A stretch of DNA of 64,000 nt from Chrysophaeum taylorii (Eukaryota > Sar > Pelagophyceae > Pelagomonadales > Pelagomonadaceae). Position 1 is the stretch's first letter. The number at the start of each line of letters is the position of its first letter. The stretch spans positions 1-64,000 of the forward strand of contig JAQMWT010000388.1 of NCBI GenBank assembly GCA_029834535.1, read 5' to 3'. A program made the translations under genes and the position numbers. Positions 1 through 64,000 of this stretch are shown here, one piece after another. The notes under the pieces are model-generated. The model worked only from the letters and a program-made list of their open reading frames with translations. It was not told the DNA's origin and made no database searches.

Positions 1-1448
1 CAGGTCCGGGGCATCCGTGGAGGTGGTGATGATACTTGGGGATAAGCGGGGGAGAGGCATTGGAGGTTGGTTCGGAAGGGGATGAAGGTATGTTGTGAAT
101 GGGGAAAGGAGGTAAAAGATGCGATGCAGCATCTTTGGTGGGGTGGGTGGCTTCCAAGGAGGCAAAAATGGTTTGGAGAATGGCGTTGGTTTCGAAGTGG
201 GAGTTGCGAATGTCAGCGTGGGCAGTTTCGAGTGCCTTGAACTGGGTGTGGGTGAGATGGAGTTCCGCGTGGGCGGAGACCAATTCGTCCGCTTGGATGG
301 CGAGCTGGGCAGTGGCGAAGGCTAGGGCGGCGTCGGTTATGGTGAGTTTGGCGGCTGTGGAGGACAAAGCGTCGTCCTTGAGTGTGAGCGTGGCCTTGGT
401 TGCGGCCAAGTCTGCGGTTTGGGAGCGGAATGCAGCCTGAGTGGTACCCAACTCGCGTTGGAGCGCAGACGGAGGTGCATTGGAACTTTGAGAAAGAAGG
501 TGGAGTGTTGCTTGGGTGGAGATGGGGAAATGGTCGTAGCCGTGGAGTGCGTAATCACGCGGGTGGAGATGAAAATCGGGGGGACAGCGACTTTCGAAAG
601 GTGATGAAGGTCGGTCAGGAGGGTCCGATGGTTGGGCGGCAGTAGCTTGAGCCGCGGAAGGAGCTGGGGTAGTAATGGAAGTGCCGGGGCCGTCGTGGCC
701 GTAGGTGGCATGGTCGTCAGGAAGGGAATGAGCGTTGCGGCGAAGGGGTTGATGAGGATGGTGGGGATCTTGTATAGATGGTGAAGAGGGAGTCGCCGAT
801 GGTGGGGAGTTAGGCTCCAGTGAAGGAGGTGGAGGCTCCGGTGGGGCTGGTGGAGTGAAGGGAGTAATGTTTAGTGGTGGTGGCGGTGGAGTGTTCAACA
901 TCGCTGGTGCGATATTCGAACAAGGTGGAGTGTCCTCGCGAATGTGGGGTTTGCCAGGTTGTGGAGTAACCTTGGCTATGCCTGGGTCCGGAGGGAAGGC
1001 AGTGGGGTCAGAGGCTTTGCCGTGGGGTGTTTGACATCCGGCGGAGTGGACGGCATGAGGTGGGTGGTGTTCATGTTCGAGAACGTGTTGAACAGCATGA
1101 GGGGGTGACCATCGAGATGAGCGGTTCTTCGGTCGTGACTTCGTGAGAAGTTTGCTTGAGGGGGGGTTCCGTAAGAACAGCTGGTGGGGAAGCCTGTTCA
1201 AGTTGCTCGTCCTGGTCGAGTTGCTCGTCTTGAGCTTCGATTCTTGCGGCGGCAGCGATTTTTGCGGCGAGCGCGGCATTTTCGGCAGCGTGTTTGTCTG
1301 TGAGATCAGCGTAATCAGCGGCGAGTTGATCAACGAAATCAGCTTCGAGCTGTTACCAACGAGCTTTGAGCTGTTGCCAGAGAGCTTGTTGTGTGGCGAA
1401 TTGCGTCGCTAATTCCAGACTCGGGACTTGTGGGTCGTGAGTCGCCAT
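1..1448 (-). pseudogene. Decayed coiled-coil and proline-rich coding unit, gag-like, runs off the left edge
   Basis: Read on the minus strand, a start codon near 1448 opens a coding-like stretch that reaches the window edge. The first part is Ala/Gln/Glu/Leu-rich and looks helical or coiled-coil (for example ATQFATQQALWQQLKARW). The middle is rich in Pro and His, and the last part (about 440 to 1) is again helical with long runs of Ala, Thr and Leu. The reading frame is not continuous, so it is broken. No known domain is recognised; the composition resembles a retroelement gag, but a lineage-specific host protein cannot be excluded. A gypsy element sits about 36 bp upstream of the start codon and separates it from its leader, which probably continues at 12327-12690. 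Confidence 0.4.
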
Positions 1449-1483
1449 CGTTTTGGGATTGCGTTTTGCGCGTTGTTGGTTGC

Positions 1484-1642
1484 TGTGGCGGAAACTCCCG
1501 CCTCCTAAGGCTTACCTCATTTGTGGTTGTGTGGCGAGAGAACGGCCTTCATCGTCCAGTGACTCGATCAAGAGCGCGGACGTGAGCGGCGAGCCTAGAT
1601 TCAAAGGTGAGCCAGGCAGGCATAGTTTCCTGTTACGCCACA
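1484..1642 (+). repeat. 5' LTR of gypsy copy 1
   Basis: Starts TGTGGCGG and ends CGCCACA, matching the 3' LTR at its two ends, but it is shorter than the 3' LTR and than the LTRs of the second copy. The sequence just after it (TGGTGGAGGAATACGAG, from about 1645) is identical next to the LTR at 35522, so it is the likely primer-binding site; the matching tRNA was not identified. Confidence 0.85.
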
Positions 1643-4600
1643 GGTGGTGGAGGAATACGAGATTCGAGCGACCATATCGGTCGCAGCAGACGAGTGCATC
1701 TTGCATTCTCGACACGGTCCGGACAAGCCGTGCGCGCCCTGATCAAGCGCGCTGACGAAGAGTTCAGGAGGGACCATCGCCGTGGGAAAGTTCCCCGGCC
1801 GGATACGTTGGTCGTCGGAGGTGACGACGCGCAGGTCGGTTCGAGCCGACGCGCAACCCGGGTACCGCAGCCGCAGGCGAGCGGAGTGAGATCGCAACTC
1901 ACGGAGGCATTGATTGCCGGGCAGAGACGAATTCTGCCGCCCACCGGAACTGATAGATCAGTCGGTGGAAGACGCACGCGGCGACGATATTACGCGTGAC
2001 GTGGACGAGTAGAAGTCCCAGAGTCGGAGGAACACGAGGACGACGACGACTCAACCATTTTGGACCCGTTCGAACTTTGGCCGATTAGAGCGAGCCGGAG
2101 CCGATATGGCGGACGATGATGCTGCTGACGAGCAGATACGAGAACCCGGACCTTAAAGTCGTCCCGAGGGGACGAACGAGCGGAACGATGACGATGAAGA
2201 GGAAGTTGATGATAATGCTGATAAGGACTATGCTACCGAGGATGATGACGATGAAGAAGAGCTGGACTACGACGGCGACGAACCGTTGGAAGCGCCGCAG
2301 GAGAGGCAACCGACAGCTCAGTCAACACGTGCACGAAGCACAGATGCAACGAGCATGAACGAGTTTTACGAAGCTCATGTACGCGAGTTACGCCGAGAAA
2401 ACGAACGCGCGCAAGAGAGACTTCTACCGCAGATAGCAGAAGAGAACGAGCGTAAGTAACAACTACGCCGGTAGGAGTTAGACGAACAACGAGAGCAACC
2501 ACGGAAAGCAAACTCTCGATCAGAAGAACTCAAAAGTCGAGTAGAACTATTGACCCGAGAGAGGGGCGAATTACGTACGCCGAGTCGCTCGAGACGAGCG
2601 AGCAGCCCGGGATCCCGACCCGAGGAAGAGCCGCCGCCTACACGAACACGCGCAAAAGTTAGGAAGCCGCGCTACGACGACGATGATTACGAGACGAAGG
2701 AGGAGACGCATGACGATGGGCAGGTCAACAACCAGAAGTTCCTCATGGACTTCACTGACCGGTTCGCCAGCGCACTAGCCAAACATGATCGCAGCAAGGA
2801 TCGGCGATCAACCTCCGGATTGAAGACTGAAACGTTTAAATTGGTTCTTGATGGTCGCGACCAGGACCAGTTCGATTTAGATGCAAATGCCGTGATGAGC
2901 ACGTTAGCCGACGACCATTTCAGCATGGAAAAGCTGCGGTATCTACTGCCGGTAAGCTTACGACACAGTCGCACCGATTTTCCGATAACACTTGAAGAAA
3001 CACAAGGGTGAGTGCAAGGATCTCGACCATCCGGCGTCTTTTTATTTACGTCGAGATGTCGACGATGATGAGTACGGTTCAGTGGTACGACGACTACGAC
3101 GACTGAACAGAGAGTACTGCTTCGAGATTTCGAAATACTTCCGATCGAGTTGCCCTTTGCCTATGACGACAGAGGAGTTATTACGAAAGCTTCAGAGTAA
3201 GACCCAGGCGACCGTTCCGAAACGGCCTGGGGAACGCCATGTGCACACTTATTGCTCCAAATTTCAGAGCGAGGCGATGGCCTACTGCTCTGTGGCCAAC
3301 CGAGACCTCAATGATGTTGAGATCATTTCTTATTTGATACGTGGACTGGAGTCCAGCGAGTTACGATCCCGCGTGCGAACCATGCGCAGCGGGCACCCGA
3401 CTACGTACAATACGCTTACGTCGACGTTGTCGCTGATCACGCGGCTCGAGAACGATTACGCGACCGCGTTGGCAGAGCGGAGCAGCCGCAACTCGCCGAA
3501 CCCGTCGGGCGGGAAACCGCAGAAACCGCCAACTGGACGCGGAGGCCGAGCGCTAGCCTCGGGACCGAAAGATAAGAAGACGAAATATGAATCGTTACGT
3601 TTAGAAGAGAATCCGAAAAAGTGGTGCGAGCTCACATGCTAGAATTGTGGATTTTTCCTCTCGACCCACGACAAGGACGAACATGGGGACCGCGTTATTT
3701 GCACCCGCGAACCCGATGAGTATTATGTTGCGATGTGCAAGTACATCGAAAACGACAAGAAGCCTCTCTCTCGAGGCAGATGGGAGAGTCGACAGAAGAA
3801 GGACACCCAGTCGCGATGATGGCAGTTCGAATGCCACTCTCGGTTCGAGCGCCGCTCACGATATTCAGAGCAGGCTCGACGACATGGGCACGCAGCTAAC
3901 CACGGTCATGGATTCCGTGAAGCACTTGAAAGATGGACACGGCCGATCGTCTTCGACACGACCTGGCAGTCGAGACAGCCGGAGCCCCCGACGCCGCGAC
4001 AAGAGCCGCAGTCACAGCTCGCGTTCGCGCTGACGTAAAGAAAGCCGGAGCCCTAGCAGACATTCGCGCCGACGCCGGCGACGAAGATATCGCGATCGCG
4101 ATTCGGACGGTGGACGTTACCGAGAACATTCGGGTCATTCGTCTGCTACGTTCGCGTTTACGACCCCTTGCGGTCAACAGTTACCATCAGGAGTGATGAT
4201 ATACCCGAACACGGACACCCGCTCCGACAACGCAGCCGACGCCTTTGCCGCGGCCGCATTCGAAGATCGTGCTCGCCCGCCGCCGGACGAGCCACCCACC
4301 GAAGTGCTGACCGATCGTCAGTCTTTGACACGGATTTGCGAGGAGACGTCGAGCGATGAACTCGAAGAGTCGAGCGATGAACTCGAAGCTCCACGATACT
4401 GGGAACACGATTCGGACTCGGAAGCCGAAGAAGCGTCACCTTGTGAACCAGTGTCCTCAATTACGTTACTTGACGAGTCGCCCACGGACGATCCACCATT
4501 TGGTTTTGACGAGGAAGCCCTCGACGCTCTCGGCTTATCTTTGGACCCTCCAGCGATGACCTTTAGCGACCGGACTGGCAGCGAGCCAGACATGGATTTC

Positions 4601-6699
4601 TGCAGCGATAGCACGGATGATCAGTCGACAGATGAGACGATGACCATTGCGAGTTATGCAGAAGACGACCCTACGATAGAGTTGACGTCGGGGACGACGC
4701 CATCTTTTCCTGCGGACCCCCCCGAAACGGTTTCGGTTACGACGGATCGAGCCACGGATACACCGCCGGAAGAAAAGGATGCGAAATCGCATAATGCGTC
4801 GGACGAGAAGCTACGTGCACGGTCCGAAGACGAAAGGGACGCTTCTCCGATTGAGCAATGCCCGGATTTGTCACCGCCAGAAGAAGAGAGCAGTGACGGC
4901 GTTGCCGGAGTCGAGCCGAATCCGACCGAAGAAGATGGAAGTAAGAAGAAGATTAGCAGCGTTCTCGATTGGGACGAAGATGAGCCGACGTGGAACCTGC
5001 GGGATTGGTGGACGAGAACTCGGAACTTCTTGCTAAAGAAGCCACCTGAACGACCGCTCAGCTACGGAATCGAAGCCGCAGCCGACACCGATCCGATCGG
5101 CACCGACTGTGACGGTCAACCGATGACGAATGAATCTACGGATGCATTCTGGAACGACGAAATGAACGAGTTATGGGAGAGGTCCTTAGTTTCCGAGAAC
5201 GCCGAAGACCGGGGTCCCCTACCAGCATTGATTCCCTCCGAGATTGTCATGGAGGAAGAGCGGAAGCCTCCAGATAAAGAGGCTACCGCGGGCGCTGCGT
5301 CGATGACGCCGACGACAGATGATACGAGAGCTCAAGCCGCGGTGTCGATGCCCAACCCCGGCGACGAGCGAGTCAGAGCCTTATGTTCTCACACTTCGCT
5401 GACGCCGCGAGATGGCAAGACTATCGAAGATGATTTAGTTACCCTCGGTTGTTTGGATACGGGTACTCTTACGTTTATGGCCAGTCACATTTACAGGAAT
5501 CGTGACGGACTGAAATTCTCGACGACCATCGGTGTCGATGGAATGGCAGATGTGTCTTATATTTGCCGTGAAATGGTCAGAAAGTTGGCCAAAGATAAGT
5601 TGATTTTCGATGAAGGCGAGCTTCCGATTAAGCGCAAGCTGTACGGATCGGGGTTGAATACGACGACGATCTATCGTTGGATCGCGATCCGGGTCGCTCT
5701 CGCCGACGACATCGCTGCCCCCATTGTCGCTATTGTGGCCGACACCAACTACCTGTTCCTGTTGGGAGGGCGCGATATCCGAGTTTTAGGAGCCGTCGTG
5801 GACTACCCCTTCGATCGGATCTGTTTTTATCGAACCCAAGTCGTCTGCGGGCGCAAGAAGATTAAAGTCGAGGGTGAACGAGTCGATGCGCCCATTGTGA
5901 CCTTTCGATCTGTTTACGATCGAGACCCGGTAACCGTGCCGATTTACAATCATCCGCACGACGCTTTTCGGCAGAGTCTCGACCTGGTCAAGACTCGCGT
6001 TTACGCTCGTCTGAGCACGATCAAAAGACCTCCGCAGCCCGCCGCCGGAACGAGCGGTAGCCTTGACGACGCGGGGACATTCTACGACCAAACTCTCCCC
6101 AGCTCCGGGAGAAGCCGCACTGGAAGTAGTTACTTACGCTGCACGCGCGCTTCAAATCGAGCCCGGTCGAACTTACAATATACCGGTTATTTTGTCGAAG
6201 CCTATGGAAAAAGGACAGGTTTTCGTCGCTACGTTTGCTGAAAACGAGCAGCTGGGAGTTGTCGGAGGGATGTGTTCGTCTCGCGAAGAGCACGACAGGC
6301 CATCTGGTCGCGTGGCTGTTACTTCCACGGAAGAAGTGCCGACAGTCGTCACTCAAGGCGAGGTTCTCGCAATTGGCGACATCGTTCGGTACGAAGATGA
6401 GTTGAACGTTTCTACGATCAACGAGCTTACGAAAGAATGTGAAGAAGGGTACGACAAGGGGAACCTTTCTTTCACCGTTTCCGTCGCTAGTCACTTGACG
6501 CGCTGCGACGAATCTCCCCCGCCGATGTTGCTGAGCACGGCGCAGAAGGACGCTACAGCCGCTGCTGTGGACGAGTCCTCCCCCAAATGACCCAAGCGAG
6601 ACGACGATTTCGCTCGACGGTCGGAAGAAGATGAGAAAAAGTGCCGCGAGATCACTGAAGCGGAGATCCGCCGCCGATACGAAAAGGTTCAATGGCTTC

Positions 6700-7480
6700 C
6701 GATCACCTATCGCAATGTGGTGATGCTCTTCAGTGGAGACGGAGGCAGCACTTTAGGTCTTCAACGAGCCAACGAAATGTGTGGGGCGTCGTTTCGATTC
6801 GTGCTAGCACTCGATGCGTCGGACACCGCCAACAAGATCCACCACAAGAATTTTCCGCAAGTTCCTGTGGTGCAGCACACGCCTGGTGGTCGCTATGTTA
6901 CAACCCTACGGTTGATCGAATCTTATTTACCTTACGCGGAATGGTCGTCGTCGATGTGTATCGCGTCGCCACCCTGCGTACACTCCGCTCTGTGCAACTT
7001 GACTTCCAGAGATGTTGGAAAGGGAGTCACCGCCACCCACTGGACGATGAAATTATGCAAGATGGCTGGTTTCTTCATGTGGTTGATCGAGCAGTAGGCC
7101 TCGATTATTTCTTACGTTGCACGCTTGCACCCTTATGTGTACGTCGTCAATTTTTACGACATAACGCCCAGTTTAATGAGCTGTCGCGTGCGATTGTTGG
7201 TTTCCAGCCATCCGCTCCATTTACGCGCAGTTCCCAAGACCTGCAAGAATATGCAACAAGAGTTCGCCGCTGCGCTTGGCTACGCAGACGAACGACATTT
7301 ACGTCAGATGAACAATTCAGGATCGTCACGAGCCGCGACAGACGCAGCGTATACCGTTGCGCGTGTCCCGCTTCGCGTAGGACCGCACCGTCCCGATTAC
7401 AGATCTCGGAATCTGAAAATGACTTCGGAGTTGCTGACGATGCCTGATTTTGATTGGGCCGGCTTCTCCAGGACGACCTC
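6700..7480 (+). mobile_element. C5 cytosine DNA methyltransferase-like domain of gypsy copy 1
   Basis: This part of the element resembles a C5-DNA methyltransferase. A motif I-like FSG-GGSTLGL stretch is followed by a motif II-like D..NFP stretch, then SPPC, which corresponds to the catalytic Pro-Cys of motif IV, and then a motif VIII-like R.R segment (SCRVRLLVSS). It lies between the beta-rich segment after the protease and the reverse transcriptase. The same domain occupies the same place in the second copy at 29850-30640 on the minus strand, so it belongs to the element family. It is a fossil copy and is not expected to give an intact protein. Confidence 0.75.
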
Positions 7481-10400
7481 GTTGAAACACTTGGCGTCCG
7501 TCGTGCCACCAGACACGATGGCTTTATTAGTACTCGATCTGCACTACTCTATGACCAAGGATTTTCACTTGAGCGGCGAGGCTTTGCCGTCCGCGTTGAG
7601 TCCTGCAGACCGACCGTTTGATTAATATTTTGCAAATTGATAAAACCACCCTTCGTCACGTACAAGTTCCGCTGTTAAACACGCGCACACGTGTCGTAAG
7701 ATGGGTATCGACTGATGATCTCCAAGATCGCACCAAATGGAAACCTCCAGAGGTGCCGTTGATTCCGCCTGCAACAGAGAGCCGGGGACGTCTCATGCTT
7801 CTTCTGCTGCCCCCGACAACCAAATTTGGACGTTCCGCCAGATCCTGAGCGAGATCGGGAACCGAAGATTAAGAGCGAACCGAGCGTTCGTGTCAACGGC
7901 GAGAAGATCAACAAAAGCCACCCGGAAGTGAGACTAAAATACAAGAAAAAGTTCGATGTGCCATGGAAAGATGCACCGCGCGATGCTGAGGGTGCACCGC
8001 TGCCGCAAACTCCCGAGCATGTCGAGGATAACCCCGTTACGAAAGTGGAGATTCCTACGAAGGAAGAAGCTGACAAGGTTGTTCAGGAGCTTGGAATTCC
8101 TGACAATCCGCACTTAGATGACGATGCGAAACTGATGCTCCGTCACTGTGTGCAATATTCTTGGGCCTTCTTCGACCCGATTATGAGACCTGTGGACTCA
8201 ACTCCTGTGTCTCTACGATTCAAAGACGCGAATCCGCGACCGATTAAGATGACGCCCGACAGACTGACGCCTGCGAAGCTCGATTGTCTCCGCAAGCAGA
8301 TCAGTGAGTGGTGTCGGGATGGTGTCATTCGCCCGGCCAACTCACCTCGGGGCTTTCCTGTGTTGATGCTTCCCAAGAAGGGAGCTGAGATAGGAACGTC
8401 AAATGCGTTCCGTGCTGCAGTTGACTTACGTCAGCTCAACGATCAACTGGTCAATGACAGTTGGCCGAACATTCGACAAGACGATGCTTTAGCTTTTCTC
8501 GCCATGCGACGCTGGCGGACATGCATTGATATTAGATGGGGATACCACAACCTTCGTCTGGATCCGGCAGCGCAAGACGCTGTCACGATGGTTAGCCCAC
8601 TTGGCGCTCATAGTTTCTTGCGATTACCTCGGGGTGTGAAGACGGCCGGAGCTCTTTCCTGCAAGCAAATGGCGAGCGACCTTTCGAAATGGATGTATCG
8701 AGACTTGGTTGCGTTTGTTGACGATATTATGATGGGATCCGATGATCTTCATCGACACTTACAAGTTTTGATCGAAGTTATGTGTCATTTGGCACAGAGA
8801 GGGCACAGCGGTCGAACCGCGAAGTTCCACCTTCTCAATGATGATATAGAATTTATGGGACACATTTCGACCCCAGAGGGCTTGAAGCCGAATCCGAAGA
8901 CGCTGGAAGCACTGCAGAAGATGCCGATTCCAGGTACTTTACCGAATACTTATCCGAAGACCCAGATACGATCTTTCATCGGCATGAGCAATTACTGCCG
9001 GCGATATGTGAAAGGCTACTCGAAGATCGTGGAGCCGCCGAGACGGCTATGTCTCGAAGGCGTAAAGTTCGAGTGGACGCCCGAGTGTCAAAAGGCTAGG
9101 GATACGATCATTGAAGCTTTGGTTGATTCCAGAGGAGTCTACTACCCCGATTATGATCTGCCCTTTCAGATCCGATCCGACGCTTCCAAGGATGGACTTG
9201 GAGCATATCTCTTCCAGATTGTCGAAGTCAAGGACGATGCAGGCAGAGTGACTCGAGAAGAACGAATTATTGAATACTGGAGCCGAGCCGTGCCGAAGGA
9301 GATGCGCAATTACGAGCCCCGTCGGCTGGAGCTGCTGGCCGTTATCCTTTCTCTGGTGCACTTTCGAGCCTACATCGAAGGGCACCGGACTGTTTTAGAG
9401 ACCGATCACCGAAATTTGGCCTTTTAACGTAAGGCGACGCACTCGTCTGGGCAGCTTGCTCGTTGGGCGATGCGCCTCACCAACTTCGACCCTGAACTTG
9501 GTTAAAAGCCGGGAAAGTCACCGGGAATGAGTATCCCTGACTGTCTCTCCCGCAATCCGATAGATCATGCCATCGAGACTGACGAGTTTGGAGAGCCTTT
9601 GAACCACGCTTATTTGGTGTTCCAAGAGCTTCCCCGACCTGTCGATGACCAAGGAATTCCCGCCTCCGGCTGCCACTTCATTCTGTCGTTTGTTACGACC
9701 GAACTGCCGGAAGACGAGGAAGAAGATCATCAAAAGGATCCCATGAGATTGGCTACGTCTCACGCTACGAGACAACGTCGGAAGAACCGCGTGCGAGATG
9801 AGCCGCAGGTCGTCAAGGACGCAGCCGCTTACAAGGATTATATCGATAAAATTCCCGATAATATGACGCTCTCTGAGATCGCACGTGAGCAAGAATCTGA
9901 TGCTACTTGCGAGGATATTCGCGACCGAATGGCCCAAGGTCAGACGCCGCGACGTTCCCGAGCGAACGAACGATATGAAGTTGTGAAAGACATTCTTCAC
10001 CGCGTTTCTGCTGATTTGCACCCGATGATTGTGGCCCCTGCCACGTTGCGCAAGCGCATTATTCGACTATACCATGACACTCCGGTTAACGGTGGTCATG
10101 TGGGACGTCACAGTACTGTCCGGGCTATCCAGGGACGATTTTGGTGGCCCCATATGTCGAACGAAGTCGGAGTCTTCATTGCTGAATGTTTAGTTTGCCA
10201 GAAAGCTCGTACGCCTGAGCCGAAACGAGCTGGACTCTTGCAACAGCCTGTCTACGATGGTGATGGCGCTGTTCTGTGCATGGATTTATTTGGGCCTTTG
10301 CCCAGCGCTGGTCCCGAGACGTATCTTCTAGTGTTTTTCGATCCGTTCTCGCACTTCTTGATTTTGGATGTTTTGAACGATAAGACTGCTGAATCCGTTC

Positions 10401-11614
10401 TTGCGTCTTTTGTCATTAACATCCTCCTCAAGGGCGATTTGCCCCAGATTGTTCGTACCGACAACGGTAAAGAGTTCGTGAACAAGTTGATGCGCGAGTT
10501 TTGCCATCTCTTCAACACACGATACCAAACTACGATTCCCTATCATGCCCAGTCGAACCCTGCTGAGCGTGTGAACCGATTTATCAAGGCCTTCCTCCGT
10601 GCCTGCCTTCAGGGCCGGAATATCACGGACTGGCCCGACTTTGCCCATTATATTGCGCTTTGCTACAACCGCAAGTTTATTCCAGGCACGCAGATTCCCC
10701 CCTTTGTGCTACGCCTGAACCGTCAGCCGATGTTGCCGACCGACTACACGCTTATGGATTTTGATATCCGACTGTTGCCGAAGACTCGATCTGATGCAGT
10801 CGCTGAAACTCGTGAACGTTGAAGTATTATACGAAGATCGTCCACGAAGCTCGTGATAAAGCTTTGAAGAAACAACGATTGGCTTACAACGCCGATCATG
10901 TCGATGTTGAATACAAGGAGGGATCGCATGTTTTGCTCTACATTCCTTTCCTTCAGAACAAGCTTCGACCGGAATGGCGAGGACCGTTTATTATCAAAGA
11001 ACGCCGTTCCCCGGTCACCTATAGGACTGAGTCTCTCGACTCTCCGCCCGAAGAACGACGTGTTCATGTTAGTCAGATCACGCCTGTGATGGTTCCCCCG
11101 ATCGTTGATCCAGGCATCCGCAAACCCGAAGAAACCTTCCGTTATGATTATCAGCACGGTAAGTTTGTTAATTTCCGGATTCCTGACCGGAAGCGCTCTG
11201 ATTGGCGCAAGAAGATCTATGTTGCTGAAGTTTACGAGCCTTACGATTACCAGAATGATCGTGTTGCTCTACATTTCTATTCCGATTTGGGTCCGAACGA
11301 TGATGTCGCTTATTTCAAGCCGACCTCTCACCTTTCGAACCGCAAGCTCAAGCCTGAGTACAGGGACGTTGACGGTCGCAGTTTCACCGACAAGTCCAAG
11401 ATCTCATCCAGCACAACTCCTTGTGTCACGGATTTCGCTCCGCACGAGATTGATGTGCTGGTCCCCAAGTTTACTTTACGCAGTGGTCGAGTTCCCGAAC
11501 CGATCATCACCCGCGTTTACAAGAAGATTCGTGCACGAGATGCTCGTAAGGCGCAGCCGCGCTCCTCGCGCTAGCCGCTCGCTGGGGCAGCTCGTATTCT
11601 CACCAGGGGAGTCC

Positions 11615-12326
11615 TGTGGCGGGAACTTCCTCCTCCTAAGGCTTACCCCTCCTTTAGGTCTCACCCTTATCTGGGGTACCCTACTCCGTTCCGATGATGT
11701 CAGTTTTCTCTATGACATCATCTCCCTTTTCCGTGACATGTGTCACCCTGGTTTCTGTGATTCGAGAATATATTAATCACAAAGCAACAGCCGATCATCA
11801 AGTTGTGAGGACCAGGCACGGAAGTTGTTTGTGGTTGTGTGGCGAGAGAACGGCCTTTCACCCTGATCGCCGACCGCATGGTTGCGATGGAGGACGGTGC
11901 CTCATGAATCCTGAGCCTTGCGAGGGCATCCGCCCTCCCGGCGTAGGTTGGCACCTATTCGCCTCCCGGGCGGGCCGGTTGGCAGCCGGAACGTTCGCAG
12001 TGGGACGGGGTATGGCCGGGGGGCGCAGACGGAAGGTTATCGACGAGTTGGTTGTCAGTCACATCGCGGTCTCCTCGTCGCATGGCGACAAGCTTGATGA
12101 TCACTCTCCGCCGACCCACCTTTCGGCGCCCCTCGTCTACAGGCCCGTGATTCCGGACTGGCTCCTGTCGGTCCGGCCTGGCTCCCATGCTCGGGAGAGG
12201 TCTGAAGTTAGTTAGTTAAGTTAGAACGGCCTTTCTCGTCCAGTGACTCGATCAAGAGCGCGGACGTAAGCGGCGAGCCTAGATTCGAAGGCGAGCCAGG
12301 TAGGCATAATTTCCTGTTACGCCACA
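11615..12326 (+). repeat. 3' LTR of gypsy copy 1, interrupted by a SINE-like repeat
   Basis: Begins TGTGGCGGGAAC and ends GTTACGCCACA. Without the nested 363-bp insertion and its duplicated 13-bp target the LTR is 336 bp, the same length as the LTR at 25370-25705. It contains a purine/pyrimidine-rich front part, a TATA-like ATATATTAAT stretch near 11767, and the GTGGTTGTGTGGCGAGAGAACGG block shared by all LTRs of the family. Confidence 0.85.
11860..12222 (+). mobile_element. SINE-like non-autonomous retroposon (copy 1), nested in an LTR
   Basis: A 363-bp unit lies between two copies of the 13-bp sequence AGAACGGCCTTTC (11847-11859 and 12223-12235) and ends in a short (GTTA)n tail. The long target duplication and the simple-repeat tail are the marks of target-primed retroposition. 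A second copy in the opposite orientation is at 39296-39661 with its own 11-bp duplication. Both copies start at nearly the same internal point, which fits a SINE better than randomly 5'-truncated LINE pieces. Clear RNA polymerase III A and B boxes were not identified, so the RNA of origin is unknown. Confidence 0.75.
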
Positions 12327-12690
12327 GTGGCCTTTCACACTTTTTCACACTTATTCACCAGTAGCAAGCGATGAGACTTGACTACGGTCTTAGAACTTTC
12401 AGGAACTTCAGGAGATTGCTCTTACCTGGAAATCATGGGTCTTTGTCCGAGACGTCGATCGAGATCGATGTCTTTCGGAGGACGTTTCTCTACCAGTACC
12501 GGACTGGGTCCAAACCTAGAGAACAGCAAAAATCACTGTGCCCCTGGTAGAGAATGGTGGCAGTGGTAGTGCCACCCTTGTTGGTCCTGTCTCTAACGAC
12601 ACAACGAGCGGCACGGTGTTCGACACAGCGATTTGTTGGTGTTTAGGTGTGAGTGTGGGATAGGGGGGGGGGGGTCCTAACCCTCAATGG
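12327..12690. other. Flank of the interrupted minus-strand unit; no gene seen
   Basis: This stretch follows the gypsy insertion. Read on the minus strand it could be the leader of the decayed unit at 1-1448, since the gypsy element separates the two. It contains a donor-like CAGGTAAGAG on the minus strand near 12430 and ends in a run of 13 G on the plus strand (about 12662-12674). No coding region was recognised. Confidence 0.35.
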
Positions 12691-12703
12691 AATTTTGTAT
12701 CTC

Positions 12704-12981
12704 TATGAACTTACTGGGACCAGGCGAAATTACTGGGGTTTTGAGAGTAAACTCAAAGGTTAGCGGCGTGTGCGGATTAAAGCAGCTTAGATTGGCGGGG
12801 GTGAGAGCGACGAGCTCAAAGGAGAGTGGGGTGAGTGGGTGTGAGCACGAGTGGGTTTACGCCGAACTGACTGGAGTTAGAGATTGGGACTAGGTGAACT
12901 TAGTGACCAGGTGAACTGGGACCAGGTGAGCTTACTGGGGTTAGAGATTGGGACTATGTGAACTTACTGGCCTGCACTTGT
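12704..12981 (+). repeat. Repeat A (copy 1): tandem GTGAACTTACTGGGACCAG motif
   Basis: A block of about 280 bp contains repeated GTGAACTTACTGG and GGGACCAGGTGA motifs around a core (CAAAGGTTAGCGGCGTGTGC, then AGCAGCTTAGATTGGCG). It ends with GAACTTACTGGCCTGCACTTGT. Two further copies end the Helitron fragments at 23790-24109 and 36737-37085. Here it has no helicase part. Before the neighbouring transposon inserted, its right end would have been about 30 bp from the start codon of the gene now at 21566. Confidence 0.8.
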
Positions 12982-12984
12982 TAT

Positions 12985-12991
12985 AAGTAAT
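12985..12991. repeat. Target-site duplication, left (AAGTAAT)
   Basis: Seven bases directly before the left inverted end; the identical seven bases follow the right end at 21547-21553, so the transposon ends are placed exactly. Confidence 0.85.
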
Positions 12992-13260
12992 AGGGTAAAT
13001 GTCACATCACTGGTTCTTGAGGTCACATCACTGTTACCCAAAAAAGTGAGGTCACATCACTCGCACCCTAGGCAAATCACTGGTACCCCGTTTATGCTCA
13101 GGTCATATCACCCGTACCCTAGGGACACATCACTCGTTCCCCGTCTCGCGGGCTCACAGGTACAAGTGATGTGTCCCGAACTGGTGTATAGTAACGAGTG
13201 ATATGACCCATATTAGAAAAACGGTACAAGTGATGTGAGCAAGAAGGAACGGTTGATGGC
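12992..13260. repeat. Left terminal inverted repeat and motif cluster
   Basis: The 41-bp inverted end is followed by spaced GTCACATCACT motifs with variable spacers (TGGTTC, CGCACC, CGTTCC), then by a few in the opposite orientation (AAGTGATGTG). Such clusters usually are binding sites for the element's own transposase; that role is inferred here. Confidence 0.75.
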
Positions 13261-13459
13261 ACGTAGTTCAAATCAGACTTATACGCCGGCAGTTTTCGTA
13301 TGAGTGCACCATTGCCAGCGGTCCTGCAGACGGGGGTGAGTGAGAGACGCGCGCTTTCTGCAGGTGCCGGTCCCGCCGGATCTTGGACGGTCAATAGACT
13401 CTCGTGAGGATGTCGGCGTATCGGGAGAGCGTCGATAGCCTAATGAATATCGCGGACAC

Positions 13460-14990
13460 ATTCAGAGAATACACAGAAGTTTTCGCGACTCAAGAAGCCC
13501 AGCTTCCGACGACGACGAGGAGGATGGAGGGCCCGAGGATGCGCTGCGGGGCGGGGGCGCTGAAGGAGTCTCGGCGACGGAGCGCAAGGCGGTGCGTCGA
13601 AAGGCCAGGACCGAGGCCATCAAAGCCGAGAACGCCCGCTACGAGGGCTTGAACCAGCCGATGCCGCGAAAACTGGCGCAAATCCCGCACGACGAGAAAC
13701 TCGAAGTCGGCAAAGTGTACCCGAGTCGGGCCCACGCAGAACTTCAAGCGACTGAATTGGCTGCGAGGGACAGCAAGGTCCTGCTCGCGAATGGCCCACC
13801 GGTTCAAAGGCTCGCCTCGGGCATTAACATGAAGCCGACGAAGAACGGAAGTAGGCTTGCGCTGCGCTGTGGTGGGTGCGATAGTTTTTTCGTTATCATG
13901 ACGCGCACGGACTGCGAGAGTTGGGTTCTCCAGTATGCACAGGATCATGATATCAATTGCTCATATCAACGGTCGATGACAGTCTCGTCACGCCAGCCGC
14001 GGAATGGCGGGCCTTCGAACGACCATCGAAAGTAGCGCGCCTACACCGCGCAGCAGCTGCTTCCAGTTATTCTGTCCGCTATGCTGCACGACCTCAAAAA
14101 GAAGAAGACGCAAGAACGCAAAGCAACGCCGAGCGGATTGGTTTCCATTTTACAAGAGTTTGTTCCTCGGAAAGTAGACATCGAATTCGCGCACCGGCTG
14201 CTGAAACACACGCGGGCTATGATATACGGGAAGCCAGAGGATGATGTTAAGGCCATAACTCATATCGAGCAAGCATGTGCTGCTGCTGGTATCCATCTCA
14301 AGTTCATCTGCGTCAACGCAGTGAAGGCGAAGTCCATGCATCTCGAGGCCGAGAAGCTCAAATTCGGGCGGGAACAGGAGCGCCTGATGAAAGGGAAGCT
14401 GATCAAGGAGAAGGCCAGTTTGATCCTACGACTGTTCCTCTCCAAATGTATGACGACCTGGGTGAGGACATACGATTCGTCATCGGCTACTCGGTATGCT
14501 TCCAATTCGCATACGAGCTCCTTCCGGATTGCTCGAACGTGAGCTTCGGTGATTTCACCCACACCAAGGCGGGTTGCTTGGGCGGGATTGTCAAGCTGGC
14601 ATCCTGCAAAAAAAGCACTGCAGTCTCTTTTTCTGGCCTTTGGCTGACGAGCACGACGGCGACGAATATGACAACGTCGGCGTGTTCACTGACGACGAAG
14701 AAGGCGATCGCGACGCTCCTCGAGATGGCCCGCCTTCTGACACCCCGGCCAATGCTGGAGACGAACAGTGGCTGGCTGCCCCATCCGCTGCTGGAGACCA
14801 ACGGTGGCCACCTGTCGAGGACGAGGTGCTCGTGGCCGAGGAGAAGGCTGCGAAAGCACAAGCCGCCATTTTGAAGGAACGCAAGCGAAGCTTCCGAGAC
14901 GAAGAGATGTCTGATGAGGAAGCAACGCCGAATTTGCAGCAACCCCGCGCGTCACAGCAACCCGCCGCGGGTGTCTGAGAGCCGATCTCG
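13460..14990 (+). pseudogene. Broken Mutator-like transposase
   Basis: The frame is open from about 13460, beginning acidic (ASDDDEEDGGPEDA). It then has a FAR1/FLYWCH-like zinc-binding segment with CGGCDSFF and CESWVLQYAQDHDINC at about 13870-13960, the DNA-binding type common in Mutator-like transposases. A TAG at 14033-14035 stops the frame, which then continues in the same frame to 14542. Further coding-like sequence lies in a second frame (SFGDFTHTKAG, a candidate first catalytic Asp, near 14545) and in a third frame (FFWPLADEHD near 14630 to about 14978, ending in a Glu/Ala/Lys-rich tail). The core between the first Asp and the tail looks too short for a whole DDE domain, so the gene is frameshifted and internally deleted. 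Confidence 0.55.
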
Positions 14991-15014
14991 AAAGGCACTC
15001 GAGGGGCGACTGCC

Positions 15015-15272
15015 ATGGCGATTGCTCGGGACTTTCAGGCTCTTCCATTCGTTCATGTGCAGGAAACCACCCAGTCGCGCTTAGAACCAGGCCAAATGTG
15101 CGCCGTTGCTGGGTGCTTCGTGGGACTGCCATCGCAGCACACGTGTTCACGCTGCCAGCGGTTTATTCACCTACAGTGCGCTGCACGCGCTCAGGAGTTG
15201 ATGAAGGCGACCAGCAAAACAACTGCTGGGAACCCAAGTGCAAGCCAATTCGCAAGCCACAGCGCGAGGTGA
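15015..15272 (+). pseudogene. Zinc-finger fragment, probably the tail of the transposon protein
   Basis: This short open stretch contains the spacing C-x4-C-x8-H-x-C-x2-C-x4-H-x2-C (CAVAGC ... HTCSRCQRFIHLQC), like a PHD or RING-type zinc finger. It follows the transposase remnants in the same orientation and lies inside the inverted ends, so it probably was the C-terminal part of the transposon protein. No complete gene is visible. Confidence 0.4.
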
Positions 15273-15289
15273 AACGCCGCCGTGACAAA

Positions 15290-16400
15290 TAGCTCTTCAG
15301 AACCATGCTGCACCCGCCCGTGTCCCGCCGAGGGAAAGGCGCTGTTCATGGTAGTTTCCACGCAGACAAGCTGTGACGTGCTACTCTTGCGCATGCAGCC
15401 CTCTTTCTTGCTCATGCGACATGTGACGATCTTTCTTATTCTTGCGCATGCGACTTTCTTGCGCACGTCCACCCCATCGCTGTCCGTTGAGAAGAAATCT
15501 CTCCCTTACAACCCTTCTCCTTCCCTTGTCAATAACCCCTGGATTGACCTTCAAGCACCCACAAGCACCCTCCGCCTCTTTGCAGTCGGCCTTTAAAACC
15601 CCCTCGAGTGCACCTCTTGCGCCTCTTAGCAGTCGACCTATGGATCGTGCTTACGCTCATCTTCATAGATTAGCGCTCCCCGTAGGCACGTAGTTTTACA
15701 TGTTAAAGCCTGCAGTTCTACGTATCGTCTGTCGTGTGCCTAGGCTAGGGGAACTAACCAGTCCCTGGGTTCTAACCTACCAGATTCACACGTCGAGGCG
15801 GGATAGTTCTTCAGTTCTCTTCCCACTGCATTTCATAATCCTCTGGAGCATGTGGCAATCCTAAAACCTCGCATGTCTGCCATCATCTGCCTCGGTGCAC
15901 TTGTATGCTCCCATTCACTCGCACGCACGATCCCCTTTGCTTGCCTCCGGGGAGGCCCCAATTAGCCATTCAGCCGAAGAAGGGCCTTCACCCAGAAGTT
16001 CACCGACGAAAAGCGCCGGGTGACCAGCAGTGCCCCGCAGCACTGCCCCAGCCCTAAATTTGAGTATATGGAAGATGGGGTAGGAACCTACTTTTCTGGT
16101 TCTGGCGAATGGACCGAGCAGAGTCCCGGCGAGGGCCGCGGGGCACCGGGGCAGGCCGAGGCTCCGCGTATATTGTCACGGCGCGGCGCAATTGCCCCCA
16201 AGAGCAGTCGAGCCTCGCCACGTGCCACAAAATGAAGTACACATCTGCTGGCACGAGCAACTCACCAGGCCCGGCGGCCGTTCGCAACATCCATTGCGTT
16301 GGTAACACAGGCGCGCACCGCCATGGCCCGTCGGCGGGCTTCAAGATACAAGAAGTATTTGAAATAACCCGCGACGTGACCATTACCCAATAATCCTGGT
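15290..16400. other. Transposon interior without a recognised gene
   Basis: Pyrimidine-rich sequence, including a GCAGTCGAC block near 15633 shared with repeat B and with the region 45.8-46.3 kb. A plus-strand open stretch at 16109-16393 has no recognisable domain. Nothing further can be supported. Confidence 0.4.
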
Positions 16401-16616
16401 CAACCTTCGGGTCACATCACTGGTTCCACCTTCGGCAAGCAGGGTCACATTACTGGTTTCTAAGAACCAGTGATGTGACCGTTTTTTCGTGTCGCTCCGG
16501 AGCTCCGTCCTGGAACGAGTGATGTGTCCTATTTATTATGAGGGCAAGTGATGTGGGTAAGGAGTCAGTGATGTGACGCGAGAAATTAAGAGAACCAGTG
16601 ATGTATCCTTGGTGCG
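16400..16616. repeat. Right terminal motif cluster of the DNA transposon
   Basis: Two GGTCACAT(C/T)ACTGG motifs are followed by at least five GTGATGTG(A/T)CC-like motifs in the opposite orientation (AACCAGTGATGTGACC, ACGAGTGATGTGTCC and others). The cluster continues after the copia insertion at 21495-21546. Confidence 0.7.
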
Positions 16617-16712
16617 TGTGAGGAAGCTATGACACTTACCCCTGCACCTCGTATCCAGTATCCCTACGTCACTCCCTTATCGCTAGAGTAACGCCCCATT
16701 CCTGCTGTCACA
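16617..16712 (+). repeat. 5' LTR of the copia element
   Basis: Starts TGTGAGGAAGC and ends TGCTGTCACA, 96 bp. The next bases, TGGTAGCAG from 16713, can pair with the CTGCTACCA end typical of initiator methionine tRNA and are the likely primer-binding site. Confidence 0.85.
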
Positions 16713-19700
16713 TGGTAGCAGGTTCGTCTCGATCGAACCTGTGCCTGACTTCACGGTGACTCCTCATCGGCTTCAGTTCATTGCTACGTGTTCGGTTCGT
16801 TGTCGTCTAACATGTCCTCGATCGAAATTAAGGACAGTAAACTTTCTCAAAACTTGATGCTTTCAGTGGTGAGCGACATCTTTTCCACCAATGGACACGT
16901 CGTCTTGAAAACATGATCATTTCCACCGGCGATCGCATTGTTTTGACCAACGAAACTTGGATCAGCATCACAACCTCTGGCTGCTCTGAAGAAGAATTTG
17001 GCGTCAAGCAGCAACGTTGGTACTCTGCATTGTTTATGGCCCTCCCGATGCATGATACTGATCGTGCGGATATCCGTGAAAACCGCGATATGAACTTCAC
17101 GCGGCTTTACAAGCGCATTACCGATGTCCACATGGGCCATGGGGATCGCGTAGCTCAGTCTGCAATTGCTTCACTGCATTCACTGGTGTGCAATAATCTC
17201 GATGAACTTGAGTCCTTTCTTAACAAGTTCATCAGCGGTGTTCAAGTTGCTCGGCATCATCGAGATTTCCCTGACGCTCTTGCATTGCAATTGCTTCAAA
17301 CCAAAATCCCGGACTCCATATTGTCTAAGGATCTCATTTCACTTGACCCTAAACTGCGCACATATGATGGTTTCGTTGATCGTCTCAACAGCAAAGTTTT
17401 CGATCATCTCCAGACCAAGTCTCCGCTTGTCAACGTTGCTATACGTGAGGGTCCCCGCCATCGCGATCGTTGTGACTTTTGTGGTCGCACCAACCATCCT
17501 ACTGCTAAATGCTTTCATCGTCTCAATGCTTTACGCTCCCATCCTCGTTCCCGCCCTCGCCCACCTTTCCGTTCCAGGCCTCAGCCTCCATTTTCCCGTG
17601 GCTCTCCTAATCCCAACAACCAAGTCCTTTCTTCTACAAATGCCCTTACCGCTCTGCTCACCGCCCGTGAGCGCGATTATCTTCACTTCAACAAACTACG
17701 CCTCGTTGTCTACGATACAGGTGCCAACGTCAATCTCTTCAATTCCCCTGCTGGCTTTACTGACCTTGACAACACTCAACAGCACTCAATCCATTCCGCT
17801 CTCGGCACTGGCTCTGTTTCTGGTTCTGGCACTGCTCACTTAACGTTCCCTTCCATTGGTCCTCTTGACAATCGTGGTCTTCCTTCTCCAGCACCCACTA
17901 TTTCCGCCCCTCATGGCATCCATATCGCGCTCCCGCATACGCTCATCTCTCCTGGTCTTGGTGACAAACGGATTCTTTCTGATCATGCCCTTGAGCAAGT
18001 TGGTTACGATGGTCATACGATCCAGAATGTTGGCCCTACTCATCCTCAACGAATCTTACGTCACCGCCAGACGCATCATGTCATTCCTCTGCTTCGTCGC
18101 GGTGGTCTTCTCTTTATCGTCTGTTGGATCGGCAATACGACCGCTGCGCCCTACGCGGACTTTGTTTCCCCATTTGTGGCATTTTCTTCTTGCCCTCGCG
18201 TACATGCCCCTTGTGCGTTTCCCGTTGCGTCTCAACGCACTCAACTCACCTACGACATTTGGCATGCTCGTCTTGGTCATTATAGTCCTACTTATATTCG
18301 GCGTTTGTCTTCTCTCGCTGTTGGTGCACCGCTCTTCCCAAGTTCCGCGTCTCTTTCTTTTTGTTCTGCTTGTGCTTTAGGTAAAATGCATGCTGCGCTA
18401 GTTGGCCATCGTAAACCACGTGAATCCACTCCCAGCTCTCTTCCTGCACACGAAATTTTGTCCCGCCCACGTGCCGTTGCACGCGGATCTCATGTTCACC
18501 GGTGCCCCTTCTTTCATTTACCAAGACCGTGCCATCCTTACGTTTGTCGATGATCATGCGCGCCGCCGCACACGTTACTTTGCTCCTCGACACGATGCAC
18601 TCACGAACGCTCGTCAACTCGAACTTTTCCTGTGTACTGTGGTTCGACACTTTGGCTATCGTATTGCCCTCATCTACACATATCGTGACAAGTCCCTAAT
18701 GGGCCAATTCGAAACCTTCTTTTTGGGCAACAACATCGCCATCAAACGGGCTCCTGCTGCTCAGTCCAAAAATTCACAGGCGCACGCTTTTTCTGGTGTT
18801 GTGGAACGCTCCCATCGCGCAACTGCTGATATTACTCGAACTCTTTTGGTGCATGCACACCGTCCACTTGATTTTTGGCGTTGGGCCATGGAAACGGCTG
18901 ACTTCATCTCCGAGCGAATGCCAAACGCCTCCAACCCTGGTTACCTGACGCCATATGAAATGCTTCACAAAACCTTGCCCCGCGTCGTTTTTCTTCGTGT
19001 TTGGGGCTGCCCTGCTGCTATTCTCACTGGCGACAAATGGCCTACCAAAGCTATTACTGGCATCTTCGTTGGGTATCCCTCTGCTGGACCTGGTTATCGT
19101 ATCCTTCTTCAACGCGCCACCGGTCCCGCCATTCACACTTCCATCGATGTCGTTTTCGACGAGAATTTTGCTATGCGTACATCCCTGCCCTCCCAACCCC
19201 TTCCTCCTCCCCTTGTGGATTCTCGTTTGCCCGATTTGTTCTATTATGACCCTCGTTTGTCTTCCGCTGTTGCTCCCTTGTCTCCTGTTTTTGATGCTCA
19301 GGAGCCGGCCTTATAGGGACTGATCACCCCAGAAACAACACCACAACCATCAGCGAACAATGCGAAAAGTGCACCATCACGTCGAGCCAAACGGAGCCGA
19401 CCGCGCAAACGACCAAAGCGCCTATGACGCTGAAACAGAACCTACTCGCGAAACCATGAACTCACATTCTAGCGTTTGTCCACAGCGCAATGTCGATTCT
19501 GTTTCCTCCTGTCACTTCCTGTATGTCACTTATTCTAGCTTTCGTTTGCTAGTTCATTATGTCTTCCTTCCCCTTTGTCTAGCTCATACCCTTGTTGATC
19601 CCCAATCTGTCCACGCTTATTACTCTGCTTCCGAAGAAGCATCTCAATATTCTTACATTGATGACGGCACTATCACTTCCACTCATTTACGCGAAGCTTT

Positions 19701-21398
19701 AGCTCATACAAATCCTGAACGCCCTGGCTGGTTACAAGCCATCGCCAAAGAATATCATTCCCTCGGTCAGCTCGGTTGCTGGGATGTCGTTCGCGTTCCT
19801 TCTACTTTTTCTGGCAACATCTGCACTTTAAAGTGGGTCCTCCGCAAGAAGTATGAATCTGGCCGTTTCAAATCTTACAAGGCCCGCCTTGTTGTCCACA
19901 CACGGACACGCGGTTACACCCAGGTTCACGGCATTGATTATCACGATACGTATTCTCCGGTTGCCAACATTGTCACCATTCGGTTCTTTCTCACCTTTGT
20001 TGCTGTTCATGACTGGGATTTGCACAAGTTAGATGTCAGCTCCGCTTTTATCCAAGCTCCCATTGACGAAGACATCTATGTCTGGCCACCCGAAGGCTAT
20101 GCTCCTCGCCAACCCCCAGATGGTTCCAAAATCGTTTACAAGCTCCGTCGCTCTTGGTATGGTTGCAAACAAGCTTGTCGCAATTGGTGGCTTTTTTTGG
20201 AACGCTTCCTTGTCAATGATTGTGGCTTCGTCCGCGGATCTGGTGACACTTGCAGTTACAAGCTCTTGCTTAATTCTACTGTCGTTCTACGTCTTGTTCT
20301 TGTCGTTGATGATCTTCTTGTGGCGCACCCTCGTCATTGCCTTGGCCATTGCCAAGCCTTCTTCCTCCGTTTCAAAGACTTCACTGATGTCAACGAGCTC
20401 GATCTTCACACTTACGTTGGTCTCCGCATTACGCGTGATCGCGCACGTCGCACGCTCGCTATCGACCAGTCACATGCTATCCGTGAAATCCTCACCGAAC
20501 ATCGCTTCATCAACAGTAAACCAGAATTGACACCCGCTCCCAAAGGTCTTCTTCATCTTTCGGCGGCTGATTGTCCTGCACCTGGCTCCCCCGATCACGT
20601 CTTCATGGCACGCATCCATTCGTCGTATTGTCGGTTGTGTCTTGTTTATTTCTGTTATGACTCGCCCTGATATCACTTGGTCCGTCAATCAGTGTGCGCA
20701 TTTTACACACAACCCTGGTAAACCCCACTTGCACGCTTTATCTCATACCCTCCGTTATCTCAATGGTACTCAAGATCTTGCCCTTGTTCTTGGTCGCGAT
20801 TCTACCTTTCGTCTCTGTGGTTATTCGACTCCAGCTGGGCCGACGACCCGGATGACCGCCACTCCACCACTGGCTATTGTTTTCTGCTTGGTGGCTCTAT
20901 GACCTCCTACTGCTCACGATCGCAGTACCTCCTCGCCCGCTCCTCTTTTGAAGCCGAATTGCTCGCTCTTTACGCCGCTACTGCTGAGCTCTCTTGGCTT
21001 CTCAAACTTTTTGACGACTTGATCTCCCTCGTCACACGGTACCTATGTATGTCGATAACAGCAACACCGTCACCCAAGTCCGTCTCCAATGTCTCACGAG
21101 GCGCACCCGCCACATTGACATTCGGTTTTACAGCACCGCCGAATATCATCGCAATCACATCATTGATCTCCAACACATTCCCCGCCTTGACAATCTCAGC
21201 GATATCTTCACCCGTAATACGGAAGCTACTCCCTTCCTCCGGCTTCGTGCTCGTTACCTCACCTCGTAACTTCGCAAGACATCTCCGGTCTTCTTCTGCC
21301 ACAATGCCTCTCATGGCGTCTTTTTTCACCTTCAAGCTTCTCCTATGTGAGCGCCTCACTTACCCCTTTTCCCCCTTTTCTTTCTTTTCCAGCACCCG

Positions 21399-21494
21399 TG
21401 TGAGGAAGCTATGACACTTACCCCTGCACCTCGTATCCAGTATCCCTACGTCATTCCCTTATCGCTAGAGTAATGCCCCATTCCTGTTGTCACA
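21399..21494 (+). repeat. 3' LTR of the copia element
   Basis: Same length and ends as the LTR at 16617-16712, with three substitutions. It is followed directly by the remaining right end of the DNA transposon. Confidence 0.85.
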
Positions 21495-21505
21495 GTGTCA
21501 GTGCG

Positions 21506-21546
21506 AGTGATGTGACCTCAAGAACCAGTAATGTGTCATTTACCCT
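21506..21546. repeat. Right terminal inverted repeat of the DNA transposon
   Basis: Reverse complement of 12992-13032 with two mismatches, ending CATTTACCCT before the AAGTAAT duplication at 21547-21553. Confidence 0.85.
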
Positions 21547-21565
21547 AAGTAATGAGGGGCACGCG

Positions 21566-22612
21566 ATGATTCAGGCTGATACGAGAGAGCTCGAGGCCAA
21601 AGTGCGGCAGACCGTGCTGGGTATTCGCGAGAAGGAGGTTTCGCTGTTCACGAACCAGTTCGCCGTGCTGGCGTCCTCGGCAACGTTCATGAGTTCTCTC
21701 GGATTCGGAGCTTTGAATATGGAAATAGGTTTTCTTGAGAAAAAGCACGGCGAGTTCTGTTCTGAGCTCGTCGGGTGTGACGACGAGAGGGTTTTGACGT
21801 CGATGTTGTTGTTCTACGTCCTTGCCGCCGCGGGCACGGCCTTCAACCTCCTCGCCGTGATCCTAGCGTCGTTCTGTATGATATTCGGTCCGGAACTCGC
21901 GATACGAGGAACCGAGGAGAGCATGCACCACGCCGTCAAGGGCATGTACGAGGAGCGCCGCCAAGCCCTCAAGTACTTTTGGATCGGATGCCTCTTTATC
22001 GTGCTCTCGGGAATTGCGCTGGCCTGGATGAAGTTCCCCGTGCTGACTTCTGGCCTCATAACTGGCGTTTTCTGCTCTCTCGTTTTGTTTTGTTCCGTCT
22101 ATGTTCGCAAGCTTCGACCCTTGTTCGCTTACGAGGACGAAGACCTCGACATCTCGCAGATCGTCGAGGGCGTCGCCCAGTCAAATACGCTCTCCGCGCA
22201 GCGGCAACAACAAAGACGAGGAGGAAGAGGAGCAGCATCGAGGTACGGCGCCGTCAGCGCCACGACCACCGTCATCCCCGAACCCGGGGCCAAGTCCGGG
22301 AACGTCTTCGTCGACAACATGCTCCGCTACGCTGTCCTCGCCGACAAGGTCCTCCGCCTCTTCCTCCTCGACGGCAGCGAAGTCGGGGCCTACCCCCTCG
22401 CCGACATCCGAGTCGGGCGAGACCAGTTCTGGCTGCCCGACAAATCCGCCTGCTCGGGCACGACGCGCCGCGATACCCAGGACTGGCTCAAAGCCATCGG
22501 CCTTCCCCCGACGACACCGACGGACCCCTTCCCTCCGAAGCGCGCCGCGACTGCGACTGCGACTGCGACTGCGACAGCGACAGCGACTTCGACTGCGACT
22601 ACTCCCCCCTAA
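21566..22612 (+). CDS. Orai-like four-helix membrane protein
   Basis: The protein has 348 residues when started at the ATG at 21566; the frame is open further upstream, but that part is transposon sequence. Four hydrophobic segments are visible at about residues 31-53, 79-108, 134-155 and 158-182. The pattern resembles Orai calcium-channel proteins: a first helix ending ALNME, a long second helix ending in PELA, then a His-rich MHHAV segment before the third helix, which ends AWMKF. The cytosolic tail (about 185-348) has an acidic EDEDLD patch, an Arg/Gln-rich segment and a final Ala-Thr repeat coded by a (TGCGAC)n-like tract. If it is an Orai homologue it would act in calcium entry at the plasma membrane. 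That is a pattern-based guess; another four-helix family is possible. A DNA transposon ends 12 bp before the duplicated target and 20 bp before the start codon, so the old promoter has been displaced by about 8.5 kb. Confidence 0.6.
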   Translation: MIQADTRELEAKVRQTVLGIREKEVSLFTNQFAVLASSATFMSSLGFGALNMEIGFLEKKHGEFCSELVGCDDERVLTSMLLFYVLAAAGTAFNLLAVILASFCMIFGPELAIRGTEESMHHAVKGMYEERRQALKYFWIGCLFIVLSGIALAWMKFPVLTSGLITGVFCSLVLFCSVYVRKLRPLFAYEDEDLDISQIVEGVAQSNTLSAQRQQQRRGGRGAASRYGAVSATTTVIPEPGAKSGNVFVDNMLRYAVLADKVLRLFLLDGSEVGAYPLADIRVGRDQFWLPDKSACSGTTRRDTQDWLKAIGLPPTTPTDPFPPKRAATATATATATATATSTATTPP

Positions 22613-22633
22613 TCCTTACTATTAATCGACAGA

Positions 22634-22787
22634 TGTTTGTCTGTCTGTCTGTCTGTGTCTGTCTGTCTGTTTGTTTGTTTGTTTGTTTGTTTGTTTGTTT
22701 GTTTGTTTGTTTGTTTGTTTGTTCGTTTGTTTGTTTGTTTGTTTGTTTGTTTGTTTGTTTGTTTGTTTGTTTGTTTGTTTGTTTGTC
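22634..22787. repeat. (TGTC)n / (TTTG)n microsatellite
   Basis: About 30 bp of TGTC repeats are followed by about 120 bp of almost pure TTTG repeats, directly after the stop codon region of the preceding gene. A short TGTC/TTTG tract also precedes the repeat B units at 24130-24160 and 24350-24365. Confidence 0.95.
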
Positions 22788-23152
22788 TTTAAATGTCGAC
22801 TGCGAAGAGGGGTGTGTGTGTGGGGAGCATGAAGGATGTGGGTGGGTTTGTGGGGTATGAGGGATGTGCCTGACGGGCGGAGATAAGTACGCGGGACCTA
22901 GTCGGGGTCATCGCCGAGGCGTGGGGCAGGCGAAGAGAGGACGGGCCCCGCCCGTAGGTCGTACGCATGCTGCCGCCGGACGTATGTGCGACGAAGGGTG
23001 ACGTCCTGCTGGGATCGGGCGGCCTGGGGTGCCACTGGGGGTTCCCCGAGGCGGCGACATGGGTGAGGGCGGTGAGGGCACAGCGAGCCCGGCCTAATGC
23101 GTTGGCGATCCCCCACTCACGGTAGATGCGGCGGGTTTGGGCCGCCTTTGTT
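22788..23152. repeat. Repeat B, unit 1
   Basis: A unit of about 365 bp begins with GTCTTTAAATGTCGACTGC and GAGGGGTGTGTGTG, and runs to GGGCCGCCTTTG. It is present again at 24159-24354 (short), 24365-25068 (longer) and 25069-25369 (divergent). Diverged pieces occur at 46050-46265 (inverted) and near 56120-56160. Open stretches on the minus strand have no recognisable domain, so it is annotated only as a repeat. Confidence 0.8.
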
Positions 23153-24109
23153 TGTCCCTCCATTTAGGGTAAGGATCATGTAGGCCCGCGAGCCAGGCAT
23201 TGATCCTCCAAGCCGTCTACGGCGACCTCTCAAACTGTTTCCACGACCCGCGGCGGCTCTTTCAGCGCGCCATTCGCACGCCCCGTCGAAACGATGTTGT
23301 CGATGCTGACAACGCGCGCATGACCGCGGCCTTTTTTTCCCGGAGACGAGGCGTCGGAGTTCTTTTCGGCCGACTAGGTTGGGTCGGAAGACGACGCCTC
23401 GCTCTCAAGAGTCGAGTTTTGAACTCCCTGACAACCAACGGCATGCTGACTTTGATCGCGAGCTTAAAGTCTTCGCAACCTCGACCCGTCGCACGGCCAC
23501 TGCAACGGTACCAGATACATGATCGATCGTGTCGTTGTCACCGAGGCTCCTCCAACCTGTGCCCATTAAGGCCCGCCGACGCCAAACGATCACCAAGAGC
23601 CAGGGCCAGGCGCCCCGCGAGGTCGGCGTCCTCTTGGCGAAGCCCGTCTTCTGCCACGTCCAGCTCTACCTTGCTCTCTGTCGATCGGCAACCCCGAGGA
23701 TATCCTCTTCTGGGTCGACGACTCCACCCTACCCCACACCTGCTGCGCAATACCGATAAGCCCCCTCCCGGCGTCTACACGCGCACTGTAGGTTAACTTA
23801 CTGGGACCAGGTGAACTTACTGGGGTTTGAGATTGGGACTAGGTGAACTGAGTGACCAGGTGAAACTGGGACCAGGTGAACATACTGGGGTTTTTAGAGT
23901 AAAGGGTTTTTAGAGTAAATTCAAAGGTTGGCGGCGTGTGCGGATCAAAGCAGCTTAGATTGGCGGAGGCGAGAGCGACGAGCTCAAAGGAGTGGGTGTG
24001 AGCTAGGTGAACTTACTGACCAGGTGAACTTATATGAAACTTACTGGGACCAGGTGAACTTACTGGGGTTTGAGATTGGGACTAGGTGAACTTACTGGCC
24101 TGCACTTGT
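23153..24109 (+). mobile_element. Helitron 3' fragment (copy 1): helicase tail plus repeat A
   Basis: The front part (23153-23760) translates in pieces to the C-terminal part of a Helitron/PIF1-type helicase: a LQAVYGDL ... RAI.TP.NDVVDADNARM segment (about 23200-23320) and a [19 protein letters not shown] segment (about 23560-23680), the conserved helicase motif VI region. The frame is broken several times by frameshifts and stops. It is followed by a repeat A block (23790-24109). Only the 3' end of the element is present; the replication-initiator and front helicase parts are missing. A second copy with the same layout is at 36074-37085. Confidence 0.7.
23790..24109 (+). repeat. Repeat A (copy 2), Helitron tail
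   Basis: Same GTGAACTTACTGG-type motifs and the same right end (GGCCTGCACTTGT) as at 12704-12981 and 36737-37085. It follows the helicase fragment directly, which suggests repeat A is the 3' subterminal region of this Helitron family. Confidence 0.75.
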
Positions 24110-24158
24110 CCTTACTACTAATCGGCAGATGTTTGTTTGTCTGTCTGTCTGCCTGTTT

Positions 24159-24354
24159 GTCTTTAAATGTCGACTGCTAAGAGGGGTGTGTGTGTGGGGA
24201 GCATGAAGGATGTGGGTAGGTTTGTGGGGTAGGAGGGATGTGCCTGACGGGCGGAGATAAGTACGCGGGACCTAGTCGGGGTCATCGCCGAGTCGTGGGG
24301 CAGGCGAAGAGGGGACGGGCCCCGCCCGTAGGTCGTACGCATGCTCCCACCGGT
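24159..24354. repeat. Repeat B, unit 2 (partial)
   Basis: Starts with GTCTTTAAATGTCGACTGC and matches unit 1 closely up to the CGCATGCT segment, then breaks off into a TGTC/TTTG stretch. Confidence 0.75.
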
Positions 24355-24364
24355 CTGTCTGTTT

Positions 24365-25068
24365 GTCTTTAAATGTCGACTGCTAAGAGGGGGGTGTGTG
24401 TGGGGAGCATGAAGGATGTGGGTGGGTTTGTGGGGTATGAGGGATGTGCCTGGCGGGCGGAGATAAGTACGCGGGACCTAGTCGGGGTCATCGCCGAGTC
24501 GTGGGGCAGGCGAAGAGAGGACGGGCCCAGCCCGTAGGTCGTACGCATGCTGCCGCCGGACGTATGTGCGACGAAGGGTGACGTCCTGCTGGGATCGGGC
24601 GGCCTGGGTGGGGTTCCCCGAGGCGGCGACATGGGTGAGGGCGGTGAGGGCACAGCGAGCCCGGCCTAGTGCGTTGGCGATCCCCCACTCACGGTAGATG
24701 CGGCGAGTTTGGGCCGCCTTTGCCTCTGTGAAGTTGGCGCAGCCGCTTGCCACCCAGGTTCGCGCAGCGCTCTGCGCATGTTTGGGCGAGAGCGTGGCAC
24801 GCCGCGCAGACCTCACCGAAGGCACCAAAGACGAGGCCGGCGACGTGCCGTAGCTACGTGCCGCTGTTCGACAGGGCCCAAGAAGCCAGGCGGTGGTGCT
24901 GTACCCGGCTGGGGGATGATGGCGTCGATGCCGCGGCGTGAGCGGGTATTCGGAGTGGACTTGCGCTGCGCGCCGATCGACAGGCGACGGGTGGGAGGGG
25001 TGGAGGGCGTGGGCGGTGTAGAACGAACCCCAAGCGAGGGTTTTGATGTCGTAGAGTTGCTGTCTGTT
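24365..25068. repeat. Repeat B, unit 3 (long)
   Basis: Matches unit 1 up to about 24720 with a 13-bp shortfall, then extends about 340 bp into sequence not present in the other units. The extension (24720-25068) has Cys-rich open stretches on both strands but no domain that can be named. Confidence 0.65.
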
Positions 25069-25369
25069 GTCTTTAAATGTCGACTGCTAAGAGGGGGCTG
25101 TCTGTTGTCTTTAAATGTCGACTGCTAAGAGGGTGTGTGGGGAGCATGAAGGATGTGGGTGGGTTTGGGGTGAGGGACCTGACGGTGGAGATAAGTACGC
25201 GGAACCCATCGGGTCACGCCGAGGCGCAGGTCGGCCCCGCCCGTTCGTACGCTGCCGCCGGACGTACGAAAGGGTGACGTCCTGCTGGTCCGGCCTGTTT
25301 CCCCGAGGCGACATGGGGGGGGCGGTGAGGGCACGCGAGCCCGGCCTAATGTCGAACTCGCGTAGATGC
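25069..25369. repeat. Repeat B, unit 4 (divergent, cut by the gypsy LTR)
   Basis: Two tandem GTCTTTAAATGTCGACTGC heads (25069 and 25108) lead into a shortened, diverged unit that runs to CGTAGATGC, where the LTR of the second gypsy copy begins. Confidence 0.7.
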
Positions 25370-25705
25370 TGTGGCGTAAGGAGAATTTTAGGGCCTACCT
25401 GGCGTGCCTTCGAATCCTGGCTCGCCGCTCGCGTCCGTGCCCTTGGTGGGTCACTGGACGAGGATGGCCGTTCTCCCGCCACCCGACCACAAACAACTCC
25501 CGCGCCTGGTCCTCTCAACTTGAGGACCGGCTGTTGCTTTATGATCAAGGATATATCGAAAATCAGAAATCAGGGTGACGCATGTCACGGAAAAGGAAGA
25601 TGATGTCATAGAGAACACTGACATCATCAGAACGGAGTAGGGTGCCCCTGATAAGGGGGGCCCTAGAAGAGGGGTAAGCCTTAGGAGGCGGGAGTTGCCG
25701 CCACA
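25370..25705 (-). repeat. 3' LTR of gypsy copy 2
   Basis: 336 bp, TGTGGCG to CGCCACA on the plus strand and the same inverted ends on the minus strand. It contains the shared block with the palindromic-looking CTCAACTTGAGGACC and the AGAACGGAGTAGGG stretch. Confidence 0.88.
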
Positions 25706-28700
25706 GGACTCCCCTGGTAAGAATTCGAGCTGCCCCAGCGAGGTGCTAGCGCGAGGAGCGCGGCTTCGCCTTACGAGCATCTCGTGAACGAATCTTCTGG
25801 TAAACGCGGGTGATGATCGGTTCAGGAACTCGACCACTGCGTAAAGTAAACTTGGGGATCAACACATCAATCTCGTGCGGAGCGAAATCCGTGACACAAG
25901 GAGTTGTGTTGGAGGAAATTCGGGACTTGTCGGTGAAACTTCGACCTTCAACGTCCTTGAACTCGGGCTTGAGCTTGCGGTGCGAAAGGTGAGAGGTCGG
26001 CTTGAAATAAGCGACATCATCGTTCGGACCCAAATCGGAATAGAAATGTAGAGCAACACGATCATTTTGGTAATCGTAAGGCTCGTAAACTTCAGCAACA
26101 TAAATCTTCTTGCGCCAATCAGAGCGCTTCCGGTCAGGAATCCGGAAAACAACAAACTTACCGTGCTGATAATCATCACGGAAGGTTTCTTCGGGTTTGC
26201 GGATGGTTTGATCAACGATCGGAGGTACCATCACAGGCGTGATCTGACTAACATGAACACGTCGTTCTTCGGGCGGAGAGTCGAGAGACTCAATCCTATA
26301 GGTGACCGGGGAGAGGCGTTCCTTGATAATAAACGGCCCTCGCCATTCCGGTCGAAGTTTGTTCTGAAGGAAAGGAATGTAGAGCAAAACGTGCGATCCT
26401 TCCTTGTATTCAACATCAACATGATCAGCATTGTAAGCCAATCGTTGTTTCTTCAAAGCTTTATCACGAGCCTCGCGGACGATCTTCGTATAATATTTCA
26501 ATCGTTCACGAGTCTCGGCGACTGCATCAGAGCGAGTCTTCGGCAATAATCGTGTATCAAAATCCATGAGCGTGTAGTCAGTCGGTAGCATCGGCTGACG
26601 GTTCAGGCGCAGCATAAAGGGAGAAATCTGCGTGCCTGGAATAAACTTGCGGTTGTAGCAAAACGCAATATAATGAGCAAAGTCAGGCCAATCCGTGATG
26701 TTCCGGCCTTGAAGGCAAGCACGGAGGAAGGCCTTGATAAATCGGTTGACACGCTCAGCCGGGTTCGACTGGGCATGATAAGGAATCGTAGTTTTGTATC
26801 GTGTGTTAAAGAGATGGCAAAACTCGCGCATCAACTTGTTCACGAACTTTTTACCGTTGTCGGTACGAATCATCTGGGGCAAGTAGCCCTTGAGGAGGAT
26901 GTTAATGACAAAAGACTCGAGGACAGACTCAGCAGTCTTATCGTTCAAAACATCCAGAATCAAGAAATGCGAGAACGGATCAAAAAATACTAGAAGATAC
27001 GTCTCGGGACCAGCGCTGGGCAAGGGTCCAAATAAATCCATGCAAAGAACAGCACCATCACCATCGTAGACGGGCTGCTGCAAGAGTCCAGCTCGTTTCG
27101 GCTCAGGCGTACGAGCTTTCTGGCAAACTAAACATTCAGCAATGAAGACTCCAACTTCGTTCGACATGTGAGGCCACCAAAATCGTTCTTGGATAGCCTG
27201 GACGGTACTGTGACGTCCCATATGACCACCGTTAACCGGAGTGTCATGGTAGAGTCGAATAATGCGCTTGCGCAACGTAGCAGGTGCTACAATCATCGGG
27301 TGCAAATCAGCAGAAATGCGGTAAAGAACATCTTTAACGACTTCGAATCGTTCGTTCTCTCGGGAACGTCGCGGCGTCTGACCTTGGGCCATTCGGTAGC
27401 GAATATCCTCGCAAGTAGCATCAGATTCTTGCTCACGTGCGATCTCAGCGAGCGTCATATTATCGGGTATCTTATCGATATAATCTTTGTAAGCGGCTGC
27501 GTCCTTGAAGATCTGTGGCTCATCGCGCGCACGGTTCTTCCGACGTTGTCTCGTAGCGTGAGACGTAGCCAATTTCATCGGATCCTTTTCAGGGTCTTCG
27601 TCTCCGTCTTCCGGCAGTTCGGTCGTAATAAACGACATTATGAAGTGGCAGCCAGAGACGGGAATTCCTCGGTCATCAACAGGTCGGGGAAGCTCTTGGA
27701 ACACCAAATAAGCGTGGTTCAAAGGTTCTCCAAACTCGTCAGTCTCGATGACATGATCAATCGGGTTGCGGGAGAGACAGTCAGGGATACTCATTCCCGG
27801 TGACTTTCCCGGCTTGTAACCAAGTTCAGGGTCAAAATTGGCGAGGCGCATCGCCCAACGAGCAAGCTGCCCAGACGAGTGCGTCGCCTTACGTAAAAAC
27901 GTCAAATTTCGGTGATCGGTCTCCAAAACAGTTCGGTGCCCTTCGATGTAGGCTCGAAAGTGCTCTAGAGAAAGTATAACTGCCAGCAGCTCTAGCCGAC
28001 GGGGCTCATAATTCCGCATCTCCTTCGGCACAGCTCGGCTCCAGTATTCAATCACTCGTTCTTCTCGAGTCACTCTTCCGGCATCGTCCTTGACTTCGAC
28101 AATCTGGAAGAGATATGCTCCAAGTCCATCCTTGGAAGCATCGGATCGGATCTGAAAAGGCAGATCATAATCGGCGTGGTAGACTCCACGGGAATCAACC
28201 AAAGCTTCAATAATCGTATCCCAAGCTTTCTGACACTCGGGCGTCCACTCGAACTTTACACCTTCGAGGCATAATCGTCTCAACGGTTCCACAATCTTCG
28301 AGTAGCCCTTCACATATCGCCGGCAGTAATTACTCATGCCGATGAAAGAGCGTATCTGGGTCTTCGGGGAAGTATTCGGTAAAGTACCTGGAATCGGCAT
28401 CTTCTGCAGTGCTTCCAGCGTCTTCGGATTCGGCTTCAAGCCTTCTGGGGTAGAAATGTGTCCCAGAAATTCTATATCATCCTTGAGAAGGTGGAACTTC
28501 GCGGTTCGACCGCTGTACCCTCTCTGTGCCAAATGACACATCACTTCGATCAAAACTTGTAAATGTCGATGAAGATCGTCGGATCCCATCATAATATCGT
28601 CAACAAACGCAACCAAGTCTTGATACATCCATTTCGAAAGGTCGCTCGCCATTTGCTTGCAGAAAAGAGCTCCGGCCGTCTTCACACCTAGAGGTAATCG

Positions 28701-29849
28701 CAAGAAACTATGAGCGCCAAGTGGGCTAACCATCGTGACAGCGTCCTGCGCTGCCGGATCCAGACGAAGGTTGTGGTATCCCCATCTAATATCGATGCAT
28801 GTCCGCCATCGTCTCATAGCGAGAAAAGCTAAAGCATCATCTTGTTGAATGTTCGGCCAACTGTCATTGACCAATTGATCGTTGAGCTGACGTAAGTCAA
28901 CTGCAGCACGGAACGCGTTTGACGTTCCAATCTCAGCTCCTTTCTTCGGAAGCATCAACACAGGAAAGCCCCAAGGTGAGTTGGCCGGACGAATGACTCC
29001 ATCCCGGCACCACTCGCTGATCTGCTTGCGGAGACAATCGAGCTTCGCAGGCGTCAATCGGTAGGGCGTCATCTTAATCGGTCGCGGATTCGCGTCTTTG
29101 AATCGTAGAGACACAGGAGGTGAGTCCACAGGTCTCATAATCGGGTCGAAAAAGGCCCAAGAATATTGCACACAGTGACGGAGCATCAGTTTCGCCTCGT
29201 CATCTAAGTGCGGATTGTCAGGAATTCCCAGCTCCTGAACAACCTTGTCAACTTCTTCCTTCGTAGGAATTTGAACTTTCATTGCTTCGTTGTCCTTGAC
29301 ATGCTCAGGAGTTTGCGGCAGCGGTGCACCCTCAGCATCGCGCGGCGCATCTTTCCATGGCACATCGAACTTTTCTCGTATTTTAGTCTCACTTCCGGGT
29401 GGCTTTTGTTGATCCTCTCGCCTTTGACACGAACACTCGGCTCGCTCTTAATCTTCGGTTCCCGATCTCGCTCAGGATCTGGCGGAACGTCCAAATTTGG
29501 TTGTCGGGGGGGGGGGGCAGCAGAAGAAGCATGAGACGTCCCCGGCTCATCTGTTGCAGGCGGAATCAACGGTACCTCTGGAGGTTTCCATTTGGTGCGA
29601 TCTTGGAGATCATCAGTCGACACCCATCTTACGACACGTGTGCGCGTGTTTAACAGCGGAACTTGTACGTGACGAAGGGTGGTTTCATCAATTTGCAAAT
29701 AATAATCAAACGGTCGGTCTGCAGGACTCAACGCTGACGGCAAAGCTTCGCCGCTCAGGTGAAATTCCTTGGTCACAGAGTTGTGCAGATCGAGTACTAA
29801 TAAGGCCATCGTGGCTGGTGGCACGACGGACGCCAAGTGTTTCAACGAG

Positions 29850-30640
29850 GTCGTCCTGGAGAAGCCGGCCCAATCAAAATCAGGGGGCATCGTCAGCAAC
29901 TCCGAAGTCATTTTCAGATTCAGAGATCTGTAATCGGAACGGTGCGGTCCTACGCGAAGCGGGACACGCGTAACGGTATAAGCTGCGTCTGTCGCGGCTC
30001 GTGATGATCCTAAATTGTTCATCTGAAGTAAATGTCGTTCGTCGGCGTAGCCAAGTGCTGCGGCGAACTCTTGCTGCATATTCTTGCAAGTCTTTGGAAC
30101 TGCGCGCAAATGGAGCGGATGGCTGGAAACCAACAATCGCACGCGACAGCTCATCAAACTGGGCGTTATGTCGTAAAAATTGACGACGTACACGTAAGGG
30201 TGCAAACGTGCAACGTAAGAAATAATCGAAGCCTCCTGCTCTATCAACCACATGAAGAAACCAGCCATCTTGCATAATTTCATCGTCCAGTGGGTAGCGG
30301 TGACTCCTTTCCCAACATCTCTGGAGGTCAAGTTGCACAGAGCGGAGTGTACGCAGGGTGGCGACGCGACACACATCGACGACGACCATTCCGCGTAGGG
30401 TAAATAAGATTCGATCAACCGTAAGGTTGTAACATAGCGACCACACAGTGTGTGCTGCACCACAGGAATATTCGGAAAGTTCTTGTGGTGGATCTGGTTG
30501 GCGGTGTCCGACGCATCGAGTGCTAGCACGACTCGAAACGACGTCCCACACGTTTCGTTGGCTCGTTGGAGACCTAAAGTACTGCCTCCGGCTCCACTGA
30601 ACAGCATCACCACCTTGCGATAAGTGATTGGAAGCCATTG
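29850..30640 (-). mobile_element. C5 cytosine DNA methyltransferase-like domain of gypsy copy 2
   Basis: Read on the minus strand the domain starts with a classical motif I (LFSGAGGSTLGL), then a motif II-like segment (LALDASD ... HHKNFP), SPPC with the expected catalytic Cys of motif IV, and a motif VIII-like FYDITPSLMSCRVRLL. A clear ENV motif VI was not found. Known C5 methyltransferases transfer a methyl group from SAM to cytosine in DNA. Retrotransposons with such domains are known from dinoflagellates and charophyte algae, where self-methylation has been proposed. The function here is inferred from motifs only. The domain is followed by about 130 residues of linker before the reverse transcriptase region. 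Confidence 0.8.
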
Positions 30641-33600
30641 AACCTTTTCATATCGGCGGCGGATCTCCGCTTCGGTGATCTCGCGGCATTTCTTTTCATC
30701 TTCTTCCGACCTTCGAGCGAAATCGTCGCTGCCTTCAGGTCGTTTGAGGGTGGACTTGTCCGCCATAGCGGTCGTAGCGTCCTTCTGCACCGTGCTCAGC
30801 AGCATCGGCGGGGGGAGATTCGTCGCATCGCGTCAAGTGACTAGCGACAGAAACGGTGAAAGAAAGGTTCCCCTTGTCGTATCCTTCTTCACATTCTTTC
30901 GTAAGTTCGTTGATCGTAGAGACGTTCAACTCATCTTCGTACCTAACGATATCGCCAATCGCAAGGACTTCGCCTTGAGTGACGACCGTCGGCACTTCTT
31001 CCGTGGCAGTAACCGCCACCCGAGCAGCGGACCGGTCGCGCTCTTCGCAAGAAGAACACATTCCTTCGACAACTCCCAACTGCACGTTCTCAGCAAACGT
31101 AGCGACGAAAACCTGTCCCATTTCCATAGGTTTCGACAAAATAACCGGTAGATTGTAAGTTCGACCGGGTTCGATTTGAAGCGTGCGCGCAGCATAAGCT
31201 ACTACTTCTCGCGCGTCTTCTCCCGGAGCTGGGGAGAATTTGGTCGTAGCATGTCCCCGCGTAGCCAAGGCTACCGTACGTTCCGGCGGCGGGCTTCGGA
31301 GATCTTTAATCGTGCTCAAACGAGCGTAAACTCGAGTCTTGACCAGGTCGAGACTCTGCCGAAAGGCATCGTGTTGATGATTGTAAATCGGTACGGTTAT
31401 CGGATCTCGATCGTAAATAGATCGAAAGGTCACGATTGGTGCATCGACCCGTTCATCCTTAACTTTAATCTTCTTGCGCCCGTAGACGACTTGGGTTCGA
31501 CAAAAACAGATCCGATCGTGGGGATAATCCAAGATGGCTCCTAAAACTCGTATATCGCGCCCTCCCAACAGGAACAGATAGTTCGTATCGGCTACAATAG
31601 CGACAATGGGGGCAGCGAAGTCGTCGGCGAAGGCGACCCGAATGGCGATCCAACGATAGATCGTCGTCGTATTCAACCCTGATCCGTACAGCTTGCGCTT
31701 AATCGGAAGTTCGCCTTCATCGAAAATCAACTGATCTTTGGTCAACTTTTGACCATTTCTCGGCAAATATAAGAAACATCTGCCATTCCATCGACACCGA
31801 TGGTCGTCGAGAATTTCGGTCCGTCACGATTCCTGTAGATGTGACAGGCTATAAACGTTAGAGTACCCGTATCTAAACAACTGAGGGTAATCAAATCATC
31901 TTCGATCGTCTTGCCGTCTCGCGGCGTCAACGAAGTGTGAGCACATCGGGCTCTGACTCGCTCATCTCCGGGGTTGGGCATCGATACCGCGGCTTGAGCT
32001 TTCGTATTATCTGTTGTTGGCGTCTTCGCCATAACGCTCGCGGCAGCCTCTTTATCTGGCGGCTTCCGCTCTTCCTCCAAGACAATCTCCGAGGGAATAA
32101 ACGCTGGTAGGGGATCCTGGTCTTCGTAATCCTTGGAAGCAAACAACCCCTCCCATAAATCATTCATTTCGTCGTTCCAGAATGCATCTGTGAATTCATT
32201 CGTCGCCTGCTGATCCTCATCAGCATCGGCGATCGGTTCCGTGTCAGCTGCGGCTTTGAGTCTGCAGCTGCGCGGTTGTTCTGGTGGCTTCTTTAGCAAG
32301 AAATTCCGAGCTTTCGTCCACCAATCCTGCAGGTTCCACGTCGGCTCGTCTTCGTCCCACTTGAGAACGCTGCTAATCTTCTTCATAAATCTATCCTTTT
32401 CTTCCGGCGGCGTATCCGTGTCTCGATCCGTAGTAACCGAAACCGTTTCGGGGGGGTCCGCAGGAAAAGATGGCGTCGTCCCCGACGTCAACTCTATCGT
32501 AAAATCGTCGTCTGCATTACTCGCGCTGGTCATCGTCTCGTCAGTCGAATGCGCGCACGAGCTATCACTGCAGAAATCCATGTCTGGCTCACAGCCAGTT
32601 CGGTCGCCAGCGGTCGTCTCTGGAGGGTCCAAAGATAAGCCGATGGCATCGAGGGCTTCCTCATCAAAAATAAACGGTGGGTCGTCCGTGGACGACTCGT
32701 CAAATAACGTTATCGCGGACACTGGTTCACAAAGTGTAGCTTCTTCATCTTCCGAATCTGAATCGCCTTCCCAGTATCGTGGAGCTTCAAGTTCCTCGCT
32801 CGAATCTTCGAGCTCATCGCTCGACATCTGCTCATAAATCTGTGCCAAAGACCGACGATTGGTCAGCACGTCGTTGGGTGGCTCGTCCATCGGTGGGCGA
32901 GCAAGATCTTCGAATGCGGCCGCGGCAAGGGCGTCGGCTGCGTCGTCGGTGCGGGTGTCCGTGTTCGGGTACACCGTCACTCCTAATGGTAACTGTTGAC
33001 CGCAAGGGGTCGTAAATGCGAACGTTGCAGACGACTGTCCCGAGTCTTCTCGGTAACGACCATCGTCCGAATCGCGATCGCGAGATCTTCGTCGCCGGCG
33101 GCGGCGTGAATGTCTGCTAGAGCTCCTGCTATCTTTCCGTCGGCGCTGGCACGAGCTGCTACGGCTCTTGTCGTGGCGTCGGGGGCTCCGGCTATCTCGA
33201 CGGCCCGGTCGTGTCGAAGACGATCGGCCGTGTCCATCTGTTAAGTGCTTCACGGTATCCATAACCGTGGTTAGCTGCGTGCCCATATCATTGAGTCTGC
33301 TCTGAATATCGTGAGCAGCGCTCGAACCGAGGGTGGCATTAGAACTGCCGTCGTCACGCGAGTGATTATCTTTCCTTTGTCGGCTCTCCCATCGTCCTCG
33401 CGAAATGGGCTTTCTGCCGTCTTCGATGTATTTGCACATCGCTACATAATAGTCGTCGGGCTCGCGGTTGCAAATGACGCGGCTCCCGTGTTCATCCTTG
33501 TCGTGGGTCGCTAAGAAAAACCCACAGTCCTTGCACGTCCTCTCGAACCACTTTTTCGGATTCTCTTCGAGGCGTAAGGCTTCATATTTCGTCGTTTTAT

Positions 33601-35521
33601 CTTTCGTTCCCGAGACGAGAGCTCGTCCTCCGCGTCCAGGCGGCGGCTTCTGCGGCTTCCCGCTCGAGGGGTTCATCGAGTTTCGGCTGTTCTTCTCCGC
33701 CATGGCTGTTGCGAAGTCGTTCTCGAGCCGCGTAATCAGCGACAACGTAGACGTAAACGTCTTATACGTCGTCGGGTGTCCGCTGCGCATCGTTCGCACG
33801 CGGGATTTCAATTCGCTGGACTCCAGTCCGCGTATCAAGTAAGATATGATCTCCACATCGTTGAGATCTCGGTTGGCCACGGAACAGTACGCCATGGCTT
33901 CTTGCTGAAATTTAATGCAATACGTATGCACGTGACGTTCTCCAGAGCGTTTCGGAACGGTCGCTTGGGTCGTGCATTGTAACTTTCGTAATGATTCCTC
34001 TGCCGTCACCGGCAGCGGACAACTCTCTCGGAAATATTTCAAAATCTTGAGGCAATACTTCTCGTTCAATCGTCGTATCCGTCGTACCACGGAACCGTAC
34101 TCCTCATCGTCGATATCCCGACGTAAATAGAAAGACGCTGGGTGATCGAGGTCTTTACACAGGTCTTCATACTTCTTTAAGTGTTCTCGAAAAATCGGTG
34201 CGACTGTGTCGCGCAGGGTCGCGGGAAGCAGATATCGGAGTTTCTCCAAGCTGAAATGGTCTTCGGCTAACGTACTCATCACCGCGCCCGCATCTAAATC
34301 GAACTGGTCCTGATCGCGTCCATCGAGAACCAGTTTAAAAGTTTCGGTTTTTAATCCAGAGGTTGATCGCCGCTCCTTGTTGCGATCGTGTTTAGCTAAC
34401 GCGCTGGCGAATCGATCCGCAAAACCCATCAAGAACTCTTGGGTGTCGATCCTTCCGGCGCCACGCGTCTCCTCCTTTTCTTCTTCATCATCGTCTTCAT
34501 AGCGCGGCTTCCTAGCTTTCGCGCGTGATCGTGTAGTCGGCGGCTCTTCCTCAGCTCGGGACTCCGGGCTGCTCGCTCGCCTTGATCGACTCGGCGTACG
34601 CAACTCGTCTCTTTCACGGGTCAACGAGCTTACTTGCTCTTGGAAGGCGTCTGCTCGAGCGTTGGCCCGACGCAGTTGCTCTATTAGTTCTTCTTTCTCC
34701 TTCCGTTGTAGCCGTTCTTTTCGTTCGTCGTCTTCCCCTATTTGTTTTAAAAGTCGTTCTTGCGCGCGTTCGTTCTCTTCGCGTAATGCCCGCAAGTGAG
34801 CCTCGTAGAACTCATTCATTTTCGTTGCATCCGGGGGTTCTGCACGCGTTGACGGAGCTGTCGATCGTCCTCCCGTCGGTCTCTCCGTGGGCTTGCCGTC
34901 GTTGTAGTCTAGCTCTTCTTCCTCGTCAACTTCTGTATCGTGCTCTTCTTCATCGTCATCATTATCATCATCGTCATTCCGCTCGTTCGTCTCATCCTGA
35001 CGGCTTGGCGGTTCTTCATATCGTAGCTGCTCGACGGCAGCATCATCGTCTTCCATATCGGCTCTGGCTCGTTCTAGTCGGCCGAGATCAGAGCGGGTCC
35101 AAAATGGTTGAGTCGTCGTCGTTCTCGTGCTCCTTCGACTCTGGAACTTCTAATCGTCCACGACACGCGTAATATCGTCGTTGCGTGCGTCTTCCACCGA
35201 CAAATCTATCCGTACGGTGGGCGGCAGAACTCGTCTCTGCCCGGCAAACAATGCCTTATCCGTGAGTTGCGATCTCACTCCGCTCGCCTGCGGCAGCGGT
35301 ACCCGGGTTGCGCGTCGGTTAGCACCGAATCGCGCGTCGTCACTTCCGACGACTAACGTATCCGGCCGGGGAACTTTCCCACGGCAATGGTCCTTCTGGA
35401 ATTCCTTGTCGGCGCGCTTGATCAGGGCGCGCACGGCTTGTCCGGACCGTGTAGAGAATGCAAGATGCACTAGTTCGTTGCGACCGATATAGTCGCTCGA
35501 ATCTCGTATTCCTCCACCACC

Positions 35522-35835
35522 TGTGGCGTAAGGAGAATTTTAGGGGCTACCTGGCGTGCCTTCGAATCCTGGCTCGCCGCTCGCGTCCGTGCCCTTGGTG
35601 GGGTCACTGGACGAGGATGGCCGTTCTCCCGCCACACGACCACAAACAACTCCCGTGCCTGGTCCTCTCAACTTGAGGACCGGCTGTTGCTTTATGATCA
35701 AGGATATATCGAAAATCAGAAATCAGGGTGACGCATGTCACGGAAAAGATGATAGAAGAGACACATCGACATCACAGAACGGAGAGGGTGTAGGGGGCCC
35801 CGAGAAGAGGCGGCCTTAGGAGGGGGGTTGCCGCC
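35522..35835 (-). repeat. 5' LTR of gypsy copy 2
   Basis: Matches 25370-25705 almost perfectly for the first 220 bp, then with more differences; the outer end is eroded. The inner border is next to the same candidate primer-binding sequence as in copy 1. Confidence 0.8.
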
Positions 35836-36073
35836 TGGTGTCCCCGTCGGGGGGTTGGGGCAGAGCCCGACCAATTGTTCGGGGGGTTTTGGGGGCTTGC
35901 AGAAGGCAAAAACCCGACCCGGCCCTAACTGCGTGATTTTCCGATTCCGCAGTGGCGCCTAGGTCCTGGTTGCCATGTCGATTCTGTAGTATATTGTGGT
36001 AGTCGTCTATTTCGAAAAGAAAACCCTGTGCCTGTGTACTAATCGACTGTGTTTGTCTGTTTGTCCTGTTTGT
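35836..36073. other. Spacer between gypsy copy 2 and the Helitron fragment; no gene seen
   Basis: G-rich sequence with several GGGG runs (35850-35900), then AT-richer sequence ending in a short TTTG/TGTC tract like those before the repeat B units. Confidence 0.4.
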
Positions 36074-37085
36074 CTGTCCCTCGATTTAGGGTAAGGATCA
36101 GGTAGGCTCGAGAGTAAGGATCAGGTAGGCCCACGAGCCAGACAGTGATCCTCCAAGCCGTCTACGGCGACCTCGCAGACTGTTTCCACGACCCGCGGCG
36201 ACTCTTTCAGCGCGCCATTCTCACGCCCCGTCGAAACGATGTTGTCGATGCTGACAACGCGCGCATGAATGACCGCGGCCTTTTTTTCCTGGAGACGAGG
36301 CGTCGGGAGTTCTTTTCAGCCGACTAGGTAGGGTCAGAAGACGACGCCTCGCTCTTTACAATCGAGTTTTCAACTCCCTGACAACCAACGGCATGCTGAA
36401 TTTGATCGCGAGCTTAAAGTCTTCGTAACCTCGACCCGTCGCACGGCCACTGCAACGGTACCAGATACATGATCGATCGTGTCGTGTCACCGAGGCTCCT
36501 CCAACCTGGATCCCTTAAGGCCCGCCGACGCCAAACGATCAACAAGAGCCAGGGCCAGACGCCCCGCGAAGTCGGCGTCCTCTTGCCCAAGCCCGTCTTC
36601 TGTCACGTCCAGCTCTACGTGGCTCTCTGTCGATCGGCAACCCCGAGAATATGCTCTTCTGAGTCGACGACTCCACCCTACCCCACACGCGCTGCGCAAT
36701 ACCGATAAGCCCCCTCCCGGCGTCTACACGCGCACTGTAGGTGAACTTACTGGGACCTGGTGAACTTACTGGGTCTAGACATTGGGACTAGGTGAACTGA
36801 GTGACCATGTGAACTTACTGGGACCAGGTGAGCTTACTGGAGTTTTTTGACAACTCAAACTCAAAGGTTGGCGGCGCGTGCGGATCAAAGCAGCTTAGAT
36901 TGGCGGAGGTGAGAGCGACGAGCTCGAAGGAGAGTGGGGTGAGTGGGTGTGAGCACGAGTGGGTTTACGCCGGGATAGAGATTGGGACTAAGTGAACTAA
37001 CTGACCAGATGAACTTACTGGGACCAGACCTGAACTTACTAGGGTTAGAGATTGGGACTAGGTGAACTTACTGGCCTGGACTTGT
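36074..37085 (+). mobile_element. Helitron 3' fragment (copy 2): helicase tail plus repeat A
   Basis: Homologous to 23153-24109. The segments LQAVYGDLADCFHDP with RAILTPRRNDVVDADNARM (36140-36270) and [20 protein letters not shown] (about 36535-36595), followed by [18 protein letters not shown], match the C-terminal part of Helitron helicases; the frame is interrupted by stops and frameshifts. The repeat A block follows (36737-37085) and stops 48 bp before the start codon of the RNase HII gene. Only the 3' part of the element is present. Confidence 0.75.
36737..37085 (+). repeat. Repeat A (copy 3), Helitron tail next to a host gene
   Basis: Repeated GTGAACTTACTGG motifs and the common core, ending GAACTTACTGGCCTGGACTTGT. 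The end lies directly in front of the RNase HII gene and so forms its upstream region. Confidence 0.8.
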
Positions 37086-37132
37086 ATTCGACAAAATTTT
37101 CCCCTTATGCTTCTAGAGGCACACGACGGTTG

Positions 37133-37989
37133 ATGCGCGTTTTGTCGTTTTTCATGGCCTCCACCCAATTGCGACGGCGGAGCCCGGTAAAGGCGAAAAC
37201 CAAGGCGCGGAGCGTCGCATACGAGTTTGGGGTCGACGAGGCCGGGCGCGGGCCATTGGCAGGGCCGGTCGTGTGCGCGGCCTGCTACCTCCCTCCCGGG
37301 ACAGCCCTCGACGAGGTTACGGATTCGAAGAAGATAAAGACCGAAGAGGCACGCGAGGCCGTCTACGCGGCGCTCGTAGCGACGCCGGGCGTCCGATTCG
37401 CCGTCGCCAAGAGCGAGCCCGCACTCATCGACGACATCAACATCCTCCAGGCCACGCTCGCGGCGATGCGTACGTCTGTCGTCGTCGTCGTAACGCGACC
37501 CCCCGCACAGGCCTCGCCGCGGACGCGCTCTGCCGTAAACTCTCGGGCAAAGGCGACAAGCGCGACGGCGACGTCCTCTCTTGCGAGAGCAGCGACACCC
37601 CGGCCGACGACCTCGACGGCGACTTTCTCGCGCTCGTCGACGGCAATCACGATCCGTGGAAGAAGAGGCCCGTCGCGGGGCTCGTGTCCCGCGCCATTGT
37701 CGGCGGCGACGCCACCGTCCTCTCGATCTCCGCGGCCAGCGTCATTGCCAAGGTGACGCGGGACCGTATCATGAACGACCTCGACAAACAACACCCCGCC
37801 TACGACTTCGCCAAGCACAAGGGCTACGGCACCGTCGCCCACCGCCGCGCTATTATCGAAATCGGCTGGATTCCGGGCGTCCACCGCGTCTCCTACGACC
37901 CCGTCAAGTCCATTCTCGCGGCCGAGCGCGACGACCCGCCGCCGCCGCCGTCGCTTAAAAAGGGGGCCAAGCGCCAAAAGCGCACGTAA
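37133..37989 (+). CDS. rnhB: Ribonuclease HII, bacterial type
   Basis: A two-exon model (intron 37470-37510, 41 bp, GTACGT...GCACAG) gives 271 residues. Type 2 RNases H cut the RNA strand of RNA-DNA hybrids and remove single ribonucleotides from DNA. The catalytic set is visible: DEAGRGPLAG near residue 35, a DSKK segment, NILQATLAAM, VDGN, and SAASVIAKVTRD, followed by FAKHKGYGT and HR. The SAASVIAKVTRD and HKGYGT forms are those of bacterial RNase HII and not of nuclear RNASEH2A. A short N-terminal extension rich in Arg, Lys and Ser could be an organelle-targeting sequence, so work in plastid or mitochondrion is likely but inferred. A second in-frame ATG at 37154 is an alternative start. 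The next gene begins 31 bp after the stop codon. Confidence 0.88.
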
Positions 37990-38020
37990 AAGTAACCGCC
38001 CCTCTTTGATATCAACACTG

Positions 38021-39301
38021 ATGGATTCTGTGGTCTTGGTGTTCGACGCGGACGAACTCGCGCAAATGCGGGCACCAGAGGCCGAGGAGCGCGACGACGT
38101 TGCAGATGGGATCAGGCACAAAGAGGTGCGGCCGGCCTTTAGTAGTAGTAGTGATGGACGTAGGTAGCCTCATCACACGTGGGAGTTCCCCGAGGGGCTT
38201 GGGGTGGCGTGGCGCACGGAAGGCACCGACGACAACAACAACAAGGATCTGATCTTCATCTCGAGCTCGGCAGAAGCGCGAGAAGTGCGGAGGAGTGATG
38301 TTATTGTGCGTGCGAACGACGACGGTCAGGCGTTCGCGCGATCGCACGCCAAGGCGCGGGTCTTGGACGCGGAATCGAATTTGCGACGCGCGTCGCTCGT
38401 CGCGCGCCACCGGCGTCCCCAGTCAGTCTGGTGAGGAGGATTCGCGCAGGCTCTGGGGTGTGCGAGCCCGCACCGCGTGGACAGTCGCGCGTACCTTGAC
38501 GCGAAGAAATCGGTGGACGAAGCGGCGCGAAGCGCCGACGTTTTTGAAAGAATCGTATCAATGCTCGGGCGGTACGAGGGCAGAGGTGTGCGAGTCGTGG
38601 ACGTGGGCGCGGGATCTCTCTCGATGCTGGAGCCCGTGACCCGAGCGATCGAGCGCGCCGGCGCGCGCCTCGAGACCTACGTGGCAATCGACGCGAATTA
38701 CGATCTCCTCGAGACTACCTCCGGAGTCGCGACCGTCGTCGTTGGCGACGTCTTCGACTACGCGCCGGATCGGAGGTTCGATTTGGTGGTCGCGAACGCC
38801 TTCGCCGACCTCGCTCCGCCCGAAAAAGTCTCTCGTCTCTGCGACTGCCTCGCCGCGCACGACGCGCTTATATACCTGCCTATCACCTTCGCGGGCGAAA
38901 CCAGACTCGAGCCGCCCCTCGACGACGACGCCACAGCAGACCGCGACGCCTTCGACGCCTACCACCGCCACCTCACCGAAGTCGAGGGCCAGTTCCTCGA
39001 CGTCCGGGCGCTCGAGGCCGCGATGCTCGAGCACTTTTGTCTCGTCGCCAAGGCACGCTCGGACTGGGTCTTGCCGTTGGGCACCCTCTTTGCGACCTAT
39101 ATCGTCGACTTCGTCTCGAACGCGGTGGCCCCTGCGCTGTTGGCGCGCGCCCGGAACCCAGACCGGGCCCGCGCGGCGCTGCAGTGGGTACGGACCCTCC
39201 GCGCGGAAGCCGCGACGCCCTCTACTCCCCGCGTCTTGCGCGCGGTCAACGTCGACTTCCTCTTCTCTCGTCGCGAGCCGTGCGCCCCGCCGTCTAACTA
39301 A
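38021..39301 (+). CDS. Class I SAM-dependent methyltransferase with an unknown N-terminal region
   Basis: A three-exon model joins 38021-38125, 38168-38430 and 38485-39301, with introns of 42 bp (GTGCGG...GGTAG) and 54 bp (GTGAGG...GGACAG), giving 394 residues. The second junction creates RAYLDAKKSVDEAARS, the usual lead-in of a methyltransferase family whose motif I is seen here as VVDVGAGSLSML; DANYDLL, VVGDVFDY and FDLVVANAF follow as motifs II to IV. About 125 N-terminal residues, including a HHTWEFPEG segment, are unrecognised. The substrate is unknown. The last sense codon and the stop codon (39296-39301) lie in the tail of a SINE-like insertion; the far copy of the target duplication shows the older end would have been SSIL and stop. 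An alternative is two separate genes, with the methyltransferase starting at a non-ATG codon, but the splice model is better. Confidence 0.7.
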
Positions 39302-39661
39302 CTAACTAACTAACTTCAGACCTCTCCCGAGCATGGGAGCCAGGCCGGACCGACAGGAGCCAGTCCGGAATCGCGGGCCTGTAGACGAGGGGCGCCGAAA
39401 GGTGGGTCGGCGGAGAGTGATCATCAAGCTTGTCGCCATGCGACGAGGAGACCGCGATGTGACTGACAACCACCTCGTCGATAACCTTCCGTCTGCGCCC
39501 CCCGGCCATACCCCGTCCCACTGCGAACGTTCCGGCTGCCAACCGGCCCGCCCGAGAGGCGAATAGGTGCCAACCTACGCCGGGAGGGCGGATGCCCTCG
39601 CAAGGCTCAGGAATCAATGACAGGATTCATGAGGCACCGTCCTCCATCGCAACCATGCGGT
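39296..39661 (-). mobile_element. SINE-like retroposon (copy 2) at the end of the methyltransferase gene
   Basis: 366 bp between two copies of CCCCGCCGTCT (39285-39295 and 39662-39672). It is in minus orientation, so its (GTTA)n tail appears as AACTAACTAAC at the left. It is very similar to 11860-12222 and differs mainly by a 13-bp duplication near its head and a longer tail, and it lacks the first 12 bp. Confidence 0.8.
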
Positions 39662-40198
39662 CCCCGCCGTCTTCTATATTGTAAAGGTCGATCGATCGAT
39701 CCGATTGATCGTATCGCCGATCGATCGATCGATCAGGCACCACCACCACATGCGCGCGCAATCGATGGCGCCGTAAAAAAGCTCGATGCGGCACTTTCCT
39801 TCTAATGCCCGGACGACGACGAGAGGATTGGTGACGAGGGGTCCGACGACGAGGGGCCCAACGGCGAGGGGTCCTCCCTTCTCGAAGATCCCTTGTCGAA
39901 GACCAATGGCGCTAAGAGGTCGCGCTTCACGAAGATGAAGGGGTGGGGTAGAGGATAGTACTACCCACGCGCGTTCGAGCGCGTCCTCCTCTGTTTCGCA
40001 CACACCCCCTCTCAGCAGTCGATCGATCCTTTTTGAACGCAACCCCGCCCCCAAAACGTGGTCTACCAACGGACGACCAAAGATGTGTGTGAGTCGACGT
40101 CATAAAAACTGAAAAAGTGCTAACGATCTTCCTTTCTTTAGGGGACGATGGATCCATCCTTTTCGCACGCAAGAGCGCCCTAACGGCTCGTCAAACGA
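39662..40198. other. Intergenic region; GATC-rich palindromic tract
   Basis: 39688-39735 contains two runs of the self-complementary tetramer CGAT/GATC around a short spacer, able to fold into a long hairpin. 39830-39880 has three GACGAGGGGTCC-like units. No coding region is supported. A pyrimidine-rich TTCCTTTCTTTAG at 40129-40141 looks like a splice acceptor, so a 5' untranslated intron of the next gene is possible. Confidence 0.4.
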
Positions 40199-42988
40199 AT
40201 GTTCGTCGATCCTCTCGCTTCGGACGATGTCCGAACGCTGCCTCCAATACTCGAAAGCAAACAGCGGAGCTCGACCGCAACAATGGGCGTAGCGCTTTCA
40301 GCGAAGGCAATGGTCGCGGGTGCCCCCAGACGATCGGTCTCTTATTCGCCGATACGAGGCGAGCTTGCGACGATGCGCTTCGACTTGCCACCCGACGCCG
40401 CGGCGTCTACCAACAATAACCGACCGTCGTCGAGCCGTGCCTTCAAAGGAGCGCGCGTGACATCGAAGAGCACTACGAAACACAAGGCAGCGATTGCGAA
40501 TCCGCAAGACTGGGCCGGAGACCTCAAGCCGAACCCAGCGAATACCTCGCGCAGAGCGGCAGGCAAGAGCACGGGCGACGACACGACCAAGAACGACGAG
40601 AAGCCGAAGAGGGCTCGGGCGACGTCGTTTGCCTCGGCCGACGACGCGCTGGCAGAGAGCGTGAAGCGAATTCGCAACTACACCAAATTGCTCGGACAGC
40701 AGTCGCTGCACCATTTTATCATCTGGAAGGGAAAGCGACTGAGCTCGACTCCGGAGTTCGCAGCGTTTCGACGGAGGTACGCGATCCATTGGTCGAACGT
40801 TAACCAAATCATCGGTCTGCTCGAGGACTTGTGCCTAAAGAACGGCATCCCGTTGGCACTCGTAGATGGCTCGATCGTAAATGCCTTGTCAAAATGTGAC
40901 TTGCATTGCCTAAAGCTCGCCGATCTGCAGTCGTGCGTACACAATATCGACAACCTCGACTCCCTCGAGCTGCCTGCCACGAGCGTCGCGCGCAGTCGCG
41001 AACCCGAGGAGCCGACACGTTCGGCCGTAGTGATTCAGGCCGCGGTTCGACGGGCCTTGGCGCGTATTACCGTCCGTGGGATCGCGCAAGGCCTGGGAGC
41101 CGCGATCCGACTGCAATCAAGCTGGCGGCGGTTCGCGGCGGAGCGCGCTGTGCTCAAAGGCCTCGCCGCGTTGCGCGCTGCGCGTGACATCGCATGGCAA
41201 GAGCTTCGTGCGCGTCTTCGCGCGCACGCCACCTCGTTCGCTCCGGGGAAGTCGCGCGTGGAAATCCACGTGCCAAGTGTTGGCTTCACCGAGCGCGCGA
41301 GACTCCGGACGCCACACTTTGCCGCGACCCAAGCCATCCAAGTTGCGCGGCTGTGTTTGGCCGTCGATCCTGCGGTTCACGTCGTTTATGTCTCCCCGTT
41401 TGCGCTTCCAGACGAGCTCGTCGAGTACTATCGTCGCATCCTCGAACTGGGCGCCAAGAGCGGAGCCGAGCCCGGCACTTACGGCACTCGTCGAGACCAG
41501 GTGGCGCACGCTGTCGTGTCCTCGGACGCCACCAGCGCCCGTGCGGCAGGAGGTAGCTTCACGATAGTCGTTCCAGAATTCGTCGCGTGCTGCCCCGAGC
41601 ACACAACGCTCGCCAGCCTCGCCTTGTACTCGCCCGCGTGTTGCAGACGATTGCGAAAGCTCGCCGAACGTGGGTTTGCGGTGATTGTCCCTGCGGGGCC
41701 GGTCGGGTGGGCCGAGCGCTCGCTGGCGCTTGCGCTCGACGTACCGCTTCTCGCGCCAGATCCCATGAAAGCCGGCATCTTCGCATCGCGCAGCGGCTCG
41801 AAACGCGTTTTGCACGATGCCGACGTCAACATCCCGATCGGTGCTCACGACATCTACGACTACGAGGACTTTCTGGTCGCACTGGCCAAGCTCATCGCAA
41901 GTCATCTTGAAATCAAACGCTGGCTCTTTTGGGTCGATGTCGACGCCTCAGCACCTTCGGGGGTCGCTTACCTCGACGTTGAGACGCTCGACGTCGTTGG
42001 CGAACTCCGCGACGAGTTCCACAAGCTCGTCGTCCTCGACCGCCATAAGGGCGAGACTACGTGGTGCCACCCCGAAGTTCAAGTGCTGGCGCGCACCAAG
42101 GTTCTCCGTGCTCTCAGGGCCTCGCTCGCCAAGCATGTCGCGTGTGCCACCGAATGGTCAACCTTCATAGCCGACGTTCGCCACTACGGCGGCGTCATAG
42201 AGGCTGAGCCCCGCGATGTCATTGGCAGGCAAGCCATCCACGTCTTCATCAGACCAGACGGCGCCATTAGCGTCATCGCACCTCAGGAAATTTTGATCAA
42301 CCACACCTACGACCGCGTTGCCGCTGTCTTCCCGCTGTTCAGTGTCCCCTCGGATGCTCTCGCCGCTGCCGCGACCGCCGTCGCGCGCAAGCTCTATGCG
42401 CAAGAGGTCGTCGGACACTTTACGCTGCATTTCGTCGCCTATCGGTCGCGCGAAGAGATTGGCGCCCTCCGTCTCTGGGCGACCGAACTCGAGCTCGGCA
42501 TGAACCCCTTCCTCGTCGGACACCTCCTCCATCGGACCGTCTCCGAGCCACGCCTCAACGACGGCGACGACGACGTTGTCAGTGATTGTGCCTATTTTCT
42601 CGCGCCGCAAATATACCACGAGGGCCTCGTCTCGATGAAGTTTGCTTCATTTTTCAAGATCTGCCGCTTGCACGGAATGTCCTTCAACGTCCGCCACCGA
42701 ACGGGACCCATGTTTCTCCTCGTCGACTCCCTCGCATCTGGTTTAATTGGGGCCCTCGTCCAGGGCCCCCATAGGCTTGACGTCCTGATGTCAGCATTCA
42801 AGCTCATTGCATTCCTCAAAAAGCACGTCACGACGGCGCATATATTATACCGAGACGGCGTTCCCGACGTGCTCAACCTCGCCGAGCTCGTCGTCACCGT
42901 GACGACCGCGCTCCGGACCGAGGCCGCCTCGTCGGATCACAGCACTGCCCTCGTCAACATGACCCTCGAGCGCGAAGTTGTGAGGTAA
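40199..42988 (+). CDS. IQCH-like protein (IQ motifs, ATP-grasp-like C-terminal part)
   Basis: An uninterrupted frame of 929 residues. The N-terminal 150 residues are Ser/Thr/Ala-rich and look disordered. One or two IQ-type calmodulin-binding motifs lie at about residues 277-315 (VVIQAAVRRALARI, AIRLQSSWRRFA). The rest matches the layout I know from the IQCH family: HFAATQAIQVARL, VPE.V.CCPEHTTLASLALYSP, SGSKRVLHDADVNIPIGAHDIYDYEDF, then EIKRWLFWVDVDASAPSGVAYLD and GVIEAEP. This resembles an ATP-grasp fold with the SGSKR and RWLFK-like positions kept in form. In animals IQCH is a sperm and ciliary protein, so a flagellar role is likely here. The length is near the animal protein. An ATG at 40283 is an alternative start. 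Confidence 0.75.
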   Translation: MFVDPLASDDVRTLPPILESKQRSSTATMGVALSAKAMVAGAPRRSVSYSPIRGELATMRFDLPPDAAASTNNNRPSSSRAFKGARVTSKSTTKHKAAIANPQDWAGDLKPNPANTSRRAAGKSTGDDTTKNDEKPKRARATSFASADDALAESVKRIRNYTKLLGQQSLHHFIIWKGKRLSSTPEFAAFRRRYAIHWSNVNQIIGLLEDLCLKNGIPLALVDGSIVNALSKCDLHCLKLADLQSCVHNIDNLDSLELPATSVARSREPEEPTRSAVVIQAAVRRALARITVRGIAQGLGAAIRLQSSWRRFAAERAVLKGLAALRAARDIAWQELRARLRAHATSFAPGKSRVEIHVPSVGFTERARLRTPHFAATQAIQVARLCLAVDPAVHVVYVSPFALPDELVEYYRRILELGAKSGAEPGTYGTRRDQVAHAVVSSDATSARAAGGSFTIVVPEFVACCPEHTTLASLALYSPACCRRLRKLAERGFAVIVPAGPVGWAERSLALALDVPLLAPDPMKAGIFASRSGSKRVLHDADVNIPIGAHDIYDYEDFLVALAKLIASHLEIKRWLFWVDVDASAPSGVAYLDVETLDVVGELRDEFHKLVVLDRHKGETTWCHPEVQVLARTKVLRALRASLAKHVACATEWSTFIADVRHYGGVIEAEPRDVIGRQAIHVFIRPDGAISVIAPQEILINHTYDRVAAVFPLFSVPSDALAAAATAVARKLYAQEVVGHFTLHFVAYRSREEIGALRLWATELELGMNPFLVGHLLHRTVSEPRLNDGDDDVVSDCAYFLAPQIYHEGLVSMKFASFFKICRLHGMSFNVRHRTGPMFLLVDSLASGLIGALVQGPHRLDVLMSAFKLIAFLKKHVTTAHILYRDGVPDVLNLAELVVTVTTALRTEAASSDHSTALVNMTLEREVVR

Positions 42989-43103
42989 CCAAACGGCCGA
43001 CGTATAGTAATTAATAGTAACCCTCACCCAGTTTCAATGGCTTACGTCAGAAACGAACACGTCGCAGCAGACACGTCGGTCGTCGAACAATCTATCGAAC
43101 AAC

Positions 43104-43622
43104 ATGCAGATCATGTTGTCGTGGTTGGTGGTTGGGCTCGTCGCCGGTCTGCAGACTCCCGCGAGCACGGTCCGATCTTCCACGCGGATCAACGCCGATG
43201 CGTTTGCATCCGGTGAGTCGAATATCGCGCAGAAGCAGTACGGGAAGAATATCGTGGTTGCAGCCGTGCTCAGTGGCCTGCTCCTCAACGCTGCCGATAC
43301 CTTCGCTCCCACGCAGCAGGCTAGGTCGCCGATCGTGTCCATGAGAGGCGACAGATTCCAGCGCCGCGAAGAGCTCGTGCTCAAGGAACTAAATACCCGC
43401 GAGTCTGTGTCGCCGTCTAAGAAAATCGCCGCTTTCGTCCCTGACGTCTTCGAATTGCCGACCTTTGCCGCGCCAAAGTCTAGCCTTGACGCGCCGCAGC
43501 TCACCAAGGGCATCGTCATCGGGGCGTCTCCCTTTGTTGCTTTCTTCGCTCTTGCTTTCTCCAAAGTGCTCTCAATTTTCTCTCGGCTGCGAACCAAGGA
43601 AAGCGTCTTTAAGCAGCTCTGA
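43104..43622 (+). CDS. Small predicted plastid or secretory membrane protein
   Basis: 172 residues. The N-terminus is a clear signal peptide (MLSWLVVGLVAGLQTP), and a TFAPTQQ motif further on resembles the ASAFAP-type site of plastid leaders in algae with complex plastids, although it is far from the first cleavage site. A second hydrophobic segment is at about residues 137-160 (IGASPFVAFFALAFSKVL). The middle is charged. No known family is recognised. It probably resides in a plastid or secretory membrane; this is inferred from the leader only. Confidence 0.6.
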   Translation: MQIMLSWLVVGLVAGLQTPASTVRSSTRINADAFASGESNIAQKQYGKNIVVAAVLSGLLLNAADTFAPTQQARSPIVSMRGDRFQRREELVLKELNTRESVSPSKKIAAFVPDVFELPTFAAPKSSLDAPQLTKGIVIGASPFVAFFALAFSKVLSIFSRLRTKESVFKQL

Positions 43623-44150
43623 GAATGCTTTCCATTTCCTCTTTGTGAACTTGGGTGCGTGGCGGCACCGAGCTCTCTTCACATATATAGCAAAGACATA
43701 GTACCGATTCCTTCCCCCTTCGTAAAGCCGTTATATACTCCGGGTGTAGACCCTAAACGTGCGACCCGAAGCCGATATGGCGCGGATTGATGATTGTGCT
43801 GTGACGTATTTCGCGGGCACTTACCTCGTCACCCGTAGCGTGTCGTCTTTATTTCTATTTCTTCCTCTGCGCTCCTATTTCCCGCCTCTTTGAGCCAGGG
43901 AGCTTTTCACCATAATTATCTCGATTGATCGCGTCTTCACCCTGTCCCCTCGTCGTTCCAAGTTCTACACCTAAGCCACGGACCCGTCGCGACGTTTACG
44001 CTACTAGACGTACGATCAGGCTGGCGTCAGCGTCCAGCGCGAGTCGCGGGCAGACCTAAGACACAACGTACAAATCGACGGGAGGAAGCCGCTGCCGCGG
44101 GCGCCTCCTGTGTGTCGCACCACCGCACGACGACGACTCGGTCGAGGTGC
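43623..44150. other. Intergenic region; nothing recognised
   Basis: Mixed-composition sequence with TATATAC stretches near 43685 and 43732 that may belong to the 3' end of the preceding transcript or to a promoter. No open frame with coding character was found. Confidence 0.4.
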
Positions 44151-44159
44151 TGCCGCTGA

Positions 44160-45194
44160 GAGTGATGGCTTCGTTCGTCTGCGTCTCGACATTATAAGGG
44201 AGCTTCGAATTACATTGACTCGCACGATCTGGACCTAGCGCAGAAGGTGGCGATGCGGTCCACGATTGTGGCGGACACTTTGGCGGCCATTGTGCTGATG
44301 CTGGGGATGCTGCGGGTGAGGCAGCCGAGGCTTTAACGAAGGGCAGCCGCCCCCTGCGCGCCATTGGATCTGGAGGAATTAGTGGCCGGCGCATCATGGC
44401 CTTTGGTTTACTGGGTTCGTCTGCGCGAAGGCGATGGCGACGCCTTCGGCGTGGCGGAGCGCAAGCGGGACGGCGAGGCGCGGGCTCGGAAGTCGGCGAT
44501 GTGCGCCGGGTGGTCTCCCGCTTCGCTGGGCGCCGGATGGTTTGTCTCGTCATCCCGAGCCGCGTGGCGGTCCGCCGTCGCTTGCCACGAAGGCGCGAGC
44601 CATGAGGGCTATTTTTTCAACCAAAGGATTAACGCTGACTCACAGTGCGACGCGTCGCTGCGTCTTTCGCTACGAAGAGCACGAACGAGCGGCGTACGAG
44701 GAGCAGGCGACAATCGAGTTAGGGGTTTTGGACGGCCGGAGACGCGAACCCCTAACGACAACTTCTCATGGGTGTGTAGGACTCCTCGGAGAACTGTTGC
44801 GGCATCGTTGCCCCGCCGTGCTATAAACACGTCGGAGGTAACCGTGCATCAGAACTAACAAGCTGAGACTGCCTTCGAGAGTTAATGGGAGTCGGCACTC
44901 GGCATACAACCCAACGACGGCGAGGTCGGAGCGGAATTACGACAAGGAATTCAAATCGCGGAGTCTCCCGGACGGCTTCCATCTCACTTGACGCGCGATG
45001 CAGGACTCGGAGGAGCGACACGGCGACAAACGGGCCCGTTCTTTTCGGTGTCGGTGCATTTCGCGTTTTATTCGGCAAAAAGCAAAGATTCGTTCATCGT
45101 TCCGCTTCGGGTGTCAGCTGCGTTCTCGGAAGGGGATGCGGTGGTGGTGGTACTGAGGGAGCGGGAGATTTTCAGTTCCACTAAGGAGCGGTGA
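44160..45194 (+). other. Possible unrecognised plus-strand exons
   Basis: Two segments look protein-like but could not be joined. One (about 44200-44315) reads SHDLDLAQKVAMRSTIVADT and continues as a hydrophobic LAAIVLMLGML helix. The other (about 44885-45194) reads as a continuous frame ending SVSVHFAFYSAKSKDSFIVP and then RVSAAFSEGD with alternating hydrophobic residues. Between them no frame is clearly better than the others, and a minus-strand Arg/Pro-rich frame overlaps. This may be a multi-exon gene or a decayed one. Confidence 0.25.
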
Positions 45195-46636
45195 CATTGA
45201 TTCTCGCAGCGACGACGCGAATGAGCTACTGGCAACTTCTATGACAAAAGACCCTCGGTGGCAGTTTCATGACAGCGAACACCTCAACACAGAAGCTCAC
45301 TTTTATTGTTTGCAGGCGCGTATTTTCCGACACGCCGAGGGTGTTGTGGAACGTGCGGAATACAGGCGACGAACGATCCATATCGCACTTTTACGTCTCA
45401 ACGATTGGACGCTCGCGACGCACAATTTCCTACACCAGAGCAAAGACGTGCACGCATGCGTCGATGGACTTTGCAACTGTCGTAGTTACGCGCACAGTGC
45501 AGGTGCAAACCAGCCGGCGATTTGCAAAAAACATGAGCCCCATGAGTCGAAGGGTAAATAATAATATAAGTTTTTTCGCGAGTTCTCGCGGTAAGATGTG
45601 GCTCTACCTTCTTGCATCCTAGTCGCCTCACCATCTTTCGACTACAGTCATACATCCTCACAGACAACATCTCACTTTGACGACGACGCGACAGAGTTAT
45701 GTGGCTGCTTAATCGTCTCGTACTCACATCTTTGCGGGACTGGTTGACTCTCCGTATCTCTGCTCCCCAGACTTTCCTTGCTCCTGATATTACGGGGTCT
45801 TCTTGTTGCCTGCTTTAAGTCTCCTGCCTCCATCTATTTAAAAGCAGTCGACTTTTAAAATACCCGGAACGCACCAAAATCCTCAAGCCCCGCTAGTGCA
45901 CACCCCCCGCTTGGCAGTCGACCTTCCAAAACCACCTTAGCGGGGTACCTCCGCCTTTCCGGCATCCCTCACGTCTCCACACAACCCACCTACGCCCGCG
46001 CCCCCGCTATCACCCCCACTCTTAGCAGCCGACTTAACAAACCCTTCTTCTCCGCGCCTCGGCGATGACCCTGACTAGGCCCCGAGATACTTCCGCGGCC
46101 TTCCAGGCATCCCTTACGTCCTCACACAATCCCCCAAAACCCCTGAGCGGGATACCTCCACCTTCCAGGTATCCCACAAGTCTCCACACACTCCGTCCAA
46201 ATCCCTTAGCGCCCTGCGTACTCCCGTCGTCGCACATCCCCCTCATCGCAGTCGACCTTCAAAAACACTTTCTTCTCTCACGTCCTCCCCTTTCCCCCCC
46301 TTGGCTCGCAGCTTCGCCCCGCTTTGCGCTTCCTTGCGTCTGCTTCGCCGTACTATCTCGTCTTTTTTTCTTCGTTTCGCTTGCTCTCTCCTCATCCATT
46401 ACAGTGATATCAAAAGCTTAATTGGCTGTTGCAAACTTGACACCCTAACTATATATTGCGCGATCTGCAATGCGGGTCGTTGCAATCTAGACTTTTCCCA
46501 ATAATAGTAAGGTAGCTTCATGGGTCGTCGCCCACTTCACTATTCCCCAAAAATATTATGATGTGTTTGCGGCACGACTGACAAGAACGAGTGATTCGAG
46601 GACTTGGGAGAGTAAGGTGTATGTACACGAGGAAGA
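45195..46636. other. Intergenic region with diverged repeat B sequence
   Basis: An isolated 106-residue open frame at 45241-45561 has no recognisable domain. From 45836 to 46265 the sequence holds four GCAGTCGAC or GCAGCCGAC blocks, each followed by an A-rich stretch, and a segment at about 46058-46090 (CGCCTCGGCGATGACC) that matches the inverted repeat B unit. So this is an old inverted copy or array of repeat B. Confidence 0.5.
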
Positions 46637-49600
46637 TTACGTGTGCGAGGCCTGCTCAGGTTCAACTTGCATGGCCAAAGCAGCTCGCTGCCGGAATTTC
46701 ACGAGGTAGCACGGGTAGCATTGATGATCGTTGTAGGTTACGAAGATGCGAGGGTTGCTTGTGCTGTCGACTGTGGTATCGTACAGCTCAAGGGTGTCCG
46801 GGTTGCGGATGTCGGGAGCGAGGGCCCCGTTTCTCCCAACACATGCATGTCCCACCACGATGCGGCAGACGAACACGTGCTGCGTCCCTTCTTCGTCAGG
46901 GGTCGAGTATTTTGGCATGCACGAGTACCCCGAATCGCGAGCAAAGTAAACCCCCTTCCCCAGTCGAACGGCGTGCTTGCCACAGAAACTTCGGTTGAAC
47001 CTGCGTCAATGAGACCCACATGATGAGGAGTGTGAATTACGCTGAGCGTTAAGAACCGGACACCGCACGACGAACCCTTGCTGTACGATCTTCCTGGCAA
47101 CGCTGCCTGTTGTGCCATGAAACACGGGGTAGACGACAAATTTTCCGTCAGCCACGTTATTGTTGACGTCTTGCGAAACATTTTCGCGTGTCAGGACTAC
47201 GGCCTGTTTCATCATGAAGCACTGCCACATGGAGAGATTCTGCACGCGCTCGACTGACAGCACCTCGATTGTGCGAATATTGAAGTGTGAAACGACCTCT
47301 ATCCTCTCCAGATCCGCGTCCTCAAGGAGCATCAGCTCGGCCTTCCGGCGATCGGTCACGTCAGACCACCTACACGCGCACCGAACTTTGTCGCGCACGA
47401 CACACTACTCTGGTTCTGTGGCAACGCACGAGTTGGGCGGTCGAAGCAGTTGCATCACTTCGTTGGTTCCCGAGCGTGATTTTCGCAAGAGATTGTGGCC
47501 AGCTTTTTTGACACAGCGGGTAGGAAACCAGCCAGCGGAATTTGTGTGGAAAGCATGATTCTCGTCCCCGGAACTCAAGGGGGAGTCCAAAATTTTTATT
47601 CCGTAGCACCTACTCGCCAAAAACATTGACACAAAGCAACCTCGTGCCGCAACGCACCAATCGCCATGAGGGTCCGAATAGGTGCGGACGACGCGTATGA
47701 ACATGCCGACGCGAACTGGTAGCGCACCCTGACCTTGGAGCTCGCAAGGCAACGCAGACGGGAAATTCAACAGTCTCAATGTCGCGCCGCATTCTGGTTT
47801 ATCACGCGGTGGAAGCTCTCCCAACTCGGGACAATCCGGTTCTTTTCGCTCTTCCCCTTCGTCAGACATCATCTTATCGTCGAATGAGAAATGTCTGCCA
47901 AGGTCCCCAGGCTCGAAAGGCTGTATGGCTTCGAAGATATCGACATTCGTACTTTGGATCATTCTCAGCGTTCGACGGAAATTCGCCTTCATGCGATGTC
48001 GAGACACCACAAAAACTATCAGAAACATGCCAAGAATCGCCGCACACAGCATCACGACAACGTAGCTGTAGGTATACGTTCGCTTGTCATCGTTCGTCTG
48101 TCCCGTTGGACCGTCGGCGGGATAGCGAGTAGATCCTCCGGGAAAGTAGATGGACACGTCGTTAAACTCTAAAGTATAAGAAGCAGAGACGCTTGACCCG
48201 ACGATTACATACTCTGCTTGCAAACCTGCGTCGAAACGAGAAACGTTGGTAATTATTCAATTCACGAATGATACTTATTTTCATCGGGTGGACCCGTGCA
48301 AGCGTTTGATTTCAACACTGTTGGAGACTCTCAAGAATAACCACGAGTTGTCTTTGCGGTTCGTAGCTGTTCCAAAGCGCGCGCCTCGCAGCAGACGACG
48401 ATTCCATCGCCTCGTTTATTTGCAAATTCAACAAACTGAATTTGCCTAATCGATCGCCAGAATCCGGATGTAACTGCACCGTGCCCGAAGAACCCTCGAA
48501 GGTCTGGTTGAGGATCATCGCGTACGTCTCACTTGCCAAAAGTCTGGAATTCGTGTTGAGCTCCTGCGCAGCTATCGCCTTTGCAAAGATAACAATTGCG
48601 TCCACACAAAACATTGAATAGTCATGCGAAGTCGTGAAATCACCGTCGACGTCACAGTAAGGCGCCGAGGAGGCGTCATCGCCATCTAAGATAGTAGCAT
48701 TGGTGCTTTCGACTCGGCTATTACACGCGTCCACACTCATGACTTGGCGCCAAGAATCCAAGTAATCAGACACAACTGTTTCTTCGCCGTAGCTTGGAGC
48801 GTATTGGATGAAACCTGTAGTCAGCATGATCAGCATCGATCGTGGTTTATCAACGCGAGGTGGCATCTTACCAAGAGACCCTTCTTGACCTTTGACCGCG
48901 TCGATGTCGACGTTGTGATAGTCGTCGACGAGCGATGCAGTTTGTGGCAAGTTCGTAATCAACGCGTAGTCGCTCCCCCAGATTCGCCTTTGTCTGTACA
49001 TTTCGGCGAAGATCTCCTGCTGCACGTAAGTCGCAAGATATATTATCCGTGCGTCCAAAGCCTCGAGAACGTCCAAAATCTCAGTAACGTTGAACCCCGA
49101 ACGCGACACCGTAATCCCCAACGTCTCCCCTGCCCCGTTACAGTTGCCACCCAGGCATATGCCACTACCAAGAAACGTCACGAAGTCGACGCGCGAACTG
49201 ATCGCGTCGATGAAAGATTGGGCTGAGCTTCTTGCCCTGCACGCGAGAGGCGAGCGTTTCGCGCTTACAAGCATCACAAAGCACTCACCACAAACTATCG
49301 TCGTGAACCACAGCAACTCGACGCCATCCATAGTGGTCCACGAGGCTGGAAACGGCCTTGCCCACTTCACTTTCTGGACTCGACAAGCGGGCAACATGTG
49401 GATAGTAGGATTCAGAAGAAATCTCGGTTGCTGTCGACGAGGCCGAGAGAACGACGAAATTGGTCGCGTCGAACGCCACTCCGTAAGATCTCAGATCGTT
49501 CGTGAGGTTCGCCCGAGCATCGACGCTCGAAACATCGGCCACGTCGTCCGAACAAAATGCGAAGACACCGTGGATTTTCGGATTCGTGCGCAGCATCTCG

Positions 49601-51771
49601 AGGAGCGCACCGTAAGCTCGACCTTCGGAACACCCGACCTCCGCGTATTGCGGACGAAGGAAACCGTGTGGTAGTACGTCGCCAAACAAGTCCGTTCCGT
49701 GAGCGTTGACCAGGTCGATTGTATGACTCAGGTGATCGCATTCTTCTGTGTTAAGGATTCGGCACAGTATCGCGACGTGGATCTCGAGCACATCAGGTAG
49801 TTGTTCGATTCGCTGCTGAACTGAGGTATTAATCCTCGACATTGTTCCATTCCCAATATTATAGGCCAGTCGTGGGTCCAACGCAGTGTCCGCATCGGCG
49901 TGTAGAGCGCTCAAATACGCGGCGGTTACATCGTTCAGCGAAGCTCCGATCTCAGCAATAGGCAACTGGCTTCCGTCTAAATCTAGCGTGTCGTAGAACG
50001 CATTCACAGTCGATTTCTGCGACGCAAAAGTGTAGGACGCGTCGTCTCGCACTAACTCGCCATTCACGCGCAACGTGCCGTCGGCAAGCAGTACGCTTTG
50101 TGATCTATAATACCACTGAAACTGAACCGAGGAGGAAAACTGCAAGAAACACCAAGGGATTGTCGCGTTGTCGGCGACTTTCAAGGTCGAGAAGAAGCAT
50201 TCCTGGATCATGGCGCGTAGACTCGCCCCCGTAGAAAAAAAAAGTAAAACATCGTCGGCAAAGCCGATGCCAGGAACCAAATTGAGCAAGTCCGCTCTTG
50301 TTACTGGACCAGGAGGTATGGAGGACCGCAGGCTTTCGGCGTCGACGAAAGCAACGTCGACCTCGCCGTACCAGCGCAACGCATCCGCCACAAAATCACC
50401 AGCAGTGCACTCTGCGAGAGCACAACCGCACGTTGGTTTCGTCTCGTGAACAGTGGTTGTCACAACACACGACCCAGGTTGTATCGGAGCACCGTTTAAC
50501 TCAGCAGCCAGCCAACCGAATACGTCGTCCCGCAGAGACGCGTCCACCTGTTCCTTAAGTGCGTCGATATCGTCGCGGATCTCCTCGTTTTCGGCGGTGC
50601 CGCAGTCCATAATCACGTCTTCTATCATCACCTGCGTCACGATCGATCTCGAGCGGCCGTCTGTGCCTCGGAGATGATCCGAAAAATCGAGCGAAACGTT
50701 CGTCATGCCGGCGCCTCTCCTTTTCCTGCCGAAAGTGGTCACGTAGGTCGTGCCACCCGCCCAGTTCCGCAACTTCGAATATCTCTGCGACTCGGAGATT
50801 ACCACAGAATCCAAATATGCGCCAAGCTCATACCCGCTATCGACAACGATGAGGTCGATGTCAAGGAAATTTGAAACTATGGCCGCGAGAGCCTCGTACG
50901 AGCGAACGACCACGTTTTCGGGCGTGTCGGGCCACAGCTCCTGCTGTTGCTGCGTCAGCAGTTCGTTGATGTCATCGGAAGAAATCATATGCAACGCAAG
51001 CATGATAAAGTTGGGGCGGCCCGTCGGCAAGTTGACCAAATCGTGCAGTGCTACCTCGAGCGACCTTCGTAACGAGAGAACCCTCGGGACGTAATACCTT
51101 GAAATCGGTGACGCATCTATCAACGAGAGGAACGCCATGGTGCGCCCGTGCTCGAGGGAATAGACCGCGTAGTTGGTCACGAGCAGCCCCAAATGCGGAT
51201 CCGCGGTGACGTTTAGATTTGTGACGACGGTTAGGTTTGGCTGCGATTGCTCGAGATACGACGCGACTATCTCGCCGCCGGATGGCTCGATGTGACGCGT
51301 CTTCCAACCGGCCATCATGTCGGGAAGACTCAACGAGCGCGCCACGTACCCCATCTCGGAGAAGAGGCGGGCCGGTACCGAGACGCCGAATTCCGGAAAG
51401 AAGGACCCCGAACCGTAGAAGAAGCCGCCGACGTCGACGGGCACGACGTCGCGCGCCGAGTTCGCCCGTGCCATTTCCAACACGCCGGCGAGGCGCGCTG
51501 CGCCCCCGTAACACTCGCACGGCGACGCGTTGTACCTTGCCGCGCTGCACTCCTCCCCGCTAGGTTGTGCTGTTGGATACATTGCTCCATTGACGTTCGA
51601 CGTGATGAGCAACTCGATTCCCCAGGGAGCCGTCTTCTCGAGCGTCGTCGCCACCACCGCCGGGAGCGCGCCCCCAAGAAGAAGAAGAAGAAGAAGAAGA
51701 GGAAGTATCGGGGTGTCGAGAAGCGACCGTCCCCCCCACCAAACGTAAGACGGGAATGACAACTGCGCCAT
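46637..51771 (-). CDS. Receptor-like membrane protein: 5'-nucleotidase-like, PBP1/ANF-type ectodomain and intracellular PARP domain
   Basis: The model has five exons and 1616 residues. Introns are 49237-49288 (52 bp), 48226-48328 (103 bp, donor uncertain), 47405-47458 (54 bp, tentative; it removes an in-frame TAG) and 47001-47075 (75 bp). A signal peptide with a Leu run is followed by: a 5'-nucleotidase-like domain (about 40-570; C-terminal part AECTAGDFVADALRWYG and SLRSSIPPGPVTRADLLNLV); a PBP1/ANF-type ligand-binding domain (about 620-1120; YYPHVARLSSPESEVG, HYGWRRVAVVHDDSLW); one membrane helix (about 1184-1207) followed by RHRMK; a linker; and a PARP catalytic domain (about 1425-1595; VERVQNLSMW, FHGTTG, GKGVYFARDSGYS, YDTTVDS, YNDHQCYP). 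The His and Tyr of the ART triad are present; the usual Glu position appears to be Cys, as expected for a mono-ADP-ribosyltransferase or an inactive form. The nucleotidase metal ligands are missing. The ligand is unknown. It is divergent to the U-box gene. Confidence 0.75.
51678..51702. repeat. (GAA)n tract coding the Leu run of the signal peptide
   Basis: Trinucleotide repeat that reads as eight consecutive Leu codons on the minus strand in the receptor leader; its length would directly set the hydrophobicity of the signal peptide. Confidence 0.8.
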
Positions 51772-51775
51772 CACC

Positions 51776-51776
<1 letters not shown>

Positions 51777-51852
<76 letters not shown>
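51777..51852. repeat. (GCAA)19 microsatellite between divergent genes
   Basis: Nineteen perfect GCAA units. It is free of stops on both strands: it reads as a Leu-Ala-Cys-Leu repeat upstream of the receptor start on the minus strand, and as a Ser-Lys-Gln-Ala repeat upstream of the U-box protein on the plus strand. In-frame ATGs exist on both outer sides, so either protein could start before the repeat, although the inner starts were preferred. Confidence 0.95.
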
Positions 51853-51962
51853 CAGGTCCTTCGACACGACCAGCTGTGGTGAGTCAGATTTTCCACTCGG
51901 GATGCAGAATAATCCGTGACGATGGTACTGGTATTAACTTGACGAACGAGACCCGCAAGCCC

Positions 51963-53898
51963 ATGGCTCGCGTGATTTGTCCGTTGACGAATGCCGTGCC
52001 GGCGGAGCCCGTGTTTCTCTTCGCTCCGAGCGGCCGAACCTTCGAACGGCGCGCGCTGGAGCAGCGCCTCTGGAAAGAGCCAAATGTTGATCCGTCGACG
52101 GGGAAGACTTGTCCGATGCGACTGGAATTCGCGCCGATTGTTCGCGTATCCGGCGGCGGCGGCGGCGACGAAATCACGCCCGCCAAGGCGGCGCTCGAAC
52201 GCCAGTTTCCCGGCGTCGGCGGCGCCGTCTACGACGTAGTGGCGGCGTCGAACGACGGCGCGCGCGGCGCCGCGGCGTCGCGCCTCCTCGCGGCGTGCAA
52301 GGAGGCCCCAGAGCACAAAAATTCGGTGCGGCTTCTGGGTGGCGTCGCGGCGCTCGTCCAGGTGCTGCGCGACGCCGCCGCCGCCACCACCAGCGAAGCA
52401 AGTGTCGGGGATACAACCCTTCTCGAATCGACGAGAGCCATCTTGCGCGCCGACCCCGGAATCGAGGCCATTGCCGCGGGCGCCGTGAGCGCTACCATCG
52501 TGCTCGTCGACGTTCGCGATGCGCGCGAACGAGACAACACAGCGCTCGTCGAGCTGTGGACGCGGCTAGCCGCGAACGGCGCGTACGCCGCCGCGCTCGT
52601 CGAGGCCGAGACGACTCCGCTCGTCTCTGCGGTCGTCGGCATCGTCAAACGGGGCAGGGACGAAGCGTCACAGATCCTCGCCGCGCAGGCCATCCTGACG
52701 ATCGTGACCGATTCCTCCTTTTCCTCTTCGCAGAACGCGACGAACGAGCGGTTCTCTGGGGGCGGCGACATGGAGCCTCTCGTAGATCTATGGACGGCGT
52801 CGAAGACGGACGAGGCGCGAGACGCGCTCGCCAAGGCCCTCGCCAAGTGTGTGGTGAAACATTCAAAGGTCTGCGATATTTCCCCCTTGGTGTGGCTCGT
52901 CGAGCGCGCGACGACGGCGGCCCCGGGGTCGCACGACGTCGCGATGCGAGCCCTGGTTCGCGCCGTGAGCCAGTCGAGCATCCGCGAGTCGTATCGCCGC
53001 AGTTCCAACGTGCGCCCCTCGCGCGAGACCGTCGAAGCCCCCCCGACGCCCATGTCGTCGTCGTCGTCGTCGGATCTCGTGATGGAAGATACGATCGACC
53101 CCTTGGTCTGGCTCCTCATCACGGGCGGCGGGCGGGACGACAACTGGGGCGTAAAAGAGGCCGCGGCGCTCGGTCTGTGGAGAATCGGCAAGCATAGCGC
53201 AGCCATGTGCGCGGACATCGTCGACGCCGGCGCCTTGCCGGCCCTCGTTCGCCTCGTCGACCGCGGCGAAACCGACGGCGCCAAAGCCGCCGGCGCCAAG
53301 CTCCTCTCCGTCGTCGCGACGACGTCGGCGGGTCGCGACGTCGTTTCCACAGAACCTGCAGTGATTCCCGCCCTCGTGCGCCTCATGAACCTCGGCAAGA
53401 CTGACGTCCCCCGCGAGGCCGCGGTCGTCGCGCTCGAGCGACTCGCCCGAGACCACGACTCCAACCGAATCGCGGTCGCCTCCTCGAGCGCGATCGCCTC
53501 GCTTACGCGCCTCATCTACCGAGGCTGTACAGACGCGGCCGAGGAAGCAGCCACGCTACTGCTCGCCAACCTCGCCGGATCCAACACCCAGAAGCAGAAG
53601 ATCGTCCAAGCCGGTAAGTGTGCTCACAGACCAGATCTTTCGACGAAGAACATAAATCGTCGCAGGCGCGATCACGCCGTTGCTCAAGCTAGTCGAGTTT
53701 GGCGAGACCGCGAGGGTCAAGGACGCAGCGGCCAACACCCTCAAGCTCCTCGCCGACCACTCCAAGACCAGAGGCAGCGTCGCCAAAGAGCTCGACCTGC
53801 GCCCCTCCATCCGCAGACGCATCATGTGGTCGTCCGAGCGCAAGGCGATCCACGAGCGGATCGACGAGCTCAAGCTTTCGATGATGGCCTCCGACTGA
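51963..53898 (+). CDS. U-box and armadillo-repeat protein, probable E3 ubiquitin ligase
   Basis: Two exons with a 52-bp intron (53614-53665, GTAAGTG...TCGCAG) give 627 residues from the ATG at 51963. The splice restores IVQAGAITPLLKLVEF, a typical armadillo repeat. A U-box is at residues 1-60 (ARVICPLTNAVPAEPVFL, SGRTFERRALEQRL), the domain that binds E2 ubiquitin-conjugating enzymes. Armadillo repeats follow, clearest from about residue 400 on (DAGALPALVRLVDRG, ALVRLMNLGKTD, AIASLTRLIYRG, each with EAA..L.. helices). By analogy to plant PUB proteins it would ubiquitinate a partner bound by the armadillo part. An in-frame ATG at 51756 would add a Ser-Lys-Gln-Ala repeat from the microsatellite. 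The C-terminus ends with a charged helix just before a (GGA)n tract. Confidence 0.85.
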
Positions 53899-53926
53899 GG
53901 AGGAGGAGGAGGAGGAGGAGGAGGAG
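53899..53926. repeat. (GGA)n tract after the U-box gene
   Basis: Nine or so GGA units directly after the stop codon. A G10 run (about 54057-54067) and a (CTCC)n tract (54090-54120) lie further downstream, before the NASP gene. Confidence 0.85.
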
Positions 53927-54240
53927 TAGTCCACTTCGACCTACGAGTAGTCCCAGCGCGAGCGGCGAGTGGCGAGCTTCTGCCTGGCTGCCTGCCTGCC
54001 TGACCGACTGATTGGCACACCCACGACCCCACCGCGCTCCCTTCCTCCCTCGCCCGGGGGGGGGGGGCACTCTCTCCGTCTCTTTAATGCGTGCCTCCCT
54101 CCCTCCCTCCCTCCCTCCCTCGGGCCCTGCGTGCGTTCAATCGTTAAGTCTGTGTCTTTCGAAGCAGAAGTCAGAAGAAAAGCCCCGCCCCCGCCCTCTC
54201 TCTCACCCCAGCTGGGCCCTTCGTTCGGTTCGGGGAGAGA

Positions 54241-55071
54241 ATGGAAGGCGACCCGCGATTTATGGCCGCGCGGAAGCTGCGAAGCGTGGGTCGGAACGAG
54301 GCTGCCGTCCAGATGCTGAGCGACCTGGTGTTGGCGGCGACCCATGGGAAGAGCGAGGAGGAACAGCTAAGCGTGGAGCTCGCACCGTTGTACTACGAGT
54401 ACGGGTGCGCCCTCGCCTGCGCCGCTCGCGGGTCCTCCGAGGAGCCGGGGGAGGAGGACGCGGAGCAACCCGAGCGCAAGAAGCTGAAGACGGACGAGGA
54501 GGAGGCGGGGGACGCGAGCGTGGCGTGGCAGTTGCTCGACCAGGCGCGGTGCATCTTCGAGGCGCGCGTCGAGGACGAGGCGTCGGACGCGGAAACAAAG
54601 CGCGCGGCACGGGCAAATGTCGCGCAGTGCTGCGTGCAGCTGGGCGACCTCAACTCTGATGATAAAAAGTGGGGCGACGCGATCGTCGAGTATACGAACT
54701 GCGTCGAGCAGTACGAGGTCCGCGGACCGCCCTACACGCTCGACCAGGAGAAGAGGTACATCGCCGCCCTCGTCGGCGCGACGGTCGCCTACATCGCGGC
54801 CGACTCGGAAGACGTTTATATCGGCGACGGCATCCTGGTCGCGCCGGGCGCCGAGTGCCTCGACCGCGCGACGAGTCTCGTGCAGGCCGCCGAAAAGCGA
54901 CTCAACGCGCTCCTCACGACCGGCCGCGACGAACAGCTCGATCGCGACCAGGATTCAAAGCGCGATATCTGCGCATTGTGCATGGAACTCCAGGCCGCCA
55001 AGGACGCCGTCCTCGACGCGACCAACGCGCGCCTCGCCACCGCGAAATCGCACAAAAAAAAGAAGACGTGA
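54241..55071 (+). CDS. NASP/SHNi-TPR family histone chaperone
   Basis: 276 residues in one exon. Proteins of this family (NASP, Hif1, Sim3) hold histone H3-H4 and bring them to chromatin assembly. The layout fits: an N-terminal TPR helix pair (AARKLRSVGRNEAAVQMLSDL), the conserved LYYEYGCALACAARG, an acidic insert interrupting the second TPR (SSEEPGEEDAEQPERKKLKT, residues about 65-90), then WQLLDQARCIFEARV and the SHNi-TPR-like LGDLNSDDKKWGDAIVEYTN, followed by a further helical segment and a Lys-rich tail (HKKKKT). The family is usually longer (400 or more residues) in animals but short in fungi. The gene is on the plus strand, 342 bp after the U-box gene. Confidence 0.85.
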   Translation: MEGDPRFMAARKLRSVGRNEAAVQMLSDLVLAATHGKSEEEQLSVELAPLYYEYGCALACAARGSSEEPGEEDAEQPERKKLKTDEEEAGDASVAWQLLDQARCIFEARVEDEASDAETKRAARANVAQCCVQLGDLNSDDKKWGDAIVEYTNCVEQYEVRGPPYTLDQEKRYIAALVGATVAYIAADSEDVYIGDGILVAPGAECLDRATSLVQAAEKRLNALLTTGRDEQLDRDQDSKRDICALCMELQAAKDAVLDATNARLATAKSHKKKKT

Positions 55072-56577
55072 CGACGAACGAGCCCCCCGCCGAGACGCGT
55101 TATCTCAAAGATACTTCTGCAAGTCGGGGACCTCCGACGAGTGAGTCACGTCAAGTCAACAACGACGAAATCATCTTCTTCACCGCCGTGTCTTTTGTTG
55201 TTGTGTGCCCGTTTCGCGCCACCGACCCGAGCGTTCGTTCGCCTGACGACGTGACCGTCTCGAGATCAAAAAAAGTCTCGAATCGCCTTCTCCAAGTCCC
55301 CGCGCACCTCGACGGCGGGGACCCGACGCGCATGATCGAGCCCTCCTGTGATAGTTGGCTGTTTCCAGCGGTGTGTCTCGCTGTTTCCGTGGCGCCAAGG
55401 GACGCGTTCCTGGTGGTGCTGGTCCACGAGTATAGACTTTCTTCTTGTCTTTCGTCTGATGCGTATGTATATGTAAGATACTTCGCGCACGCATTTTTTC
55501 GGGTGGTGGTCCCCCGACCCTTCTTCCATGAAGACTGGTCGTGCCATCCCTCGTCGGAGACGCACGCGTCCAGGAGGGATACCGCGACGCTCCTGCGACG
55601 ATGGGCTGATAGGCGCCGGCCTACGACAGACATTAAATGCTCGCGCGTGTGTTTCGAGACACCAGCCGTGATTGTACAACGGTTGTTGACCGATTGCAGT
55701 TTTGGGGTCCTTCGTACGTACAAGAGGTGGTGGTGGGATTTGGGATTTACCATGTGACATTTTGTGACGCAGTGTCGCGTCAACAAAATTAACGTCAACA
55801 AGGTTTAAGGATTGCTGTTCTTTCAATTGCAGCCCTTAATGTCCGTCCGGAAACAGGGGTATCATCAAAGACCACAGAATCGTAAACCCTACTGGGGTCG
55901 CAACTGGAACAATCCGCGCGAGATATTACTACAAGTAGTGTGCAACTACAAGTAGCCTATGTATCTTAAAGGATGTGAAACTAACTTCAGTGAAAGTCGC
56001 TGAAAGGGGACTGCATTGATTGCGCGAGGAGAGAGAGAGGTAGTTTGGGAAGGTTAGAGTGGCTGAGACGGTCAAGGTACCCAGTGGGTGGTACTTGAAA
56101 GGCGGATGTACCCCAAGGCCTAATCGGGGTCATCGCCTAGCCGCGAGGCAGGCATATCATAGGGTGTAGTCTCACTCTCTATTTTAATTACTATTTTCCC
56201 TTCGCAATCTGCCCGGGCTCTTTCGTCGGTCTGAGCCTTCGTCGGCCAATGTCCTCCTCCCGAGTCTCCCTTTCTCTTGCTCGCGCCGTTTTCTCGCTGT
56301 TCTTCTTTTCATTCCGTCGCTCTCCTTTTCCGCCTTTTTGTTTGCTCTTACCCGGCTCTTTCTTCGCCGTCCTCGCACCGTCTCCGCCCCGTTTTGCGCT
56401 ATCGGCCTCTCCATTTGCTCTCTGCTTCTGCCCCCCCGTGCCCTTTTCCTTTTTTTTTTCTTCGCCGTCCTCAGTGCTCTCTTCTTCTCTTAGTTTTTCT
56501 TCCTCTGCAATCATCCCTCCATTCTGCCTCTTTCGGGCTGGGGTGATTGCCATGAAAATAATAAAACAACAACAGCT
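55072..56577. other. Intergenic region without a recognised gene
   Basis: Several open stretches exist on both strands but none shows a domain or coding composition. At about 56120-56160 the sequence CCTAATCGGGGTCATCGCC matches the repeat B core. From 56170 to 56570 the plus strand is strongly pyrimidine-rich, probably the 3' untranslated region or flank of the minus-strand dynein gene. Confidence 0.5.
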
Positions 56578-58341
56578 TCATGTGGCGATCTGAGATTCGT
56601 CGAGGGTGACACCCTCGACCTTACTCTCGTCGTCTTCTGCCTCCTTGATCATGTTGAGGAAGTTGGCGTCGACAGTGCGGAGCTGCTCCTCCATCTTGGC
56701 GTCCTTCTTTTCCTTTTCGTCGAGGCACTCCTTCTTGCGCGCTTCGGCCTCGAGAGCCTTAGCGCGGCGGAGGTCGCGCTCGCGTTGCTCGAGATTTTTC
56801 TCTTGTTTGGTCTCGCGGTCGAGCATGGTGGCGATCGCGTTCTTCTCGTTGGCCTGCGGCGCCGCGAGGGACTCGCAGACTTCGAGGAGCGACACAGTGC
56901 CGTTGGCGTCGCCCACCGCCACAAGACGGCCGGTGCCGTTGGAGACGGCGATGCTCGAGAGCGCCGCATCGCCGACCTTGTGGGAGTACGCGACCTCGTT
57001 CTGACGATAAAAGTAGTCCCAAATGTCGACAACGCCGTCCATGCGAGTCACGAAGAAGACGCCGGCCCTCGTGGGCGACCAGCATCCCGCCGTCAAGTAG
57101 GCGCTATGGTACTTGGTAGTCATGATCGGCGTTTTCAAATCCTCCATCCAGATGCGCGCGGTCCAGTCGCCAACGCTCATGAAGAACTTGTTGTGCGTTG
57201 GGTTGCGCTGGATCGAGACGATGGGGCCGTGGTGCTTACCAGCCCCCGCGTCGTACACCGTGATCCCGTTGTTTTGCTTGCGATTTCTGAGGTTGACGGC
57301 GAGGACGATGCCCTGCTCGGTGCCGACGAGATACTTTGTCGGGATCTCTTTGTTGTACTCCATCGACGAGCCGCCGAGGACCATCCCGCCGCCGCCCTTT
57401 GCGTCCGAATCCAGAATTAGCTTGTCGACGGGTTCGCCGAGTCGTCGCGTGTCCCACCACAGCATCTGGCCGTCCGTCGACACGGACGCGCATTGGTTGC
57501 CCGTCTTGGACGATATCCAGAAGACGTCGTAAATGGGGTCGTGGTGGCTCTTCTCGATGACGGAAGATTCTGCGGGGGCGCCCCCGCCCTGGCGGCGCAG
57601 GTCGTAAAATGTCACGAGACCGTTGTACGACCCGCCCACCAACGTGTCGGTAGATTTTGGGTTGAACCTCAAGCAACACAGCGGGCTCGGCGGCACAAGC
57701 GTGACGTCAGGCGTGTTCGGGTTGACGACATCCCAAATGTACGATTGCACCGGCAGCCTCGCCGACGTGAAGCGCTGGTCTTGAAAATTGAGGATTGAGT
57801 ACGACACAGCGATCTTCGTCGGGCCCTCGGGGTGCCAGTTGATGCTCGTCGCGGTGCGCGTCGTCGCGTTCGGATCGCGAAACACGGCCAACCCCTTGGC
57901 ACTCGGCGGTTCCCCAGACCAGTCGCGGTCATCGCTGTCAAAATACTCCTCGTAGATGTCGATCGTATTGTTCTGCCGCATGCACCGCGAGATGATAGGT
58001 CCCAAGATCTTTATCGTCGCCTTGTACTCCTCGTCCTTCTCCGCCTTCTTCCGATACCGGTTGACGTCCGTCGGCTCGCTCGCGTCAACGTCCTTTGGCC
58101 ACCCGCCCTCGAGGTGACGCATGCTCGAGTGCTTCACCACCAACCGCTCGGTGTTGGCCTCGTGCTCGCTCATGTGGGGCGACGTGTCCAACACGGCCAC
58201 GCTCGGGTTCCGAAGCAGGTACTCCGCACCCTGTTCCTCGTTTGGAGGGATCGAGCACAGCACGCGCGCCTCGACGTCCTGGAACCGCACCTGCTTTCCA
58301 AAGTCGCTCCGGACTTTGGTGTATAAGTAGGCCACCTCCAT
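56578..58341 (-). CDS. DNAI2: Axonemal outer-arm dynein intermediate chain 2
   Basis: 587 residues in one exon, starting at the ATG at 58341 (MEVAYLYTKVRSDFGKQ), which matches the conserved N-terminus of the family; an earlier ATG 13 codons upstream would add MHSSNNAP plus an Ile run and is less likely. The protein belongs to the DNAI2/IC2/ODA6 family, WD-repeat subunits that link outer-arm dynein heavy chains to the doublet microtubule. Family stretches are clear: PSVAVLDTSPHMSEHEANT, RHLEGGWPKDVD, SINWHPEG, several WD-type blades ending WD (SYIWD, MLWWDTRR, ARIWMEDLK, VDIWDYFYRQNEVAYSHKVG), and a Lys/Glu-rich coiled-coil tail from about residue 495. It implies a motile flagellum. It is divergent to the GGPP synthase gene with 271 bp between the starts. 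Confidence 0.93.
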   Translation of the reverse strand: MEVAYLYTKVRSDFGKQVRFQDVEARVLCSIPPNEEQGAEYLLRNPSVAVLDTSPHMSEHEANTERLVVKHSSMRHLEGGWPKDVDASEPTDVNRYRKKAEKDEEYKATIKILGPIISRCMRQNNTIDIYEEYFDSDDRDWSGEPPSAKGLAVFRDPNATTRTATSINWHPEGPTKIAVSYSILNFQDQRFTSARLPVQSYIWDVVNPNTPDVTLVPPSPLCCLRFNPKSTDTLVGGSYNGLVTFYDLRRQGGGAPAESSVIEKSHHDPIYDVFWISSKTGNQCASVSTDGQMLWWDTRRLGEPVDKLILDSDAKGGGGMVLGGSSMEYNKEIPTKYLVGTEQGIVLAVNLRNRKQNNGITVYDAGAGKHHGPIVSIQRNPTHNKFFMSVGDWTARIWMEDLKTPIMTTKYHSAYLTAGCWSPTRAGVFFVTRMDGVVDIWDYFYRQNEVAYSHKVGDAALSSIAVSNGTGRLVAVGDANGTVSLLEVCESLAAPQANEKNAIATMLDRETKQEKNLEQRERDLRRAKALEAEARKKECLDEKEKKDAKMEEQLRTVDANFLNMIKEAEDDESKVEGVTLDESQIAT

Positions 58342-58612
58342 AATAATAATAATAAGAGGGGCGTTGTTCGAAGAGTGCACCGCGACGAGTTCCGTTCAAC
58401 GAACGAATCCCATTATTTTTGGAAGAAAGAAATGAAAATGGGGGGGGAAGATGACATTGTTCGCACGCCCAAAGTTCCGTTAAACGAATATTCGTTGTAG
58501 TGGATCGCGGTTCAACCCCTGGGTTCGCGAAGCGCCGAGACGAGTTCTCACGGACACACGGACGTACCTACAAAAGAAGGCTTGTTGCTGTTGTTGTTGT
58601 TGTACTTGAGGC

Positions 58613-59659
58613 ATGCTTGTTGTTGGAGTGGTTTTTGGTGCCATATGCACCCCAGGCTTGGCGCTGGGGGTGAGTGGGGTCCAGCAGAGCACGCGGGGGT
58701 CGTCCGTGGCGCGATGTGCCTTGATGCAGCGACCCAAGGTGGACCGGCTGGCTGTCGAGTCTGAGTTCGACCTCGCGGCGTACTTCGGGAAGAAGGTGGC
58801 CGCTGTTGAACGCGCGCTGGATGCGTCCCTAAAATCATCGACCCCCGAGACCGCGAAGATCATCGAGGCGATGCGGTACAGCCTCCTCGCCGGCGGCAAG
58901 CGAGTGAGGCCTATCATGTGCGTCGCGGCGTGCGAGATGCTTGGCGGGACGGAAACGATGGCGATGCCGACGGCCGTCGCCGTCGAGATGATCCACACCA
59001 TGTCTCTCATCCACGACGACCTCCCCAGCATGGACGACGACGACCTGCGCCGCGGCAAGCCGACGAACCACGTGGTGTACGGCGAGGACGTCGCGATTCT
59101 CGCGGGCGACGCGCTTCTCTCGACGTCGTTCGCCCACTGCGCCAAGGGCTCCTCCGAGGCCCGCGTCCCCGCCGAACGCATCGTCGAGGTCATTCGGAGG
59201 CTCGGCGAGGCCGTGAGCGAGGTGGGTCTTGCCGGCGGACAAGTTATGGATCTCGAGTGCGAGGCCAAAACGGACGTCGCGCTGGAAGATCTCACTTGGA
59301 TCCACACCCACAAGACGGCAAAGCTCCTCGAGGTTTCTGTGGCCGCCGGCGCCGTCCTCGCCGGCGCTTCCCCTCACGACGTCAGCTTGTGCGAGACCTA
59401 CGCCAAGGACATCGGCCTCGCGTTCCAGATCGCCGACGATATCCTCGACGTCACCAAGTCGACCGAGGACCTCGGCAAGACGGCGGGCAAGGACGTCGAC
59501 GCCGACAAAACAACCTACGTCAAGTTGATGGGCCTCGACGGCGCGCGCGAGGAGGCCGACAGGCTTTACCAGGAGGCCCTCAGCTCCCTCGAACCCTTTG
59601 GCGACCGCGCTGATCCCCTCATCGCCATCGCCAAGTTCATCGTCGAGCGCGAGTCTTGA
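58613..59659 (+). CDS. Geranylgeranyl diphosphate synthase, probably plastidial
   Basis: 348 residues. A trans-type prenyl diphosphate synthase that extends an allylic diphosphate with isopentenyl diphosphate. The first Asp-rich motif is [10 protein letters not shown] (residues 135-144), with four residues between the two Asp pairs as in plant and bacterial GGPP synthases; the second is DDILD (275-279). GGKRVRP (near 94-100), GLAGGQVMD (206-213) and the KD-DADKTTY segment are also present. The N-terminus ([19 protein letters not shown]) is a signal peptide, followed by a Ser/Arg-rich stretch, as expected for import into a complex plastid, where GGPP feeds carotenoids, chlorophyll phytyl chains and quinones. 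Farnesyl or polyprenyl products cannot be excluded from sequence alone. Confidence 0.9.
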
Positions 59660-60055
59660 AGAAACCGTCGATACGACGACGACGCCGCCGCCCCCCAAGC
59701 TGTGGGCTCAATAAACAAGCGATGAGGATTTTCGTTGTTTTTCTCGTTGTTTTCGACAGACATCGTTCGCATCGACGAGGCTCTCTCGGCAGGCAGCAGC
59801 GTGAACAAACCTCCTCATCTTCTTCGGTAAATAAACTTCGGTGCCGCAGCATCCCCGCCGTCGCCGCCGCGCGCCGCTGAAAGACATGTCTTCCAGTCCC
59901 GCCGACACGATACTAAAAAGCAACAACAACAAACAAACAAACAAACAAACAAACAAACAAACAAACGCGGTGGGTGGGTGCGTGTGATATACTCCGTTTC
60001 GTACAAACACTACAACTCTAAAAAAAGCTCATGAGTTCGTTCGTTCGTTCGTTCG
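59660..60055. other. Spacer between converging genes; (AAAC)n tract
   Basis: Contains AATAAA-type stretches near 59709 and 59828 that may serve as polyadenylation signals for the GGPP synthase transcript, and a pure (AAAC)n run at 59930-59966. (TTCG)n is present near 60036-60057. No gene is supported. Confidence 0.55.
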
Positions 60056-61240
60056 TTAATCACGGTGCGTGTGCCCGCGGCTTTTGGCTGTTTCCGACGC
60101 GCGCATCAGGCGGGGGCCCTCTCGTAAGACGAGATCCTCCTCCTCCTCCTCCTCCTCATAGTAGCGACCGCGCGCTTCGGCTTGCAATAAGGAGGAGGAG
60201 AAGCGAGACGAAGGTCGCTCTCGACGCTCTCGACGTCGACGAAAGTCGGGAAGACAAAAGTGGGCAACGCAGTCCCAGAGAAGGGCCAGGGCGAGAACGC
60301 CGAGCAACAGGCACAGAAGGGCGCCGACGTAGACGAGGAGCTTGCCGGCGGGCGGGGCGTCGGGGGCGAGGAGGTCGTGGAGTACGTCGCGCGCGCGACG
60401 GAGGGCGAGCTTTGGCGTCGAGACGGCCGGCGACTCGAAAACAAGTTCGTCGAGGTGCCATTCTCGAAGCCTGGTGGCCCAGCTGCCCCAGGTCCGCCAA
60501 AAGTGCTTCCAGGTCGGCCGGACGAGCACAAAGCCGACGAGGACGTAGCGCGTTTCGTCGTCGTCCATAACGGGTCGCGCGGAGTGAAGGGCGAGCGAGG
60601 GGTGCGTCCAGGCCTCGCCGACGCGCACGCCGGCGAGCGCGTGGCGGAAGGAGGGAAAATAGGTGCCTGCCGTCGAGCGGTGCGTCGCGGTGAGCGCGAC
60701 GCCGAACGACAGCTCGCAGCCGTCGCGATGCTTTACGAGGCCTCGCTGGCCTCGGCCGTCGTACTTAACGACGAAGAGATCGCGGAGGGACAGGTTCTCG
60801 GTGCGAACCCCGTAGCTGCGGACGAGGATGGGGAAGACGCGATTATGGACGACCTCGCGGAGATCGAGACCCGACACGCTTTCGACGGCGACGTCGGTCG
60901 TCGGATACCACGCGTGGCGCGCCGTCAGCCATCCGCCCGTCGCCGCCGCGTGCGCCTCGCACAAGCGCACGATCTCGCTCGCCTCGGCCTCGCTCAGAAC
61001 GTTGCGCACCCGACGCACATCGACGACAGCGTTGTCCGGCGAGAGCCACATGATCATCATCGGCACGCAGAGGTGCAGCAGCATCCACCCGAGCGTCGTC
61101 AACGCCGCGTCCACCACGGCGTCCTCGTCGCGTTTTTTTGCAGGATGGCGGATTCGTCCCCAGGCGCGGACGACAGAACGTACCGACACCGGCGCGGCGA
61201 CTCCCAGCCACAGCGCCCCGCCGAGCCACTCGAAGCGCAT
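60056..61240 (-). CDS. Membrane-anchored 2-oxoglutarate/Fe(II) oxygenase, prolyl 4-hydroxylase-like
   Basis: 394 residues in one exon. The catalytic core at about residues 150-240 shows FVVKYDGRGQRGLVKHRDG with the H-x-D iron ligands (H171, D173), GTYFPSF, the distal His in ALHSARPV (H219), and RYVLVGF with the Arg that binds 2-oxoglutarate (R231). This is the double-stranded beta-helix of P4H-like dioxygenases. Hydrophobic segments at about 46-66 and 302-326 (VYVGALLCLLLGVLALALLW) would anchor it in a membrane, probably with the catalytic part in the ER or Golgi lumen. The tail has a Glu run (YYEEEEEEED). The substrate is unknown; collagen-like or cell-wall glycoproteins are guesses. The start is 82 bp from that of the divergent sugar transporter. 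Confidence 0.8.
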   Translation of the reverse strand: MRFEWLGGALWLGVAAPVSVRSVVRAWGRIRHPAKKRDEDAVVDAALTTLGWMLLHLCVPMMIMWLSPDNAVVDVRRVRNVLSEAEASEIVRLCEAHAAATGGWLTARHAWYPTTDVAVESVSGLDLREVVHNRVFPILVRSYGVRTENLSLRDLFVVKYDGRGQRGLVKHRDGCELSFGVALTATHRSTAGTYFPSFRHALAGVRVGEAWTHPSLALHSARPVMDDDETRYVLVGFVLVRPTWKHFWRTWGSWATRLREWHLDELVFESPAVSTPKLALRRARDVLHDLLAPDAPPAGKLLVYVGALLCLLLGVLALALLWDCVAHFCLPDFRRRRERRERPSSRFSSSLLQAEARGRYYEEEEEEEDLVLREGPRLMRASETAKSRGHTHRD

Positions 61241-61261
61241 GCGGCTCTTTCTTCCTTTCTA

Positions 61262-61290
61262 GCTCTTTCTTTCTTTCTTTCTTTCTCCCT
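61262..61290. repeat. (TTTC)n tract in a divergent promoter
   Basis: Pyrimidine-rich tetranucleotide repeat in the 82-bp gap between the starts of the oxygenase and the sugar transporter genes. Confidence 0.8.
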
Positions 61291-61322
61291 TCCTTCCTCA
61301 AGCTCTTTCTTTTTCTTGGTCG

Positions 61323-62840
61323 ATGGAGAAGGTGGTGTACCCGCGGTTGTTGGCGGCGTTTCTGTTCCCCGCTCTGGGTGGGCTCCTGTACGGGTACGAC
61401 ATCGGCGCGACTGCCATGGTGCTCTTCGACCTCGAGTCAGCCGAGTACTCAGGGACGAAGTGGTATTCGCGGGTGCGCGAGAGTCCGGTAATCCAGGGGT
61501 TGATCACATCGATGGTGACGGTCGGCGCCGTGATCGGGTCGCTCGCGTGCTTGAAGCTGGAAATGACGTTGGGACGGCGCGCCGAGCTTATGGTGGCGGC
61601 ATCGCTGTACATCATAGGGTCGCTAGGCGAGTACGCGTCGGCGGACATTTTCTGGCTGTGCGTCGCGCGGTGCGCGTACGGCGTCGGAGTCGGGTTCGCG
61701 ATGCACGGGGCGCCGTCGTACATCGCCGAGACGGCGCCCGCCCACCTCCGGGGCGGTCTCGTGTCGGCGAAGGAAGCGATGATTGTCGTTGGCATGCTCG
61801 CGGGATACGCGGCGGGCGACGCCTACCGGCGGGTCGAGGGTGGCTGGCGATCTACCTTTCTCACCGCTGCCCCCGTCGGGATCTTCATGCTCGCTGGCAT
61901 GATCGCGCTGCCGCGGTCGCCGCGGTGGCTCGCGCTCCGGGGCCGCCGCGACGAGGCCAAGCGCGCGATGCGCTTCGTGGCTCCGGACGCCTCGGACGAG
62001 GTCTTCGACGCGCTCTTCCCAAAAGTTGTCATCGACGATTATCTCGAGGAGCTCGACGACGATGTCCACGACGGACGCCCCCCCGAGATGTGCTGCGGCT
62101 TCGTTATCCCCAAGACCTCGCTCGTCGCTGATCCGGCGAGTCGTTTGGGCTTGGTCGCCGGCGTCGGCCTCGTCGTCCTCCAGCAGGTCACGGGCCAGCC
62201 GTCGGTCCTTTATTATGCCGCCCAGCTCTTCGATACCGTCGGCCTCGGGAGCTCGGCAACCATATACCTCGCATCCTGGAAACTCCTCTGCACCTCGCTC
62301 GCCGTCACGAGCGTCGACGCTTTCGGGAGGCGCGCGCTACTCTTCGCCGGAACTTGCGTGATGGCCGTTTCCCTCGCCGGCCTCGCCTGCCTCACCCTCC
62401 CGTATGTCAACGCCTCGGCATACTTTGTTCTCGTCTGCATGTTCCTCTACATCGGCGGCTACCAGATCGGCTTTGGTCCCGTCACCTGGACGGTCATATC
62501 CGAGATTTTCCCCCTCGCTCGCCGCGGCCAGGCGCTCGCCGTCGCTACCGTCACTAACTTCACCTTGAATGCCCTCGTCACCTTCGTGGCGGCTCCCCTC
62601 CTCGCTGTGTCCGCGCCGGCCTGCTTCGCCGCCTTCTTCTTCCTCACGCTCTACACCATCCGTTTCGTCCACGTCCACGTTCCCGAGACCCGCGGACTCG
62701 CCCTCGAACAGATCACCACCATGCTCAGGGAGCGCGCCGCCGCCGCCAAGGACACCTCCGTCTCCTACGGCGCCCTGCCTTCCGCGGAATCAAAATACGC
62801 CCCCTCCATCGACCTTGTCCCCTCCTCTGCGCGCCACTGA
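61323..62840 (+). CDS. MFS sugar transporter (sugar porter family)
   Basis: 505 residues with about 12 membrane helices. Signatures of the sugar porter family are present in order: GGLLYGYDIGA in helix 1, LGRRAEL in the helix 2-3 loop, the ARCAYGVGVGFA and PSYIAETAPAHLRG stretch (helices 4-5), a PRSPRWLALRGR loop after helix 6 (PESPRWL in the family), QQVTGQPSVLYYA in helix 7, DAFGRRAL in the helix 8-9 loop, and VPETRGLALEQI after helix 12. It would move a hexose or polyol with protons or by facilitation. The long central loop has an acidic segment (LEELDDDVHDG). Substrate and membrane (plasma membrane, vacuole or plastid) cannot be told from sequence. Confidence 0.92.
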   Translation: MEKVVYPRLLAAFLFPALGGLLYGYDIGATAMVLFDLESAEYSGTKWYSRVRESPVIQGLITSMVTVGAVIGSLACLKLEMTLGRRAELMVAASLYIIGSLGEYASADIFWLCVARCAYGVGVGFAMHGAPSYIAETAPAHLRGGLVSAKEAMIVVGMLAGYAAGDAYRRVEGGWRSTFLTAAPVGIFMLAGMIALPRSPRWLALRGRRDEAKRAMRFVAPDASDEVFDALFPKVVIDDYLEELDDDVHDGRPPEMCCGFVIPKTSLVADPASRLGLVAGVGLVVLQQVTGQPSVLYYAAQLFDTVGLGSSATIYLASWKLLCTSLAVTSVDAFGRRALLFAGTCVMAVSLAGLACLTLPYVNASAYFVLVCMFLYIGGYQIGFGPVTWTVISEIFPLARRGQALAVATVTNFTLNALVTFVAAPLLAVSAPACFAAFFFLTLYTIRFVHVHVPETRGLALEQITTMLRERAAAAKDTSVSYGALPSAESKYAPSIDLVPSSARH

Positions 62841-63315
62841 CGCGAGAGATTTGGTGTTTTTTTTATTATGAAAAAGACGTGGTGGCTTGGCTTCTTCTTC
62901 CGGTGCGTTGCCTTTCTCCCGTTCAGTCGCGGCGGCGGGGTCGCGTCCACTTCTGACGGCGCGGTAGTACGCGGCGTATTAGGAGAAGTAGGAGTGGTGG
63001 TGGTTGAGATCTACCGCCGTCTGTCTCTACGCGAAGCAAGAACACCACGCCCGGAGGTCCCGCCGGTGATATATATATATATACTTGTCCCGTCGTTATG
63101 GACCGACAGCTCCTCAGAAAGACCACCACACACACACACACACACACACAAACCCCGTGCTCCTTGCTCAAGAGCCCGCGCAGCTGCGGCGAGCTTGTCC
63201 TTCCCGCGCCGGGCTACGAAAAATCACCACCACCCCCTCAAGATAGTTTGTTTGTTGGAGCCGTTGGGAGGTTTAGTCTCAGTCCGAACGGACTCGATCG
63301 CGAATAGAGAAGACG
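62841..63315. repeat. Intergenic region with (AT)n and (AC)n tracts
   Basis: An ATATATATATATATA run at 63069-63083 and a (CA)n run at about 63124-63150. The AT run, about 235 bp before the next start codon, could act as a promoter element, but this is only a possibility. An open frame crossing the region on the plus strand has no coding character. Confidence 0.5.
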
Positions 63316-63711
63316 ATGGCACTACTCGAGTTCGACGGGTCCGGTCGGCGAAGCGTGGTCGCATTCGCTGGGCAGGTCGGCGAGGAGACGCGCGAGGTGC
63401 ACCCGCTCCAGACGCAGCTCGCGCGAGAAGAGGAACGCACCAAATCGTTCGAGGACGCGCGGGTGATGTATGGCTGCGGACTTGCGATGCGTCTCGCGAG
63501 CGAGGACGCCATGGGCTCGGAGGTCGCGCGGCTCCCCGGACTCCCGTCCTCGCACCTCATGCACGAGACCATCCGTGGTGACCACGAGCGGATCGACTTC
63601 TCGCACGTCCTCAACGTCCCGCACGCGGCCCCCGAAACGACCAAGCTCACGCTCCACGAGCGCGCTGAACGCAAGTTCGGCCTCACACCCGCCGACCACG
63701 CCTATCTCTAA
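63316..63711 (+). CDS. Proteasome maturation factor UMP1/POMP
   Basis: 131 residues in one exon, the usual size of the family. UMP1 sits inside half-proteasomes during 20S core assembly and is the first substrate of the finished particle. The conserved C-terminal half is clear: ARLPGLPSSHLMHETIRGDH, then ERIDFSHVLNVP, and HERAERKFGL near the end, matching the family pattern GLPSSNL..E.L.G...I...D and H..ME.K.GL. The N-terminal half is poorly conserved, as usual. It is plus strand, downstream of the sugar transporter, and its end converges with the partial gene at the window edge. Confidence 0.85.
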   Translation: MALLEFDGSGRRSVVAFAGQVGEETREVHPLQTQLAREEERTKSFEDARVMYGCGLAMRLASEDAMGSEVARLPGLPSSHLMHETIRGDHERIDFSHVLNVPHAAPETTKLTLHERAERKFGLTPADHAYL

Positions 63712-63769
63712 AATCCTCCTCCTCCACCTTCTCCACCACCGTAGGCGTGATGACAGACATATTGTAGCT

Positions 63770-64000
63770 TCAGACTTTGGCGTCTCCTATCTCGTTGTTG
63801 TTCTCCGTGATGGATATAATACTCTCCGAGCCTTTGGGCGGGAACATGCGTTTGTCGGCCCAGTCGCCGAGGACCCGGACGCGCGCGTTCCAAGCCACTT
63901 CTTTCCGCGTCTGCCACTTCCGCTTCTGGCGGTGGTTCTTGGCGTCGGCGATGCGCTGGTCAAAGTCGATTTTGGCGACTGTCACGTTGATGTGGCCCGA
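63770..64000 (-). CDS. C-terminal end of an unrecognised gene (partial)
   Basis: The minus-strand frame is open from the window edge to a stop at 63770. The visible 76 residues include IDFDQRIADAKNHRQKRKWQ, RKEVAWNARVRVLGDWADKR, then MFPPKGSESIISITENNNEI. The part is basic and probably helical. No family is recognised. The 5' part lies beyond the window; an ATG at 63985 is internal to the open frame. Confidence 0.55.
   Translation of the reverse strand, partial: SGHINVTVAKIDFDQRIADAKNHRQKRKWQTRKEVAWNARVRVLGDWADKRMFPPKGSESIISITENNNEIGDAKV

Follow-up and report, generated by a model that had tools for sequence, protein, structure and literature searches.

A candidate family of receptor mono-ADP-ribosyltransferases with exchangeable ectodomains in the pelagophyte Chrysophaeum taylorii

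Results

The window analysed in this study (64,000 nucleotides of Chrysophaeum taylorii, contig JAQMWT010000388.1, assembly GCA_029834535.1) contains on its minus strand, at positions 51771-46637, a gene whose product begins with a signal peptide and a decayed 5'-nucleotidase, continues with an ANF/PBP1 domain and a single membrane helix, and ends in an SH3-like stretch followed by a PARP14/15-type domain. The exons were judged with an HMM built from eight paralogs with uninterrupted frames, in which the window gene itself had no row, and this favours a model of seven exons (4740 nt including the stop codon, 1579 aa). The first-pass annotation had the coordinates, the strand and the order of ANF domain, membrane helix and PARP domain right, as confirmed by Pfam on the spliced model, while its count of five exons was too low. 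Five-exon in-frame models do exist (4866-4890 nt), although the exact 4851 coding bases that it gave could not be reproduced, and the five-exon model was dropped since, according to the paralog HMM, it reads through two in-frame introns, 48871-48815 (57 nt) and 47657-47610 (48 nt).

In the seven-exon model, exon 1 (49289-51771; aa 1-828) encodes the signal peptide, the pseudo-5'-nucleotidase and the beginning of the ANF domain, followed by exon 2 (48872-49236, ANF domain) and exon 3 (48329-48814, C-terminal part of the ANF domain). Exon 4 (47658-48225) holds the membrane helix, the juxtamembrane part and the start of the SH3-like stretch, which continues in exon 5 (47430-47609) with a GWFP motif, while exon 6 (47076-47369) contains the N-terminal part of the PARP domain with its HGT motif, and exon 7 (46637-47000) the C-terminal part together with the stop codon. 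The intron ahead of exon 3 (GTAAGA..CTACAG) costs 24.5 bits when it is read through (1020.6 versus 1045.1). Intron 4, at 47657-47610, gains 13.6 bits; the top score (+14.2 bits) belonged to 47630-47574 (57 nt, donor GTCAAT), which was passed over because the chosen intron has the donor GTGCGT and restores GDWCYG against the GEWAFG of the paralogs. The frame is stopped or shifted at four places, which correspond to introns 1, 3, 5 (47429-47370) and 6 (47075-47001, interrupting the PARP domain), and each of them can be closed by a GT-AG intron under the same HMM. Donors are unusual in two of the six introns (GTCTCC in intron 3 and GTTCGT in intron 6), so that these two were placed by homology.

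In eight paralogs, which lie on six contigs of this 70.8-Mb genome, a single frame of 1646-2010 aa runs without interruption through ANF, helix, WWE and PARP. The family is partly tandem. As well as C149 and C606, three split copies on C439 look like relatives. Between the membrane helix and the PARP domain the window shows changes of frame and a TAG, which would suit two separate genes or a mis-assembly, with a receptor that stops close to the helix and a PARP gene that has nothing to do with it; the first-pass annotation had itself named the TAG at 47405-47407 as a point where a first gene could end. This TAG falls within intron 5, and since in all eight paralogs one open frame spans both ANF and PARP (and the PstS-type relative C673 likewise has its whole protein in a single frame, as has C389 except for its PARP end), such a reading is rejected for the family and receives next to no credence from us. 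It is thus confirmed that the ANF-PARP architecture is a family trait and neither a chance fusion nor a product of mis-joining. A scan of viral contigs for relatives of the tail gave 26 pattern matches, with 0 confirmed. The genome also yields 84 matches to the light-harvesting family; the one such protein compared with the PDB matched LHCI proteins of entry 9vfj first and fucoxanthin and violaxanthin types next, which points to a photosynthetic alga, probably of the chlorophyll-c type.

On the spliced model, 5_nucleotid_C, ANF_receptor and PARP all pass the Pfam cut-off in the domain search that had been proposed for this gene. The 5_nucleotid_C domain (50020-50442; 61.6 bits, 57.0 on the spliced model) forms the pseudo-5'-nucleotidase together with the half upstream of it. 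The ANF_receptor or PBP type 1 ligand-binding domain (48420-49794, introns included and start approximate) attains 58.9 bits on the spliced protein, compared with 36.3 and 16.2 on the separate exons. The earlier description of the ectodomain as ANF type therefore holds, although the complete decayed 5'-nucleotidase beside it was overlooked. The predicted fold of a paralog agrees with both assignments when AlphaFold models are compared with known structures; these models were made from paralogs, with middling mean pLDDT values (68.1 and 56.6) on shallow alignments (10 and 8 rows), and the 5'-nucleotidase superpositions are loose (rmsd 13.5 and TM by target 0.49 in the best row, 12-17% identity among the 5'-nucleotidase rows).

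The metallophosphatase ligand motifs FNDV, GD, GNHD/GNHE and GGHDHH, which we take to be those that bind metal, are absent from the window protein when it is read by eye against C366, an ordinary 5'-nucleotidase from this genome that served as reference (the C379 row began too late, and the MAFFT alignment left the C366 row poorly in register in the N-terminal half). They are likewise absent from the paralogs whose aligned part spans the region, with C242 keeping the first Asp. Given this loss, the outer N-terminal 5'-nucleotidase module is probably not an enzyme. At other ANF loci, outside the PARP matches, Ephrin_rec_like was found in five of the seven long frames examined, four of them over the cut-off.

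Apart from the signal peptide, the window protein has one membrane helix (48005-48064, aa 1166-1185, Kyte-Doolittle mean 3.19), followed by SRHRMK. The SH3-like stretch behind it (47504-47728, limits approximate, with intron 4 inside) was recognised by alignment to the paralogs only. Run on the window protein, Pfam gives no match for this stretch and none for WWE either, whereas the paralogs carry WWE domains, which the first-pass annotation had missed.

The PARP domain (46691-47272, aa 1394-1562, with intron 6 inside) matches PF00644 with 62.0 bits on the spliced protein (cut-off 26.7), while its two exons taken separately give 17.5 and 44.7. Its best sequence match is PARP15 (2.9e-31), and alignment to PARP15 and the paralogs places the catalytic triad at H1445, Y1477 and I1544, i.e., H-Y without the Glu, which we take to be the mono-ADP-ribosyltransferase type. 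By score and triad, the domain would belong to the PARP14/15-type class of mono-ADP-ribosyltransferases, with transferase activity predicted. An H-Y-hydrophobic triad is kept in the window copy and in all eight single-frame paralogs.

It could be that the window copy is decaying, with its frame breaks being lesions read as introns and the paralogs being the functional genes. Such breaks are absent from the eight paralogs, and a copy without WWE in which two of six donors are unusual could indeed be drifting. However, introns 1, 3, 5 and 6 each close with GT-AG under an HMM built without the window gene, the triad is intact, and the last PARP exon shares 63% identity with C673 across 104 aa, so we regard decay as improbable.

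Another reading accepts real receptors, but with the PARP fold as a non-catalytic binding or scaffold module and the output coming from WWE or SH3-like partners. Catalytically inactive PARPs such as PARP13 are known, and in our family the PARP of C606 is degenerate, having lost the HGT motif and the catalytic His, which means that not every member can be active. RCD1/SRO proteins are further inactive PARPs (PMC2964712, PMC4245714). The triad kept throughout the window copy and the single-frame paralogs speaks against this reading, as does purifying selection measured in paralog pairs: in the C129/C125 pair dN/dS is lowest in the PARP stretch (0.114), though in the young pair C323b/C323c this stretch shows no extra constraint (0.332 versus 0.331 for the whole). 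A purely non-catalytic role is in our view quite improbable.

Two relatives overlooked by the first-pass annotation, C673 and C389, have a similar tail joined to a bacterial-type phosphate-binding protein (PstS) in two tandem copies. They score 264.1 and 266.8 bits with the PstS equivalog TIGR00975 (cut-off 205), and 170.6 and 181.3 bits with the E. coli-type model NF008171, both below its cut-off of 339. Inspected by eye, the first PstS copy keeps the GAGAS, GSG or GST, DFxGSD and RxDxSGTT stretches, presumably those with the phosphate ligands, and the second does not. The PARP of the window clusters with those of C673 and C389 (100/99), from which it follows that sensors were swapped. A PstS ectodomain also sits on a 7tm_3 (class C GPCR) domain in C695, one of three 7tm_3 matches in the genome (with C12 and C154), and this supports a sensor role of PstS. 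In C675 and C148, 5'-nucleotidase/ANF ectodomains precede several membrane helices.

Discussion

Receptor enzymes are grouped according to output into kinases, phosphatases and guanylyl cyclases, while PARPs are known mostly for functions in DNA damage, on RNA and against viruses. The first-pass annotation knew of no described receptor ending in a PARP domain, and in agreement with this none with a PARP end or an ADP-ribosylation output was among the matches listed in the open-access journal literature. The closest analogy is found in the receptor guanylyl cyclases (ANF/natriuretic peptide receptors), which share the PBP1/ANF ectodomain, the one membrane helix and the cytosolic enzyme, and likely, by analogy, the activation logic. 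Unlike them, the window receptor has a PARP as its enzyme and an additional pseudo-5'-nucleotidase outside, and Pfam gave no match to kinase-homology or guanylate cyclase domains at E <= 0.1 across the whole spliced protein. The flytrap ectodomain is also shared with class C GPCRs (GABA-B, mGlu) and C695, where the output is a seven-helix domain and not, as here, an enzyme behind a single helix; no 7tm_3 match was found by Pfam in the window protein. The outer N-terminal module has the fold of ecto-5'-nucleotidases (CD73, UshA, NadN), with their metal-site motifs lost, and PstS in C673 and C389, rather than working for a transporter, carries a receptor-like tail.

Among the clade 3 mono-ART PARPs (PARP14/15/10/12), PARP15/14 are nearest to the window catalytic domain in sequence and to that of a paralog in fold (AlphaFold model); the H-Y-hydrophobic triad is common to both groups, and the WWE of the paralogs is also alike. 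The human members are, to our knowledge, not receptors, whereas the window PARP follows a signal peptide, an ectodomain and a membrane helix. In the parts of one survey consulted, a sponge clade 3 PARP has an N-terminal helix and then PARP, and clade 3 PARPs of Rhizaria have H_lectin and transmembrane domains among their additions, possibly in different proteins; this mention of H_lectin comes closest to suggesting that a PARP may bear a binding domain on the outside, and those parts make no mention of ANF, 5'-nucleotidase or PstS ectodomains on PARPs with membrane segments (PMC4245714).

The same protein might instead face the lumen of the ER, a vacuole or a phosphorus store with its ectodomain, with the PARP reporting the state of that compartment. 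In favour of this, PARP16 is a predicted mono-ART with a C-terminal transmembrane region (PMC4245714). PARP16 is held to report on the state of the ER, and no sequence feature separates plasma membrane from endomembrane. Receptors of the 7tm_3 and ANF multi-helix kinds are, however, usually found at the cell surface, and it is on such parts that PstS (C695) and 5'-nucleotidase/ANF ectodomains (C675, C148) sit in this genome. The transmembrane region of PARP16 lies C-terminal to its PARP domain, while the helix of the window protein precedes the catalytic domain. We consider an internal location unlikely.

We return to the surface receptor, and consider it probable that these proteins are a family of single-pass receptor mono-ADP-ribosyltransferases, for which we infer topology, ligand, dimerisation, activity and regulation. 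The best-supported mechanism would couple an outside signal to ADP-ribosylation. The pseudo-5'-nucleotidase and the PBP1/ANF Venus-flytrap, led by the signal peptide, would be placed outside the cytosol, where the N-terminal ectodomain may bind a small ligand. Binding would close or rearrange the flytrap, which probably works as a dimer, like that of receptor guanylyl cyclases and class C GPCRs, and the change would pass through the single helix to the cytosolic SH3-like stretch and the PARP14/15-like domain (in the paralogs, also to WWE domains, a type able to recognise ADP-ribose). With NAD+, mono-ADP-ribosylation of the PARP itself or of neighbouring proteins would follow. Since two related receptors carry PstS ectodomains, extracellular phosphate is the most testable ligand of the family, which possibly senses phosphorus compounds; for the window receptor, the pseudo-5'-nucleotidase leads us to guess at a phosphorus-containing or nucleotide-like ligand.

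Conclusions

A broader reading, for which we see as much against as in favour, is that receptor ADP-ribosyltransferases are a new class of enzyme-linked receptors, in which a membrane-WWE-SH3-like-PARP cassette is served by swapped, unrelated bacterial-type sensors (pseudo-5'-nucleotidase/PBP1 and tandem PstS) and which gives this alga, probably of the chlorophyll-c type, a direct path from external phosphate or organic phosphorus to NAD+-dependent cytosolic signalling. If this is true, the PstS types are candidates for the plasma-membrane phosphate sensor of such algae, and outside signals may become ADP-ribose tags on intracellular proteins directly. With its paralogs, some of them in tandem, and its exchangeable sensors, the family would represent an established signalling system rather than an accidental fusion, and Chrysophaeum taylorii offers specific genes on which receptor ADP-ribosylation can be tested.

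Domain architecture and exon structure of the window gene

The window (bases 1-64000 of contig C388) carries the gene at 51771-46637, minus strand. A Pfam search of its separate exons matched 5_nucleotid_C at 58.6 bits, ANF_receptor at 36.3 and at 16.2 bits, and PARP at 17.5 and at 44.7 bits. In the spliced protein ANF reached 58.9 bits and PARP 62.0 bits, both above the cut-off. Besides the N-terminal signal peptide, the protein has just one strongly hydrophobic stretch, which lies between ANF and PARP at aa 1166-1185 (Kyte-Doolittle 3.19) and is followed by SRHRMK. The order of ANF-type ectodomain, membrane helix and PARP domain, proposed in the first-pass annotation, is confirmed by the Pfam matches on exons and spliced protein together with the Kyte-Doolittle helix; the parts of the receptor-PARP and their order can be read directly.

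Exon boundaries were predicted with an HMM of the eight paralogs with uninterrupted frames, with the window protein left out. The HMM selected among frame-keeping GT-AG pairs, and each exon was then scanned for more in-frame introns. The homology model favours seven exons on the minus strand (51771-49289, 49236-48872, 48814-48329, 48225-47658, 47609-47430, 47369-47076 and 47000-46637), with 4740 coding bases including the stop and a predicted protein of 1579 aa. The donors of introns 1-6 are GTGAGT, GTAAGA, GTCTCC, GTGCGT, GTGCGT and GTTCGT, and every acceptor ends in either CAG or TAG. An alternative intron 4 of 57 nt scores 0.6 bits above the chosen one. Frame-keeping models with five exons, as annotated earlier, do exist (4866-4890 nt), but the annotated 4851 coding bases were not reproduced, and the five-exon model reads through two in-frame introns of 57 and 48 nt. 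The TAG at 47405-47407, once considered as a possible end of a first gene, falls in intron 5 of the seven-exon model.

Directly upstream of the start codon, a tandem AGCA tetranucleotide repeat (about 51776-51852) stands between the receptor-PARP gene and a plus-strand armadillo-like frame. The window also holds an ORF with an IQCH-like ATP-grasp domain (40184-42985, plus, 135.1 bits) and LTR-retrotransposon-like frames at 7763-9424, 16841-18550 and 19324-20667 (plus) and 25749-29447 (minus), which between them carry RT, RNase H and integrase, as well as gag_pre-integrs and RVT_2.

Receptor-PARP paralogs in the genome

Searching the whole genome (70.8 Mb, 697 contigs) gave 21 places for the PARP family and 34 for ANF_receptor, some of the latter two per gene. 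Receptor-type genes hold 14 of the 21 PARP places (the window, contigs C125, C129, C242, C370, C379, C389 and C673, and three each on C323 and C439), and the remaining seven are the PARP1-like C360 and C552, C495, C474 (two), C480 and C122; at C480, a scan of two frames revealed no receptor part. The PARP1-like protein of C360 (L020, 2430-4862 minus) combines BRCT, WWE, WGR, PARP_reg and PARP, where WWE next to WGR looked unusual. A 700-aa frame on C322 (L044, 374601-375416) contains a WWE domain and weakly matches the tail of C673 (E 3.9e-10), and Pfam found no PARP in it.

Eight genes (C125, C129, C242, C370, C379 and the three on C323) carry ANF and PARP in a single uninterrupted frame of 1646-2010 aa, which settles the receptor-PARP architecture. 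ANF and PARP exceed the Pfam cut-off in all eight, WWE in seven (C379 is below) and 5_nucleotid_C in six (two C323 copies are below). A strong membrane helix lies between ANF and the cytosolic part in every one of these eight, with an additional weaker hydrophobic segment (1.97) within the ANF region of C323b and C323c. The C323 genes (L010-L012) are closely similar and stand in tandem within about 28 kb, which is a recent duplication.

On C149, 5_nucleotid_C, ANF, WWE and the PARP start share one frame, with the remaining PARP past a break. The C606 relative (L047, 640-2001 minus) has 5_nucleotid_C, ANF, WWE and a PARP without the HGT motif, and is likely catalytically dead. Three further copies stand in a row on C439 (L021-L023), each divided among several frames, and these splits may be either introns or decay.

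Light-harvesting matches on the C379 and C370 contigs, weak as they are (best E 2.3e-10 and 1.2e-5), indicate that these two contigs come from the genome of the alga itself. For the one light-harvesting protein that was compared with the PDB, the top match was LHCI of entry 9vfj, followed by fucoxanthin and violaxanthin types, so the source is probably an alga of the chlorophyll-c type.

PstS-type relatives and exchange of sensors

In two genes, C673 (L018, 2174-5944 minus, single frame throughout) and C389 (L017, 2179-6258 minus, last PARP part out of frame), two copies of PstS, a bacterial-type phosphate-binding protein, are joined to a tail of the same type, made up of a membrane helix, WWE, an SH3-like stretch and PARP. 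TIGR00975 gave 264.1 bits for C673 and 266.8 bits for C389 (cut-off 205), and C673 matched PstS in the PDB at 6.4e-37. The presumed phosphate-site motifs are kept in the first PstS copy and not in the second. Both genes are candidate phosphate receptors.

In a midpoint-rooted tree built from 19 PARP domains encoded in the genome, the window PARP groups with C673 and C389 (support 100/99) and is separate from the paralogs with the same type of ectodomain; the six weak inner branches and four long-branch rows of the tree all lie outside this group. The last PARP exon of the window and C673 share 63% identity over 104 aa. Therefore, either a common PARP lineage had its outer part swapped, or a common outer part had its PARP swapped.

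A third PstS protein, on C695, carries a class C seven-helix domain (L048, 3-2600 plus, Pfam 7tm_3 109.0 bits; upstream PstS match 155929-156942) and is a candidate phosphate GPCR. At two further loci, C675:312214-314022 (L049) and C148:49480-50995 (L050), the 5'-nucleotidase/ANF ectodomain is followed not by a PARP but by a stretch rich in cysteine and by several membrane helices. That the PARP fusions have their sensors in common with these C695, C675 and C148 types is the best evidence for their being receptors.

Proposed mechanism and relation to described PARPs

We infer the topology, ligand, dimerisation, catalysis and regulation of the receptor-PARPs as follows. The flytrap ectodomain would bind a ligand, and the binding signal would cross via the one helix, probably in a dimer, to the PARP, which would mono-ADP-ribosylate itself or partners; the WWE domains of the paralogs may read the product. 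Phosphate as a ligand has a basis, at the level of sequence, in the PstS types only, and our guess for the window receptor is a nucleotide-like or phosphorus-containing ligand.

Among the literature matches listed, no receptor ending in a PARP domain is described, and the word "transmembrane" is absent from the available portion of PMC2964712. The accessible part of PMC4245714 mentions membrane segments for PARP16, for a clade 3 PARP of a sponge, for clade 3 PARPs of Rhizaria and for a PARP of rice, lists an H_lectin domain for Rhizaria as well, and names no ANF, 5'-nucleotidase or PstS ectodomain; the H_lectin could be an outer binding domain. Among known kinds, we file the receptor-PARPs as single-pass enzyme-linked receptors, seen here in one genome. 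If output chemistry is taken as the criterion, they would form a new receptor class.
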